Shown piece after piece: positions 1 to 64,000 of a stretch of 64,000 nucleotides of DNA (positions within the stretch are counted from its first letter, which is position 1; every line of letters starts with the position of its first letter). Under the pieces are notes generated by a model, which made no database searches, was not told the DNA's origin, and was given only the letters and a program-made list of their open reading frames with translations. This DNA comes from Orrella dioscoreae. GTDB taxonomy: Bacteria > Pseudomonadota > Gammaproteobacteria > Burkholderiales > Burkholderiaceae_B. Both the position numbers and the translations under genes were made by a program. Location: positions 2,232,001 through 2,296,000 of the forward strand of contig NZ_LT907988.1 of the NCBI RefSeq assembly GCF_900089455.2. The letters are read 5' to 3'.

Positions 1-102
1 AGCATCGTCGCGCCATCTCCTGACTCCCCTGCCTCATTGGCGGCAGGCCCGGAAAGCGGGATGCTCGCCCAGCTCCATTTTTCTATTTCAAGAAGGTGAA
101 CC

Positions 103-2136
103 ATGCCCCTCATCGATCCCGAGAACATCCCCACCAATGCTTCTGGCAACACGACCTTCAATGAGATCGTGGCACGCGCGCAGGCTCGCCGCGGCTTCCT
201 CAAAACCGGCCTGGGCCTTGGGGCTGTCGGCTTCTTCGGCATGGGACTGAGCGCCTGTAGCAGCAGCGACAATGACGACGCGCCGGCGCCTGGCGAAGAG
301 CCGCCCGAAACCCCCACGCCCGATGCGCCCCTGCTGGGCTTCCAGGCCATCCCCGCCAGCACGGGCGACGACATCGTCGTGCCCGCCGGCTATCGCTCCG
401 CCGTGTTCTGTCGCTGGGGCGATCCGCTGGTGAATGCGGCTGCCGCCTGGAAAACCGACGCCACCAATACCGCTGCCGAGCAAACGCTGCAATTCGGCGA
501 CAACCATGACGGCATGCACTTCTTCCCGCTGGACGGCGAGACCAGCACCGAAGGCCTGCTGGTGATGAACCACGAGTACCTGAACCCCGAGTTCTTCTAT
601 CCGCCCACGGTGGTGCCGGGTGGCGCGGGCTGGGATCTCGAACAGATCCGCAAGGGCCAGCACGCCCATGGCGTGTCGGTCGCGCACGTGCGGCTGGTCG
701 ACGGCAACTGGCAAGTGGTCATCCCCTCCACGTACAACCGCCGCATTCACCTGAATACGCCCATGCTGCTGACCGGCCCCGTGGCCGGCCACCCCCTGGT
801 GCAGACGGCGGCCGACCCGACCGGCACGCTGTCCTTCGGCACGGTCAACAACTGCGGCAACGGCTACACCCTGTGGGGCACGTATCTGACCTGCGAAGAG
901 AACTTCAATGGCTATTTCGGCACCACCACCGGCGCCGATGCGCGCGATGCCAGCCAGCGCCGCTACGGCCTGAGCGCCACCACCAGCGGCTATCGCTGGG
1001 AAGACCACGATACGCGTTTCGACTATGTCCAGACGCCGAACGAATCGAACCGCTTCGGCTGGATCGTCGAAATCGATCCCTTCGATTCGAACTCCACCCC
1101 CAAGAAGCGCACCGCGCTGGGTCGCATCAAGCACGAGAACGCCGCGCAGACCCTGGCCGCCGACAGCCGCGTCGTCGTCTACATGGGCGATGACCAGGCC
1201 AACGACTACATCTACAAGTTCGTGTCCGACGGCAAGTACGACGCCGCCACGCCGAACCTGAACCGCAACTTGCTGGAAACCGGCACGCTCTACGTTGCCG
1301 TGTTCGAGGAAGGCGCAGCCACGGGCGATATGATGGGCACCGGCCGCTGGATCCCGTTGCGCCTGGACACGCCGAAGACGGCGGGCGGCACGCTGGCCGA
1401 CGACTTCGCCGACATCGGCGAGCTGCTGGTCCACACCCGCCTGGCCGCCGACGCCGCGGGCGCCACGCCCATGGACCGTCCCGAGTGGGTCACGGTGCAT
1501 CCTCAGACGGGCGAGGTCTATTGCACCCTGACCAACAACAGCGGCCGCGCCGCCGGTGCGGAAGACGACGCCAACCCGCGTGCGAACAACGTCTACGGTC
1601 AGATCGTGCGTTGGCGCGAGACCGGCAACGATGCCGCCGCCCTGACCTTCGAATGGGACCTGTTCGTGCTGGCCGGCAACCCCAACGCGGGTGACGGCCT
1701 GGTGGCCGGCTCGGCCAACATCACGGCGGACAACACCTTCAACAGCCCGGACGGCCTGGCTTTCGACAAGTATGGCCGCCTCTGGATCCAGACCGACGGC
1801 AACTACTCCAACACCGGCCGCTATGCTGGCCAGGGCAACAACCAGATGCTGGTGGCCGATCCGCAAGCGGGCGCCGGCAATGGCGAGATCCGCCGTTTCC
1901 TGGTCGGCCCGTCGGGCTGCGAAATCACGGGCATCACGTGGACGCCGGATCACAAGTATGTCTTCGTGAACGTGCAGCACCCGGGCGAGTACGGCCAGCA
2001 TCCCCGTGCCGCGGGCCTGCCCGACCCCGAGGTCGATCCGCTGGCGTTCTCGAAGTGGCCGGAAGCCACGGGCGGACGTCCGCGTTCGTCCACGGTGGTG
2101 ATCTGGAAGGAAGACGGCGGCGTGGTCGGCAGCTGA
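103..2136 (+). CDS. PhoX-family (DUF839) Tat-exported lipoprotein phosphatase
   Basis: The 677-residue product resembles the PhoX/DUF839 family, whose characterised members are Ca/Fe-dependent alkaline phosphatases that release phosphate from organic esters outside the cytoplasm. A twin-arginine motif (RRGFLK, residues 29-34) is followed by a hydrophobic stretch and a lipobox ending in Cys52 (GLSAC). It is therefore probably a folded Tat substrate that becomes a lipoprotein, with a Ser/Asp/Pro linker after the cysteine. Family-like blocks are seen, such as NHEYLN, CEENFNGYF and PDGLAFDKYGRLWIQTDGN near the C-terminus. The ATG at 103 is preceded by AGAAGGTG (91-98). Downstream lies the left half of a terminator split by an insertion sequence. 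Phosphatase activity is inferred from the family; the physiological substrate is unknown. Confidence 0.85.
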   Translation: MPLIDPENIPTNASGNTTFNEIVARAQARRGFLKTGLGLGAVGFFGMGLSACSSSDNDDAPAPGEEPPETPTPDAPLLGFQAIPASTGDDIVVPAGYRSAVFCRWGDPLVNAAAAWKTDATNTAAEQTLQFGDNHDGMHFFPLDGETSTEGLLVMNHEYLNPEFFYPPTVVPGGAGWDLEQIRKGQHAHGVSVAHVRLVDGNWQVVIPSTYNRRIHLNTPMLLTGPVAGHPLVQTAADPTGTLSFGTVNNCGNGYTLWGTYLTCEENFNGYFGTTTGADARDASQRRYGLSATTSGYRWEDHDTRFDYVQTPNESNRFGWIVEIDPFDSNSTPKKRTALGRIKHENAAQTLAADSRVVVYMGDDQANDYIYKFVSDGKYDAATPNLNRNLLETGTLYVAVFEEGAATGDMMGTGRWIPLRLDTPKTAGGTLADDFADIGELLVHTRLAADAAGATPMDRPEWVTVHPQTGEVYCTLTNNSGRAAGAEDDANPRANNVYGQIVRWRETGNDAAALTFEWDLFVLAGNPNAGDGLVAGSANITADNTFNSPDGLAFDKYGRLWIQTDGNYSNTGRYAGQGNNQMLVADPQAGAGNGEIRRFLVGPSGCEITGITWTPDHKYVFVNVQHPGEYGQHPRAAGLPDPEVDPLAFSKWPEATGGRPRSSTVVIWKEDGGVVGS

Positions 2137-2189
2137 CGCTGCGTCACCCGTGCGTCGCGCCCCGGGCCTGTCGGCCCCGGGGCGCGACG

Positions 2190-2207
2190 CCAAGCAAAAA
2201 GGCCGCG
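2190..2207. terminator. Left arm of an IS-split bidirectional terminator
   Basis: CCAAGC followed by A5 and GGCCGCG is the exact partner of the sequence at 3648-3665: 17 of 18 positions pair around a TGA loop. Before insertion this was one A-rich/T-rich hairpin serving the convergent phoX-like gene and mqo. The element now separates the arms by 1.4 kb. Confidence 0.85.
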
Positions 2208-2245
2208 TGATGAACTGACCCCCAGAAGTTGGACAGTTTAAAAGA

Positions 2246-3073
2246 TCAGGCGGCCAAGGCCTGAGTTCGGTATTGCACCGGGCTCAGGCCTTTTAGTTTG
2301 AGCCGGATACGCTGGTGGTTGTAGTAGTGGATGAACTGGCCGATGGCCTTTTGAAGCTGCTCGATGCTGTCGTAGCGGCGCAGGTAGAAGCACTCGGTCT
2401 TGAGCGTGGCGAACCAGCTCTCCATGGCGGCGTTGTCCAGGCAGTTGCCCTTGCGCGACATGCTTTGCGTGAGGCCACGATCGGCCAGCATGCGCCGGTA
2501 GCTGGGCTGCTGGTACTGCCAGCCCTGGTCCGAGTGCAGCAGCGGTTGGTCGCCCGGCGACAGGCGGCGCATCGCCTTCTTGAGCATGTTGCCCACCAGC
2601 CCGAACAGCGGGCGTTCGCTGGTCTCGTAGGCCACGATCTCACCGTTGTACAGGTCCATCACCGGCGACAGATACAGCTTCTGGCCGCGCACGTTGAACT
2701 CCGTCACGTCGGTGACCCACTTCTGGTTCGGACGGTCGGCCTCGAACTGGCGCGCCAGCACGTTCGGCGCCACGCGGCCTACCTCGCCTCGGTACGAGCG
2801 ATACCTCTTCGGTCGCACCAAGGACTTCAGTCCCAACGCCCGCATCAGCTTCTGCACCGTCTTGTGGTTCACGCACTGGCCGGCCTGGCGCAGCGCGGCC
2901 GTGATGCGCCGGTAGCCGTAGCGGCCCTTGTGACGTGTGTAGATAGCACGGATCTTGGCCTTGAGCGCGGCGTACTGATCGACCGCACCCTGCGCCTTCA
3001 GATGGTAGTAGAACGTGCTGCGCGAGAGCTTGGCCGCCCGCAGCAATAGCGACAGCGGATGTGTCGGCCTCAA
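2246..3073 (-). CDS. IS3-family transposase OrfB (DDE catalytic domain)
   Basis: This 275-residue integrase-fold protein has the three catalytic acidic residues in recognisable settings: D in KWVTDVTEF, D in LLHSDQGWQY and E in NAAMESWFATLK. The HTH_21-like start (LSRSTFYYHLK) matches OrfB of the IS150 group. The apparent start is TTG at 3073, which overlaps the OrfA stop as TTGA, placing OrfB in the -1 frame. The -1 frame is also open upstream through an A5G run (about 3092-3097). The natural product may therefore be an OrfAB fusion made by slippage near AAA-AAG, as in related elements; the frameshift itself is inferred. It would cut and join the element ends. Confidence 0.93.
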   Translation of the reverse strand: MRPTHPLSLLLRAAKLSRSTFYYHLKAQGAVDQYAALKAKIRAIYTRHKGRYGYRRITAALRQAGQCVNHKTVQKLMRALGLKSLVRPKRYRSYRGEVGRVAPNVLARQFEADRPNQKWVTDVTEFNVRGQKLYLSPVMDLYNGEIVAYETSERPLFGLVGNMLKKAMRRLSPGDQPLLHSDQGWQYQQPSYRRMLADRGLTQSMSRKGNCLDNAAMESWFATLKTECFYLRRYDSIEQLQKAIGQFIHYYNHQRIRLKLKGLSPVQYRTQALAA

Positions 3074-3594
3074 TCCTTGGACAATTTGCGCTTTTTCACC
3101 AGCGCTTCGGTCCGTTCCGCTTCGATCAAGGCCTTCAATTTTTTTAGATAATCATTCTCCGCGCGCAGATAGGCCAGCTCCTCGCGCATCTGCTCGGCAG
3201 TCATGTCCGTGGGAATTGGCGCGGGCGGGTGCTTGTGGGGCATCGGAGGTCGACCTCTACGTTTGGGCGCCAATGCGCCCAGTCCTCCCGCATCATACTG
3301 GCGTGCCCACTTGCCAATGTGAGTCGCACAGCGAATGTTGAACGCGGCCGCCGTCTGGGCCTGTGACCAGTGCTCCTGCCGCATTCGCCTGAGCACCTGC
3401 AGCTTGAAGGCTGCGTCATAGCTTGCCCCCTTGCGGCGCAACCCGGACAGGCCATGCTCCCGGTAGCTCTGCACCCAGCGTCTGACCGTCGCATGGCCAA
3501 GACCCTGCTCAGCACCGACCGTCTTGGCTCCCGCTGAGCCCGATAAATACCGCCTGACTACCCTGAGCTTGAACTGCTCGTCGTACTTCGCCAT
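3070..3594 (-). CDS. IS3-family transposase OrfA (HTH DNA-binding)
   Basis: This 174-residue protein contains two helix-turn-helix units (around residues 10-50 and 60-105). A C-terminal leucine-zipper-like segment (EQMREELAYLRAENDYLKKL) is typical of IS150-group OrfA and mediates end recognition and multimerisation. The ATG at 3594 is preceded by a GGGGG ribosome-binding site lying inside the 3' arm of a hairpin (see 3597-3636). The gene ends TTGA, overlapping OrfB. Confidence 0.93.
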   Translation of the reverse strand: MAKYDEQFKLRVVRRYLSGSAGAKTVGAEQGLGHATVRRWVQSYREHGLSGLRRKGASYDAAFKLQVLRRMRQEHWSQAQTAAAFNIRCATHIGKWARQYDAGGLGALAPKRRGRPPMPHKHPPAPIPTDMTAEQMREELAYLRAENDYLKKLKALIEAERTEALVKKRKLSKD

Positions 3595-3596
3595 GC

Positions 3597-3636
3597 AAAA
3601 ACCCCCGAAGATTGGATTTCGTCCAACTTTCGGGGG
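3597..3636 (-). terminator. Inward-facing hairpin with T-tract at the IS right end
   Basis: On the minus strand, CCCCCGAA (3636-3629) pairs with TTCGGGGG (3609-3602). Four more pairs form inside (TTGG with CCAA), and five T residues (3601-3597) follow immediately. RNA entering from mqo would fold this into an intrinsic terminator and would also bury the GGGGG ribosome-binding site of orfA. RNA started inside the right inverted repeat would lack the 5' arm. Confidence 0.7.
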
Positions 3637-3647
3637 TCAGTTCATGA

Positions 3648-3665
3648 CGCGGCCTTTTCGCTTGG
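3648..3665. terminator. Right arm of the IS-split bidirectional terminator
   Basis: CGCGGCC, T4, then CGCTTGG pairs with 2207-2190 at 17 of 18 positions. It lies 12 bp after the mqo stop (mqo reads right to left). The arm alone cannot fold, so mqo now depends on the hairpin just inside the element. Confidence 0.8.
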
Positions 3666-3677
3666 GCGACTATCCTT

Positions 3678-5408
3678 TTACAGCGCCTGCATTTCCGCGT
3701 TGGCATTGCCCGTGCGCGGCACGGCTTGCGGGCCGGCTTGGTCGGCGGCAGGCCGGGGCGCGGCGGGTTGCGCCGGCGTCACCACCGGCGCGCTGGCCGT
3801 GCTCAGGTCCTGCGGCACGTCCAGGTAGGGCAGTTGCAGCGACTGGCTGGTCTGGCGGCGGATCTCGTTGGTCAGCGCGGGGCTGTCGTTGAGCTTGCGG
3901 CCATACGAAGGAATGATTTCCTTCAGGCGAGCCTGCCAGCCGTCGGCCATTTCCTTGGGGAAGGATTTCGCCAGCAGTTGCAGCATGATGGGCGGCGAGG
4001 TCGACGCGCCGGGCGAGGCGCCCAGCAGCGCCGCGATGGTGCCGTCCTTGTCGGTCACGATTTCCGTGCCGAACTGCAGGATGGCGCCTTTCTCCGGATC
4101 GCGCTTGATGACCTGCACGCGTTGGCCTGCCGTCACCAGGCGCCAGTCCTCGCGCTTGGCCTGCGGGAAGTACTTCACCAGTTCGGCGTGGCGGGCCTCG
4201 TCGGACAGCTGCGCCTGTTGCGCCAGGTAGCGCACCAGGTCCAGGTTTTCCGAACCGACGCGCAGCATGCCGGTGACGTTGTCGTGGTTGACCGACGAGA
4301 ACAGGTCGAACCACGAGCCTTCCTTCAGGAACTTGGTGCTGAAGAGCGCGAACGGCCCGAACAGCACCACGGGCTTGCCGTCGAGCTTGCGCGCGTCAAG
4401 ATGCGGCACCGACATGGGGGGCGAACCGCTTTCGGCCTTGCCGTAGGCCTTCACGTCGTGGCGGTCGGCGATGGCCGGCGATTCGAAGGCCAGGAACTGG
4501 CCGCCCACCGGGAAGCCGGCATAGTCCTGCGCTTCGGGGATGCCCGACAGCTGCAGCAGCTTGAGCGAGGCGCCGCCCGCGCCGATGAAGACGAAGCGCG
4601 AGCGCACGGTGCGCTCCTTGCCGGCCTTCAGGTCGTAGACCGTGACGTTCCAGGTCTTGTCGGCATTCTGGCGCAGCGCGCGCACTTCATTTCCCAGGTG
4701 CAGGTGGAAGTTGGGTTTCTTCTGCAGGGCCTGGGTCAGCTGGCGCGTGATCACGCCGAAGTTCACGTCCGTGCCCAGCGGCATGTAGGTGGCGGCGATG
4801 CGCTGCTTGGGATCACGGCCTTCCATCATCACGGGCGCCCACTGGGCGATCTGCGCGGCATCTTCCGAATACTGCATGCCGTAGAAAAGCGGGTTCTTGA
4901 TCAGCGCTTCGTGGCGCTTGCGCAGGTACGCGATGTTCTCGTCGCCCCACACGAAGCTCATGTGCGGCGTCGGATTGATGAAGTCAGACGGCGTCTGCAT
5001 GAGCCCTTGCTGGACCTGGTGGGCCCAGAACTGGCGCGAGACCTCGAACTGTTCGGCGATGCCCACGGCGCGGGCGGTCTCGATGGAGCCGTCGGCGCGT
5101 TCGGGGGTGTAGTTCAGTTCGGCGAAGCCGGAGTGGCCCGTGCCGGCGTTGTTCCAGCCGTCGGAGCTTTCCATCGCCACGCCGTCCAGGCGCTCGAACA
5201 GGTGCAGTTGCCACTCAGGCTCGAGTTCCTGCAGATAGGTGGCCAGCGTGACGCTCATGATGCCGCCGCCGATCAGCACGGCATCGACGGGTTCGGCGTT
5301 CTCGGCGGGTGGCACCGAGCGCTCGTGCAACGGCCAATAAAGGAACAGGCCCACGGCCAGCGCCAGCAGGGCGACGAGACCCACGAGGGTTTTGAGGATT
5401 TTCTTCAT
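3678..5408 (-). CDS. mqo: Malate:quinone oxidoreductase
   Basis: Mqo is an FAD enzyme that oxidises malate to oxaloacetate and passes electrons to the quinone pool, acting in the TCA cycle at the membrane. The 576-residue product has the FAD-binding [12 protein letters not shown] motif near residue 48 and the family signature [17 protein letters not shown]. It begins with one strongly hydrophobic helix (about residues 5-28) behind MKK. That is an uncleaved-anchor or signal-like segment not present in classical peripheral Mqo such as the E. coli enzyme. I chose the ATG at 5408; a TTG two codons upstream is less likely. The C-terminal 40 residues are Ala/Pro-rich. It converges on the phoX-like gene and is followed by the split terminator and the IS. 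Confidence 0.93.
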
Positions 5409-5507
5409 AAGCAAGGTCTACTCGGTCATTGAAATGGAAGGGTTCCGCGGACGTCCGTTCCATGGCTGAGTCTCCTCCCGACCGTCTTGGAAGTGGCAAG
5501 GTCTGCG

Positions 5508-5547
5508 CCCCGCCACGCGGTCTTGCTGCCCAGCCCGCGTGGCGGGG
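5508..5547. repeat. 13-bp inverted repeat between mqo and the ParB-like gene
   Basis: The 311-bp divergent intergenic region 5409-5719 contains no gene. CCCCGCCACGCGG (5508-5520) and its exact complement (5535-5547) enclose a 14-nt spacer about 100 bp upstream of mqo. A smaller GTCCC/GGGAC pair follows at 5561-5577. It could be a leader hairpin of the mqo mRNA or a protein-binding site. No convincing promoter boxes were found. Confidence 0.5.
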
Positions 5548-5719
5548 TGAGTCTGCTGCCGTCCCACTGAACGGGACAGCCGGCGCCATCTTAGCCGCGC
5601 GGGGCAATCGCGTCCGGGAAGTCCCTGCCCGCCAAGGGGTTAACAAAATGTTCGTGTCATCATTACGGGTTGGCCGGCACGCTGGTCTTCTTACTCATTG
5701 GTATTTCCCGGGCATTCCC

Positions 5720-6556
5720 ATGACGACCATTCGAATCGACGAATCGCTGCGCAGCTACATCGACCCGCTCACCGAAGACGAATACGCCGCGCTCGAGCGC
5801 AGTCTGCTGGACGAGGGCTGCCGGGACGCGCTGGTGCTGTGGGGCGACCTGCTGGTCGATGGCCACAACCGCTACGGCATCTGCCAGAAGCATGGCATTG
5901 CGTTCCAGACCGTGCAGAACACGCGCTTCAAGAGCATGGAAGACGTGCACCTGTGGATGATCGACAACCACCTGGGCCGCCGCAGCGTGTCTGACTTCCA
6001 GCGCGGCGTGCTGGCCTTGCGCAAGAAGGAGATTCTTTCCGAGCGCGCGCGCGAGGAGCCTGCCGTTGACGCCGATGCGTCCGCGCCGCCTGCGGACCCG
6101 GGGCCGGCCTTCGATCCCTCGCCCGTCGCCAGCGCGCCCGCCATCAGCCGCGAGGCCCTGGCGCGTGCCGCGCGCATCAGCAGCAACACGCTTGGCCAGA
6201 TCGAGAAAATCCGCAAGACCGCCGCGCCCGAGCTGGTCGACGCGGTGAAGTCGGGCGTCATCTCCATCAACGCCGCGGCGGCAGTGGCCAGCCTGCCGGG
6301 CGAGCAGCAGGTGGCGGCGGTGGCGGGCGGCAAGAAGGAACTGCGCCAGGCTGCGCGCCAGGTGCGGGAGTCGCGCCTGCCGCCCAAGCCCGCCCCGGAA
6401 CCGCTGGAACTGCCGCCCGACGCCACGCCCGAGCAGATCGAGATCGCGCAGCTGAAACACCGCGTGGCCGAGCTGACCGACGAGCGTGACCAGTTGAAGA
6501 AGAAAGTGCAGCACCTGACCATTGCGCTGTCGGAGGCGCGGGGCGGCCAGGCCTGA
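5720..6556 (+). CDS. ParB/sulfiredoxin-fold domain protein, orphan
   Basis: The 278-residue protein has an N-terminal ParB-like nuclease/CTPase-fold domain (about residues 1-90), with the characteristic LVDGHNRYGICQKHGI segment. A helix-turn-helix-like central part follows (ARISSNTLGQIEKI and AVKSGVISINAAAAVASL, about residues 150-200). It ends in a heptad-rich coiled coil (about residues 235-270). Such proteins bind DNA and occur in partition loci and mobile elements. No ParA ATPase or other mobility gene is nearby, so it is unlikely to be the chromosomal ParB. The start is ATG at 5720 (MTTIRIDES), where the domain begins; longer in-frame starts are ignored. It is followed by a strong terminator. 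The specific role is unknown. Confidence 0.7.
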   Translation: MTTIRIDESLRSYIDPLTEDEYAALERSLLDEGCRDALVLWGDLLVDGHNRYGICQKHGIAFQTVQNTRFKSMEDVHLWMIDNHLGRRSVSDFQRGVLALRKKEILSERAREEPAVDADASAPPADPGPAFDPSPVASAPAISREALARAARISSNTLGQIEKIRKTAAPELVDAVKSGVISINAAAAVASLPGEQQVAAVAGGKKELRQAARQVRESRLPPKPAPEPLELPPDATPEQIEIAQLKHRVAELTDERDQLKKKVQHLTIALSEARGGQA

Positions 6557-6571
6557 CGCGCTCGGCGCAAT

Positions 6572-6603
6572 GCAAAACAGGACGCCGTGGCGTCCTGTTT
6601 TGC
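6572..6603. terminator. Bidirectional intrinsic terminator
   Basis: A perfect 32-bp palindrome, GCAAAACAGGACGCC then GT then its complement, lies between the convergent ParB-like gene and aroG. The A4 and T4 flanks let it terminate in both directions. Confidence 0.9.
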
Positions 6604-6622
6604 TTGGGAAGTCCAGCCCGTA

Positions 6623-7744
6623 TCAGGCAGCCTTCCGCCGTTCACGGACCGCAGCGGCCAGGGTCTGCAGCACGGGCTCGGTCTGGGCCCAGCTCAGGCA
6701 GGCATCGGTGATCGACACGCCGTGCTTGAGCGGCTCGCCGGGCCGCTGGTCCTGGCGGCCTTCCTCCAGGTGGCTCTCGATCATCACGCCGACGATGCGG
6801 CGGTCGCCCGCCGACATCTGCGCGGCGATGTCATCGGCCACGTTCACCTGGCGCGCGTGCGACTTGTTGGAGTTCGCGTGCGAGCAATCGACCATGACCT
6901 GTTCGCGCAGGCCGGCCTTGGCCAGCACGGCACAGCAGGCGTCGATGCTGGCACGGTCGAAGTTGGGGCCCGACTTGCCGCCGCGCAGGATGACGTGCGT
7001 GTCGTCGTTGCCGCGCGTTTCGAAGATGGCCGCCATGCCCATCTTGGTCATGCCCATGAAGGCGTGCGGGGCCCGGGCGGCCACGATGGCGTCGGACGCC
7101 ACCTGCACGCCGCCGTCGGTGCCGTTCTTGAAGCCGAGCGGCGTGCTCAGACCCGACGACAACTGCCGATGGCTCTGGCTTTCCGTGGTGCGCGCGCCGA
7201 TGGCGCCCCAGGCGATCAGGTCGGCGATGTATTGCGGGCTCAGCAGGTCCAGGAACTCGGTGCCGGCAGGCAGGCCCAGTTCGCCGATTTCCAGCAGCAG
7301 TTCGCGCGCGCGGCGCAGGCCTTCGTTGATGCGGAAGCTGCCGTCCAGGCGCGGATCGTTGATGTAGCCCTTCCAGCCCACGGTCGTGCGCGGCTTCTCG
7401 AAGTAGACGCGCATGATCAGGACGAGGTCGTCGGACAGGGTCTGCGCGGCCTGCTTCAGGAGCCGCGCATAGTCCATGGCCTGGCCATGGTCGTGGATGG
7501 AGCAGGGCCCCACGACGACCACCAGCCGGTCATCCCGGCCATGCAACACGTCGGAGATCTCGGCGCGGCTGCGCTCGACCAGGGCCTGGACGTTGGCCGA
7601 GATGGGCAGCTCGTCCTGCAGCAGGGCGGGCGAGATCAGCGGACGCACGGCGCTGATGCGCACGTCGTCGATGCGGGTGGTGTCCAGGGTGGCGTCGGCC
7701 TGGCCGACCTCGCGGTCGTGCAAGGCATCGTCGATGCGGCTCAC
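6623..7744 (-). CDS. aroG: 3-deoxy-7-phosphoheptulonate (DAHP) synthase, class I
   Basis: The enzyme condenses phosphoenolpyruvate with erythrose 4-phosphate, the first committed step to aromatic amino acids. The 373-residue sequence has the type I signature LVVVVGPCSIHD (metal-binding Cys), the PRTTVGWKGYINDP block, and GLSTPLGFKNGTDG and RGGKSGPN phosphate/metal-site loops. Length matches AroF/G/H enzymes. A GTG at 7744 is preferred because GGAG lies six bases upstream; a TTG five codons earlier is possible but has no Shine-Dalgarno. Which aromatic amino acid inhibits it cannot be read from sequence. It shares a terminator with the convergent ParB-like gene. Confidence 0.93.
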   Translation of the reverse strand: MSRIDDALHDREVGQADATLDTTRIDDVRISAVRPLISPALLQDELPISANVQALVERSRAEISDVLHGRDDRLVVVVGPCSIHDHGQAMDYARLLKQAAQTLSDDLVLIMRVYFEKPRTTVGWKGYINDPRLDGSFRINEGLRRARELLLEIGELGLPAGTEFLDLLSPQYIADLIAWGAIGARTTESQSHRQLSSGLSTPLGFKNGTDGGVQVASDAIVAARAPHAFMGMTKMGMAAIFETRGNDDTHVILRGGKSGPNFDRASIDACCAVLAKAGLREQVMVDCSHANSNKSHARQVNVADDIAAQMSAGDRRIVGVMIESHLEEGRQDQRPGEPLKHGVSITDACLSWAQTEPVLQTLAAAVRERRKAA

Positions 7745-7830
7745 AGCAGTCTCCAGCAATAGGGGGAAGGGCGGGATGCGATTATCGCACCGGCAGCGCC
7801 GGGCATGCCGTCCCCGCCCAGGGGCAGGGC

Positions 7831-8415
7831 TCAGTGCGCCTGCGCGAACTTGGGCGCCAGCCGCGCCAGTTCAGGGCCCTGCAGCAGGTGGACCTGCTCC
7901 TGCTTGGCGTAGCGCGCCGCCTGTTCGCTGAGGTCGCCCATCGCGACATAGATGCACTCATGCGCCGCGTGGGCCTCGCGGGCCGCCACCAGCTCGCGCA
8001 ACGCTTCCAGGCCGGTGCGCGACGCCTTCCAGCGGCGTGCGGCGACCACGGCACGGCGTCCGTTGCGGGTCAGGGCGAAATCGGCCCGTGGATCGCCGTT
8101 CAGGGTCTCGACCTGGCTGCCGTCACGCGTGAAGGCATCGGCCAGGGCTTGCGAGAACGTCTGCCAGCTCATGGCACGGGCGGCGTTCTCGATTTCCGCC
8201 ACGCGCGCCTCGGACGGCCGTTGCAGCTGCTTGTAGAGCGCGATGCCGGCGATGATCACGAAGGGGAAAGCCGCGAAGGCGCCGAAGCCGAAGTATTGGG
8301 GCGGCAGCAGCGCGTTGGCGGCGATGACGATGGCCGCGGCGATGGCGGCGCTGATCCACCACGCCGAGCGCAGCAGGATCGCGAAGATGGAGTTCCTGGC
8401 CATGCGCAGCTTCAT
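7831..8415 (-). CDS. Membrane-anchored Mrr-like (restriction endonuclease-fold) protein, degenerate
   Basis: The 194-residue protein has two predicted membrane helices (about residues 12-37 and 43-63). A cytoplasmic Mrr-like PD-(D/E)XK-fold domain follows (about residues 75-190), recognisable from FSQALADAF, GDPRADFAL, RWKASRTGLEALRELVAA and the LLQGPELARL ending. The usual catalytic QxK of VQCKRW reads VAARRW here, so Gln and Lys are both lost and nuclease activity is doubtful. The ATG at 8415 has AGGAG eight bases upstream and overlaps the stop of the DUF502 gene as ATGA. The two products are thus made together and may act together at the membrane. Function is unknown. Confidence 0.65.
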   Translation of the reverse strand: MKLRMARNSIFAILLRSAWWISAAIAAAIVIAANALLPPQYFGFGAFAAFPFVIIAGIALYKQLQRPSEARVAEIENAARAMSWQTFSQALADAFTRDGSQVETLNGDPRADFALTRNGRRAVVAARRWKASRTGLEALRELVAAREAHAAHECIYVAMGDLSEQAARYAKQEQVHLLQGPELARLAPKFAQAH

Positions 8416-9179
8416 GCGCGGGGCTCCTGGGGCGGTTCCTGCCGGGCCACCGTGCTGGCGTCCTCGGCGTCGGCCTCGCCGTCGGCCGCGGCGGGCGGGG
8501 CCGCGGTGTCCGTCGCGGTGGCCGCCGCCGGCGGCACGACGGCCGCGGCAGCCGGCGTCTCGGCCGGCCCGGGACGCAGCGGATCGGTGCTGCGCGACAT
8601 CCACGCGATCAGCGAGGAGCGCATCGCTTCCTCGACCGACATCGCGATGGGGTGCACCCAGCTGCGCGGCACGAACACGGTGTAGCCGCCGATCATGTAA
8701 CCCATGGGCAGATAGACGGCCACCCGGTCGTCCTGCAGGAAGCCTTCGGGCAGGCCGTCCACGCCGTGGCGGGTGACCAGGCCCACCACCTCCAGCGGCT
8801 GGTCAGGCAGGCGCAGCAGCACCACCTGCTGGGCAGGGCCGTCCTGTTTGCCGCGCGGCGAGAAGTAATCGGCGAAGCTCTTCAGCGAGGAGTAGATGCT
8901 CTTGACCACGGGCACCGTGGTGAAGGGCATTTCCACATAGGTCATGACCTTCTGGACGCGCGCGCCCGAGAGCAGGGCACCCAGCGCGAAGATGCCCAGG
9001 ATGCCGAGCACGAGGCCCATGCCAGGCACGTAGAAGCTGCCGATGAAGGGGCTGAGCAGGGTCATGGCGGTGGACTCGAGCCATGCCACCAGCAGGACCA
9101 GCAGGTAGACCGTGAGCGCCAGGGGCAGGATGGCGATCAGGCCGCGCAAGAAATATTTGGAAAAGCGCTTCATATTCAT
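8412..9179 (-). CDS. DUF502 family membrane protein
   Basis: The 255-residue protein has two membrane helices near the N-terminus (about residues 13-35 and 50-75). The conserved DUF502 core follows (TTVPVVKSIYSSLKSFADYF, then GYMIGGYTVFVPRSWVHPI). The last 60 residues are an Ala/Pro/Asp-rich tail probably without structure. DUF502 proteins are widespread in proteobacteria and lack an established function. The ATG at 9179 (MNMKRF) has GGAG eleven bases upstream; a second ATG two codons on is the alternative. It overlaps the Mrr-like gene by four bases. Confidence 0.8.
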   Translation of the reverse strand: MNMKRFSKYFLRGLIAILPLALTVYLLVLLVAWLESTAMTLLSPFIGSFYVPGMGLVLGILGIFALGALLSGARVQKVMTYVEMPFTTVPVVKSIYSSLKSFADYFSPRGKQDGPAQQVVLLRLPDQPLEVVGLVTRHGVDGLPEGFLQDDRVAVYLPMGYMIGGYTVFVPRSWVHPIAMSVEEAMRSSLIAWMSRSTDPLRPGPAETPAAAAVVPPAAATATDTAAPPAAADGEADAEDASTVARQEPPQEPRA

Positions 9180-9339
9180 AGTGTTGGGAACTCCAGCGGC
9201 CCGCCAGCCGGACGATGGAGGCCGGCATCTGGCGCGGCCAGCGTCGCAGCATAGCAGCCGGAGATGGCCGCGTGGCGGTAGAGGCCCTGGCGGTTGCCGC
9301 CAGGGGGCCAGTCTCAGGGGCAGCGCCGGGGGAGGCCGC

Positions 9340-10491
9340 TCAAGGCAGCGCGAGGTCCGCGCTGCCGGGACGCACCCAGCGCGCGCATTCCCGCGTCGCA
9401 TCGATGCAGCCGCCTTCGGCGTAGACGCCTTGCGGGTCGCGGATGCGCAGCATGCGCGCCAGGATGGCCTGCACGGCCTGGGGATCCTGCTGGGTCTGGT
9501 GCACGCGGCGATCCACCTCGTCGTCGTTCACGCGCAACTGGCCGCGGTCGTTCTCATAGGTGGCATCGCGCCAGTGGTAGATCTCGAGGCACTTGGACAC
9601 CAGCGTGAAGGGCTGGTCGCGCTTCCAGAAATTCGTATAGCGGCCTTCGCCCACGTAGACCACCCACGACCCCTCGTAGCCTTCGGCATTGGCCGACGCT
9701 TCGTCCGGGTTGCGGAACCAGAGGCGGTCGCCGGGAACGTAATAGCGCGAGGGCAAGGGGGCCTGCAGCGAGCCGTACTCGCGCAGGAAGACGTCGTGGA
9801 AAAGGCCGGACATGATGGCGCGCTGCTCCCACTGGCGTTGCAGGCGGCGATAGAGCGGCGGATTGGTGTCTTGCAGCTCCTGGGCAATGCCCAGCAGCGT
9901 GACGTATTCGGTGGCGCGATAGCAAGAGAACGCATACAGCTTGCCGGTGGCGTCGGGCTGGGTGGCCTTGCGCAGCGCATCGATCAGGTCGGCGCCCGGG
10001 CGCAGCACGAAGCCGGTGGCCTCGGAATAGGTCCAGCAGTCTTCGGGGCGCTCGGCTGCCTCGGTGTCGAAGGCCAGCGCCGTCTTGCGGGCGGCCTGCA
10101 CCGTGTAGCGCCGGATGCGGATGGCCGAGGCCAGTTCCGCCACGCTGGGATAGGCCAGCGGCACGGGCGCCAGCAGCAGGGCGAGCAGGATCTCGCGGTC
10201 CAGGTCGGCTTCGCGGGCGTGGGTGTCCAGTCCCAGGGCGTCCACCAGGCCGGTGGTGTCCAGGCCTGGCGCCCAGCGCGCCGTGGCGTCGGCCGACAAG
10301 ACCAGACGCAGTACGCCGCCCGCCTCGTGGAGGATGTCGGTGCAGTCTTCGGTGGACAGCGCTGCCAGCAGCGCGCGGGCCTCGGCTTCGACGGCTTGCG
10401 GGTCGGCCCCGGCACCCATCTCGATGCGCACCCCGTAAGGCAGCAGGGCCGCCGGGCGCGTGACGGGGGAAGAGGGCGTGGACGGCGTCAT
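9340..10491 (-). CDS. Tgl-type protein-glutamine gamma-glutamyltransferase homologue
   Basis: Residues about 115-300 of this 383-residue protein correspond segment by segment, from memory, to Bacillus spore-coat transglutaminase Tgl. Matching blocks are YPSVAELASAIRIRR, KLYAFSCYRATEYV, LPSRYYVPGDRLWFRNPDE and WVVYVGEGRYTNFW. Tgl links glutamine to lysine side chains. The nucleophilic cysteine would be Cys190 (AFSC) and the catalytic glutamate Glu282 (GEGRY). The histidine found after this motif in Bacillus is replaced (TNFW). There is no signal peptide. About 110 N-terminal and 80 C-terminal residues have no counterpart in the 245-residue Bacillus enzyme. The ATG at 10491 has GGAG nine bases upstream. 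No neighbour suggests a substrate. The family assignment is fairly firm; activity is inferred. Confidence 0.7.
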   Translation of the reverse strand: MTPSTPSSPVTRPAALLPYGVRIEMGAGADPQAVEAEARALLAALSTEDCTDILHEAGGVLRLVLSADATARWAPGLDTTGLVDALGLDTHAREADLDREILLALLLAPVPLAYPSVAELASAIRIRRYTVQAARKTALAFDTEAAERPEDCWTYSEATGFVLRPGADLIDALRKATQPDATGKLYAFSCYRATEYVTLLGIAQELQDTNPPLYRRLQRQWEQRAIMSGLFHDVFLREYGSLQAPLPSRYYVPGDRLWFRNPDEASANAEGYEGSWVVYVGEGRYTNFWKRDQPFTLVSKCLEIYHWRDATYENDRGQLRVNDDEVDRRVHQTQQDPQAVQAILARMLRIRDPQGVYAEGGCIDATRECARWVRPGSADLALP

Positions 10492-10636
10492 GATTCGTGT
10501 CTCCGGGGCGGGGCCCGCCAGCGCCCGCAGCGCACGGGCGAGCCAGAGTAGCGCAACGTCTTGCGCCTCTCAAGCCCGTTGCGCGGCGTCATAGGCCTGC
10601 ACGACACAAGGGCATTCCCTGTGATCAAACGCAAAC

Positions 10637-10650
10637 CCTTATCATTAAGG
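10637..10650. promoter_or_regulatory. Candidate operator upstream of the metal ABC operon
   Basis: CCTTA-TCAT-TAAGG is a short inverted repeat 17 bp before the likely start at 10667, in the region shared with the divergent transglutaminase homologue. A metal-sensing repressor site would be expected here, but the sequence matches no Fur, Zur or MntR consensus that I can assign. Confidence 0.3.
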
Positions 10651-10666
10651 TGATTTGACAACACGG

Positions 10667-11731
10667 ATGGCAGGCATGATCAGGGGCATGGACGTATCGG
10701 CACACCCAGGCACGCAAACACGGGCAGGCGCGGCGACCGCCTTCGGCCGGCCGAGGCGGACAGGCCAGGCCTGGCTGGGCGCGCTGGCCGCGGTGCTGGC
10801 GGTACTGCTCCTCACGGCCCTGCCGGCGCGGGCGCAGCCCTCGGGCGAGCCGCTGGACGTCGTCGCCACCACCGGCATGCTGGGCGATGCGATCAAGGCC
10901 GTGGGCGGCGAACGGGTCAGCGTGACGACCCTGATGGGGCCGGGCGTCGACCCGCACACCTACCGCCAGACGCGCTCGGACATCGGCCGGCTGACGCGCG
11001 CCGACCTGGTGGTGTGGCACGGGCTGAACCTGGAAGCCCAGCTGGAAAAGCTCATGCACGACCTGGCCCGCCGCCAGCGTGTCGTGGCGTTGGCGGAAAC
11101 CGCGCTGCCGCGCGCCGACCTGCTGGCCGACGAGGATTACCCCGATCGTTACGACCCTCACGTCTGGATGGATCCGTCCCTGTGGGAGCGGGTGGTCCAG
11201 GCCGCGCGCGACGCGCTGATCGACGCCGAGCCGGCCAGCCGGGCCGTCTTCGAGGCCAATGCGCGCGCCTACCAGCTGAAACTGGACGAGCTGGACGATT
11301 ATTCGCGCAAGGTGCTGGAAAGCGTGCCGCCCAAGGGGCGCGTACTGGTGACCGCGCATGACGCCTTCCGCTATTTCGGCCGCGCCTATGGCTACGAAGT
11401 GCTGGGCATCCAGGGCATTTCCACGGAAAGCGAAGCCAGCCTGCACCAGGTCGAACGCCTGGTGGGCGAACTGGCCAAGCGCCAGATCGGCGCCATCTTC
11501 GTCGAATCGTCCGTGTCCGAGCGCAACGTGCGCGCCCTGATGGAAGGCGCGGCCGCCCGCGGCCACACGGTCAGGGTGGGCGGCGAGCTGTATTCCGACG
11601 CGATGGGCGCGCCGGATACGCCCGAAGGCACCTATCTGGGCATGATCGCCCACAACGTCTCGACCATCGCCTGCGCGCTGGGCGGCGACGCCGGCCAGCC
11701 TCCCGCGGGCGTGGCGCCTTGCAAGAAATGA
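10667..11731 (+). CDS. Metal ABC transporter substrate-binding protein (probably Mn)
   Basis: This cluster A-I (TroA/PsaA/MntC) receptor has about 354 residues and an N-terminal signal segment ending near PARAQ. The four metal ligands can be placed as His in DPHTY, His in DPHVW, Glu in FVESSVSER and Asp in LYSDAMG. This His-His-Glu-Asp set is typical of manganese (or iron) receptors, and the His-rich loop of ZnuA zinc receptors is absent. The start is uncertain: ATG at 10667, 10676 or 10688 are all possible, and the long N-terminal extension favours one of the later ones. The stop overlaps the ATPase start (ATGA). It delivers metal to the two permeases downstream. Confidence 0.88.
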
Positions 11732-12576
11732 TCGGCATGCCCAGAGCCAAGCCTCCCGCGCCTTCCCGCGACGCCGGCGCGCCGCCGCCCGCGCTCTCGC
11801 TCAGCGGCCTCACCGTCAGCTATGACGGCAAGACCGTGCTGTTCTCCATCGACCACGTGGTGCCGGCCGGTGCCATGAGCGTCATCGTGGGACCCAACGG
11901 CGCGGGCAAGTCCACGCTGCTCAAGGCCGCGCTGGACATCATTCCGCGGGTATCGGGCGAGGTCAGCCTGTTCGGGCTGCCGTTCGCGGCCAATCGCCAC
12001 CGGGTGGCTTATGTGCCCCAGCGCGCCAGCGTCGACTGGGAATTCCCCGCCACGGCCTTCGACGTCGTGGCCATGGGGCTTTACCGGCAGCTCAGCCCGT
12101 GGGGCTTCCTGCAGGCAGGCCACAAGGCGCGCATCGCCGCCTGCCTGGAGCAGGTGGGCATGCGCGAGTTCGCCGACCGCCAGATCGGGCGGCTGTCGGG
12201 TGGCCAGCAGCAACGCATCTTCCTGGCGCGCGCCCTGGTGCAGGACGCCGATCTCTATGTGCTGGACGAACCCTTCGCCGGTGTGGACGCCGCCACCGAA
12301 CGCGCGCTGATCAGCGTGCTGCGCACGCTGAACCGTTCCGGCAAGACGGTGCTGTGCGTGCATCACGACCTGGCCACGGTGCCGGAATATTTCGACCACG
12401 TGCTGCTGCTGAACGTGCAGCGCGTGGCGGCCGGCCCGGTGCGCGAGGCCTTCACCGCCGACAACCTGCAGGACGCCTACGGCGGCCGCCTGGCGGGCGT
12501 GCAGATCGACCGGCTGGCCGAGGCGCACGACTCGGCGGCCGTGGCTGCAACCGACGCTTCCGCCCGACAGGACTGA
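11728..12576 (+). CDS. Metal ABC transporter ATP-binding protein
   Basis: This 282-residue ATPase has Walker A (GPNGAGKST), signature LSGGQQQR, Walker B ([12 protein letters not shown]) and the H-loop (CVHHDL). The segment [20 protein letters not shown] before the signature is characteristic of Mn/Fe-type (MntB/SitB) ATPases, which supports manganese as substrate. The ATG at 11728 forms an ATGA overlap with the receptor stop, showing translational coupling. The first permease follows four bases after the stop. Confidence 0.92.
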
Positions 12577-12580
12577 CACC

Positions 12581-13780
12581 ATGCAGGCCTTCCTGTCCGC
12601 CTTGCTGATGCAGGCCGGCTACAACACCGCGTTGGTCACCCTGGGTGCCGCCTTGCTGGGCGCGGCCGGCGGCGCGGTGGGCGCCTTCGTGCTGTTGCGC
12701 CGCCGTTCGCTGGTCAGCGACGCCATGGGCCATGCCACGCTGCCGGGCCTGGCGCTGGCCTTCATCGTCATGGCGGTATGGACCGGCAATGGCCGCTGGA
12801 TGCCAGGCCTGATGCTGGGCGCGGCCATTTCCGCCACGCTGGGCATGCTGGCGGTGGGCGCCATCGTCGGCCGCACCCGGCTGCGCGAGGATGCGGCCAT
12901 CGGCGCCGTGCTGTCCGTGTTTTTCGGCGCTGGCGTCGTGCTGCTGACCGTCATCCAGGTCATGCGCACCGGCAGCCAGGCGGGCCTGGGCTCCTATCTG
13001 CTGGGGTCGGCCGCGGGCATGCTGCGCAGCGAGGCCGTGCTCATCGCCGTGATGGCGGCGGTCACGGCCCTGGCCATCTTCCTGCTGCGCCGGCGCTTTG
13101 CCCTGGTGGCGTTCGACGCCGACTATGCCGAGGTCTCGGGTGTGAACGTGCGCCGTGCGGATCTCGCCCTGTCGCTGGTGCTGCTGGCCGTCGTCGTCAC
13201 CGGCCTGAAGGTCGTGGGGCTGGTGCTGAGCGTGGCGCTCACCATCATCCCGGCCGTTGCCGCGCGTTTCTGGACCGAGCGCGTGCACCGCATGGTGCCC
13301 ATCGCCGCGGGCCTGGGCGCGGTGGGCGGCTACGTGGGTGCCGCGCTGTCTTCCACCGCGCGGGGCCTGCCGACGGGCTCGCTCATCGTGCTGACGCTGT
13401 TCAGCATCTTCGCCGTGTCGATGCTGCTGGCGCCCAGCCGTGGCCTGCTGGCCGTGGCCGTGCGCTATTACGCCTTTCGCCTGCGGGTGCACCGGCGCCA
13501 AGGCCTGCTGGCCATCGGGCGGGGCGAACCCATCTATGACGGCCTGACCTTGCGGGTGCTGCGCCGGGCCGGGCACATCCGGCGCGACGGCGTCGCCACG
13601 GAAGCGGGCGCCATCGCCGCCGCGCAGGCCGCGCGCGACGAGGCCTTGTGGATGCAATACCGGCGCGACAGCCCCGGCAGCGTCTCGGCAGGGCTGTACC
13701 AGCGCGTGCTGCCCATCCGCGAGGTGCTGCCGCCCGATACGCTGGCCGATCTCGAGCGCAAGCTGGAGGCGGCGCGATGA
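12581..13780 (+). CDS. Metal ABC transporter permease with C-terminal DtxR-like domain
   Basis: The first ~295 residues are an ABC-3 (ZnuB/MntC) permease with eight or so hydrophobic helices, including RRRSLVSDAMGHATLPG near the N-terminus and KVVGLVLSVALTIIPAVAAR. A soluble tail of about 100 residues follows. Its pattern (LRVLRRAGHIRRDGVATEAG, ARDEALWMQYRRD, LPIREVLPPDTLADLE) resembles the winged-helix and dimerisation segments of DtxR/MntR repressors. Fused permease-repressors of this kind are known in Chlamydia (YtgCR). Whether the tail binds DNA or metal here is unknown. It ends with an ATGA overlap onto the second permease. Confidence 0.85.
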   Translation: MQAFLSALLMQAGYNTALVTLGAALLGAAGGAVGAFVLLRRRSLVSDAMGHATLPGLALAFIVMAVWTGNGRWMPGLMLGAAISATLGMLAVGAIVGRTRLREDAAIGAVLSVFFGAGVVLLTVIQVMRTGSQAGLGSYLLGSAAGMLRSEAVLIAVMAAVTALAIFLLRRRFALVAFDADYAEVSGVNVRRADLALSLVLLAVVVTGLKVVGLVLSVALTIIPAVAARFWTERVHRMVPIAAGLGAVGGYVGAALSSTARGLPTGSLIVLTLFSIFAVSMLLAPSRGLLAVAVRYYAFRLRVHRRQGLLAIGRGEPIYDGLTLRVLRRAGHIRRDGVATEAGAIAAAQAARDEALWMQYRRDSPGSVSAGLYQRVLPIREVLPPDTLADLERKLEAAR

Positions 13781-14691
13781 TGCTGGCCGACTTCCTGGGC
13801 CTGAGCCTGACCCCCGCGCTCATCGGCCTCCTGGCCAGCGTGGTGTGCGCGCTGCTGGGCAATTTCCTGGTGCTGCGCCGGCAAAGCCTGATCGGCGATG
13901 CGGTCAGCCACGTCGTGCTGCCGGGGGTGGTGGGCGCGTTCCTGGTCACCGGCACGGTCAGCACCGGTCCCATGCTGGCGGGCGCGGCAATTGCCGCGGT
14001 GCTGGCGGTGGGGCTCATCGAGGCCATCCGCAAGCTGGGGCGCATCGAATCCGGCGCGGCCATGGGCGTGGTCTTCACGGCGCTGTTCGCCGCCGGCGTG
14101 CTGTGGCTGGAGCGCTCACGCGCCAGCGCCGTGCACCTGGACGTCGAGCACGTGCTGTACGGCAACCTGGAAAGCCTCATCTGGCTGGCCGCCATCGACT
14201 GGGGCGACCTGCTGGATCCCGCCGTGCTGGCCGAGCTGCCGGTGCAGTTGCCGCGCCTGGCCGTCGTGCTGCTGGTGGTGGCGCTGTTCCTGTTCCATCG
14301 CCGGCGCGAACTGGTGCTGGGCACCTTCGACGCCGATTTCGCCGCCAGCGTGGGCGCCAGGCCGGGCCTGACGGGCTTCCTGCTGCTGGTCATGGTGGCG
14401 GTCAGCGCGGTCGCGGCCTTCGAGGCGGTGGGGGCCATCCTGGTGGTCGCCATGTTCATCTGCCCGGCCGCGGCGGCCCGCCTCATGACGGACAAGCTGG
14501 GGGCGCAGATCGGCTGGAGCGTGGCGTTCGCGGCCCTCTCCTCGCTGGCGGGCTTTTTCCTGGCCGCCTACGGGCCGATGCTGTTCGGTTCGCCCGACAG
14601 CGTCAGCGCCGCCGGCATGATCGCGGTGATGTCGGGGCTGATCCTGGCCATTGCCTGCGTGGCGGGACCGCGGCGCCGCCGGCGCGCCTGA
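13777..14691 (+). CDS. Metal ABC transporter permease, second subunit
   Basis: A 304-residue ABC-3 family permease without the C-terminal extension of its partner; the two would form a heterodimeric membrane channel. Motifs include LLGNFLVLRRQSLIGDAVSH near the N-terminus and AVGAILVVAMFICPAAAARL in the conserved late helix. The start is ATG at 13777 within ATGA; the next codon is also ATG. It closes the four-gene operon. The 240 bp that follow (14692-14931) hold no recognisable gene. Confidence 0.9.
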   Translation: MMLADFLGLSLTPALIGLLASVVCALLGNFLVLRRQSLIGDAVSHVVLPGVVGAFLVTGTVSTGPMLAGAAIAAVLAVGLIEAIRKLGRIESGAAMGVVFTALFAAGVLWLERSRASAVHLDVEHVLYGNLESLIWLAAIDWGDLLDPAVLAELPVQLPRLAVVLLVVALFLFHRRRELVLGTFDADFAASVGARPGLTGFLLLVMVAVSAVAAFEAVGAILVVAMFICPAAAARLMTDKLGAQIGWSVAFAALSSLAGFFLAAYGPMLFGSPDSVSAAGMIAVMSGLILAIACVAGPRRRRRA

Positions 14692-14931
14692 ACGACGGTT
14701 GGCGCGCAAGCGCCTGTGACAATCGTCTCCAGATGGGGCACGCCCCCGCGGGCGCGGTAGGGATTGGAAAGAGTTCTTGCCAGACGTAAGCAGGCGGTGG
14801 CCGAGCCCCGGGCGGGGCCCGCATAATGGGTTTCCACCCAGCCCTGCGGCGGCCGGCGCGGTCTTTCGCGCAGGCAACGGCAAGGCTGGCGCAACAGCCC
14901 CGCCCACGATGGGTTGGATAGGAGATACGCC

Positions 14932-15597
14932 ATGCGGAATACCCTCGACCAGATGCCCCAACGCAAGCCCGCGCGCCGCGGCTTCGCCTTGTGCGCCGCC
15001 GCGCTGCTGATCTCGGCCACGGCCGCCGGCCCGGCCCTGGCCGCCGATTCGGCGCGCCAACAGCAATACCAGCGCGACGTGGCTGCCTGCAACAGCGGCA
15101 CCACCGGCCAGGATCGCGCCACCTGCCTGCGGGAAGCGGGCGCGGTGCGCACCGAGTCGCCCCGCCCGAACGTCCAGACGACGCCCGAACAGCGCCAGCA
15201 GAACGCCGTGCGCCGCTGCCAGAACCTGCCCGCGGCGGATCGCGCGTCCTGCGAGGCGACCATGAAGTCGCCTGACACCCAGGTCCACGGCAGCGTGCCG
15301 GGCGGCGGCGTCCTGCGCGAACGCACGATCACGGTGCCGGCGCCTGGCGCGGCCCCGGCCGCCGGCAATCCGCCGCCGGTCTATCACGCCCCGGGCACCT
15401 CGGCGCCTGCCACGGCGCCGGCGCCCATGCCGGTGCCGCCCGCCACCGGCAATAACCCGGCGCCCACGTACCAGACGCCGCCCCCGGCCTACCAATCGCC
15501 CCCGCCGGCTTACCAGCCGCCGGCCCCGCCCACCCAGGGCTACCAGACCCCCGCTCCCATGGGCACCCCCGGCGCGCCCGGCACCAACGTCCGTTGA
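14932..15597 (+). CDS. Secreted proline-rich protein with two Cys-x10/11-Cys modules
   Basis: The 221-residue hypothetical protein has a cleavable signal peptide (cut probably after ALA near residue 37). The mature N-terminal half contains two similar units with paired cysteines: C-NSGTTGQDRAT-C and C-QNLPAADRAS-C, each with a shared DRAxC ending. The C-terminal half is low-complexity Pro/Ala/Tyr with repeats of YQ(T/S)PPPA. It is probably periplasmic or envelope-associated, with two disulfides. The ATG at 14932 has AGGAGA eight bases upstream, which decides the start over an upstream TTG. No function is known. Confidence 0.75.
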   Translation: MRNTLDQMPQRKPARRGFALCAAALLISATAAGPALAADSARQQQYQRDVAACNSGTTGQDRATCLREAGAVRTESPRPNVQTTPEQRQQNAVRRCQNLPAADRASCEATMKSPDTQVHGSVPGGGVLRERTITVPAPGAAPAAGNPPPVYHAPGTSAPATAPAPMPVPPATGNNPAPTYQTPPPAYQSPPPAYQPPAPPTQGYQTPAPMGTPGAPGTNVR

Positions 15598-15603
15598 TCC
15601 CGG

Positions 15604-15631
15604 CCCCCGCGCACCCGGCGGTGCACGGGGG
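15604..15631. terminator. GC-rich hairpin after the secreted protein gene
   Basis: CCCCCGCGCACC and GGTGCACGGGGG pair with one mismatch around CGGC, seven bases after the stop. There is no T-tract, so termination would be weak or factor-assisted. Confidence 0.4.
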
Positions 15632-15669
15632 ATGGCCCGCGCTACCCAGGCGGCGGGGCGGGCGCCCAG

Positions 15670-15675
15670 TACAAT
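15670..15675 (+). promoter_or_regulatory. Candidate -10 box (TACAAT) for the HAD-tadA-ldcA unit
   Basis: TACAAT lies 30 bp before the ATG at 15706. The matching -35 region (about 15647) is poor, so this rests on the -10 alone. Confidence 0.4.
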
Positions 15676-15705
15676 GGCGCCTTCCTTCCTGCCTGTGGCG
15701 CGCCC

Positions 15706-18174
<2,469 letters not shown>

Positions 18175-18178
18175 CGCC

Positions 18179-18199
18179 GGCCGGGGCAGGGCCCCGGCC
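18179..18199. terminator. Hairpin between convergent ldcA and crotonase genes
   Basis: GGCCGGGGC and GCCCCGGCC pair around AGG, five bases after the ldcA stop. No T-tract follows, so the terminator call is tentative. Confidence 0.4.
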
Positions 18200-18210
18200 T
18201 GTGCGGCCGC

Positions 18211-18909
18211 CTAGAACGCCCTGTCGGCGTTGCGGCCTGGCCCCAGGTCTTCCGCATCCGACAGCGTGCGCAGGAGGGCCTTGGTGGCCCTGACGGCCTG
18301 CGAACTCGCCATCACGAAGCTGCCCAGCAGGGCGTCGATGCGTGGATCCAGCTCCGCCGGATTGCACACGTCGTGCACGAAACCGATACGGCGGGCCTCT
18401 TCGGCGCCGAAGGCCTCTCCGGTCAGCAGCCAGCGCTGCGCCGCGCGCGGCATCATGGCCTTCACCACATAAGGCGCGGTCAAGGCAGGCATCAGGCCCA
18501 GGCGGGTCTCGGGTTGGCCGAAGGAGGCCGTGCGCGCGGCAATCGCGATGTCGCACGCCGCCGCCAGCCCCATGCCCACCCCGATGCACGCGCCGTGGAT
18601 GCGGGCCAGCACCGGCTTCGGGCAGGCGTGGACGGTGCGCAACAACGTCTTCATGGCCTCCACGTCGTTCGGGTTCTCCGCCTCGGCGGGCGTGCCTGCG
18701 TGGAGCCAGGTCAGGTCGGCGCCCGCGCAAAAGGCGGAGCCGCGTCCGGCCAGCACGATGGCGCGGACGGTGTCGTCCTGGCTCAGGCCGGCGAAGGCCT
18801 GCACCAGTTCTTCAATCATCGGACCGTTCAGGGCGTTGCGCTGTTCGGCGCGATTCATCCAGACGGTCGCGGTACGGTGGCCAACCACGAGCTCCAGGGT
18901 CTTGAACAT
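18211..18909 (-). CDS. Enoyl-CoA hydratase/isomerase family protein
   Basis: The 232-residue crotonase-fold enzyme has the oxyanion-hole segments GRGSAFCAGADLTWL and IHGACIGVGMGLAAACD, and a catalytic-type Glu in FGQPETRLGL. The AFCAGADLTWL form recalls methylglutaconyl-CoA hydratases of leucine breakdown, but that is only a suggestion. It is 20-30 residues shorter than usual at the C-terminus, which carries the last helices of the family. The ATG at 18909 (MFKTLE) is chosen because GGAG lies seven bases upstream; an ATG two codons earlier would be too close to it. Confidence 0.8.
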   Translation of the reverse strand: MFKTLELVVGHRTATVWMNRAEQRNALNGPMIEELVQAFAGLSQDDTVRAIVLAGRGSAFCAGADLTWLHAGTPAEAENPNDVEAMKTLLRTVHACPKPVLARIHGACIGVGMGLAAACDIAIAARTASFGQPETRLGLMPALTAPYVVKAMMPRAAQRWLLTGEAFGAEEARRIGFVHDVCNPAELDPRIDALLGSFVMASSQAVRATKALLRTLSDAEDLGPGRNADRAF

Positions 18910-19032
18910 GGCCATTCTCCTTCTGCCGCCAATTCATGGGCCGGCAGAAGGGGGTATAGCACGCGGGCAGGTCCCGGATAGGGCCGAATAGGCACATCGG
19001 TTACACCAGTTGGGAGCGCGCAACGCCCGCGT

Positions 19033-19038
19033 TACACT
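19033..19038 (+). promoter_or_regulatory. Candidate -10 box (TACACT) for the ABC-F gene
   Basis: TACACT lies 49 bp before the GTG start at 19088, in the short divergent region shared with the crotonase gene. The -35 part is not convincing. Confidence 0.3.
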
Positions 19039-19087
19039 GACGGCTTGGGCACGCCGCCCGTTACATGGATTTTCCTCTTTTACCATC

Positions 19088-20686
19088 GTGATCTCTACCG
19101 CCAATCTCACCATCCAGTTCGGTCCCAAACCCCTTTTCGAGAACGTCTCCGTCAAGTTCGGGGAGGGCAACCGCTATGGCCTGATCGGTGCCAACGGCTC
19201 GGGCAAGTCGACGTTCATGAAGATCATCGGCGGCGACCTGGAGTCCAGTTCGGGCAACGTTTCGCTGGAGCCGGGCGTGCGCCTGGGCAAGCTGCGCCAG
19301 GACCAGTTCGCCTACGAAGACATGCGGGTGCTGGACGTCGTCATGATGGGCCACACCGAAATGTGGGAAGCCATGGCGGAGCGCGATGCGATCTACGCGA
19401 ACCCCGAGGCGTCCGAAGACGACTACATGAGGGCCGCCGACCTCGAGGCCAAGTTCGCCGAATACGACGGCTACACGGCCGAGGCCCGCGCCGGCGAACT
19501 GCTGCTGGGCCTGGAAATCCCGGTCGAGCAGCACCAACTGCCGATGCGCGAGATCGCGCCGGGCTGGAAGCTGCGCGTGCTGCTGGCGCAGGCGCTGTTC
19601 TCGAACCCCGACGTGCTGTTGCTGGACGAACCCACCAACAACCTGGACATCAACACCATCCGCTGGCTCGAGAACGTGCTCAACGGCTACCAGAGCACGA
19701 TGATCATCATCAGCCACGACCGCCACTTCCTGAACGAAGTGTGCACGCACATGGCCGACCTGGACTATCGCGAACTGCGCGTCTATCCGGGCAACTACGA
19801 CGACTACATGCTGGCCTCGACGCAGGCGCGCGAGCGTGTCACGGCGTCCAATGCCAAGGCCAAGGAACGCATCATCGAGCTGCAGGACTTCGTGCGCCGC
19901 TTCTCGGCCAACAAGTCCAAGGCCCGCCAGGCCACCTCGCGCCTGAAGCAGATCGACCGCATCAAGGCCGAGGCCGTCGAGGTCAAGCCGTCCTCGCGCC
20001 AGAACCCCTTCATCCGCTTCGAGCAGAACAAGGTCATGCACCGCCAGGCGGTCCACGTCGAAGCCATCTCGAAGGCCTACGACCGCCCCATCATCACCAA
20101 CTTCTCGGCCATGGTCGAGGCCGGTGAGAAGATCGCCATCATCGGCGCCAACGGCGTCGGCAAGACCACGCTGCTGCGCCTGCTGGCCGGCGACCTGGCG
20201 CCCGACCGCGGCGAGGTGAAGTGGTCCGAGAACGCGGACAAGGGCTACATGGCCCAGGACGTTTCCGACCAGTTCAATTCCGACGACAACCTGTTCGACT
20301 GGATGACCGCGTACCGCCAGCCGGGCGACGACGACCAGGCCATGCGCTCGGTGCTGGGCCGCCTGCTGTTCTCCAGCGACGACATCTCGAAGGCCGTGCG
20401 CGTGCTGTCCGGCGGCGAGAAGAACCGCATGAGCTTCGGCCGCCTGATGCTGGGCCGCCACAACGTCCTGCTGATGGACGAGCCGACCAACCACCTGGAC
20501 ATGGAATCGATCGAGTCGCTGCAATTCGCGCTTGAGAAATTCGAAGGCACGCTCGTCTTCGTGTCGCATGACCGCGAGTTCGTCTCGGGCCTGGCCACGC
20601 GCATCTTCGAAGTGGCGGGCGATGGCAAGGTCGTGGATTACCGCGGCAACTACGAAGAGTTCCTGGCTTCGCGCGAGCAGGGCTGA
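19088..20686 (+). CDS. ABC-F family ATPase (YbiT-like)
   Basis: The 532-residue soluble protein has two ABC cassettes and no membrane segment: Walker [10 protein letters not shown] and GANGVGKTT, Walker [12 protein letters not shown] and [11 protein letters not shown], second signature LSGGEKNR. The linker of about 80 residues between cassettes contains a basic, helical [20 protein letters not shown] segment that in ABC-F proteins contacts the ribosome. The first signature is degenerate (IAPGWKLR). These features fit the YbiT branch, thought to act on translation. The start is GTG at 19088 ([12 protein letters not shown]), without a good Shine-Dalgarno; in-frame codons upstream are not family-like. 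Confidence 0.9.
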
Positions 20687-20737
20687 TCGTTGTTCGCGCC
20701 TGCCGTGCCATCCGTCAGGCAGCCGGACCGGCACCGC

Positions 20738-20756
20738 GGCAAGCCTGAGGCTTGCC
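20738..20756 (+). terminator. Hairpin downstream of the ABC-F gene
   Basis: GGCAAGCC-TGA-GGCTTGCC, extended by GGCAC/GTGCC with a 3-nt bulge, lies just before the yigZ start. There is no T-tract. It may be a weak terminator or a leader structure. Confidence 0.4.
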
Positions 20757-20772
20757 GTGCCGCGCATTGCGC

Positions 20773-21363
20773 ATGACCGACAGAATCACCCTGGCAGCCC
20801 CCCACGCGCTGCAGGAAGACATCCGCAAGAGCCGGTTCCTGGTCTGGGCCGCGCCCATCGAGAGCGTGGAGGAGGCCATGGCCTTCTTCGCGCAGCATGG
20901 CGACCCCGGCGCCACCCACAACTGCTGGGCCTACCGCCTGGGGCAGCAATACCGCTACAACGACGATGGCGAGCCCACGGGCACGGCCGGCAAGCCCATC
21001 CTGCTTGCCATCGATGGCCAGGGCCTGGACGGCGTGGCGGTGCTGGTGGTGCGCTGGTTCGGCGGCATCAAGCTGGGCGCGGGCGGCCTGATGCGCGCCT
21101 ATGGCGGCTGCGCGGCGCAATGCCTGCGCGCCGCGCCGAAGATCACGCAGGTGGCGCTGGCGCGCGCCCGCTGCCATTGTGATTACGCCGACCTGGCCCG
21201 TTTCAAGGCCCGCATGGCGCAGGCCGGTGCCAGGATCGACCAGGAGGACTTCACCGCCGAGGGCGCGTGGCTGACGCTGGCCGTGCCGCTGGATGGCCTG
21301 GCCGCCGCCGAGGCGCTGGCGACGGACCTGACGCGGGGGAAGGGCGGCTGGGAGGTGTTGTAG
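20773..21363 (+). CDS. YigZ/IMPACT family protein
   Basis: The 196-residue protein has the UPF0029/IMPACT N-terminal domain (KSRFLVWAAPIESVEEA, THNCWAYRLG, DDGEPTGTAGKPIL, VVVRWFGGIKLGAGGLMRAYG). A small C-terminal ferredoxin-like domain (about residues 135-195) follows. The family is conserved and possibly binds nucleic acids or proteins; its biochemical role in bacteria is not settled. The start is ATG at 20773, where homology begins. Confidence 0.88.
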   Translation: MTDRITLAAPHALQEDIRKSRFLVWAAPIESVEEAMAFFAQHGDPGATHNCWAYRLGQQYRYNDDGEPTGTAGKPILLAIDGQGLDGVAVLVVRWFGGIKLGAGGLMRAYGGCAAQCLRAAPKITQVALARARCHCDYADLARFKARMAQAGARIDQEDFTAEGAWLTLAVPLDGLAAAEALATDLTRGKGGWEVL

Positions 21364-21384
21364 AGACGGCTCGCCGCCACATCG

Positions 21385-22014
21385 CTATCGCAGCGATCCC
21401 ACCTCGACCGCCTTCGCCCCGCAGGCCCGCACCAGGTCGGGGTCATGGCTGGCGAACAGCACGACCCGGTCCTGCCCCCACCGCCTGAAGACCTCGGCCA
21501 GCACGCTGCGCCCCTGCGCATCCAGGCCATTGCTGGGGCCGTCCGCGACGACCACGGCCGGATCGCCCAGTACGGCGGCCGTCAGGAAGACCTTGCGGCG
21601 CGTGCCCGTGGACATCTGCTCGAAACGCTTGTCCAGGTGCGGCGCCAGGCCCAGCGCGTCCGCCAGCCCCAGCACGGCATCATCCAGGGCGACCTGCTTC
21701 GCGGCAGCGGCCTGGACCAGCATGTCACGTCCCGTCTGCGTGGGCGCCACCAGGCAGTTGTCGGGCACGTAGGCCAGGCGATCCAGCGCCTGTTGCGGCG
21801 CCTGGCGCAGGGAGTGTCCATCGATCCATACGTCGCCGGCGTCCGGTTTGAGGACACCCGCGATGATCTCCAGCAGGCTGGTTTTGCCTGTGCTTTCTTC
21901 CTCGCACAGCGCCACGCAGCCGGGGCCGAACGTGTGCGTCAGCCCTTCGAAGACGACATGGTCGCCATGGCGCCTGCCCAGGTTTTCCAGCCGCAGCATG
22001 CCTGCGCCCGTCAT
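21385..22014 (-). CDS. ABC transporter ATP-binding protein with degenerate motifs
   Basis: The 209-residue nucleotide-binding subunit resembles ABC-2-type exporter ATPases. Several key positions deviate. The Walker A region reads CEEESTGKTS, lacking the first glycine. Walker B is VVVADGPSNGLD, with the catalytic Glu replaced by Gly. The signature is MSTGTRRK. The Q-loop (LAYVPDN) and H-loop (FASHDPD) remain. ATP binding is plausible but hydrolysis by this subunit is doubtful. The ATG at 22014 overlaps the stop of the purine permease (ATGA); ATG at 21999 is the alternative. No transporter membrane subunit lies beside it. Confidence 0.75.
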   Translation of the reverse strand: MTGAGMLRLENLGRRHGDHVVFEGLTHTFGPGCVALCEEESTGKTSLLEIIAGVLKPDAGDVWIDGHSLRQAPQQALDRLAYVPDNCLVAPTQTGRDMLVQAAAAKQVALDDAVLGLADALGLAPHLDKRFEQMSTGTRRKVFLTAAVLGDPAVVVADGPSNGLDAQGRSVLAEVFRRWGQDRVVLFASHDPDLVRACGAKAVEVGSLR

Positions 22015-23303
22015 TCGGGGAAGAAGGCGTAGCGGATCACGAACAGCGCGGCCACCAGCCACATCGCCGGATGCACCTCCCTGGCCTTGCCGGTCGCGGC
22101 CTTCAGCACCACGTAGCTGATGAAGCCGAAAGCCAGGCCGTTGGCGATCGAATAGGTGAAGGGCATGACCAGCGCGGTCAGCGCGGCTGGCGTGGCTTCC
22201 GTCACGTCGTGCCAGTCGATGTCGATCAGCTCGCGCATCATGAGGCCGGCCACGTAGAGCAGCGCGGGCGCCGTGGCATAGGCCGGCACCGAGCCCGCCA
22301 GCGGCGAGATGAACAGGGCGGCCAGGAAGAGGCCGGCCACCACCAGGGCGGTCATGCCGGTACGCCCGCCCGCCTGCACGCCCGAAGCGCTTTCCACGAA
22401 GGCGGTGGTGCTGCTGGTGCCCAGCATCGAGCCCGCGACGATGGCGGTGCTGTCGGCCATCAGCGGGCGGCCCAGGCGCTGGGCCTCGCCGTCACGAACC
22501 AGGCCCGCGCGGCGCGCCACGCCAATCAGCGTGCCCGTGGCGTCGAACACTTCCACCAGCACGAACACCAGGATCACGTGCAGGAAACCCGTCTGCAGCA
22601 CGCCCATGATGTCCAGCTGCATGAAGGTGGGCATGATGCTGGGCGGCGGCGCGAACACCCCCTTGAAGGTGTTGAAGCCCAGCAGCATGGACAGCGCCGT
22701 GACTGCCAGGATGCCGATCAGGATGGCGCCGCGCACGCGCAGGGCGTCCAGCGCGGCAATGATGAAGAAGCCCAGGATGGCGAACAACGGACCCGGTTCG
22801 CGCAGGTCGCCCAGCGTGACCTTGGTGGCGGGGTGGTCCACCACGATGCCGGCGTTGCTGAGCGCGATGATGGCCAGGAACAGCCCGATGCCCGCGGCAA
22901 TGGCGCTGCGCAGCGATTTCGGGATGCCCTGGATCAGCCACGTGCGCACCTGCGTGACGGTCAGGATCAGGAAGATGACGCCCGAGATGAACACGGCCCC
23001 CAGCGCCTGTTGCCAGGAATAGCCCATGGTGCCGACCACCGTGAAGGCGAAGAAGGCGTTCAGTCCCATGCCCGGCGCCATGCCGATGGGCCAGTTGGCC
23101 AGCAGCGCCATGATCAGCGAACCCAGCGCCGCGGCCAGGCAGGTGGCGACGAACACCGCGTCGCGGTCCATGCCCGTGCTCGACAGGATGTCCGGGTTGA
23201 CGAAGATGATGTAGGACATCGTGAGGAAGGTCGTCAGCCCGGCGACGGCCTCGGTGCGCGGCGTCGTGTTGTGATCGCGCAGTTTGAACAGCTTCTCGAA
23301 CAT
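22011..23303 (-). CDS. NCS2 (AzgA-type) purine permease, probably guanine/hypoxanthine
   Basis: The 430-residue polytopic permease resembles the AzgA/GhxP/PbuG branch of nucleobase:cation symporters, with many hydrophobic helices. Branch-typical blocks are seen: [20 protein letters not shown] near the N-terminus, [14 protein letters not shown] in the substrate-site helix, [16 protein letters not shown] and [19 protein letters not shown] later. It would import guanine, hypoxanthine or adenine with protons. The exact purine cannot be told from sequence. It faces away from tsaD with only 32 bp between starts, so the two promoters overlap. Confidence 0.88.
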
Positions 23304-23322
23304 GGGGGTTCCCCGCGAAAGG

Positions 23323-23328
23323 TAAAAT
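23323..23328 (+). promoter_or_regulatory. Candidate -10 box (TAAAAT) close to the tsaD start
   Basis: TAAAAT ends seven bases before the tsaD ATG at 23336. If used, transcription would begin at or next to the start codon and the mRNA would be leaderless. No good -35 box is visible. Confidence 0.4.
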
Positions 23329-23335
23329 TCCGGCC

Positions 23336-24379
23336 ATGATTATTCTAGGTTTTGAAAGTTCTTGCGACGAAACCGGCGTGGCGGCGGTCTGTACCGAGCG
23401 CGGCCTGTTGTCGCACGCCCTCCACACCCAGGTCGCCATGCATGCCGATTTCGGCGGCGTGGTGCCGGAACTGGCCTCGCGCGACCACATCCGGCGGGTG
23501 TTGCCGCTGGCGCGCGAAGTGCTGGCCGAGGCCGGCCTGACGCTGGACGACGTCGGCGCCGTGGCCTATACGGCCGGGCCGGGCCTGGCTGGCGCGCTGC
23601 TGGTGGGGGCAAGCTTCGCCCAGTCGCTGGCCTGGGCCCGCGGGCTGCCGGCCATTCCCATCCATCACCTGGAGGGCCACCTGCTGTCGCCCCTGCTGGC
23701 GCAGCCCGCCCCGGCGTTTCCCTTCATCGCCTTGCTGGTCTCGGGCGGGCACACCCAGCTGATGCGGGTGGACGGGGTGGGGCGCTATGAACTGCTGGGC
23801 GAAACCCTGGACGACGCGGCGGGCGAAGCCTTCGACAAGACCGCCAAGCTGCTGGGCCTGGGCTATCCGGGCGGGCCCGCACTGGCCGCGCTGGCCAACC
23901 ACGGCGACGCGTCGCGCCACAGCCTGCCCAGGCCCATGTTGCACAGCGGCAACCTCGATTTCAGCTTCAGCGGCCTGAAGACCGCAGTGTTGACGCGCCT
24001 GAAGACGGCGCGCGAGCAGGGCGGCGACACGCCGGCGCTGGCGGCCGACCTGGCCGCCGCCACGCAGGACGCCATCGTCGACGTGCTGGTGGCCAAGGCA
24101 GCCCAGGCGCTGAAACGCACGGGACTCAAGCGCATCGTGGTGGCGGGCGGGGTGGGCGCGAACCTGAAGCTGCGCGAGCGCCTGGCGCTGGCCTTGCGCC
24201 CGCTGAAGGCCGAGGCCTTCTTCCCGCCGCTGTCGCTGTGCACCGACAACGGCGCCATGATCGCGTTCGCGGCCGCGCAGCGGGTCAACGCCGGCTTGTT
24301 CGATCCCAAGGCACCGCAGGCGACCGAGCATGCGTTCTCGGTGCGGCCGCGCTGGGACCTGGCCGAGATATCCGCCTGA
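23336..24379 (+). CDS. tsaD: tRNA N6-threonylcarbamoyladenosine transferase subunit
   Basis: TsaD transfers the threonylcarbamoyl group to A37 of ANN-decoding tRNAs, working with TsaB, TsaC and TsaE. The 347-residue protein starts with the ASKHA-fold signature [16 protein letters not shown]. It has the metal-binding [10 protein letters not shown] pair of histidines and SGGHTQL, with the late Asp in [12 protein letters not shown]. Length and motifs are complete. The start is ATG at 23336; the only purine-rich stretch (AAAGG) is 13 bases away. Confidence 0.96.
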
Positions 24380-24409
24380 CCTGCCCGGGCCGACGGGACC
24401 GCGGGGCGA

Positions 24410-25063
24410 TCAGCCCTGCGGATCCTTCTTCTTTCCGCCGATACGTCCTTCCGTTCCGTCCATCAGGCGCGAGATATTCCCGCGGTGGCGCCAGATCAGC
24501 AGCAGGCCGATGACGGCGATGGCAGCCGCCACGGGCCGCGCTGCGTACCAGACGATGCCCGAGCCGAACAGGTAATACACCGGTGCAAACAGCGCGGCCA
24601 CCAGTGCGGCCAGCGAGGAGTAGCGGAAGCACACGGCCACCACCAGCCAGGTCAGTGCCGTGGCCAGCGCCAGCCAGGGCTGGATGGCCAGCAGCACGCC
24701 CAGCGCGGTGGCGACACCCTTGCCGCCCTTGAAACGCAGGAACACCGGATACAGGTGGCCCAGGAAGACGGCCAGTGCCGTGAGCGCCAGCGCCACCGAG
24801 CCCAGGCCGTGGGCCGGCCCCCAGGTTTCCACCGCCCAGACCGCCAGCCAGCCCTTTGCCGCGTCGCCCACCAGGGTGAGGGCGGCTGCCAGCTTGTTGC
24901 CCGTGCGCAACACGTTCGTGGCGCCGGGGTTGCCGGAGCCATAGCTGCGCGGATCCTGCAGCCCCATCAGGCGGCTGACGACCACGGCGAAGGGGACGGA
25001 CCCCACCAGGTAGGCGGCGGCGAGAACCAGCAGAAGCAGGGGCAGGGTATCGGTGGTGGTCAT
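24410..25063 (-). CDS. plsY: Acyl-phosphate:glycerol-3-phosphate acyltransferase
   Basis: PlsY makes lysophosphatidic acid from acyl phosphate and glycerol 3-phosphate at the inner membrane. The 217-residue protein has about five to seven hydrophobic helices and the family motifs [24 protein letters not shown] (substrate loop, shown in part), NPGATNVLR and [13 protein letters not shown]. The start is ATG at 25063, matching the usual family N-terminus. It converges on tsaD and diverges from surE. Confidence 0.94.
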
Positions 25064-25114
25064 GGAAATGGCGGGGGATGCGAAGTGGTCGCATTCTACC
25101 GTCGTTGTTTGGCG

Positions 25115-25142
25115 CTTTGGGGCGTGGCGGGAAAGGTACAAT
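25115..25142 (+). promoter_or_regulatory. Putative promoter of the surE operon
   Basis: A TACAAT -10 box (25137-25142) follows a weak CTTTGG -35 (25115-25120) with a 16-bp spacer, giving a leader of about 70 nt before surE. A poly-T and hairpin-free leader follows. Confidence 0.45.
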
Positions 25143-25216
25143 CTGCCGCGTTCGGTCACGTTTTTTTGCCGGCGCGCCCTCTGTGCAGGAGGGCGGCGCC
25201 GTTTCCTGGACGACGC

Positions 25217-25963
25217 ATGCATATTCTGGTTTCCAACGACGACGGATACACCGCGCCTGGCCTGCAGGCCCTGGCGGACGCCCTGCGCGACCTGGGCGAG
25301 ATCACGGTGGTGGCGCCGGAAACCAATCACAGCGGCGCGTCCAACTCGCTCACCCTGAATCGCCCGCTGGCCGTGCGCACCGCCGCCAACGGCTTCATCT
25401 ATGTGAACGGCACGCCATCCGACTGCGTGCACGTCGCGCTCACGGGCATCCTCGAGCACCGGCCCGACCTGATCGTCTCGGGCATCAACAACGGCGCCAA
25501 CATGGGCGACGACACGCTTTATTCGGGCACAGTCGCCGCAGCCACGGAAGGCTATCTCTTCGGCATTCCCGCCATCGCCTTTTCGCAGGTCAACAAGGGC
25601 TGGCAGCACATCGACGCCGCCGCGGCCGTCGCGCGCCGGGTGGTCGAGCGCCAGTTGGCCAGTCCGCTGGCCGCGCCCATCCTGCTGAACGTCAACATCC
25701 CCAACCTGCCCATCGAAGACATGGGTGACATCCGCGTCACCCGGCTGGGCAAGCGCCATCCCTCCGAGCCGGTCGTGCGCATGACCAGCCCCTATGGCGA
25801 GACGGTCTACTGGATCGGTCCGGTGGGCAATGCCCTGGATGCCACGCCGGGCACCGATTTCCATGCCACCGCCGAGGGCGCGGTGTCCATCACGCCGCTG
25901 CGCCTGGACCTGACGCATCACGAACAGCTGGCCGAGGTGCGCGGCTGGGCAGGGCCGCTATGA
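25217..25963 (+). CDS. surE: 5'-nucleotidase SurE
   Basis: This 248-residue metal-dependent nucleoside monophosphatase acts in stress survival and stationary phase. It carries the N-terminal metal site ILVSNDDGY (two Asp), Asn in NHSGASNS, and the [22 protein letters not shown] segment that forms the active-site loop. The start is ATG at 25217. It leads a run of four genes joined by ATGA overlaps (surE, pcm, nlpD, exonuclease). Confidence 0.95.
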
Positions 25964-26796
25964 GCAACAAGCGTTCCCCCGATCCATCGTTCTGGAGCAA
26001 GCCGGGCATCGGCATCGGCCCGCGCAATGCGCCGGTGGCCAGCCCCGCGCGCGGCATCACGACCAGCAACAGCAACACCCGCATCCTGGCGCCGGCCACG
26101 GGTCGTCCCGCGGCCGTGCCGCCTTCGGTGTCGGTGCAGGGCATGCCCGGCAACCTGGGCCTGAATTCCGACCGCATGCGCGCGGCCATGGTCCAGCGCC
26201 TGCGCCAGCAAGGCATTGCCGACGAGCGTGTGCTGAACGCCATGATGGCCGTGCCGCGCCATCATTTCGTCGACGAGGCGCTGGCCAGCCGTGCCTACGA
26301 AGACGCGGCGCTGCCCATCGGCTTCGGCCAGACGATCTCCCAGCCGTGGGTCGTGGCCCACATGATCAGCGCGGTCCTGCGCGACCGCGCGCCGCAGCGC
26401 GTGCTGGAGGTCGGCGCGGGTTGCGGCTACCAGGCCGCCGTGCTGGCCCAGCTGATACGCGAGGTCTATGCCATCGAGCGCGTGCGCGGGCTCTATGACG
26501 GCACGCGCGACCGCCTGCGCCGGCTGCGTCTGCACCGGGTAAAACTCTCTTTTGGAGACGGCATGGCGGGCGTGCCCGGGGCCGCGCCGTTCGATGCTAT
26601 CGTTGTGGCGGCCGCAGGCATCGAAATTCCCAGGGCGCTGTTGGAACAACTGGCCGTGGGCGGCCGTCTCATCGCGCCCGAAGGCACGGTGCAACAACGC
26701 CTGGTGCTGATAGAACGGACGGACGTTTCCACCTGGAAACGCACGGAATTGGAAGCCGTCAGATTCGTGCCCCTGCGGGCCGGAATACAATCATGA
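25960..26796 (+). CDS. pcm: Protein-L-isoaspartate O-methyltransferase
   Basis: Pcm repairs isoaspartyl residues in aged proteins using S-adenosylmethionine. The catalytic domain (about residues 70-275) contains [18 protein letters not shown], the QTISQP segment and the SAM loop [18 protein letters not shown]. About 65 extra N-terminal residues are low-complexity (Ser, Pro, Asn, Thr) and absent from E. coli Pcm (208 residues). The start is ATG at 25960, overlapping surE. The next methionine ahead of the catalytic domain (about residue 62) could be an internal start. Confidence 0.93.
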
Positions 26797-27707
26797 GCAA
26801 ACAGGAGAATCGTATGCTCGTCGGGCAGTCTCAACTGACCGGATCCTTGGTTTCCCGTGGCGCGGCCCTGTCTGGCCGCCCCGGTCTGCTGGCCTTGATG
26901 GCCGGCGTGATGCTGCTTGCAGGCTGCGCCTCGCAGCAACGCGCGCCCGTGGTGGACATCACCAAGCAGCAGGCCCCCACGGAAACGCAGGCCCCGCCCT
27001 CATCGGGCGCCACCTATGTGGTCAAGCCGCGCGACACGCTCAACCAGATCGCGCGCAACAACAATGTCAGCGTCGACGACCTGGCCCGCTGGAACAACAT
27101 CGCCGACCGCAATCACCTGCGCATCGGCCAGGTGCTGCAACTGTCCAGCGGCGGCTCGGCGCCTCGGCCCGGCACGGGCGCCACGCAGGTCGGCGCGGCG
27201 TCCACCGCGCCGGGCAAGATCGAAAGCCGCCCGCTCGAGCCCGTGGGCGAGGCGCCTGCCGCCACGGAGCAGCCGGCGCAGCCGGCCACGGCCACGCCTG
27301 CGTCCGAACCCGCCAAGCCTGCGCCGCGCGCGGCGGATGCCTCGCTCGTCAACTGGGCCTGGCCCGCATCGGGCCAGATCATCCAGAACTTCAGCGCCAC
27401 CACCAAGGGCATCGACATCGCCGGCAAGCCGGGCGACCCGGTCACGGCGGCCGCCGACGGCAAGGTCATGTACAGCGGCAATGGCGTGCGCGGCCTGGGT
27501 GAGCTGATCATCATCAATCACCAGAACGGCTTCATCACCGCGTATGCGCACAACCGCTCGCTGCTGGTCAAGAGCGGCCAGGATGTGAAGCGCGGCGCCA
27601 AGATCGCCGAAATGGGCCAGACCGACACCACCTCGCCGCGCCTGCACTTCGAAGTGCGCCGCCAGGGCACGCCGGTCGACCCGCTGCGCTACCTGCCGCC
27701 GCGATGA
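26793..27707 (+). CDS. nlpD: NlpD-like lipoprotein (LysM plus degenerate LytM/M23)
   Basis: The 304-residue outer-membrane lipoprotein has lipobox LLAGC near residues 42-46. A LysM peptidoglycan-binding domain follows (about residues 74-118, YVVKPRDTLNQIARNNNVS). After a Pro/Ala linker comes a C-terminal M23/LytM domain (about residues 200-300). Zinc ligands of active M23 peptidases are altered: the first motif reads TKGIDIAG without its His, and HxH reads RLH. It is thus an amidase activator of the NlpD/EnvC kind rather than a peptidase. The start is ATG at 26793 (overlapping pcm), giving a long stretch before the signal helix; a later start such as ATG at 26814 is possible. Confidence 0.9.
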   Translation: MSKQENRMLVGQSQLTGSLVSRGAALSGRPGLLALMAGVMLLAGCASQQRAPVVDITKQQAPTETQAPPSSGATYVVKPRDTLNQIARNNNVSVDDLARWNNIADRNHLRIGQVLQLSSGGSAPRPGTGATQVGAASTAPGKIESRPLEPVGEAPAATEQPAQPATATPASEPAKPAPRAADASLVNWAWPASGQIIQNFSATTKGIDIAGKPGDPVTAAADGKVMYSGNGVRGLGELIIINHQNGFITAYAHNRSLLVKSGQDVKRGAKIAEMGQTDTTSPRLHFEVRRQGTPVDPLRYLPPR

Positions 27708-28477
27708 CCCCGACGCTGGTCTTCGACCTGGAGACGCTGCCCGACGTCGAAGGGCTGCGCAAGCTGCACGACTGGGGCGACGACGTCCCTGACCTGGAGG
27801 TTGCCGAACGCGCCTTCGCGGCGCGCCGCGAAGCCACGGGCAGCGACTTCCTGCCGCTGCACCTGCAGAAGATCGCCGTCATCGGTTGCGTCTTCCGCGA
27901 CGACCAGGGCTTTCGCGTGCGCACGCTGGGCCAGCCCGGCGATCCCGAATCCACGCTGATCTCGGGTTTCTTCAAGACCATCGAGCGCTACACGCCGCGG
28001 CTGGTCAGCTGGAACGGGTCGGGCTTCGACCTGCCCGTGCTGCACTACCGCAGCCTCATCCACGGCGTGCCCGCGCCCCGGTATTGGGACACGGGCGATG
28101 ACGACCGGGACTTCCGCTACAACAACTACATCTCGCGCTATCACAACCGGCACATCGACCTGATGGACCTGCTGGCCAAGTACAACGGCCGCGCCAATGC
28201 GCCGCTGGACCAGCTGGCCAAGCTCTGCGGCTTCCCCGGCAAGCTGGGCATGGACGGCAGCCAGGTCTGGCCGGCATGGAACGATGGCCGCGCCGACGAG
28301 GTGCGAGCCTACTGCGAGACCGACGTCGTCAACACCTGGCTGGTGTATTGCCGCTTCCGCTTCCTGCGCGGCGAACTCGACCAGCAGGCCTATGACGCCG
28401 AGATCGCGCTGGTGCGCGATACGCTGGCCGCCAGCGATGCGCCGCACTGGAAGGAATACCTGGCCGCCTGGGCATGA
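27704..28477 (+). CDS. Predicted DEDDy 3'-5' exonuclease (PolB-associated type)
   Basis: The 257-residue single-domain exonuclease belongs to the DNA_pol_B_exo2 type. Acidic residues lie in DLETLPD (motif I), SWNGSGFDLPVL (motif II) and YCETDVVNTWL, whose Tyr-x3-Asp makes it a DEDDy enzyme. It would degrade single-stranded DNA or RNA ends. The start is ATG at 27704, overlapping nlpD by four bases, so it is co-translated with the surE operon. It occupies the place where rpoS follows nlpD in many proteobacteria. Confidence 0.85.
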   Translation: MTPTLVFDLETLPDVEGLRKLHDWGDDVPDLEVAERAFAARREATGSDFLPLHLQKIAVIGCVFRDDQGFRVRTLGQPGDPESTLISGFFKTIERYTPRLVSWNGSGFDLPVLHYRSLIHGVPAPRYWDTGDDDRDFRYNNYISRYHNRHIDLMDLLAKYNGRANAPLDQLAKLCGFPGKLGMDGSQVWPAWNDGRADEVRAYCETDVVNTWLVYCRFRFLRGELDQQAYDAEIALVRDTLAASDAPHWKEYLAAWA

Positions 28478-28599
28478 AGGCGCCAGACAGCGCGGGGCAG
28501 GGCGTAATCGCCTGAAGCATTCTCGCTTTTCGCGTAATCCAAGCGAAATCGCCCCGCGCCCACAATGCGTTCACGTCCTAACACACAAGGAGTGACGCC

Positions 28600-29172
28600 A
28601 TGAACCGATCCGCAACCCTCGCTGGCCTGACCCTGGCCGTGGCCGCCGCGTTCTCCGGCTCGGCCTTGGCCGCGACCGATGCTGCCCCCGCCACGCAAAC
28701 CAAAGCCACGTCGGCCGAGGCATCGCGCCATGATGGCAAGGCAGGCAAACCCGGCAAGGAAGGCCGCCACCACGCTGGCAAGCAGCACCGCGACGCCGCC
28801 TGGATTCCTGGCCTGGGCCCGGTGCCCAAGCCCGTCCTGGATGGCTTGGCGCTGAACGATGCGCAACAGAAGCATCTGACCGAGGCGCGTGATGCCCAGC
28901 GCACCTTGCACCAGGCCATGCGCGAAGACCGCCAGGCCGGCCGTGCCACACTGGATGCGCAACTGCAGGCCGGCAAGCTCGATCCGCGTGCGCTGGTCCA
29001 GGCGCGCGAGTCGCAGCGCGACAAGTTCCGCGCGCAGGCCGAAGGCGTCCAGAAGCAGTGGCTTGCCCTCTGGGACAGCCTGGATGCCACGCAGCAAGGC
29101 AAGGTGACCGAGTTCGTGAAGCAGCGCCACGCCGAGCACGGCAAGCGCCGCGCGCCCGCCAACCAGGGCTGA
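28600..29172 (+). CDS. Spy/CpxP-like periplasmic protein
   Basis: The 190-residue protein has a signal peptide (cut probably after ALA, residue 24), a charged His/Lys/Gly-rich segment (about residues 40-65) and an all-helical rest. The helical part reads LNDAQQKHLTEARDAQRTLHQAMREDR and has regular amphipathic spacing. This resembles the Spy/CpxP/LTxxQ group of periplasmic chaperones and sensors, but I see no exact LTxxQ pair, so the assignment is by general character. AAGGAG lies eight bases before the ATG. A strong terminator follows. Confidence 0.6.
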   Translation: MNRSATLAGLTLAVAAAFSGSALAATDAAPATQTKATSAEASRHDGKAGKPGKEGRHHAGKQHRDAAWIPGLGPVPKPVLDGLALNDAQQKHLTEARDAQRTLHQAMREDRQAGRATLDAQLQAGKLDPRALVQARESQRDKFRAQAEGVQKQWLALWDSLDATQQGKVTEFVKQRHAEHGKRRAPANQG

Positions 29173-29220
29173 TGCCCGACTGATTGCCGGCAATTCCGCC
29201 GGATCCCGCTTGTCCCGTCT

Positions 29221-29263
29221 GGGCGGCGCACCGAAGCATTGCGGTGCGCCGCCCTGTTGTTTT
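29221..29263 (+). terminator. Intrinsic terminator of the Spy-like gene
   Basis: A 13-bp perfect stem (GGGCGGCGCACCG with its complement at 29242-29254) with an 8-nt loop is followed by TGTTGTTTT. The rest of the 325-bp gap (29264-29497) holds the unresolved promoter region of the porin gene and no gene. Confidence 0.88.
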
Positions 29264-29497
29264 CCCCATTTTGAAGCGTGCAGCCGCGTGCGCGCCAGCG
29301 CTGCGCACCACGGTGGTGCTGGAACCCTGGCGTGTCAGGTCGGCGCAGAGTATTACCAGCGATGACAGACCCTGCGTTCCAGGTTGGCACGAAACGTGCT
29401 TAAGCAAAGTTGAACCCCATCACACCGGCAGATCCGCCGGTAGCGGGCGGGGCGGAAAACTCCCTTTTGCCTTTTCCCTGCCATCCAGGAACCCATC

Positions 29498-30265
29498 ATG
29501 AAGAAGACGCTGCTTGCCTCCTCGCTCACCGCCGTTCTGGCCGCGGGTTTTGCTGCGCCCAGCCTTGCCGAGACCGACCTGGGCTCGGGCTTCAGCTTGA
29601 CCGGCAACGCAACGATTGCCAATGACTACCGTTTCCGTGGCTATTCGCAGACCAATTTCCGTCCCGCCGTGCAGGCCGGTTTCGACATCGCCCACACCTC
29701 GGGTTTCTATGTCGGCAACTGGAACTCCAACGTCGCCGACAACGTGTTCAATGAAGCCAACCTGGAAATGGACTTCTACGGCGGCTGGCGCGGCGAACTG
29801 GGCGGCGGGCTGGGGCTGGACGTCGGCGTGCTGCAGTACTGGTACCCCGGCTCGGACACCACGCCCATCGATGGCAAGGGCGGCAACTTCAAGAACACCG
29901 ACCTGTACGTGGGCTTCAGCTACGACGTCTTCAGCCTGAAGTATTCCTACACCCCCACCGACTTCTTCAACACGCCTGACAGCAAGGGCACCTGGTACCT
30001 GGATGCCGCCGCCAACTTCGACCTGGGCAACGGCTGGGGCCTGGGTGCGCACGTGGGCTACCAGAAGCTCAAGAACCAGGTCGACATGAACGGCGATAGC
30101 ATCGGCCACTACGTGGACTACAAGCTGGGCGTCACCAAGGACCTGAACGGCTGGGTGGTGGGCCTGGCTGCCGTGGGCGCCACCGACGACAACTGGTTGC
30201 CGACCAAGAAGGGCAAGGAGTCGGGCCGCCTGGGCGCCGTGCTCTCGGTCTCGCGCGCCTTCTAG
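29498..30265 (+). CDS. TorF-family putative outer-membrane porin
   Basis: The 255-residue protein has a cleavable signal peptide (MKKTLLASSLTAVLAAGFAA, cut near SLA). It belongs to the TIGR02001/TorF group: ANDYRFRGYSQTNFRPAVQAG near the N-terminus is the family hallmark, seen here as NDYRFRGYSQ. Alternating hydrophobic strands suggest a beta-barrel, and it ends in Phe (SRAF), as outer-membrane barrels do. The transported solute is unknown. AGGA lies eight bases before the ATG. Two terminator-like hairpins follow. Confidence 0.85.
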   Translation: MKKTLLASSLTAVLAAGFAAPSLAETDLGSGFSLTGNATIANDYRFRGYSQTNFRPAVQAGFDIAHTSGFYVGNWNSNVADNVFNEANLEMDFYGGWRGELGGGLGLDVGVLQYWYPGSDTTPIDGKGGNFKNTDLYVGFSYDVFSLKYSYTPTDFFNTPDSKGTWYLDAAANFDLGNGWGLGAHVGYQKLKNQVDMNGDSIGHYVDYKLGVTKDLNGWVVGLAAVGATDDNWLPTKKGKESGRLGAVLSVSRAF

Positions 30266-30351
30266 GCGCACAAGGTTTCACCTCGCCTCCAGGCGATAGC
30301 CCGGTGGGGGAAGGGCCGGTAGGGGTGCCGGTTTTTCCTTCCACCAGGCGG

Positions 30352-30384
30352 AGCGGGCTGTCTTCGGGCAGCCCGCTTTTTTTT
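30352..30384 (+). terminator. Intrinsic terminator after the porin gene
   Basis: AGCGGGCTG pairs with CAGCCCGCT around TCTTCGGG and runs into eight T. An earlier CCGG-TAGGGGTG-CCGG hairpin with T5 (about 30317-30335) may be a first terminator of the same transcript. Confidence 0.88.
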
Positions 30385-30385
30385 G

Positions 30386-30475
30386 TTGCCGGGCCGTCCC
30401 AAGCCAAAAAGCGGCCCCCTCGGGGGGCAGCAAGCCGAAGGCGCGGCGTGGGGTTTTTGTCGCCGGGCCGCGATG
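30386..30475 (+). repeat. Dispersed intergenic repeat, copy A
   Basis: This copy contains the shared 20-mer GGGCAGCAAGCCGAAGGCGC (30425-30444), followed by GGCGTGGGG. It is preceded by a GCCGGGCCG..CCCAAG..CAAAAA block also found in the other two copies (38447-38528 inverted, 41833-41906). It lies between the porin terminator and the tautomerase gene. Confidence 0.8.
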
Positions 30476-30491
30476 CAGCCGGGGCGTTCGC

Positions 30492-30878
30492 TCACACGTC
30501 TATCTTGAAACCGAGATCGATGTCGCTGGCGGGCAATCCCCTGAGCCCCCAGTTCACGGGGTCGATTTCGACAAGAATGATCTTGATGTCGTGCTTCGGC
30601 ACGCCCAGGGCCGACAGCTCGTCCGTCATGGCGGCATACAAGCGCCGTTTGGCCTCGGTCGAGCGCCCGGAGAAGAGCTTGATCTCGATGACCGAGTAGG
30701 CCGGCCCCTTGCCCCGGGGAACGATCATGGCATCGGCGTCATGTTCAGCCAGGCTGATGCAGCGATCGTCGTCCGGGATCTTCAAGCCTTGCTGGAGCGC
30801 GCGCTGGACGGCTTCGATGACGGCCAGGCGTCGTTCGCCGATCCATCCCCGTCGGGTGTCTATCCTGGTGGCAGGCAT
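30492..30878 (-). CDS. Tautomerase family protein
   Basis: The 128-residue protein begins MPATRID, giving the N-terminal catalytic proline (Pro1 after Met removal) of the 4-oxalocrotonate tautomerase superfamily. The C-terminal half (SVIEIKLFSGRSTEAKRRLYAAM, DIKIILVEIDPVNWGLRG) matches Tautomerase_2-type proteins. The natural substrate is unknown. AAAGGA lies six bases before the ATG at 30878, and the required Pro after Met confirms this start against longer in-frame options. Confidence 0.85.
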   Translation of the reverse strand: MPATRIDTRRGWIGERRLAVIEAVQRALQQGLKIPDDDRCISLAEHDADAMIVPRGKGPAYSVIEIKLFSGRSTEAKRRLYAAMTDELSALGVPKHDIKIILVEIDPVNWGLRGLPASDIDLGFKIDV

Positions 30879-31105
30879 GGGTTTCCTTTCCGTTGTTCGG
30901 GCGGCCTCCCGCCAGTACCCGATCCTGGCCATTGTGATCACGGCTGCGTCGGCGGGCAAGCCCTGGCTAGCCTGTTCCGGGACTGGCTGCTGCGCCGCCC
31001 CGGTGCCCCCCGGGAAGCATGGCCATGTGAGACCTGCCCCGGCTTCTTCTACAATGCCCGCTTTGCCCGATTTCTGGATCGCGTCCGCGACGCGACTTAA
31101 CACCC

Positions 31106-32413
31106 GTGGAAGAACTCCTCAGCATCGAATCCCTGGACCTCGAGGCCCGGGGCATCGCCCGCCGTGACGGCAAGGTCATCTTCGTCGAAGGCGCCTTGCC
31201 CGGCGAACGCGTGACGGCCACCACCGTGCGCCGCAAGCCTTCGTACGAAATCGCCCGCGTGGACACCGTGCGCCGCGCCTCGTCGCAGCGCGTCGAACCG
31301 CGCTGCCCGCATTTCGGCGTCTGTGGCGGCTGTGCCATGCAGCACCTGGAGCCCACCGCCCAGGTCGCCATCAAGCAGCGCGCGCTGGAAGACTGCTTCC
31401 AGCATGTGGGCAACCTCTCGCCCGCGCGCATGCTGCCGCCGCTGCACGGTCCCACCTGGGGCTATCGCTTCCGCGCCCGCCTGTCGGTGCGCGTGGTGCC
31501 CAAGAAGGGCGGCGTGCTGGTGGGCTTCCACGAGCGCAAGAGCAGCTATGTTGCCGACATGCGGACCTGTCATGTGCTGCCGCCCAAGGTGGCGGCGCTG
31601 CTGATGCCGCTGCGCGCGCTCATCACGGTCATGTCGGCGCCGCAACGCATGCCGCAGATCGAGGTCGCCGTGGGCGATGCCGCCGTGGTGCTGGTGCTGC
31701 GCCACCTGGAGCCGCTGACGGACGACGACATCGCCAAGCTGCGCGCTTTCGCGGCCGAGCACGGCATCTCGTGGTGGCTGCAATCGAAGGGCCCCGAGAC
31801 GGTCAAGCCGCTGGATCCGGCCGACGACGACATCCTGTCCTATCGCCTGCCCGAGTTCGGCCTGCGCATGCCGTACCGGCCCACCGACTTCACGCAGGTC
31901 AATCCCTACATCAACCAGGCGCTGGTCTCGCGCGCGCTGACCCTGCTGGACGTGCAGCCTGAAGACCGCGTGGCGGATCTCTTTTGCGGCCTGGGCAACT
32001 TCACGCTGCCGCTGGCCACGCAGGCCCGCGAGGTCGTCGGCATCGAAGGCAGCAAGACCCTGACCGATCGCGCGCTGGAAGCCGCGGCGCGTCACGGCCT
32101 GGATGGCCGCACGCGTTTTGCCACGCTGAACCTCTTCGAGGTGGATGTGCAATGGCTGCGCGACCTGGGCCACTTCGACCGCATGCTGATCGACCCGCCC
32201 CGTGAGGGTGCCCATGCCGTGTCGCAGGCGCTGGCGCTGCTGGCGCCGGAAGAGCGGCCGCGCCGCATCGTCTATGTGTCCTGTAGCCCGTCCACGCTGG
32301 CGCGTGACGCGGCCATCCTCGTGCACGAAGGCGGCTACAAACTGCGCAGCGCGGGCGTGGTCAACATGTTCCCGCATACCGGGCACGTGGAGTCGATCGC
32401 GGTGTTCGAGTAA
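31106..32413 (+). CDS. rlmD: 23S rRNA (uracil1939-C5)-methyltransferase
   Basis: The 435-residue enzyme methylates U1939 of 23S rRNA. It has an N-terminal TRAM RNA-binding domain (residues 1-60), a 4Fe-4S motif ([10 protein letters not shown]), the SAM site [15 protein letters not shown] and the catalytic cysteine loop [13 protein letters not shown]. All family motifs are present. The start is GTG at 31106 ([11 protein letters not shown]). A strong bidirectional terminator separates it from convergent argH. Confidence 0.94.
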
Positions 32414-32441
32414 GGCTTGCTGGCCGGCCTGGTCAGGCGCA

Positions 32442-32477
32442 GTAAAAAGGGCAGCCCCGCGGGGCTGCCCTTTTTAC
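32442..32477. terminator. Bidirectional intrinsic terminator between rlmD and argH
   Basis: A perfect 36-bp inverted repeat (GTAAAAAGGGCAGCCCC, GC centre, complement) has A5 and T5 in the outer stem, suiting both convergent genes. Confidence 0.93.
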
Positions 32478-32505
32478 GTTGCGCGATGTGTGTTCAAGGC
32501 CGTGA

Positions 32506-33918
32506 TCAGGCCCCGTCCAGGATGCGCTGCGCCTCGATGCGCACGCGCTCGGGGGCGGTGCCGCCGATGTGCGAGCGCGACGCCACCGAGCCTTCCAGCG
32601 TCAGGACCTGGTGGATGTCGTCCTCGATGGACGGGTGGAAGGCCTGCAATTCAGCGGTGCTCAGGTCCGCCAGGTCGCAGCCGCGTTCCTCGCAGGCCCG
32701 CACGGCATGCGCCACGGTTTCGTGGGCGTCGCGGAAGGGCAGGCCACGCTTGACCAGGTAGTCGGCCAGGTCGGTGGCGGTGGCGAAACCCTGGCGGGCG
32801 GCCGCGCGCATGGCGTCCTGCTTCACCGTGATGCCGGCGGCCATGTCCACGAAGATCGTGAGCGTGTCGCGGATGGTGTCGGCGGTGTCGAAAAGGCCTT
32901 CCTTGTCTTCCTGGTTGTCCTTGTTGTAGGCCAGCGGCTGGCCTTTCATCAGGGTCAGCAGCGCCACCAGGTGGCCGTTCACGCGGCCGGTCTTGCCGCG
33001 CGCCAGCTCGGGCACGTCGGGGTTCTTCTTCTGCGGCATGATCGAACTGCCGGTGCAGTAGCGGTCGGCCAGGTCGATGAAGCCCACGCGCGGGCTCATC
33101 CACAGCACCAGTTCTTCCGACAGGCGCGACACGTGCGTCATGATCAGCGCGCTGGCGGCGCAGAACTCGATGGCGAAGTCACGGTCGGACACGGCGTCCA
33201 GCGAGTTGCGGCATACGCCGTCGAAGGACAGCGTCGCGGCCACGCGCTCGCGGTCGATGGGGTAGCTGGTGCCGGCCAGCGCGGCGGCGCCCAGCGGCAG
33301 GCGGTTCACGCGCTTGCGGCAGTCCGCCAGGCGCTCGGCGTCGCGGCCGAACATCTCGGCATAGGCCAGCAGGTGATGGCCGAAGGTGACGGGTTGGGCC
33401 ACCTGCAGGTGCGTGAAGCCCGGCAGGATGGTGTCGGCATGGGTCAGCGCCACCTGGGCCAGCGCGCGGCGCAGTTGGCCCAGCAGGTCGATGGCGGTGT
33501 CGATCTCGGCGCGCAGCCACAGGCGGATGTCGGTGGCCACCTGGTCATTGCGCGAACGGCCTGTGTGCAGGCGCTTGCCGGCGTCGCCGACCAGTTCCAC
33601 CAGGCGCTTCTCGATGTTCAGGTGCACGTCTTCCAGGTCCAGCAGCCACTGGAACTCGCCGCGCTCGATTTCGCCCAGGATCTGGGTCATGCCGCGCTCG
33701 ATGTCGGCGCGGTCCTGGGCCGAGATCACCCCCACTGCGGACAGCATCTCGGCGTGGGCGAGCGAGCCCTGGATGTCGAAGCGGGCCAGGCGCTTGTCGA
33801 AGTCGACCGAGGCCGTATAGCGCTTGACGAGATCGGATACCGGTTCCGAGAACCGGGCGGACCAGGCTTGGGCCTTGTTGGCGAACTGGTCTTGCGGGGA
33901 GGAGGGAGTATTGGACAT
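32506..33918 (-). CDS. argH: Argininosuccinate lyase
   Basis: ArgH cleaves argininosuccinate to arginine and fumarate, the last arginine-biosynthetic step. The 470-residue protein of the fumarase/aspartase superfamily has [13 protein letters not shown], the [14 protein letters not shown] segment (catalytic His) and the signature [12 protein letters not shown] (catalytic Ser loop). The start is ATG at 33918. No Shine-Dalgarno is visible, and a perfect TATAAT lies nine bases upstream on the same strand (see that entry). Confidence 0.96.
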
Positions 33919-33927
33919 GGTGGACGG

Positions 33928-33933
33928 ATTATA
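33928..33933 (-). promoter_or_regulatory. TATAAT immediately upstream of argH
   Basis: A consensus -10 box ends nine bases before the argH ATG, predicting a start site about three bases from the AUG. The -35 position is not consensus (GGGACG), so usage is uncertain. A GATAAT at 33941-33946 on the plus strand could serve the divergent channel gene. Confidence 0.45.
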
Positions 33934-33992
33934 GATGGACGATAATCCTCCGTCCCCTATCAGATGCCGGGCCCGCCGCGCCCGCCCCAGGA

Positions 33993-35297
33993 ATGGAAGA
34001 CACTCTTGCCGAACTGGCCGCCCCGGTGGCGGCCCATCTGCCCCAGCAGCCCTGGATACAGACCCTGCTGGGCATCCTGGCGCTGGTGCTCGGGGCGTTC
34101 GCCGTCCAGTGGCTGGTGGCCCGCGCCGTGCTCTACGTGGCGCACCGGCTGCTGGTGCTGAGCGACAAACAGGACTGGGACGAGGCCTTGCGCCGCCGCC
34201 GGGCCTATCACCGCCTCTGGTACGCCGTGCCCTTCCTGGTGGTGGCCTATGGCGCACCGCTCATTCCCCATGCCCGTGAGGGCCTGCTCGAGGCCGTTTC
34301 CCGCATCGGCCTGTCCATTGCCTGGGTCTACATCCTGATGGCCCTGCGCAGCGTGCTGAGCGCCGCGCAGGATACCTACGCCGCCACCACCCGGGCGCAG
34401 ACCCGCTCCATCAAGGGCTACATCCAGCTGGGCAAGATCGCGGTGCTGGTGGTCTGCGTCGTGCTGGTCGTGTCCATCCTGGTCGATCGCTCGCCGTTGC
34501 TCATGATCTCCGGCCTGGGCGCCCTGTCGGCGGTGCTGCTGCTGGTGTTCAAGGACACGCTGCTGTCGCTGGTGGCCAGCACCCAGCTTACTTCCAACGA
34601 CATGCTGCGCATCGGCGACTGGATCGAGATGCCCCAGGCCGGCGCCGATGGTTTCGTCATCGATATCGCCCTGCACACGGTGAAGGTGCAGAACTGGGAC
34701 AAGACCGTCACCACCGTGCCCACCTACAAGCTGTTCTCGGAAAGCTATCGCAATTGGCGCCAGATGTTCGAATCGGGCGGGCGCCGCATCAAGCGCACCT
34801 TGCGCATCGACGCGGCCAGCGTGCGTTTCCTGCGCGACGACGAGCGCGATTCGCTGATGCGTTTTCGCCTGCTGCACGATTACCTGAAAGGCAAGCAGAC
34901 CGATATCGAGCAGACCAACCAGTCATTGGGCGAGGATGCGGCCTTGCCGGCGAATCGGCGGCGGCTGACGAACATCGGCACGTTCCGGGCCTATGCGCTG
35001 GCGTACCTGAAGGGCAATCCCGAGCTGCACAAGGAAATGCTGATGCTGGTGCGGATGATGGAGCCGGATGCGAACGGCATACCGGTGGAGGTGTACTGCT
35101 TCGCCAACAAGACCGCCTGGGTGGAGTATGAACGGATACAGGGGGACATCTTCGACCACCTGCTGGCGATCCTGCCGGAGCTGGGCTTGCGGCTGTACCA
35201 GGCGCCGTCGGGGTTTGATTTTGCGGCGGGGATGGCTGAGCGGGTGGGAAGGGATGGTGGGGTGGAGGCGTTGGTGGAGGGGCATCGGGCGCCCTAG
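33993..35297 (+). CDS. MscS-family mechanosensitive channel (YbdG-like)
   Basis: The 434-residue membrane protein has about five helices in the first 190 residues, the last being the pore-lining type ([24 protein letters not shown]). A beta-domain ([35 protein letters not shown]) follows, with an extended C-terminal cytoplasmic domain. The large insert and length fit the YbdG/miniconductance branch rather than short MscS. It would open on hypo-osmotic shock. The start is ATG at 33993; AGGA overlaps closely ahead. Confidence 0.9.
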
Positions 35298-35363
35298 CGA
35301 TCGAGAGGCCTGGGCCCATGCAATAATCCCCGGTTCCCCTTTCCCCAACACCGGAAGCCGCCC

Positions 35364-37363
<2,000 letters not shown>

Positions 37364-37394
37364 GGCTGCGCTGCCCAGCCGGGCGCCAGTGAAG

Positions 37395-37422
37395 AACGCA
37401 CGCGGGGACGCGTGCGTTTTTT
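37395..37422 (+). terminator. Intrinsic terminator of nadE-glnB
   Basis: AACGCACGCG pairs with CGCGTGCGTT around GGGA, followed by six T. Confidence 0.88.
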
Positions 37423-37434
37423 ATTGCCCGGCCG

Positions 37435-38319
37435 TTATCTCCCGCCGAAACGCTGCGCGCACAGCGCCAGCAGCGCGGCGGTCACGTCCTGGCGGCCGTG
37501 GCCCATGCGTTCGATCATGCCGATGGCCCGGGCCGCGTTGCGCGCCTGGGCGGGCAGCGGCAGCAGTGTCAGCGCCGGGTCGGCGTGCCAGCTGGCGCGG
37601 TTCAGCTTGGGCAGCAGCGTGACGCCCACCTCCTGCCGGACCAGTTCCACCAGCGTCTCGATGGCGTTCAGTTCCAGGAACTCGTTCACCGGCCATTGCA
37701 GGCGGTGCAGCGTCTGCTCCACCAGCCTGCCGGTCAGTTCGTTGCGGTCGAAACGCAGGAAGGGGCTGCGCGCCACGGCGTCGCGCGCGCGCCGCACCGG
37801 CAGGGACGCGGGCGCGATGACGACCAGCGGTTCGTCATAGAGCGGCGTCCAGCGCAGCGCTGCGCTGGCGTGGCGCGGCTCCACCACGAGCGCGGCATCC
37901 AGCTCGCCCGCTTCGACGCTGTGGGCCAGGTCTTCGGCCTTGCCGGAGAACACGCGCACGTCCAGGTCGCGGTGCTGCTGCTTCAAGGCCGACACGACCT
38001 GGGAGAGCGTTGCCATGCACGAGACGATGGCGCCCAGCGACACGGCGCCGGCCAGGCGGCCATCGGCGGCGCGGCCGCCGCGCAGGCGCTCGTAGTGGTC
38101 CAGCAGGCCGATGGCCTCGGGCACCAGCTCGTGGCCGGCGGCGGTCAGCACGGCCAGCCGGCCGCTGCGTTCGAACAGCTTGCGGCCCAGTTCGTTTTCC
38201 AGCGCGCGCATCTGGAAGCTGACCGCCGCCTGCGTCAGGCCCACGTGCTCGCCTGCCTCGGTATACGAGCCGTGCCGGGCCACCGCCAGGAAGGTGCGGA
38301 AGAAGCGCAGGGTATTCAT
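37435..38319 (-). CDS. LysR-family transcriptional regulator
   Basis: The 294-residue protein has an N-terminal winged HTH (residues 1-60, FLAVARHGSYTEAGEHVGLTQAAVSFQMRAL in part) and a LysR substrate-binding domain (about residues 90-290). It diverges from the Bug-receptor gene across a 292-bp gap that also carries repeat copy B. The usual logic of the family makes the receptor and the gamma-glutamyltransferase its likely targets. The inducer is unknown. The start is ATG at 38319. Confidence 0.9.
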   Translation of the reverse strand: MNTLRFFRTFLAVARHGSYTEAGEHVGLTQAAVSFQMRALENELGRKLFERSGRLAVLTAAGHELVPEAIGLLDHYERLRGGRAADGRLAGAVSLGAIVSCMATLSQVVSALKQQHRDLDVRVFSGKAEDLAHSVEAGELDAALVVEPRHASAALRWTPLYDEPLVVIAPASLPVRRARDAVARSPFLRFDRNELTGRLVEQTLHRLQWPVNEFLELNAIETLVELVRQEVGVTLLPKLNRASWHADPALTLLPLPAQARNAARAIGMIERMGHGRQDVTAALLALCAQRFGGR

Positions 38320-38446
38320 AAGTTTTTTTATTGAATGCCGGAAAGAAAGCAAATTGATTTGATTGAACCACAGGCGTACCTTATCCGCTTCCCATGGCGG
38401 CGAAGCCGTTGCGGGAACCCCCGGCCGTATCGGGCCAGCGCAGGAA

Positions 38447-38528
38447 AAAGCGCCCCCACGCCGCGCCTTCGGCTTGCTGCCCCCCAAGGGGCGGTTTTTG
38501 CCTTGGGGCGGCCCGGCGGCAAAAAGGC
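38447..38528 (-). repeat. Dispersed intergenic repeat, copy B (inverted)
   Basis: The reverse complement carries GGGCAGCAAGCCGAAGGCGC (38482-38463), then GGCGTGGGGG. It is preceded by GCCGCCGGGCCGCCCCAAGG and CAAAAA, the same order as copies A and C. It sits between the LysR start and the Bug-receptor start, 84 bp before the latter. Confidence 0.8.
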
Positions 38529-38611
38529 ATCGAACGCACGGGGGAAGGAGCGAGGTTGGAAGGGGCAGCAAAGGCGTTTGCCGATTCATAACCACTCTTG
38601 GGGAAAACAAC

Positions 38612-39586
38612 ATGCAATCCGTCGTACGTAGCGTCTGCGCCCTGACCTTGGCATTGGGGCTTGCAGCAGGCGCGCAAGCAGCCTATCCAGAAAAACCCGT
38701 GCAGCTCCTCATTTCCTTCCCGCCCGCCGGGGCCACCGATGTGCTGGCGCGTGCCGTCGGCCAGAAACTGTCGGCGGCGCTGGGGCAGTCGGTGGTGGTC
38801 GAGAACCGTCCCGGCGCGGGCGGGGCCATCGGCCTGACAGCCGCGGCGCGCGCGCCTGCCGACGGCTACACGCTGTATCTGGCGGCCGTCACCAACCAGG
38901 CCATTGCGGCGTCGGTCTATGCCGACCAGAAGGTGAGCCTGATCGACGACTTCACGCCCATCGGCAGCGTGGGCTACGTGCCGCATGCGCTCGTGGTGCC
39001 GAGTTCCTTGCCGGTGTCCAGCGTGGGCGACCTGGTCAAGCACATCGCCGCCACGCCGGGGAAGTACAACTTCGCCTCGCAGGGCACGGGCACGCTGTCG
39101 CACCTGGAGTCCGAGCTGTTCGCCATGAAGGCCAAGCTGGACCTGGTGCATGTGCCCTACAAGGGCAGTTCACAGGCCTTGCCCGATGTGGTGAATGGCT
39201 CTTCCGTGATGATGTTCGACAGCATTCCGGGCTCGATGCCGCTGGTGACCGCCGGCAAGCTGAAGTTCCTGGCCGTGGCATCCAGCCAGCGCGTCAGCCT
39301 GCTGCCCGACGTGCCGACGCTGGCCGAGGCGGGCGTGCAGGGGGTGGAGGCCAACAACCTGTTCGGCCTCGTCGCGCCGCGCGGCACGCCGCAAGCCGTG
39401 ATCGACACCGTGGCCGCCGCCCTGGAAAAGGCGCTGGCCCAGCCTGACCTGAAAGCCTCACTGGCGGCGCAGGGCGCGGAGCTGCACTATGCGCCGGGCC
39501 CCGAGCTGGGGGCGGCGATCAAGCAGGAGCATGTTTTCTGGGGCGACGTGGTCAAGGCGGCCGGCGTGTCCCAGAACAAACCATAA
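38612..39586 (+). CDS. Bug-family (tripartite tricarboxylate type) periplasmic receptor
   Basis: The 324-residue secreted solute receptor has a signal peptide cut after AQA (about residue 23). Typical Bug/TctC blocks are PVQLLISFPPAGATDVLARAV, VVENRPGAGGAIG, ADGYTLYL and VHVPYKGSSQALPDVVNG. Such receptors, very numerous in Alcaligenaceae, bind carboxylates, amino acids or similar, and many have no linked transporter. None is linked here either. The next gene encodes a gamma-glutamyltransferase, which suggests a gamma-glutamyl compound or its product as ligand (inference). GGGGAAAA lies ahead of the ATG. Confidence 0.9.
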   Translation: MQSVVRSVCALTLALGLAAGAQAAYPEKPVQLLISFPPAGATDVLARAVGQKLSAALGQSVVVENRPGAGGAIGLTAAARAPADGYTLYLAAVTNQAIAASVYADQKVSLIDDFTPIGSVGYVPHALVVPSSLPVSSVGDLVKHIAATPGKYNFASQGTGTLSHLESELFAMKAKLDLVHVPYKGSSQALPDVVNGSSVMMFDSIPGSMPLVTAGKLKFLAVASSQRVSLLPDVPTLAEAGVQGVEANNLFGLVAPRGTPQAVIDTVAAALEKALAQPDLKASLAAQGAELHYAPGPELGAAIKQEHVFWGDVVKAAGVSQNKP

Positions 39587-39621
39587 TCCCGTTATACCTA
39601 TAGGAACCCTGGAGGATGACC

Positions 39622-41229
39622 ATGCCTACGCAACCGACCGATTTCTGGTCGTTTCCCTATCCCTCGCAACGCATGCCGGTCCTGGCCGACAACGTCGTGA
39701 GCACCTCGCAGCCCCTGGCCAGCGCCGCGGGCCTGCAGATGCTGCAACGCGGCGGCAACGCCGTCGATGCCGCGCTGGCCACCGCCATCGCGCTGACGGT
39801 GGTCGAGCCCTGCATGAACGGCATCGGCGGCGATGCCTTCGCGCTGATCTGGGATGGGACGCGTATGCATGGCCTGAACGCCAGCGGGCGCGCGCCCAAG
39901 GCCTGGACGCACGAGCGGTTCAAGGACCTGCCCGGCATGCCGTTCCGGGGCTGGGATGCCGTGACGGTGCCGGGCGCCGTGTCGGCCTGGCGGATGGTCT
40001 GGGAGAAGTTCGGCTCGCTGCCGTTCGAGGACCTCTTCGAACCCGCCATCCGTTATGCGCATGACGGCTTCCTGGTGTCGCATACCGTGCATCGCCAGTG
40101 GCAGGAGCAGGTGGCGGAATTGTCGCCGCAGCCGGGCTTCGCCGACGCCTTCGCGCCGCGTGGACGCGCGCCGCTGCCGGGCGAGCGTTTCGTGTGCCCC
40201 GGCCAGGCCGGTACGCTGCGCGAGATCGCCCGCACGCGAGGTGAGTCGTTCTATCACGGTGAGCTGGCCGCGGCCATCGCCGCGCATGCGCGCGCCACCG
40301 GCGGCCTGATCACCGAGGCCGACCTGGCCGCGCACGAATCGAACTGGGTCGATCCCATCCGCATGGGCTATCGCGACCTGGAACTGCTGGAAATCGGCCC
40401 GAGCGGGCAGGGCATCGGCGCACTGATGGCGCTGGGCATGCTGGACAGCCTGGGCGTGGATCCCGGGGAGCGGGACACGGCGCAGGGCATCCACCTGCAG
40501 ATGGAGGCCATGAAACTGGCCTTCGCCGACATGCAGGCCTACGTGGCAGACCCCGACGCGATGACGTCGGTGCGTGCCGGCGACCTGCTGGACAAGGGCT
40601 ATCTGGCCGAGCGCGCCAAGCGCATCGACCCGTCGCGCGCCAGCGATGCGCGTCCCGGCCAGCCGCATTCGGGCGGCACGGTCTACCTGACCACGGCCGA
40701 CAGCAAGGGCATGATGGTGTCCTTCATCCAGTCGAACTTCAAGGGTTTCGGGTCCGGCGTCGTGGTGCCCGGACGCGGCATCGCGCTGCATAACCGCGGT
40801 TGGGGCTTCAGCAACAAGGCCGGCCACCCGAATGTGGTGGCGCCGGGCAAGCGGCCTTTCCACACGATCATTCCGGGTTTCCTGATGCGCGGCGGCCAGC
40901 CCTATGCCACGCTGGGCGTCATGGGGGGATCGATGCAGGCGCAAGGCCATGTGCAGATGACCTGCCGCCTGGCCGACCATGGCCAGAACCCGCAAGCGGC
41001 CAGCGACGCGCCGCGCTGGCGCGTGAAGGACGACAACCACGGCGTGGCGGTGGAGTGGAACATGCCGGCCGAGGCGGTGGAAGGCCTGAAGGCGCTGGGC
41101 CATCCGGTGCAGGTGGCGCCGCGCTTCGACATGGAGTTCGGTTGCGCGCAGATGGCCATGCGCCTGGACGGCGGCGGCTACCTGGCCGCGTCCGACCATC
41201 GCAAGGACGGCTACGCGGTCGGTTGCTGA
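39622..41229 (+). CDS. ggt: Gamma-glutamyltransferase family (T3) hydrolase
   Basis: The 535-residue Ntn-hydrolase makes its own heavy and light chains by cleavage before a threonine, seen here in HSGGTVYLTTAD (about residue 350). The N-terminal NVVSTSQPLASAAGLQML and GGNAVDAALATAIAL blocks and the late LGVMGGSMQAQGHVQ region fit the YwrD-like branch. No signal peptide is seen, so it is probably cytoplasmic. I take ATG at 39622 because GGAGG is 6-7 bases upstream; ATG at 39616 abuts it. It lies 35 bp after the receptor gene, in the same direction. The substrate (glutathione or another gamma-glutamyl compound) is not determined. Confidence 0.87.
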   Translation: MPTQPTDFWSFPYPSQRMPVLADNVVSTSQPLASAAGLQMLQRGGNAVDAALATAIALTVVEPCMNGIGGDAFALIWDGTRMHGLNASGRAPKAWTHERFKDLPGMPFRGWDAVTVPGAVSAWRMVWEKFGSLPFEDLFEPAIRYAHDGFLVSHTVHRQWQEQVAELSPQPGFADAFAPRGRAPLPGERFVCPGQAGTLREIARTRGESFYHGELAAAIAAHARATGGLITEADLAAHESNWVDPIRMGYRDLELLEIGPSGQGIGALMALGMLDSLGVDPGERDTAQGIHLQMEAMKLAFADMQAYVADPDAMTSVRAGDLLDKGYLAERAKRIDPSRASDARPGQPHSGGTVYLTTADSKGMMVSFIQSNFKGFGSGVVVPGRGIALHNRGWGFSNKAGHPNVVAPGKRPFHTIIPGFLMRGGQPYATLGVMGGSMQAQGHVQMTCRLADHGQNPQAASDAPRWRVKDDNHGVAVEWNMPAEAVEGLKALGHPVQVAPRFDMEFGCAQMAMRLDGGGYLAASDHRKDGYAVGC

Positions 41230-41254
41230 TCTGCCTGCCACTGTCCCGGCGGGA

Positions 41255-41827
41255 TCAACGGGGCAGCGCCAGTTCCCAGAACGCCGGCAGGAAGCACTCG
41301 GCCACCATCAGCGGCTGGCCGTGGCGCCAGAACACCGACCGCCGCGCCAGCAGGCGGGGCAGGTCGCCGGGTTCGTGCGCATCGGCGCCGGCCAGCGGCA
41401 GCGCCACCCCGTGGATGGCTTGCGCGGGTGTCAGGCGCGCCACCTGGAAGGGGGAGCGCGCGATGCTGCGGTCGTGATACAGCATGTCGGCCAGCGGCCG
41501 CGTGCGTAGCCGCCGCACGCCTTGCCAGGTGGCATGCGATGCCGCCAGCGGCGTGACGCTGCGCGCCACCACGCTGTCGATGCCATCGACGGCCATGGCG
41601 ACTTCGCGCACCCACACCGCGCTGCGTGGCGCGCGACGCAGGCCTGGCGCTTCGTCGGGCGCCAGGCCGGCGGGATACTCGGCCAGCACGCGCAGCTCGA
41701 CGTGCCCCAGCTGGCGCAGGCCGGCGGTGAGCGCGCCGGGGCGCAGCAGCCAATGGTGTTGCAGGGATGTCCAGGAAGGGGCTGGGCTAGCGCGCCAGCC
41801 CCCAGAGTGTTGCGATGCCTGATTCAT
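41255..41827 (-). CDS. ubiC: Chorismate pyruvate-lyase
   Basis: UbiC converts chorismate to 4-hydroxybenzoate and pyruvate, feeding ubiquinone synthesis. The 190-residue protein shows the active-site Arg in WVREV and the Glu in LMVAECFLPAFW, and the RSVFWRHGQPL strand typical of UbiC. No ubiA is adjacent. The start is ATG at 41827 (MNQASQHS), close to the family start region; the N-terminal 20 residues are not conserved. It converges on the ggt gene. Confidence 0.85.
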   Translation of the reverse strand: MNQASQHSGGWRASPAPSWTSLQHHWLLRPGALTAGLRQLGHVELRVLAEYPAGLAPDEAPGLRRAPRSAVWVREVAMAVDGIDSVVARSVTPLAASHATWQGVRRLRTRPLADMLYHDRSIARSPFQVARLTPAQAIHGVALPLAGADAHEPGDLPRLLARRSVFWRHGQPLMVAECFLPAFWELALPR

Positions 41828-41832
41828 GGGGT

Positions 41833-41906
41833 GCCTTTTGCCGCCGGGCCGCCCCAAGGCAAAAGCGCCCCCTCGGGGGGCAGCAAGCCGAAGGCGCGGC
41901 GTGGGG
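41833..41906 (+). repeat. Dispersed intergenic repeat, copy C
   Basis: The order is GCCGCCGGGCCGCCCCAAGG, CAAAAG, CGCCCCCTCGGGGG, then the shared 20-mer GGGCAGCAAGCCGAAGGCGC (41878-41897) and GGCGTGGGGG. It starts six bases upstream of the ubiC ATG and lies between ubiC and the divergent pseudouridine synthase gene. Confidence 0.8.
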
Positions 41907-42003
41907 GTGCCATTATGGACGAAACGCCCCGGGCGCCGGGAGCGGGGTGGCTTTCGGTCCGCCGGGTGGGGTTAACATTCGACCATTGTTTCCCAGGCAT
42001 TCC

Positions 42004-42891
42004 ATGGAAAAAGTACGCATCTCCAAGCTCATGTCCGAACGCGGACTGTGTTCCCGCCGCGAAGCCGACGGCTATATCGAACGCGGCTGGGTCAAGGTCG
42101 ACGGCGTGGTCGTGTCCGAACTGGGCGCGCGCGTCTTTCCTTCGCAGGCCATCACGCTGGAGCGCGGCGCGCAGGCCCAGCAGGCCGCGCGCATGACCGT
42201 GCTGCTGCACAAGCCGGTGGGCTATGTGTCGGGACAGGCCGAGGACGGCTACGAGCCTGCCGTCGTGCTGGTCACGCCGCAGAACCAGTGGCGCGGCGGC
42301 GCGGCCGGTCCAGCCTTCGACCGTGCCCACCTGCGCGGCCTGGCGCCTGCCGGGCGCCTGGACATCGATTCCACGGGCCTCCTGGTGCTGACCCAGAACG
42401 GCGCGGTGGCGCGCACGCTGATCGGCGAGGACTCCGACGTCGACAAGGAATACCTCGTGCGCGTGCAGGGAAAGCTGGGTGCCGATGGCCTGGCGCTGCT
42501 CAATCACGGGCTGACGCTGGATGGCCGCGCATTGCGTCCCGCCCAGGTGTCCTGGCAGAACGACGACCAGTTGCGCTTCGTGCTGCGCGAAGGCCGCAAG
42601 CGCCAGATCCGCCGCATGTGCGAACTGGTGGGACTGAAGGTCATCGGCCTGAAGCGCGTGCGCATTGGCAATGTGGTGCTGGGCGACCTGCCGGTGGGGC
42701 AGTGGCGCTACCTGCGCCCCGATGAGAAGTTCGATGGGCCCGTGGCCGCCAGGCCCGCGCCGCGTCCCCGCGCGCCGGCATCCTCCCCGCCTGCCGCGCC
42801 CTTCAAGCGCGAAGGCGCGGGCCGGCCGGCAGCCAGGACGGCGCCACGCCGTCCCGTCGCCGGTGTGCGCCGCGGTCCGGCAAAGGACTGA
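42004..42891 (+). CDS. RsuA/RluF-family rRNA pseudouridine synthase
   Basis: The 295-residue enzyme has an N-terminal S4 RNA-binding domain (ISKLMSERGLCSRREADGYI, residues 6-50). The catalytic domain contains GRLDIDSTGLLVLTQNG (the second Asp is catalytic) and EGRKRQIRRMCELVGLKV. The C-terminal 60 residues are a basic Pro/Ala/Arg tail. The rRNA position modified (RluB-, RluF- or RsuA-like) cannot be decided from the motifs. The start is ATG at 42004. Confidence 0.9.
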   Translation: MEKVRISKLMSERGLCSRREADGYIERGWVKVDGVVVSELGARVFPSQAITLERGAQAQQAARMTVLLHKPVGYVSGQAEDGYEPAVVLVTPQNQWRGGAAGPAFDRAHLRGLAPAGRLDIDSTGLLVLTQNGAVARTLIGEDSDVDKEYLVRVQGKLGADGLALLNHGLTLDGRALRPAQVSWQNDDQLRFVLREGRKRQIRRMCELVGLKVIGLKRVRIGNVVLGDLPVGQWRYLRPDEKFDGPVAARPAPRPRAPASSPPAAPFKREGAGRPAARTAPRRPVAGVRRGPAKD

Positions 42892-42959
42892 TTTGCCAGG
42901 GGTTCGCCCGCGACCTGCGGGATTTCCCTGGGCAGGCGGCTGAAATAATTGTCCTGATT

Positions 42960-43015
42960 GCGGAACTCTCTTGTTCCGCCAGACTCTTTGACTAGGCAAA
43001 GAAAAAGCGCACAAT
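42960..43015 (+). promoter_or_regulatory. Putative promoter and operator of the RND pump operon
   Basis: TTGACT (42988-42993), a 16-bp spacer and CACAAT (43010-43015) form a plausible sigma-70 promoter about 100 bp before the adaptor gene. Just upstream lies the inverted repeat GCGGAAC-TCTCTT-GTTCCGC (42960-42979), a possible repressor or activator site. No regulator gene is adjacent. Confidence 0.5.
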
Positions 43016-43118
43016 ACGCGCTTCGTTTTTGCGCTGCAGCAAATCTTTCGTCCGACAGGCCGGCATGTCCGCTCCCGTGGTGCGCCGGCTTCCGCTTTTC
43101 CTCCATTCCGCGCCTCCC

Positions 43119-44318
43119 ATGAAGAACATCACCTGCCGCGTCGCGGCACTGACGACGGTCCTGCTGGGCCTGGCTGCCTGCGGCAAGACCGCGCCCGAGA
43201 CGCCCCAGGCGTCCACGCCCGAAGTCGGCGTCGTGACCCTGCAGACCGAGTCGGTGGCCCTGTCGGCCGAATTGCCGGGGCGCACCACGCCCACGCGCAT
43301 CGCCGAAGTGCGCCCCCAGGTCAACGGCATCGTGAAGAAGCGCTTGTTCGAGGAAGGCGGCACGGTCAAGGCGGGCGAGCAGCTTTATCAGATCGACCCC
43401 GCGCTGTACCAGGCCGAGCTGGACAGCCGCCGGGCGGCGCTGGCGCGCGCGCAGGCCTCCGCGAAATCGGCCGCGCTGCTGGCCGACCGCTACAAGCCGC
43501 TGGTGGCCAGCAATGCCGTCAGCAAGCAGACCTTCGACGACGCCATCGCCGCGCGCGACCAGGCCAACGCCGACGTGCAGTCGGCCCGCGCGGCGCTCGA
43601 AACGGCGCGCATCAACACGGTCTACACGCGCGTGCTGTCGCCCATCGACGGCATCATCGGCCGCTCCAGCGTGACCGAAGGCGCGCTCGTCACCGCCAAC
43701 CAGGCCAATGCCCTGGCCACTGTGCAGCAGATCGATCCCATCTATGTCGACGTCACGCAATCCAGCGTGCAGCGCCTGGCCTTGCAGGATGCGCTGGCCT
43801 CGGGCCGCCTGAAGGGCGGAGCGTCGGGCCAGGCCGAAGTGTCGCTGCGCCTGCCCGATGGCAGCGTCTATGAACAGAAAGGCCACCTGCAGTTCTCGGA
43901 AGTGACGGTGGACCCGGGCACGGGCTCCGTCACGCTGCGCGCGGTCTTCCCGAATCCCAAGCGCCGCCTGCTGCCCGGCATGTTCGTGCACGCGCGCCTG
44001 CAACAGGGCGTGGACGAGCAGGGCCTGCTGGTGCCGCAACAAGGCGTCACGCGCAACCAGCGCGGCGAGCCCACGGCGCTGGTGCTGAATGCCGAGAACA
44101 CGGTCGAGCTGCGCGTGCTGCGGACGGATCGCGCCATTGGCGACAAGTGGCTGGTCACCCAGGGTCTGGCCGCGGGCGACCGCGTGATCGTCGAAGGCGT
44201 GCAGCGCGTGCGCCCCGGCGCCAAGGCCAGTGCCGTGCCCGCCAGGCAGGCGAGCCCGGCCCAGGCCGGCGCCGCGGCGCCCGCTGCCGCGCCGGCAACT
44301 GCGCCCGCGGCGAACTGA
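43119..44318 (+). CDS. acrA: RND efflux periplasmic adaptor, lipoprotein (AcrA/MexA-like)
   Basis: The 399-residue membrane-fusion protein has lipobox LGLAAC around residues 14-19. A lipoyl half-motif ([28 protein letters not shown], shown by position about residues 65-95) precedes a helical hairpin (about residues 100-165), the second lipoyl half and beta-barrel domains. An Ala/Pro tail ends it. It connects the inner-membrane pump to an outer-membrane channel. The start is ATG at 43119, which gives the signal peptide; the upstream in-frame extension does not. It ends 13 bp before the pump gene. The name is by similarity to HAE-1 pumps; exact orthology is uncertain. Confidence 0.9.
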
Positions 44319-44331
44319 GCGGAGCGCGCGC

Positions 44332-47300
44332 ATGGCAAAGTTCTTCATCGACCGGCCCGTCTTCGCCTGGGTGATCGCCATCGTCCTGATGATGGCGGGC
44401 GCGCTGTCGATCACCACGCTGCCGGTGTCGCAGTACCCGAACATCGCGCCGCCTTCGATCAGCATCCAGGTGTCCTATCCGGGCGCGTCCGCGCAGACCG
44501 TGCAGGACACCGTGGTGCAGGTGATCGAGCAGCAGATGAACGGCATCGACCGGCTGGAATACATGTCTTCGTCCAGCAATTCGGACGGCAGCATGGAAAT
44601 CCAGCTGACCTTCTCGCAAGGCACCAACGCCGACACGGCCCAGGTGCAGGTGCAGAACAAGCTGCAACTGGCCATGCCGCTGCTGCCGCAGGAAGTGCAG
44701 CAGCAGGGCCTGCGGGTCACCAAGGCCACGCGCAACTTCCTGATCGTGGCGGGCTTCGTGTCCACCGACGGTTCGCTGACGCGCCAGGACATCGCCGACT
44801 ACGTGGCCTCGAGCGTGCAGGATCCCATCAGCCGCACCGATGGCGTGGGCGACTTCCAGCTGTTCGGCGCGCCGTACGCCATGCGGATCTGGCTGGACCC
44901 GGAAAAGCTCAGCAACTTCGGCCTGGCCGTCAGCGACGTGACCGCCGCGATCCGCGAGCAGAACGTGCAGGTGTCGTCCGGCCAGCTGGGCGGCCTGCCC
45001 GCGGCGGTGGGCCAGCAGTTGAACGCCACCATCATCGGCCCGTCGCGGCTGCAGACGCCCGAGGAGTTCGGCGCCATCCTGCTGCACGTGAACCGCGACG
45101 GCTCGCAGGTTCGCATCCGTGACGTGGCCCGGGTCGAACTGGGCGGCCAGAACTACGCCATCAACAGCCAATACAACGGCCGTCCGGCTGCCGGCCTGGC
45201 CATCCGGCTGGCCCCCGGCGCCAACGCGCTGGATACGGCGGACGCCGTGCGCGCCACCATCGACACGCTGCGGCCTTTCTTCCCGACCGGCCTGGACGTG
45301 GTGTATCCCTACGACACCACGCCCTTCGTGAAGCTGTCGATCCAGGGCGTGTTCCAGACGCTGGCCGAGGCCGTGCTGCTGGTGTTCCTGGTGATGTACC
45401 TGTTCCTGCAGAACCTGCGGGCCACGCTGATCCCCACCATCGCCGTGCCGGTGGTGCTGCTGGGCACCTTCGGGGTGCTGGCCGCCTTCGGCTACTCCAT
45501 CAACACCCTGACCATGTTCGGCATGGTGCTGGCCATCGGGCTGTTGGTGGACGATGCCATCGTGGTGGTGGAGAACGTCGAGCGGGTGATGGCGGAGGAA
45601 GGGCTGTCACCCAAGGCCGCCACGCGAAAATCGATGGGACAGATCACCGGGGCGCTGGTCGGCATCGCCATGGTGCTGTCGGCCGTGTTCGTGCCCATGG
45701 CCTTCTTCGGCGGGTCCACGGGCGTCATCTACCGCCAGTTCTCCATCACCATCGTCTCGTCCATGGTGCTGTCGGTGGTGGTCGCCATCGTGCTGACGCC
45801 CGCGCTCTGCGCGACCATGCTCAAGCCCATCCCCAAGGGCCATCACGGCGCCAAGCGGGGCTTCTTCGGCTGGTTCAATCGCACCTTCGACCGCGGCAAC
45901 GACCGCTATGTCAGCGGCGTGTCGCGCCTGATCAACCGCTCGGGCCGCGTGATGCTCATCTTCGTGCTGCTGACGCTGGTCATGGCCTGGCTCTTCACGC
46001 GCATCCCCACGTCCTTCCTGCCGGGCGAAGACCAGGGCATCGTCTATGTGCAGGTGGCGGCGCCCGCCGGCGCCACGTCGGAGCGCACGCAGCAGGTGGT
46101 CGACCAGGTGCGCGACTGGATCCTGACGGAAGAGAAGGATGCCGTGCTGTCCGTCTTCGAGGTCACGGGCTTCAACTTCGCGGGCCGTGGCCAGAACGCG
46201 GCCATCATGTTCGTGCGCCTGCGCGACTGGAAGGACCGTTCGGGCGACGCCATGCGCGCCAGCGCCGTGGCGGGCCGCATCATCGCCTACGGGGCGTCGC
46301 AGGTGAAGGATGCGCAGGTGGTGGCCTTCACGCCGCCTGCGGTGATGGAACTGGGCAATGCCTCGGGCTTCGACTTCCAGCTGCAGGACCGGGCGGGCAT
46401 CGGCCACCAGGCCTTCCTGGCCGCGCGCAACCAGTTGCTGCAGGAGGCCGGCAAGCATCCGGCGCTGCGCTCGGTGCGCGCCAACGGCATCGAGGACGCG
46501 CCGCAATACCAGCTGAACATCGACCGTGAGCGCATCCGCGCGCTGGGTGTGTCGATCGCCGACGTCAACAGCACGATCTCGGTGGCCTGGGGCTCGTCCT
46601 ACATCAACGACTTCATCGACCGTGGCCGCGTCAAGCGCGTCTTCGTGCAGGGCGAGGCCGCGGCCCGCATGCTGCCGGAAGACCTGGAGAAGTGGTACGT
46701 GCGCAATGCCGAGGGCGGCATGGTGCCGTTCTCGGCCTTCGCCACGGCCGAGTGGACCTACGGGCCGCAGAAGCTGGGCCGCTACAACGGCGTGCCCAGC
46801 TACCAGATCCAGGGCGAACCCGCCCCGGGCTACAGTTCTGGCGACGCCATGGCCGCCATGGAGGAACTGGCGGGCAGGCTGCCGGGCGGCACGGGCTTCG
46901 AGTGGACGGGACTGTCCTTCGAAGAGCGCCTGTCGGGTGCGCAGGCGCCCGCGTTGTACGCCATCTCGCTGATCGTGGTGTTCCTGTGCCTGGCCGCGCT
47001 GTATGAAAGCTGGTCCATCCCGACTTCCGTGATGCTGGTGGTGCCGCTGGGCATCCTGGGGGCGCTGGCGGCCACCCTGATGCGTGGGCTGTCCAACGAC
47101 GTCTACTTCCAGGTGGGCCTGCTCACCACGATCGGCCTGGCGGCGAAGAACGCGATCCTGATCGTGGAATTCGCCAAGGCCCACTACGAGGAAGGGGCCA
47201 GCCTGGCCGAGGCCGCGCTGCATGCCGCGCGCCAGCGGCTGCGTCCCATCCTGATGACCTCGATGGCCTTCATCCTGGGCGTGGTCCCGCGGGCCATTTC

Positions 47301-47487
47301 CACCGGCGCGGGCTCGGGCAGCCAGAACGCCATCGGCACCGGGGTCATCGGCGGCATGCTCAGCGCCACCTTCCTGGCGATCTTCTTCGTGCCGGTGTTC
47401 TTCGTCGTGGTGCTGAAGACCTTCAAGGTCAGGCGCCTGTCGGATCGGCAGGCGGAGGAGGACGCGCAGGGCCCGGCGGCGCATTGA
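44332..47487 (+). CDS. acrB: RND multidrug efflux pump, HAE-1 family (AcrB/MexB-like)
   Basis: The 1051-residue inner-membrane proton/drug antiporter shows N-terminal [17 protein letters not shown], periplasmic porter domains, and the proton-relay pair Asp-Asp in [19 protein letters not shown] (about residues 406-409). The late [15 protein letters not shown] helix carries the relay Lys. Length and twofold repeat are normal for trimeric HAE-1 pumps exporting antibiotics and detergents. No outer-membrane factor gene follows, so a TolC/OprM-type channel encoded elsewhere must be used. The start is ATG at 44332. A strong terminator follows. Confidence 0.94.
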
Positions 47488-47526
47488 GCTGGCGCCTGCC
47501 GTCCAGGCGGGCACAGGCTGCCAAGA

Positions 47527-47556
47527 AGAAGACCGGGTGCGCGCACCCGGTCTTTT
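47527..47556. terminator. Intrinsic terminator between the RND operon and rlmJ
   Basis: The 26-bp palindrome AAGACCGGGTGC-GC-GCACCCGGTCTT (47529-47554) is extended by T residues on the right and AAGAAG on the left; the genes converge here. Confidence 0.9.
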
Positions 47557-47579
47557 TCATTCAGGGGACGGCGACAGCC

Positions 47580-48437
47580 TTATTTCTGTTTGCCGTCCAG
47601 CGTATACCCGGCCCGGTCATCCTGGGCCAGCTCCCTGGCCAGCCAGGGCAGCGTCTCGCGCAATGCCGCCTGCAGGGTCCAGGGCGGGTTGGCCACATAC
47701 ATGCCGCTGCCGTACAGGCCCAGGCCATCCGACGAGGGCTTGCGCACGGTCAGCGTGGCGTTCAGCCAGTTTTCCACCGGCAGCTTGGACAGCTGGCGCG
47801 GCAGTTCCTGCGATTCTCGCCGCGACACCAGGGGATACCAGACCACGAAGGTGCCCGTGGCGAAGCGTTTCAGGCCTTCGCGCACGGCGTCCTGCACGCG
47901 GCGGTAGTCTCGCTTGTCTTCATAGGGCGGGTCGATGACCACCATGCCACGCCGGGTGGGCGGGGGCAGCAGCGACTTCATGCCCTCGAAGCCGTCGGCG
48001 GCATACAGGGTCGTCTGGCGCAATTGACGGCGGTCCAGCTTCTGCAGGTTGCCGCCCAACACGCTGGCCTCGGACGGATGCAGCTCGAAGAGCCGCAGGC
48101 GGTCGCGATCGCGCAAGGCGGCCAGCGCCAGCCAGGGCGAGCCAGGATAGTGGCGCAGCGCGCCGTCCGGGTTCAGGGCCGCCACCTGCTCGATGTAGTC
48201 GGCCAGCATGGGCGGCAGGTCGTGGCGCGGCCACAGGCGGGCGATGCCGTCCAGGAACTCGCCTTTCTTGTTGGCCCATTCGCCATCCAGGGCATAGAGG
48301 CCCGCGCCCGCGTGGGTGTCGATCACCCAGTAGGGGGCATCCTTGCGGCCCAGGTGGTCGAGCATGTGCACGAGCATGGCGTGCTTGAGGACGTCGGCGT
48401 GGTTGCCGGCATGGAAGGCGTGGCGATAGCTGAACAA
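47580..48437 (-). CDS. rlmJ: 23S rRNA (adenine2030-N6)-methyltransferase
   Basis: RlmJ methylates A2030 of 23S rRNA. The 285-residue protein begins FSYRHAFHAGNHADVLKH, the family hallmark, and contains the catalytic DPPY in MVVIDPPYEDK and the SAM region around VIDTHAGAGLY. No ATG is in range: the codon at the family's Met position is TTG at 48437, so a TTG start is assigned. No good Shine-Dalgarno is visible. It follows the phosphodiesterase gene by 49 bp on the same strand. Confidence 0.92.
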   Translation of the reverse strand: MFSYRHAFHAGNHADVLKHAMLVHMLDHLGRKDAPYWVIDTHAGAGLYALDGEWANKKGEFLDGIARLWPRHDLPPMLADYIEQVAALNPDGALRHYPGSPWLALAALRDRDRLRLFELHPSEASVLGGNLQKLDRRQLRQTTLYAADGFEGMKSLLPPPTRRGMVVIDPPYEDKRDYRRVQDAVREGLKRFATGTFVVWYPLVSRRESQELPRQLSKLPVENWLNATLTVRKPSSDGLGLYGSGMYVANPPWTLQAALRETLPWLARELAQDDRAGYTLDGKQK

Positions 48438-48486
48438 GGTCGTCGATGGCCCGGAGGGCGGGCGGTAAAGGAAAGAGTCGGGGAAA

Positions 48487-49233
48487 TCAGTCGGGACGGA
48501 TGAGCGCAAGCTCGTCCGTGAAGATGAGGTCGGTCTGCCACGCGCGCAGCGCATCCGCGCGGGCCAGGTCGTTGACGGTCCAGGCGCCCAGGCGGTAGCC
48601 GGCTTCGCGCACCTGCCGCGCGACCTCGGCGTCCACGTGGCGCTGGTCCATGTGCAGGGCGATGCAATCGTGCCGGGCCAGGCGCGCCAGCCAGTCGCCG
48701 GGCAGGGGACCTTCCAGCAGCAGCGCCCGGGGCAGTTCGGGCGCCACGCGCGCGGATTCGGCCAGGGCCGCTTCCGAGAACGAGGAGATGAGCGGCGGCG
48801 TGGCCGCGCCGTGCCAGAGTTCGCGCACGGCTTGTGTCACGCGCGCGCCCGTGACGGCCTCCCGGCCCGGGCAGGGCTTGATCTCGACATTGCTGGCGAT
48901 CTGGTTGGCCTGGGTGTAGCGGGCCACCGCGCGCAGCGTGGGAATGGGTTCGCCCGCGTAGGGCGCGGAGTGCCAGCTGCCAGCGTCCAGCCGCGCCAGT
49001 TCGCCGTGCGTGCGCTCGGCGGCAGGGCCGCGGCCGTCCGTGGTGCGATCCAGCGTGTCGTCGTGCAGCAGTACCGGCACGTCGTCGTGGCTGAGCTTCA
49101 CGTCGTACTCGGCCATGCGGAACCCGTGCGCCAGGCCGGTGCGCATGGCCGCCAGCGTGTTTTCCGGCGCGAGCCGTCCGCCGCCACGATGGGCGGCCAG
49201 GCGGGGGTAAGGCCAGGGAGCGAGCGTCTTCAT
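48487..49233 (-). CDS. ugpQ: Glycerophosphodiester phosphodiesterase
   Basis: The 248-residue cytoplasmic GDPD hydrolyses deacylated phospholipids to glycerol 3-phosphate and alcohols. It has AHRGGGRLAPENTLAAM (catalytic His, metal Glu), the HDD motif in LHDDTLDRTTDG, and NVEIKP. There is no signal peptide with the ATG at 49233, so UgpQ rather than periplasmic GlpQ type. An in-frame upstream extension is discounted. It is divergent from ppiD. Confidence 0.9.
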   Translation of the reverse strand: MKTLAPWPYPRLAAHRGGGRLAPENTLAAMRTGLAHGFRMAEYDVKLSHDDVPVLLHDDTLDRTTDGRGPAAERTHGELARLDAGSWHSAPYAGEPIPTLRAVARYTQANQIASNVEIKPCPGREAVTGARVTQAVRELWHGAATPPLISSFSEAALAESARVAPELPRALLLEGPLPGDWLARLARHDCIALHMDQRHVDAEVARQVREAGYRLGAWTVNDLARADALRAWQTDLIFTDELALIRPD

Positions 49234-49386
49234 GCGAGCGGGCGGGAGGGCGAAAAGGGGGGCTGGCACGCACAAGGATACCGCAGGGGCCCGGCGCGCC
49301 GCTTTCCCTTCCCCCTTTCCCTCCCTTCACATAGTGATAAACTTTCCGCGCCCCGGCCCGTCGCGCCAGGGGTTTCGTGGATGCGA

Positions 49387-49409
49387 GGCGAGTCCGGCTC
49401 GCCTTTTTT
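49387..49409 (+). terminator. Intrinsic terminator hairpin in the ppiD leader
   Basis: GGCGAG-TCCGG-CTCGCC is followed by six T, 64 bp before ppiD. Upstream, GATAAA (49336-49341) could be a -10 box, so a transcript of about 60 nt would end here. It is either a leader attenuator, a small RNA or the remnant of a lost upstream unit. Confidence 0.6.
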
Positions 49410-49472
49410 CACCTTGCCGCAGCGTGTGTCGCACTTCCTTCGACACGCCAAGCGGCCCAGTCCGGATACCCC

Positions 49473-51431
49473 ATGTTCGAGTTCATTCGCACCCATCGTC
49501 GCGTGACGATGTTCCTCCTGTTCCTGCTGGTCGTGCCGTCGTTCGTGTTCTTCGGGCTCGAAAGCTACACCAGCATGAGTACCCGGGACACCGAGCTGGC
49601 CAGCGTCAAGGGCGAGCCCGTCACGGCGCAGGAATTCAGCCGCGTGCATACCAACCAGCTGGAGCAATACCGTGCCATGCTGGGCGGCCAGTTCGATCCG
49701 GCGCTCGTCGATACGCCCCAGGTCCGCCAGCGCCTGCTGGACCAGCTGATCGACCAGCGCGTCGTCGCCACCGCCGCCGTCGAAGGCCGCTATTCGGTGT
49801 CCGACGAGACGCTGCGCCGCACGATCGCCACGATCCCGGCGGTGCAGGTCGATGGCCGTTTCTCGGCCGAGCGCTATCGCGAAGCCCTGGCTGGACAAGG
49901 CCTGACGCCCGCCATGTTCGAGGCCGGCCTGCGCCGCGACCTGGCCACGGCCCAGGTGCTGGAGCCGGTCGGCGTGTCGTCCTATGTGCCCGAGGTCGTG
50001 CTGGCGTCGGTGCAGGCTGCCCTGTCTGAACAGCGTACGCTGCGCCTGCGCGCCTTCAGCGCCGACGCTTTCCGCAAGGACATCACGGTCAGCGACGCCG
50101 ACGTGAAGACCTGGTACGACGCCAACGGCAAGGAACTGGAAGTGCCCGAGCACGTCAGCGCCGAATACGTGGTGCTGGACGAAGCCGTCGCCACGCAGGG
50201 CATCACGGTCAGCGATGCCGACATCGCCGACTACTACAAGAACAATGCCAGCCGCTTCGGCCGCGAAGAGCGCCGCCGTGCCAGCCACATCCTGATCGAG
50301 GCGCCGGCCAGCGCCGACCAGGCCACGCGTGACGCCGCCCGTGCCAAGGCCGAAAGCCTGGCCAAGGAAGCCGCCGCCAACCCTGACAGCTTCGCCGAGC
50401 TGGCGCGCAAGAACTCCCAGGATTCGGGTTCGGCCGCGTCCGGCGGCGACCTGGGCTGGGTCAGCCGCAACATGCTGGTCGAGCCGGTCGAGAAGGCCAT
50501 CTACGGCCTGAAGCAGGGCGAAGTCTCCGGCGTGGTGCAAAGCAACTTCGGTTTCCACGTCATCCGCCTGACCGAACTGCAGGCCGCGGACGTCAAGCCG
50601 CTGGCCGACGTGCGCGAGCAGATCGTCACTGAAATCAAGAAGCAGCAGGCAGGCACGCGCTTCTCCGAACTGGCCAAGCAGTTCACCAACGCCGCGGGTC
50701 AGGGCGACAGCCTGCAACCGGCGGCCGATGCGCTGCGCGTGCAGGTGCGCAAGGCCTCGGGCATCACCCGTACGGGCCTGCTTGACGCCGCGGATGCCGG
50801 CGCCGATGCCGCCAGCGCCAGCAAGGACGTCAACCTGCTGAACGATCCTCGCGTGCGCGAAGCGCTGTTCTCGCAGGAGGTCCTGCGTGACAAGCAGAAT
50901 TCCCGCGTGATGGAGCTGTCTGCCGGTCAACTGGTTGCGGTGCGCGCCGGTGCGCTTACGCCCGCCCAAGTGCCGCCGCTGGAAAAGGTGTCGGCTTCCA
51001 TCCGTGACCGTCTGGTGGACGAGCGTGCTGGCGAAGCCGCTCGCAAGGCTGGCGAAGCCGCGCTGGCCGAGCTCAAGGCCGCGCCCGTCGGCGATGCGCC
51101 GGAAGGGTTTGGCCAGCCGGTCACCGTCAGCCGCCAGGATCCGGGCGCGTTGTCGCGCCAGGCCCTGGAGGCCGTGATGCGCCTGCCCAGCGCCACCTTG
51201 CCCGCTTACGCCGGTGCGGCCGATGGCGGCAATTTCGTCATCACCCGCCTGGAGAAGGTCGAGGCCGGCACCGTGACGCCCCAGCAGCAGGCCGCGCTGC
51301 GCGAGCAGATCAGCCAGGCCTGGGGCCAGGCCGAACAGCAGGCCGTGATCCAGCAACTGCGCCAGCGCTACGACGTGCGCGTGCTGCCCGCTGCCAAGGC
51401 TGCCGTCGAAGGCGAAGCCCAGACGAACTGA
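49473..51431 (+). CDS. ppiD: Periplasmic folding chaperone/peptidyl-prolyl isomerase PpiD
   Basis: The 652-residue protein is anchored by one N-terminal helix (about residues 11-30, FLLFLLVVPSFVFFGL) with a large periplasmic part. The SurA_N-like chaperone region (about residues 35-230) and parvulin domain (about residues 265-370: RRASHILIEAP, GGDLGWVSRNMLVEP, SNFGFHVIRL) match PpiD. It helps secreted proteins fold as they leave the Sec translocon. The start is ATG at 49473, fixed by MFEFIRTHRR. Two tandem hairpins follow. Confidence 0.93.
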   Translation: MFEFIRTHRRVTMFLLFLLVVPSFVFFGLESYTSMSTRDTELASVKGEPVTAQEFSRVHTNQLEQYRAMLGGQFDPALVDTPQVRQRLLDQLIDQRVVATAAVEGRYSVSDETLRRTIATIPAVQVDGRFSAERYREALAGQGLTPAMFEAGLRRDLATAQVLEPVGVSSYVPEVVLASVQAALSEQRTLRLRAFSADAFRKDITVSDADVKTWYDANGKELEVPEHVSAEYVVLDEAVATQGITVSDADIADYYKNNASRFGREERRRASHILIEAPASADQATRDAARAKAESLAKEAAANPDSFAELARKNSQDSGSAASGGDLGWVSRNMLVEPVEKAIYGLKQGEVSGVVQSNFGFHVIRLTELQAADVKPLADVREQIVTEIKKQQAGTRFSELAKQFTNAAGQGDSLQPAADALRVQVRKASGITRTGLLDAADAGADAASASKDVNLLNDPRVREALFSQEVLRDKQNSRVMELSAGQLVAVRAGALTPAQVPPLEKVSASIRDRLVDERAGEAARKAGEAALAELKAAPVGDAPEGFGQPVTVSRQDPGALSRQALEAVMRLPSATLPAYAGAADGGNFVITRLEKVEAGTVTPQQQAALREQISQAWGQAEQQAVIQQLRQRYDVRVLPAAKAAVEGEAQTN

Positions 51432-51438
51432 TCGCAGG

Positions 51439-51501
51439 CTGCCGGCAGTATTGCCGGCAGCAAAAAAACAAACGCCCGCATCGCGGGCGTTTGTTTTTTG
51501 C
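51439..51501. terminator. Tandem hairpins, second a strong bidirectional terminator
   Basis: The first stem is CTGCCGGCA/TGCCGGCAG (51439-51460). The second is CAAAAAAACAAACGCCCGC with its near-perfect complement (51461-51500), A- and T-rich at the base, between convergent ppiD and tesA. Confidence 0.9.
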
Positions 51502-51576
51502 GGTGGCTTTGCGGGAGGGGGACAGCCCGTCATGGCGCAGCGGTAGTGAGTCCATCGCGCAGCGCCTGCCGGGCGA

Positions 51577-52245
51577 TCACGAGCTCGGCTGCTTCAGCAC
51601 CGGCCCCAGCACCTCCCAGACATTTTCCAGGATCGCCGGTTGCGCCGCTTCCGTCGGGTGCAGGCCATCGGCCTGGAACATCGCGCGGTCGGCCGCCATG
51701 CCATCCAGGAAAAACGGGATCAGCTCGGCTTTTTCGCTTTTGGCGACCAGCGGGAACACGTCGCGGAAGCGGTCGGTATATTGCCTGCCGTAGTTGGGCG
51801 GGATCTGCATGCCGGCGATGATGACGGTGGCGCCCGCGTCGCGTGCAGCACGGGTCATGGTGCGCAGGTTCTTCTCGGTCATGTCCAGCGACAGGCCGCG
51901 CAGGGCGTCATTGGCGCCCAGCTCCAGGATCACGATAGTCGGCTGGTGGGTCTTCAACTGCCCCGGCAGCCGGCTGACGCCGCCGCTGGTGGTGTCGCCG
52001 CTGATGCTGGCATTGGCCACCCGCGCGCCCGGGTGGGACTCGGCCAGGCGCTTTTCCAGCAAGGTGACCCAGCCGCTGCCCCGCGACAGGCCATATTCGG
52101 CGCTCAGGCTGTCGCCTATGATGAGGATGCGGGGCGCAATGCCGGAACCGGACTCGGAACCACTGGCCGGCGCGGCGGTCTGAGCCTGGGCCGCCAGCAG
52201 CGGGGCGCAGACCAGGGTCAGGCAGGACAACAAACGGACAAGCAT
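51577..52245 (-). CDS. tesA: TesA-type SGNH arylesterase/thioesterase
   Basis: The 222-residue periplasmic esterase has a signal peptide cut around AQA (residue 21). Block I is IIGDSLSAEYGL (nucleophile Ser), block III is LELGANDALRG (Asn) and block V is DGLHPTEAAQ (Asp and His). It hydrolyses acyl esters and acyl-CoA in vitro. Its ATG (52245-52243) overlaps the ybbA start on the other strand by two bases. E. coli has the same divergent tesA-ybbA pair. Confidence 0.92.
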   Translation of the reverse strand: MLVRLLSCLTLVCAPLLAAQAQTAAPASGSESGSGIAPRILIIGDSLSAEYGLSRGSGWVTLLEKRLAESHPGARVANASISGDTTSGGVSRLPGQLKTHQPTIVILELGANDALRGLSLDMTEKNLRTMTRAARDAGATVIIAGMQIPPNYGRQYTDRFRDVFPLVAKSEKAELIPFFLDGMAADRAMFQADGLHPTEAAQPAILENVWEVLGPVLKQPSS

Positions 52246-52954
52246 GATGAATCCCAGTAAGAAAGTGGCGAACCACGTGGCAATCGAGGCGCGTGGCGTC
52301 AGCAAGCGGGTCCAGGACGCCTCGGGCGAGCTGGTCATCCTGGACGGCATTGATTTTACGGTTCCCGTCGGCGCCGCCGTGGCCATCACGGGCAGCTCGG
52401 GGTCCGGCAAATCGACGCTGTTGGGACTGCTGGCCGGCCTGGATGTTCCCAGCGCGGGCAGCATCAGCCTGAACGGCCAGGACCTGTTTTCGCTGGACGA
52501 GGACGGCCGTGCGGGGCTGCGCGCCCGCCAGGTCGGTTTCGTATTCCAGTCCTTCCAGTTGTTGCCGAATCTGACGGCGCTGGAAAACGTCATGCTGCCG
52601 CTCGAGCTCGCGGGGCAACCGGCACGTGCAGCGGCCGAGGCCATGCTGGGACGCGTGGGCCTGGGGGCGCGCCTGCATCACTATCCGCGCACCTTGTCCG
52701 GCGGCGAGCAGCAGCGCGTCTCGCTGGCGCGAGCCTTCGTGGTGCGCCCGGCGCTGCTGTTCGCGGATGAGCCCACGGGCAGCCTCGATGCGGCCAACGG
52801 CGAGGCGATCATCGACCAGATGTTCGCCCTGCATCGCGAGCAGGGCGCCACGCTGGTGCTGGTCACCCACGATCCCGCGCTGGCCGCGCGCTGCGACCAG
52901 CAACTGGTGTTGCAGGCGGGGAAGGTGGTCGAACCGGTAGCCGCGCCGGTTTGA
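52244..52954 (+). CDS. ybbA: ABC transporter ATP-binding protein YbbA
   Basis: The 236-residue MacB/LolD-type ATPase has Walker A (GSSGSGKST), the Q-loop FVFQSFQLLP, signature LSGGEQQR and Walker B LLFADEPTGSLD. In E. coli, YbbA works with the large permease YbbP, and TesA is linked to them. Here ybbP does not follow: the next gene is an unrelated convergent EamA exporter. The start is ATG at 52244 or the adjacent ATG at 52247; either way its leader lies inside tesA. Confidence 0.9.
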   Translation: MMNPSKKVANHVAIEARGVSKRVQDASGELVILDGIDFTVPVGAAVAITGSSGSGKSTLLGLLAGLDVPSAGSISLNGQDLFSLDEDGRAGLRARQVGFVFQSFQLLPNLTALENVMLPLELAGQPARAAAEAMLGRVGLGARLHHYPRTLSGGEQQRVSLARAFVVRPALLFADEPTGSLDAANGEAIIDQMFALHREQGATLVLVTHDPALAARCDQQLVLQAGKVVEPVAAPV

Positions 52955-52996
52955 GCCACGCGGGCAGGGTCTCGCGCCCAGCCTGACAGGGCAAGA

Positions 52997-53956
52997 TCAG
53001 GTGGAGGCCGCCGCCCGCGCCAGGCGGTTGCGCCGCCATTCATACAGCGCGATGCCCGCGCCGCTGCCACAGGTGATGGCGATGCCCAGCCAGGTCAGCG
53101 GCCCGGGGAATTGCCCCCAGATCAGCCAGCCCAGCGTGGCGGCACAGGTGATCTGCAGGTACACCAGCGGCGCCAGCACCGAGGCGGGCGCGTTGCGATA
53201 CGCCTGGATCTGCAGCAGGTGGCCCAGCGCGCCGGACACGCCGGTAGACAGCATGACCACCCACTCCCACAGGCCCAGGTTGGCCAGAACGGGCATGGCG
53301 GGCGGCAGCACGAAGGGCAGGATCGCGGTCAGGCCGAGGGCGCCGACCGCGCCGCTCCAGATGAGGGTCGTGAAGGGGTCCTCGTTGGCCACGCGCCGGG
53401 TGGCGATGAACTGGGCGGCGAAGAACACCGCGGTGATGAGCCCCAGCACGACGCCCAGCGGGTCCAGGCCCGATCCCGGCCGCACCACGATCATGACCCC
53501 GGCGAAGCCGACGGCGGCCGCGATCCAGCGCGAGAGCTGCGGTTTTTCCTTCAGCAGCCAGGGGGCCGTGGCCAGCACGATGAGCGGGGCCAGGAAGATG
53601 ATGGCCGTGGCTTCGGCCTGGGGCAGGCGGCGCAGGGTCAGGAAGAACATCAGGGTGGCGCACAGCATGGTGCCGCCGCGCAGGATCTGGTCCTGCACCC
53701 GCTTGGGCCGCAGGATACGCCAGCCGCGCATCGGCACCAGCAGGCCGGCCACCAGCAGCAGGTGGGCGACATAGCGGAACCACGCGACCACCAGCACGGG
53801 TACCCCCGCGGCCAGGACCCACTTGCTGCTTGCATCAAGCGTGGAGAGGCACCACATCGACGCGTAAAGCACGGCAATGCCCACCATCAGGCGGCCCGCG
53901 GGCAGCGTGTGGCGGGGGGCAGGGCCGGCGGAGCCGTCGGCGCCGGGCCGGGTCAT
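52997..53956 (-). CDS. EamA/DMT-superfamily transporter
   Basis: The 319-residue protein has about ten hydrophobic helices in two EamA repeats (about residues 28-160 and 170-305). The first repeat carries LRRLPQAEATAIIFLAPLIV and the second RNAPASVLAPLVYLQITCA, the classic paired DMT motif. It is an inner-membrane exporter of a small metabolite or amino acid; the substrate is unknown. The start is ATG at 53956. It is convergent with ybbA and divergent from the amidase gene. Confidence 0.88.
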   Translation of the reverse strand: MTRPGADGSAGPAPRHTLPAGRLMVGIAVLYASMWCLSTLDASSKWVLAAGVPVLVVAWFRYVAHLLLVAGLLVPMRGWRILRPKRVQDQILRGGTMLCATLMFFLTLRRLPQAEATAIIFLAPLIVLATAPWLLKEKPQLSRWIAAAVGFAGVMIVVRPGSGLDPLGVVLGLITAVFFAAQFIATRRVANEDPFTTLIWSGAVGALGLTAILPFVLPPAMPVLANLGLWEWVVMLSTGVSGALGHLLQIQAYRNAPASVLAPLVYLQITCAATLGWLIWGQFPGPLTWLGIAITCGSGAGIALYEWRRNRLARAAAST

Positions 53957-54063
53957 GGCGAGTCTCCTGAGGGTATTGCTGCCGGCAGTACGCTGCTGCG
54001 CGGGCGAAAAGCTGACATGATACGCGTGCTTCCCGCTTTCCTTGCACCGAGCCTGTTCACATC

Positions 54064-55416
54064 ATGCCGACCCTTGCCCAAGCTGCCCTGACCCTCCAAT
54101 CCGGCCACGAGACCGCCCAAAGCCTGGTCGATGCCGCGCTGGCGCGCGCGCAGCATCCGGCAGGTGAAGGCGCGCGCGTCTATACCGAAATCCATGCCGA
54201 CGCCGCCCGCGCGGCGGCGCAGGCCTCCGATCTTCTCCGCGCCAGGGGCCTGGCACGCTCGCCGCTGGAAGGCCTGCCCATTTCGGTGAAGGACCTGTTC
54301 GACATCGCGGGGCGCAACACGCGTGCCGGTTCCGTCGTGCTGGCCGAGGCGCCCCCTGCCACGCGTACCGCGCTGGTCGTGGAACGCCTGCAGGCCGCGG
54401 GCGCCATCGTGATCGGGCGCACCAACATGACCGAGTTCGCGTACTCCGGCCTGGGCATCAACCCGCACTACGGTACGCCGCTGAACGCCTGGGACCGCGC
54501 CACGGGCCGCATCCCCGGTGGCTCCTCGTCCGGCGCGGCGGTGTCGGTCACCGACGGCATGGCGTTGGCCGGTATCGGTTCCGATACCGGCGGCTCGGTG
54601 CGGATTCCGGCAGCCTTGTGTGGCTTGACGGGGTTCAAGCCCACCGCGCGGCGGGTGCCGATGGACGGCGTGCTGCCGCTGTCTGCCCACCTTGATTCCC
54701 TGGGCCCCATCGCGCCTTCGGTTGCCTGCTGCGCCTTGCTGGATGCGGTGATGGCGGGCGAGTCCTGGGAGGATCTGCCGCAGGCCCTGCCGCTGGCGGG
54801 TCTGCGCCTGGCCGTGCCCACCACCAAGGTGCTGGACGGCATGGACGTTACGGTGGGCCGCGTGTTCGAACGCGCCTGCGCCACTTTGCGCCAGGCCGGC
54901 GCGCAGGTCACGGAGATCGCATTGTCCGAATTGGCCGAGGTGGCCGACATCAATGCCAAGGGCGGCTTCACCGCCGCCGAGGCCTGGGCCTGGCATCGCG
55001 GCCTGATCGCCCGGGCGGAAGACCGCTACGATCCGCGCGTGGTGTCGCGCATCCGACGCGGCAGCGAGCAAAGCGCCGCCGACTTCATCGACCTGCTGGC
55101 GGCGCGCAAGCAATGGATTGCCCGCGTGACGGCGCGCATCGCGTCGTACGATGCCTTGCTGATGCCTACGGTGCCCGTCGTGGCGCCGCCGCTGGCGGAG
55201 CTGGTCCGTGACGAGGCCGCGTACTTCCACTTCAATGCGCTGATACTGCGCAATCCCACCTTCATCAACTTCCTGGATGGCTGCGCGGTGTCAGTGCCGG
55301 CGCATGTGCCCGGCGAGGCGCCGGTGGGGATCAGCCTGGCCGCATCGGGCGGGCATGACAGGCGCCTGCTGGGGTTGGCGCTCGCCGTCGAAGCAAAGAT
55401 GTCCAGGGAGGCCTGA
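54064..55416 (+). CDS. Amidase signature family hydrolase
   Basis: The 450-residue amidase signature enzyme has Lys in LPISVKDLFDIAG, the Gly/Ser-rich loop IPGGSSSGAAVSV with the cis-Ser, and the nucleophile Ser in GSDTGGSVRIPAALCG. That completes the Ser-cisSer-Lys triad. The family includes GatA, but no gatB or gatC is near, so it is a free amidase hydrolysing an unknown amide. No signal peptide is seen. The start is ATG at 54064. Confidence 0.88.
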   Translation: MPTLAQAALTLQSGHETAQSLVDAALARAQHPAGEGARVYTEIHADAARAAAQASDLLRARGLARSPLEGLPISVKDLFDIAGRNTRAGSVVLAEAPPATRTALVVERLQAAGAIVIGRTNMTEFAYSGLGINPHYGTPLNAWDRATGRIPGGSSSGAAVSVTDGMALAGIGSDTGGSVRIPAALCGLTGFKPTARRVPMDGVLPLSAHLDSLGPIAPSVACCALLDAVMAGESWEDLPQALPLAGLRLAVPTTKVLDGMDVTVGRVFERACATLRQAGAQVTEIALSELAEVADINAKGGFTAAEAWAWHRGLIARAEDRYDPRVVSRIRRGSEQSAADFIDLLAARKQWIARVTARIASYDALLMPTVPVVAPPLAELVRDEAAYFHFNALILRNPTFINFLDGCAVSVPAHVPGEAPVGISLAASGGHDRRLLGLALAVEAKMSREA

Positions 55417-55426
55417 CACGCCACAG

Positions 55427-55466
55427 GGACACCAGGCCTGCGCCCGGGCGCGCAGGCCTGGTGTCC
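55427..55466. terminator. Long hairpin between the amidase gene and the polysaccharide cluster
   Basis: A perfect 16-bp stem (GGACACCAGGCCTGCG with its complement at 55451-55466) with an 8-nt loop lies between convergent genes. There is no T-tract, so it may need Rho or act through its stability. Confidence 0.6.
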
Positions 55467-55473
55467 TAGTCGA

Positions 55474-55974
55474 TCAGTCGGAAAGCGGCTGTCGCGTGCC
55501 GAGCTGCCGCAGCGGGTTGCCCGCGTGGACGGTATACGGCTCGACCTTGCCGCGCACGACCGATCCCGCGCCAATGACGGCCCCCTCGCCGATGTCAGCG
55601 CCGTCCAAGAGGACGCAATTGGCGCCTATCCATGCATCATCGCCAATCCGGACGCCGCCCTTGCTGGGGCGGAAACCTTGCGACCGGATGGGCTTGCTGG
55701 CGTCGGCGAACTCATGGTTGGTCGGCGCCAGGGTGCAGTTGGCGGCAATGGCGACCCGGTCGCCCAGCGAGATGCCATGCCCTGAATACAGCACGCAGCC
55801 GGCGTTGATGACGCAGTCTTCGCCGATCAGGATGTCTCCTGTGCCGCCTGCGGGCTTGATCTTGACAAAGGCATCCACGACGCTGCGCGCGCCGATGAGG
55901 ATGCGAGTGCCGCGTACCGAATCTTCGATATCCGCAAGCTTGGAGACGCGCGCGCTGTCGTGGATTGAAATCAT
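55474..55974 (-). CDS. Hexapeptide-repeat acyltransferase (WbbJ/LacA-like)
   Basis: The 166-residue left-handed beta-helix protein has repeated [LIV]-G-x4 hexads throughout (IGARSVVDAFVKIKPAGG, IGEDCVINAGCVLY, IGDDAWIGANCVLLDGADIG). A probable catalytic His lies in PTNHEF. It would acetylate a sugar hydroxyl or amino group. It is the last gene of the minus-strand sugar cluster, so it probably finishes the modified sugar or glycan. The start is ATG at 55974, where the fold begins; an in-frame ATG at 56037 overlapping the preceding gene is possible. Confidence 0.85.
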   Translation of the reverse strand: MISIHDSARVSKLADIEDSVRGTRILIGARSVVDAFVKIKPAGGTGDILIGEDCVINAGCVLYSGHGISLGDRVAIAANCTLAPTNHEFADASKPIRSQGFRPSKGGVRIGDDAWIGANCVLLDGADIGEGAVIGAGSVVRGKVEPYTVHAGNPLRQLGTRQPLSD

Positions 55975-56011
55975 GATCGGGTCTGCCGGCAGGGGCTGGG
56001 AGTGAACGTGA

Positions 56012-56764
56012 TCAGGCGATGCGGCGCAGGAATCCATCGGGCGCCGACGTGACCAGCAGCTTGTCCTCGATGGATTTGTCGATCTGGAATTCAGGGTGCG
56101 ACTTGAGCCATTCCCAGACGGCCGTCTTGGGGTTGTTGCCCTTGCTCCAGGGACGGTCGGTCCAGACGTATTCGTCGGGCAGGTCTTCCACGAACGTGTC
56201 GAACACGACCACGTAGCTGTCGACCGCCACCAGGTGCGCGTAGGCGTTTAGCTCCGCCAGCACGTGCTCATGGGTATGGTTCGAATCGAGGAAAACCAGG
56301 ACGCGCTTGCCCTGTGCCTGGGCCTGGACCTGCGCGACCAGGGCCGGGTCGACGCTCGAGCCTTCGAGCAGCGAGATCCTGTGTGCCAGCGGATGCGAGG
56401 TGATGGCTTCGCGGTTGTGGGGGCGGATGTCGATGTCGATGCCTAGCACCTGGCCATGGCCCAGCATTTCCAGGATGGACGCAGACATGACGAGAGAGCC
56501 GCCGTGTGCCACGCCGGTTTCGATGACGAGATCGGGTTTGGTTGCCCAGATGATCTCCTGTATCGCCATGGCATCCGTGGGGAGCTGTATCAGCGGCCGG
56601 CCAAGCCAGGAGAAGTTGTTCATGTACTTGCGTTCCAGCGCCTTGACGCGCCAGGTTTCCGCCAGCGCGCGGAATTCGGCGTCGTTGGCGAAGCTGGCGA
56701 TGCGTTGGCGCTTCTCTTCGCGGTAGTCGGGGGCGGCGCTTGGCGTCGTTTCGAGGTAGGTCAC
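56012..56764 (-). CDS. CmcI-family (cephalosporin hydroxylase-like) protein
   Basis: The 250-residue protein resembles PF04989, the CmcI family, whose structure is a Rossmann SAM-dependent methyltransferase with a metal site. Visible are VIETGVAHGGSLVMSASILE (SAM loop), GIDIDIRPHNREAI, VFLDSNHTHEHVLAEL (metal-type Asp and His) and VVFDTFVEDLP. In surface-polysaccharide clusters such proteins are likely sugar O-methyltransferases; that role here is inferred. The start is GTG at 56764 with AAGGA six bases upstream. It lies ten bases after the reductase gene. Confidence 0.85.
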   Translation of the reverse strand: MTYLETTPSAAPDYREEKRQRIASFANDAEFRALAETWRVKALERKYMNNFSWLGRPLIQLPTDAMAIQEIIWATKPDLVIETGVAHGGSLVMSASILEMLGHGQVLGIDIDIRPHNREAITSHPLAHRISLLEGSSVDPALVAQVQAQAQGKRVLVFLDSNHTHEHVLAELNAYAHLVAVDSYVVVFDTFVEDLPDEYVWTDRPWSKGNNPKTAVWEWLKSHPEFQIDKSIEDKLLVTSAPDGFLRRIA

Positions 56765-56773
56765 GATGATCCT

Positions 56774-57601
56774 TTACGAGCTCTGGCTCTGGATGAATGA
56801 GGGGAAATATTCCTGGAAGTCGCGCGGCCGGAAGCCGTACGTCTCCTGCAGGCGGGTGATGTCGATGGGCGAGAATTGCCACGCGGGCGCGTCTTCGTCG
56901 GCAGTGCAGACATACCCGGCTTCGCGCGACAGGATCTCCAGGATCTCGGCGTTGCTGGTGCCCTGTCCGCTGGCCACGTTGAGGATGCCGCCCTGCTGGG
57001 AGCGCGCGATGCGCGCAAGCAGCGCCACCACGTCGTCGATGTGGATGTAGTCCTTGCGTGACGCCAATGCCGTGCGCAAGTGCACGGCGCCAGTACGCGC
57101 GCCTTCGGCGAGCAACTGATCAATGAAGGTGTCGGGATCAGCACGAGGGCCGATGACGTTCGACAGGCGCACCACCCGCGCATGCGGGCGGCCGCCATGC
57201 AGGCACAATGCTTCGCCGGTCAGTTTGGAGAGGTTGTACAGGTTTCCCGCCTCGTTGGGATTCACCAGCAGGCTGGCTGATTCGCGCGTGTCCGATGCAT
57301 TCGCATAGACCCGTGTGCTGGACAGATACGTCAGCGAGGTGAAGGTCGCCTTGGCCAGCAGCCGGCGCAGTACGCACACATGCGCGTCGACGGTGTCCAG
57401 CGGGCGCTGGCGGAAATCGGCGGTGAGGCCGATGCAATAGATCACGTGACCAAGGTCGCCCAGCAGGGCGGGGTCTTCGTCGCGTCCCGGTGCAAGGCAG
57501 GCCTGTCCGGTTTGGCGCAGGTGGCGCAGCAGGTGCGAGCCGACGAATCCCGTGGCACCCAGGATGGTGTAGTGGGATGCCGTGCCCTGGGTTGCCGTCA
57601 T
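56774..57601 (-). CDS. NAD-dependent epimerase/dehydratase family ketoreductase
   Basis: The 275-residue extended short-chain dehydrogenase has a Rossmann start (TILGATGFVGSHLLRHL), the Ser/Thr active-site strand TYLSSTRVYAN and catalytic Tyr-x3-Lys in NLYNLSKLTGEA. Placed straight after a C-methyltransferase gene, it most likely reduces the 4-keto group of the CDP-sugar intermediate. Reduction versus epimerisation cannot be told from sequence. The start is ATG at 57601, in an ATGA overlap with the methyltransferase stop. Confidence 0.85.
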   Translation of the reverse strand: MTATQGTASHYTILGATGFVGSHLLRHLRQTGQACLAPGRDEDPALLGDLGHVIYCIGLTADFRQRPLDTVDAHVCVLRRLLAKATFTSLTYLSSTRVYANASDTRESASLLVNPNEAGNLYNLSKLTGEALCLHGGRPHARVVRLSNVIGPRADPDTFIDQLLAEGARTGAVHLRTALASRKDYIHIDDVVALLARIARSQQGGILNVASGQGTSNAEILEILSREAGYVCTADEDAPAWQFSPIDITRLQETYGFRPRDFQEYFPSFIQSQSS

Positions 57602-58821
57602 CGGATCTCCAGCCTTGGCACGACGGTGACGAAGCGTCCGCCCCATGCCTCGATATAGGCATGGTGGGCAACGATCTCTTGGGCGATGTTCCAGGGAAAG
57701 ATCACCACCAGGTCGGGCTTGAACTCGGCCAGCGCCGCGGGCGCGCGCACGGGAATGCGGCTGCCCGGCAGGAACTTGTCCTGCTTGGCCTGGGCCGCAT
57801 CGCACACCAGCGGCAGCAGGTCGGGCTTCACGCCCGCATAGTTCAGCAGGGTGTTGCCCTTGGCGGCGGCGCCATACGCCGCCACGCGCTTGCCTGCGCG
57901 TTTCTGCGCGATCAGGAAGTCCAGGAAATTGTCCTTGATGGCTTCCACGCGCGCCTGGAAGTCGGCATAGACCTGGGCATCCTGCAGGCCGGCCTCGGCC
58001 TCGCGGGCCAGGACGTTGGCCACGGCCGCCGTGTCGGCGCGCGCGTCATCGGCATGGCAACCGTATACCCGCAGGCTGCCGCCGTGGGTGGGTAGTTCCT
58101 CCACGTCGCACACGCGCAGGCCGGCGGCCGCGAAGATGCGCGCCACGGTGTACAGCGACAGGTACGAGAAGTGCTCGTGATAGATGGTGTCGAACTGCGC
58201 GTGCGTGATCAGTTGCAGCAGGTGCGGGAATTCCAGCGTCACCGTGCCGCCCGGTTTCAGCGCGGCCTGGATGCCCCGCGTGAAGTCGTTGATGTCGGGC
58301 ACGTGCGCATAGACGTTGTTGCCGGCGATGAGGTCTGCCTGGCGGCCTTCGGCGGCCAGGCGCCTGCCCAGGGCCTCGCCGAAGAACTCGCGCAACACCG
58401 GAATGCCCAGGGCTTGCGCGGCTTGCGCCGTGCTGTCGGTGGGTTCGATGCCCAGGCAGGGAATGCCCGCTTCCACGAAATTGCGCAGCAGATAGCCGTC
58501 GTTGGAGGCCAGCTCGATGACAAGGTCGTCGGCGCCGAGGGCCAGCCGCTGGGTCATGGCCTGCGCGTAATGGCGAGCATGCGCCAGCCAGCTCGACGAG
58601 GTCGACGAGAAATAGGCGTAGTCCTTGGAGAACAGCGCATCGGCCTCGGCGTAGTCCTCGGTCTGCACCAGCCAGCAGTGATGGCAGACCTTCACCTTCA
58701 GCGGATAGTAGGTCTCGGGCGCGGACAGTTCATCCGCGCGCAGATAGGCATTCGAGGGCGGCGCGGTGCCCAGGTCCACGAAGGTCTGGTGCAGGTCGGT
58801 TCCGCAATGACGGCATTTCAT
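57598..58821 (-). CDS. Sugar C-methyltransferase (NovU/TylC-type)
   Basis: The 407-residue three-domain methyltransferase starts with a zinc-binding domain (CRHCG near the N-terminus and VCHHC). The YAYFSSTSSSWLAHARHYA segment hallmarks the family. SAM-binding VIELASNDGYLLRNFVEAGI and the catalytic-type YHEHFSYLSLYT follow, then a C-terminal nucleotide-sugar-side domain (about residues 300-405). Characterised relatives methylate a ring carbon next to the ketone of 4-keto-6-deoxy NDP-sugars. Position C3 versus C5 cannot be read here. Both junctions are ATGA overlaps. Confidence 0.88.
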   Translation of the reverse strand: MKCRHCGTDLHQTFVDLGTAPPSNAYLRADELSAPETYYPLKVKVCHHCWLVQTEDYAEADALFSKDYAYFSSTSSSWLAHARHYAQAMTQRLALGADDLVIELASNDGYLLRNFVEAGIPCLGIEPTDSTAQAAQALGIPVLREFFGEALGRRLAAEGRQADLIAGNNVYAHVPDINDFTRGIQAALKPGGTVTLEFPHLLQLITHAQFDTIYHEHFSYLSLYTVARIFAAAGLRVCDVEELPTHGGSLRVYGCHADDARADTAAVANVLAREAEAGLQDAQVYADFQARVEAIKDNFLDFLIAQKRAGKRVAAYGAAAKGNTLLNYAGVKPDLLPLVCDAAQAKQDKFLPGSRIPVRAPAALAEFKPDLVVIFPWNIAQEIVAHHAYIEAWGGRFVTVVPRLEIR

Positions 58822-59369
58822 ACGTCGAGTCCGGCGAAATCAGGAGAGAGCAGGGGGTGGGCGCGGTCGCGCTCGGACAGGTCCGCCACGGGCAGCGGCC
58901 AGGCAATGGCCAGGCGGGGGTCGTCGTGGCGCAGTCCGCCCTCGGCGTCGGGGTCATAGTGCGCCGTGTGCAGGTACAGCAGCTCGCTGTCGGCTTCCAG
59001 CACCTGGAAACCGTGGGCGCAGCCTTCCGGGATCACCAGCATGGCGTGCCGGTCGGCGCGCAGTTCCTGGGCGTGCCAGCGCAGGAAGGTGGACGAGCCC
59101 GCGCGCAGGTCCACGGCCACGTCCCAGACGCGGCCGCGCAGGCAGCGTACGAACTTCATTTCGGCGTGGGGGGCGTGCTGGAAGTGCAGGCCGCGCACGG
59201 CGCCGGCTTCCCGGGTGCGCGACTGGTTGATCTGGACGATGCGGCGCGTGCCGGCAAGGTCGGCCAGTTCGCGGTCGCAATACAGCCGCCCGAAAGCGCC
59301 GCGATGGTCTTCGCGCAAGGGCGTCTCCACCAGCATGACGCCTGCGATCGGGGTGGGCGTGACGTTCAC
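58818..59369 (-). CDS. RmlC/RfbC-type dTDP-sugar epimerase homologue acting on a CDP-sugar
   Basis: The 183-residue cupin epimerase shows the RmlC blocks VRGLHFQHAPHAEMKFVRCL (active-site His), WDVAVDLRAGSSTFLRW, IPEGCAHGFQVLE and GGLRHDDPRLAIAWP. RmlC inverts C3 and C5 of 4-keto-6-deoxy sugars. There is no dTDP-glucose synthase in view, while the two genes ahead make CDP-4-keto-6-deoxyglucose, so a CDP-linked substrate is inferred. The start is GTG at 59369 overlapping the dehydratase stop (GTGA); ATGA joins it to the methyltransferase. Confidence 0.85.
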   Translation of the reverse strand: MNVTPTPIAGVMLVETPLREDHRGAFGRLYCDRELADLAGTRRIVQINQSRTREAGAVRGLHFQHAPHAEMKFVRCLRGRVWDVAVDLRAGSSTFLRWHAQELRADRHAMLVIPEGCAHGFQVLEADSELLYLHTAHYDPDAEGGLRHDDPRLAIAWPLPVADLSERDRAHPLLSPDFAGLDV

Positions 59370-60445
59370 GGCGTGATCCAGCGGGCGCCGGCCGCCTGCG
59401 CGGCGGCCAGGTAATGATCGAGCTGGGCGCGCGTCTGGGCTTGGCCGGTGGCGTGATGGTGGCGATACCATTGCGCCGTCAGCGCCAGCGCCTCGTCCAG
59501 GCCCAGCACGGGCTGCCAGCCCAGGACGCTGTGCGCGCGCGCGCAGTCCAGCTGCAGCAGGCCGGCCTCGTGCAGGGGGCTCGGTGGCCCGGCCTGCCAG
59601 CGCAGTTCGGGCCAATGGCGCGCCAGCGCGGCCAGGATGTCGCCGACCCGGCGGTTGTCCGCGTGGGCCGGGCCGAAATTCCACGCGTCGGCGCAGGCGC
59701 GATCGCCAGCCAGCAGGCGCTCGCCCAGCATCAGGTAACCCGACAGGCATTCCAGCACGTGCTGCCAGGGCCGCGTGGCCTGCGGATGCCGGATCTCCAG
59801 CGGTACGCCCGCGGTCACCGCGCGCACCAGGTCGGGCACCAGGCGGTCGGCCGCCCAGTCGCCGCCGCCGATGACGTTGCCGGCGCGCGCGCTGGCCACC
59901 AGGGGCGCGTCCAACGCATGCCAGAAGGCCTTGCGGTAGCTGTCGACCACCATTTCGCAGGCGGCCTTCGAGGCGCTGTACGGATCGTGGCCGCCCAGCG
60001 TGTCGTTCTCGCGGTAGCCCCAGGGCCATTCGCGATTGGCATAGACCTTGTCCGTCGTGATGACGACCACCGCGCGCACGCCGGGCGTGCGGCGGCAGGC
60101 CTCCAGCACGTTGGCCGTGCCCATGACATTGCTGGACCAGCTGTTGAGCGGGGCGCCATAGGACTGGCGCACCAGCGTCTGCGCGGCCAGGTGGAACACC
60201 ACCTCGGGCCGGGAGCGGGCGAAGGCGTCCATCAGGGAGGACAGTTCGCGCACGTCGCCGCGGATATCGGTGGCGGGCGCGGCCAGCAGGTCCCAGTGAT
60301 TGGGCGTGGCGGCCGGGTCCAGCGCATAGCCGGTGACTTCCGCGCCCAGCTGCGCCAGCCAGCACGCCAGCCAGCTGCCCTTGAAGCCGGTGTGGCCGGT
60401 CAGCAGCACGCGCTTGCCGGCATAGCGGCCCTGGAATTGCCTCAC
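59366..60445 (-). CDS. rfbG: CDP-glucose 4,6-dehydratase
   Basis: The 359-residue extended SDR converts CDP-glucose to CDP-4-keto-6-deoxyglucose. It has the RfbG-type start RVLLTGHTGFKGSWLACWL, ITTDKVYANREWPWGYRE, the Tyr-x3-Lys in PYSASKAACEMVV and NVIGGGDWAADRLVPD. A GTG at 60445 is preferred over two upstream ATGs: it overlaps the rfbF stop as GTGA and has GGAAGG seven bases ahead, matching the other junctions of the cluster. Together with rfbF it fixes the nucleotide carrier as CDP. Confidence 0.93.
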   Translation of the reverse strand: MRQFQGRYAGKRVLLTGHTGFKGSWLACWLAQLGAEVTGYALDPAATPNHWDLLAAPATDIRGDVRELSSLMDAFARSRPEVVFHLAAQTLVRQSYGAPLNSWSSNVMGTANVLEACRRTPGVRAVVVITTDKVYANREWPWGYRENDTLGGHDPYSASKAACEMVVDSYRKAFWHALDAPLVASARAGNVIGGGDWAADRLVPDLVRAVTAGVPLEIRHPQATRPWQHVLECLSGYLMLGERLLAGDRACADAWNFGPAHADNRRVGDILAALARHWPELRWQAGPPSPLHEAGLLQLDCARAHSVLGWQPVLGLDEALALTAQWYRHHHATGQAQTRAQLDHYLAAAQAAGARWITP

Positions 60446-61212
60446 GCCCAGACCTTCCATGGCGGGGTGCCTTGCGTCCACAGCGCTTCCAACTGGTTCT
60501 TGTCGCGCAGCGTGTCCATGGCTTGCCAGAAGCCCGCGTGCTTGTGGACCATCAGCTGCTGCTCGGCGGCCAGCGCGATGAGGGGCTCGGATTCCCAGCT
60601 CGTCTGGTCGCCCTCGATGCGGTCGATCACGGCCGGGTCCAGCACGAAATAGCCGCCGTTGATCCAGGCGCCGTCACCCGCGGGCTTCTCCTGGAAGCTG
60701 CTGACCCGGTCGCCCTCGATGCCCAGCGCGCCATAGCGGCCGGGCGGCTGGATGGCCGTGACCGTGGCCAGCTTGCCGTGGCTGGCGTGGAAGGCGGTGA
60801 GGGCGCTGATGTCGATGTCCGACACGCCATCGCCATAGGTGAAGCAGAACGGCTCGTCGCCCAGGTGCTTGCGCACGCGCTTCAGGCGGCCGCCCGTCAG
60901 CGTGTTTTCACCGGTGTCCACCAGCGTGACCTGCCAGGGCTCGACATAGCGGTGGTGCACCGTCATGCTGTTGCGCGTCATGTCGAAGGTGACGTCCGAC
61001 ATGTGCAGGAAGTAATTGGCGAAGTATTCCTTGATCACGTAGCCCTTGTAGCCGCAGCAGATCACGAAGTCGTTGATCCCGTGGTGGGAATACGTCTTCA
61101 TGATGTGCCACAGGATCGGCTTGCCGCCGATCTCGATCATGGGCTTGGGCTTGAGATAGGACTCCTCGGAGATCCGGGTGCCCAATCCGCCAGCCAGGAT
61201 GACTGCTTTCAT
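60442..61212 (-). CDS. rfbF: Glucose-1-phosphate cytidylyltransferase
   Basis: The 256-residue nucleotidyltransferase makes CDP-glucose from CTP and glucose 1-phosphate. It has KAVILAGGLGTRISEES (nucleotide loop), KPKPMIEIGGKPILWHIM, the metal Asp in FTYGDGVSDI, GRYGALGIEG and NGGYFVLDP. The long insert around SDVTFDMTRN is typical of RfbF and distinguishes it from RmlA. It starts the CDP-sugar branch. The start is ATG at 61212, 59 bp after the glycosyltransferase gene. Confidence 0.95.
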   Translation of the reverse strand: MKAVILAGGLGTRISEESYLKPKPMIEIGGKPILWHIMKTYSHHGINDFVICCGYKGYVIKEYFANYFLHMSDVTFDMTRNSMTVHHRYVEPWQVTLVDTGENTLTGGRLKRVRKHLGDEPFCFTYGDGVSDIDISALTAFHASHGKLATVTAIQPPGRYGALGIEGDRVSSFQEKPAGDGAWINGGYFVLDPAVIDRIEGDQTSWESEPLIALAAEQQLMVHKHAGFWQAMDTLRDKNQLEALWTQGTPPWKVWA

Positions 61213-61271
61213 GGTGTTTGCCTGTCTGGGTAATGCGTGCTTGCAGGACCCGGCGCGCCAGGTCCTGCGGA

Positions 61272-64000
61272 TCAATAGTGACGGTAGCGGTCGATCAGGT
61301 AGTTCTCGACCTGTTCTTGTATGCGTGCGAGTTCGGCGGGCGCGAGCGTCTCGCGTGCAAGCACATTGAGGTCGTCGCGGTAATACTCACGGAACGGGCC
61401 ACGCTCGAGTTTTTCTTTCTTGCCGGTGATGCGTTCAGAAGCGGTACTGACCCGCTCCTGGAAATAGCGCCGGAAATACCTGGCGTCTTCCAGGTAGGCC
61501 AGCCGCCCCTTCCACAGCAGGTGGCTGATGAATATCTTGTCCCAGGACAACACTTCGCGCAGTTCCAGGTCGCTGGCCTGACTGCGGCGGAACAGCGATT
61601 GGACGATGGTGCAGTTCACCAGTTGCGTGACTGACTTCAGGTACCGCTTGAGCGGGTGCGGGTCGCTGAAGTCATAGATGGCTTCGCCCAGGGGGCTGGT
61701 GTTGCCGTCCTGCACGCGGAAGGGGGTTCCGCAAGCCATCGAGACGTCCGGCTCCGTATCCAGCAACCGGGTCGCCAGGCTCAGGTAGTTGGACGACAGG
61801 TAGTCGTGGCCGCCCAGCCACATGAAGTAGTCCGACCGAGTCTGCTCCAGCAGGAAGCGGAAGTTGTTGAAGGCCCCCACGTTTTCAGCGTGGCCGAGGA
61901 TTTCGAATCGGGCATCGCCGCTGATGGCGTCCTGAGCGATCTCCAGGGTCCTGTCCGTGGACGCGTTGTCACCGAGCAGAAAGTGCACGCCGTCGGCATC
62001 TTGTGCTTTCAGTGACTGAATCGTCTGTTCGACGTATTTCTCTTCGTTGTAGAGCGGCACGGCGACCAACGTGCGTACCTTGTGTGTACCGCAACGCAGC
62101 GCGGCTGCCGTGCGCACGACGGGGATTGGGGGCACAGTGGAGGACGCAAGCGTGGAGGTGGCGGCAGCCGTCCGGGGAAGAAGTGCGGCTGGCGCGCCGA
62201 GCGCCTGGAGAATCTCCGCTGCATGGCAGGCTCGACCCGCCGCCGCCCGGCCGTTCCAGCGGCTGCCCGCCTGAAGCAGCAGGTGCGAGGCTTGCTGCTT
62301 CGAGAACTTCTCCTTGCGGTGGTCGTCGCCGCGCAGGTAATCGTGCAGCAGCACCGAATCCGGCGTGTAGAGCTGCTTGTCGGCCGGCACGCCGGCCTGT
62401 TCCAGGCGGCGCGAGAACTCGAAGCCGCCGTGGCCGAACAGGACATAGTCGCCCCAGCCGCCCAGCGCCACGAAGGCCTGGGTGTTGAACGAGGCATTGC
62501 CCTCCAGGATGGGCGGGGCGGCCATGATCTGGTCGCCCAGGCGGTAGTGCGGCGGGCATTCCGAGCCCGGAGTGCGGGGGGTATAGACGCCGCGCAGGCA
62601 CACGGGCTGGTGCGAGGCGTGCACGGCCAGGTGGGCGTCGACGAAGCCGTCCTGCGGGATGCCGTCGTCTTCCACGAAGAACAGGATGGGCGCCTTGGCA
62701 AAGACAGCGCCCAGGTTGCGCGCCAGGTAGGCGCCCGAGTTGCCGTTCAGCTCGACCCACACGTCCAGGAACGGCACCAACGCGGCGAAGTCTTCCGCCG
62801 GCGCGCCGTTGTTGACGAAGAGGATCTCGATCTCGCCTTGCTTCTGCGCGCGCAGGATCCTGGCGGTTTCGACGATTTCCGGCTTGTAGCGGTTCGAGAT
62901 CAGCACGGCGCTGATCTTCGCGTCGGGACGTTCGGTATAGCGCCTGGCGCTGTCGAACCAGTGCGCGTACAGCGCGGCCTTGTGGCGCCAGCCCATGTCG
63001 GTCAGGCGCGCCAGCAGTGACGGGTCGATCCGCAGTTCGGCGGGCGCCGCCTTGCCGCCCTTGGCCAGCAGGGCATGGGTCTGCACGAAGTGCGCGGTGT
63101 TGTTGGCGCCGTCCCGGTCACGGGCCGCCTTGCCCCGGTTGATCAGTGCATCCAGCGCGGCGTCGCTCCAGGCGCCCATGTGGCCGACCACCTCGGCGAT
63201 GCTTTCGGCCTCGGGCACCGACCGCACGTTGTTCAGCGTGAAGGCGTCACTGTTGGCGCCCAGCACCTTGGCGACATGTACGTCGTCCAGGTAGCGGCCG
63301 CTTTTCGGCAGGGGCGACAGCACCTCGTAGGCAATGTCTTCCAGGCCATAGATGCCGTGCAGCAGGAAAGCCAGCTTCGTGCGGGCATTCGTGTCCAGCG
63401 CCTGCAGGCGCGCCTTGCCGGGAATGAACAGCGCGTCGGCGTGCAGGGTGGCGGTGGCTTGCAGGCCCTGCATGCCCGGATGCTTCGATGGATGCGCGTG
63501 CGCCATGTCGTGCAGGCGGTACAGCTGGAAGCCGTGATGGCTGGCCCAGTGCTGCAGTTCGGCCAGGTTCGGCTGGCGCGCATGCGTGGGCTGGAAGCTG
63601 ACCCGGGCTTCGATGATGAGCGCATTGGCCAGCACGCGCGCGCCGTTGTCCAGGATGGCGGCGCTGTCGTTATAGGCGTCCAGCACCAGCCAGTCCAGGC
63701 TGGGCAGGCCGTTGATGCGGTCCAGCGCGACGGTGTTCAGGGGCAGCCGGGCCAGCACGCCGGTGGGCGCGCCCGGGCCGTCGGCGGGCAGGGGCTCGAG
63801 CGAGCCGCTCTGTGTGGCATCCAGGCAGGCGAACAGGGTGGCGGGCTTGCCGTCACCCAGGCTCATGTTGGCGTAGTAGTGCAGGTCGGGTTGCTGCGTG
63901 GCGGGCGAGTTGGCCGCATTGCTGGCCGGGTCGAACACCACCAGCTCCAGCGTGCGCCGCTTGAGCATCTTCTGCACGTTGGCGCGCGAGACCAGGTTGC
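61272..64000 (-). CDS. Large protein with two GT2 glycosyltransferase domains (5' end outside window)
   Basis: The frame remains open to the window edge, so the true start lies beyond 64000; at least 908 codons are present. About 340 N-terminal residues are unassigned. Glycosyltransferase domain 1 starts near VLISNRYKPEIVETARILRA with acidic FVEDDGIPQDG. Domain 2, about 285 residues further, starts VRTLVAVPLYNEEKYVEQTI with LLGDNASTDRT and FMWLGGHDYL. The second is a standard GT2 fold. It ends with RYRHY. It probably transfers two sugars during surface-glycan assembly, one perhaps being the CDP-derived sugar made downstream (inference). Confidence 0.8.
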   Translation of the reverse strand, partial: NLVSRANVQKMLKRRTLELVVFDPASNAANSPATQQPDLHYYANMSLGDGKPATLFACLDATQSGSLEPLPADGPGAPTGVLARLPLNTVALDRINGLPSLDWLVLDAYNDSAAILDNGARVLANALIIEARVSFQPTHARQPNLAELQHWASHHGFQLYRLHDMAHAHPSKHPGMQGLQATATLHADALFIPGKARLQALDTNARTKLAFLLHGIYGLEDIAYEVLSPLPKSGRYLDDVHVAKVLGANSDAFTLNNVRSVPEAESIAEVVGHMGAWSDAALDALINRGKAARDRDGANNTAHFVQTHALLAKGGKAAPAELRIDPSLLARLTDMGWRHKAALYAHWFDSARRYTERPDAKISAVLISNRYKPEIVETARILRAQKQGEIEILFVNNGAPAEDFAALVPFLDVWVELNGNSGAYLARNLGAVFAKAPILFFVEDDGIPQDGFVDAHLAVHASHQPVCLRGVYTPRTPGSECPPHYRLGDQIMAAPPILEGNASFNTQAFVALGGWGDYVLFGHGGFEFSRRLEQAGVPADKQLYTPDSVLLHDYLRGDDHRKEKFSKQQASHLLLQAGSRWNGRAAAGRACHAAEILQALGAPAALLPRTAAATSTLASSTVPPIPVVRTAAALRCGTHKVRTLVAVPLYNEEKYVEQTIQSLKAQDADGVHFLLGDNASTDRTLEIAQDAISGDARFEILGHAENVGAFNNFRFLLEQTRSDYFMWLGGHDYLSSNYLSLATRLLDTEPDVSMACGTPFRVQDGNTSPLGEAIYDFSDPHPLKRYLKSVTQLVNCTIVQSLFRRSQASDLELREVLSWDKIFISHLLWKGRLAYLEDARYFRRYFQERVSTASERITGKKEKLERGPFREYYRDDLNVLARETLAPAELARIQEQVENYLIDRYRHY

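Follow-up and report, generated by a model that had tools for sequence, protein, structure and literature searches.

We found that the first permease of a metal importer in Orrella dioscoreae carries a C-terminal tail homologous to the metal-dependent repressors of the DtxR/MntR family. The tail is probably a decayed DtxR domain that the importer has retained as a lasting cytoplasmic component with a role in cis, and not a metal-dependent repressor. A fusion of a permease with a repressor that is then released has already been described in Chlamydia. Among the Pseudomonadota genomes sampled here, about 5% carry a DtxR-derived tail that appears no longer able to be a YtgR-like repressor, sometimes beside an intact MntR, which shows a possible fate of a permease-repressor fusion and cautions against annotating DtxR-like permease tails as regulators.

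The importer operon

In the window (i.e., the whole stretch of 64,000 nucleotides analyzed here), the operon lies on the plus strand in the order substrate-binding protein, ATPase, first permease and second permease. The ZnuA/MntA-like substrate-binding protein gene (10667..11731, with alternative ATG starts at 10667 or 10688) matched Pfam ZnuA with an E value of 1.7e-79, and its nearest NCBIfam models, AztC and MntC, were both under the cut-off. The ATPase gene (11719..12576) matched Pfam ABC_tran (E 1.6e-25), and its top NCBIfam match was a manganese/iron ABC ATPase, again under the cut-off. The first permease (12581..13780, 399 residues), adjoined by the genes for the ZnuA-type substrate-binding protein and the ABC ATPase, consists of an ABC-3 core at residues 19-283 (PF00950, E 3.3e-50) followed by the DtxR-like tail. 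The second permease (13777..14691, Pfam ABC-3, E 2.4e-41), whose start codon is shared with the end of the first permease gene (sequence 13770-13790), has no such tail. The importer is presumably of the manganese type.

Divergent from the operon, the minus strand at 9340-10491 encodes a protein matching a protein-glutamine gamma-glutamyltransferase (PF20085, E 3e-36). The same genome has a second ABC-3 permease adjoining a weaker Fur-family match (G000:C1, about 4714283-4716574), which is probably part of a Zur-controlled zinc importer.

The tail is homologous to DtxR/MntR

The first-pass annotation had noticed about 100 soluble residues beyond the membrane part with the pattern of a DtxR-like winged helix and dimerisation helices, and both observations held. 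The tail, supported by an AF2 model, structural matches, profile comparison and conservation in 26 orthologs, comprises residues 295-399 (13463..13777, plus strand), i.e., 105 soluble and basic residues of 11.8 kDa with a pI of 10.7. The AF2 model of the tail, built from two sequences (the window tail and a Roseibacterium relative with 42% identity), had a pLDDT of 88.7. It contains helix 1 (296-314), a remnant of helix 3 (321-329), a wing (332-340), a long dimerisation-type helix (341-363), small helices and a last helix (385-398). In a full-length model from two sequences, the membrane part reached a pLDDT of only 49, and the tail folded again.

A VIA-align search using the tail model revealed DtxR-family chains (MntR, IdeR and SloR) as all of the top 16 matches, with Z-scores of 5.5-6.7, rmsd values of 4.0-4.7 and 95-101 of the 105 residues aligned; the alignment with MntR spans the entire tail, with Z 6-6.7. 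The MarR-type repressors that ranked next mostly covered only the N-terminal two thirds of the tail. Z-scores of 6-7 are modest and would be inconclusive alone, and Foldseek alone gave no significance for the tail model (best E 1.0; MntR E 2.1, probability 0.51).

Profile comparison was clearer. The tail profile matched a 27-sequence DtxR-family profile in hhalign with a probability of 82%, P=1.1e-5 and a score of 35.3, compared with 17.9 for the best of 200 column shuffles and 12.3 for the reversed tail profile, and the alignment register agreed at the wing, the dimerisation helix and the C-terminal helix. Against seven close MntRs only, the result was marginal (P=0.0077 and 0.011); the clear result came from adding distant DtxR proteins to the MntR-only profile. 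The homology of the tail with DtxR/MntR, which rests on the VIA-align ranking together with this profile test, thus covers the wing and the dimerisation helices in the correct order, with helix alpha2 missing. Other searches were silent: Pfam and NCBIfam scans found no match in the tail of the window protein, none of the 26 members had an over-threshold match to PF01325 or PF02742 in its tail, PADLOC and PDB sequence searches with the tail (single-sequence and profile) returned nothing relevant, and tail relatives were absent from the viral_contigs scan.

Loss of the helix-turn-helix and the metal ligands

MntR has a complete helix-turn-helix and a full ligand set, whereas the tail, which shares its wing and dimerisation fold, lacks both and is part of a membrane protein. 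Counted from the position of ligand E11 as far as the glycine that precedes the wing, MntR (L045) has 40 residues but the tail 21, so that about 19 are missing. Only one helix, of nine residues, lies between helix 1 and the wing in the AF2 tail model. The wing of the tail is therefore preceded by two helices, where DtxR-family repressors have three, and the helix-turn-helix is incomplete. Judging from the alignment and the model, the tail has lost helix alpha2 along with the beginning of the recognition helix alpha3.

The metal site has changed as well. We compared the six ligand positions D8, E11, H77, E99, E102 and H103, named as in Bacillus subtilis MntR; the pair in helix 1 was placed on the tail by analogy with the DtxR sequences of the 27-sequence profile. 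The window protein has G, A, E, L, R and E at these positions and keeps none of the six original residues. Among the 26 orthologs, the D8 position is always Gly and the E11 position always Ala, Ser or Thr. The H77 position is Glu, Gln or Ala, with Glu (E354 of the window protein) in 23 of them. The E99 position is variable, the E102 position (Arg in the window protein) is Glu in 15, and the H103 position shows no conservation. H304 of the tail is nearly invariant. A remodelled metal site involving the well-conserved H304 and E354 may thus exist in the tail. Because both the helix-turn-helix and the ligand set are lost, it is very unlikely, as far as sequence and model can tell, that the tail acts as a metal-dependent repressor.

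Conservation and distribution of the tail

Helix 1, with its invariant RQGLL, is the best conserved element, with a mean pairwise identity of 67%; the membrane core reaches 61%, and the tail as a whole 48%. RQGLL, T323, T340 and G343 are invariant in 26 divergent members, and the dimerisation part is 31-42% identical between orthologs. No tail-less member was found among the close homologs.

When the 398 sampled Pseudomonadota genomes were searched with the tail profile, 20 of them proved to have the tail, with exactly one copy in each. All of these copies lie within open frames of at least 402 residues and none is free-standing. Many families of the phylum have kept the tail; in the window's own family, the permease occurs in 7 of 200 genomes. 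The permease of Azospirillum ramasamyi is 58% identical over 98% coverage. A PF02742 survey of the 398 genomes revealed no convincing match within a permease-length frame, and one candidate (G285, L044) proved to be a chance match in an unrelated ORF.

Control of the operon

An operator at 10637-10650, upstream of the operon, had also been proposed. The inverted repeat CCTTA-N4-TAAGG does exist there, but it is a weak candidate, as repeats with 5-bp arms of this kind occur at a background of about 0.22 per 100 bp in the window. The candidate region (10631..10650) also matches the Fur consensus at 12 of 19 positions, with TAATGATAA as the core on the minus strand. This match ranks in the top 15 of about 64,000 window positions, which corresponds to a coincidence of roughly 3% for a 120-bp promoter. 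If it is anything, the candidate would be Fur-like, as its sequence weakly suggests.

The relatives offer a clearer picture. An over-threshold DtxR-family protein was found in 6 of the 27 genomes searched, 5 of them belonging to the 26 genomes with a full tail. In four genomes (G134, G560, G556 and G446), an MntR gene lies divergently and directly upstream of the operon, and in Azospirillum ramasamyi the divergent gene beside the operon is named mntR in the public record. Many relatives without MntR have promoter palindromes such as TTGAGAATGATTCTCAA, TTGCGAATGCTTCGCAA and TGCAAATGATTTGCA, which are presumably Mur/Fur-type boxes. The close relatives of the window (L083-L086) have Fur-like promoter sequences such as GATAATCATTCTC. 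Judging from these sequences, an independent MntR or Fur-type box would already account for the control of the operon in the relatives. That the tail occurs alongside either type of regulator speaks against a regulator function of its own. The window genome has three Fur-family genes, and no PF02742 (DtxR-family) protein was found in it. In this genome, itself without MntR, the tail could conceivably have another regulatory role.

Two of the close relatives have 13-bp tandem repeat arrays of about 13-16 copies directly upstream of the importer operon (L085, 2260-2467; L086, 2406-2678), and L086 has an additional array of 7 copies.

Role of the tail

Taken together, the evidence points to a reduced domain, derived from the winged-helix and dimerisation part of a DtxR/MntR-type protein, that became fused to the first permease and would have lost its DNA-reading helix-turn-helix and metal-ligand set. 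It would stay attached as a cytoplasmic domain after the last membrane helix, presumably uncleaved, and act in cis, either by stabilising the permease/ATPase assembly or by tuning its activity. It may do so where it meets the ATPase, by helping the importer to assemble or to gate. Deletion of the tail in a free-living bacterium would be a simple genetic route to the question of whether DtxR-like tails regulate importers directly.

The tail could, alternatively, act as a metal sensor in cis, in which a remodelled site, for example H304 with E354, would inhibit transport at high cytoplasmic metal. C-terminal domains of some ABC importers inhibit transport in a similar way, MetN being an example. 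The conservation of both residues, the location of E354 at the MntR ligand position H77, and the retention of the tail after the last membrane helix across many families are consistent with such a sensor. However, there is no intact ligand set and the E99, E102 and H103 positions vary freely, so that we regard the sensor as an unlikely, if serious, candidate. A fuller version, in which the importer captured a repressor domain that lost DNA binding and now serves as a post-translational manganese sensor gating transport through the remodelled site, seems slightly less likely still.

The first-pass annotation had raised a self-regulating importer like YtgCR, in which proteolysis would set the tail free and the metal-bound tail would shut down its own operon. 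Missing metal ligands, as seen in the tail, were among the grounds that it named for giving this reading up. YtgCR of Chlamydia trachomatis (CT069) is an ABC permease with a C-terminal DtxR-like domain, encoded in a metal operon of the type SBP-ATPase-permease-permease (PMC5599777, PMC7755916). Going by these published descriptions, its domain order and the ytgABCD gene order are the same as in the window importer, and this like architecture makes a common or parallel origin plausible. The DtxR fold of the tail and the lack of a free DtxR protein in the window genome also favor this reading. However, YtgR keeps its critical metal-coordinating residues (PMC5599777) and a DtxR-like helix-turn-helix, and it is cleaved and represses, whereas the window tail has replaced ligands and a helix-turn-helix about 19 residues short. 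Furthermore, YtgR is a product of about 28-30 kDa (PMC5599777, PMC7755916), whereas the tail has about 12 kDa. The tail also persists where a full MntR adjoins the operon, and the operators in the relatives are apparently of the MntR or Fur/Mur type. The molecular requirements for the YtgCR mechanism are, by sequence, absent from the tail, and we consider this mechanism highly improbable here; the architecture is similar to that of YtgCR, but the predicted function is different.

A vestigial tail that decays slowly without function, as the 31-42% identity of the dimerisation part and the different or shorter tails of related permeases might suggest, is just as improbable in view of the residues invariant in the 26 divergent members and the lack of tail-less close homologs.

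Permeases and repressors with related segments

A tree of the membrane core joins the tail-bearing permeases, with a support of 1.0, to first permeases of Halomonas, Paracoccus and Deinococcus, and the monophyly of the tail group is poorly supported (0.51). Some permeases of the sister clade have other winged-helix-like tails, which are different or shorter. The Halomonas, Paracoccus and Deinococcus permeases (L047, L049 and L046) resemble the window permease in that some of their tails have a wHTH-like segment. Unlike the window tail, however, these tails do not extend beyond the wing and have no dimerisation part.

On plasmid 2 of Deinococcus deserti (L046, 3813-4904), a winged-helix tail is located on the second permease and not on the first, and it matched DtxR in hhalign with P=6e-5. 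A Paracoccus aestuarii plasmid (NZ_CP067171.1; L049, 2902-4995) has a single annotated ORF of 697 residues with two ABC-3 domains and a winged-helix-like segment between them, i.e., a natural permease-permease fusion. A set of Pseudomonadota DtxR-family proteins (L051-L068) in frames of about 222-283 residues has strong PF02742 matches and an extra C-terminal domain at the protein end; their atypical N-terminal helix-turn-helix (HRRDELLEMLWRLGE...) resembles helix 1 of the permease tail.
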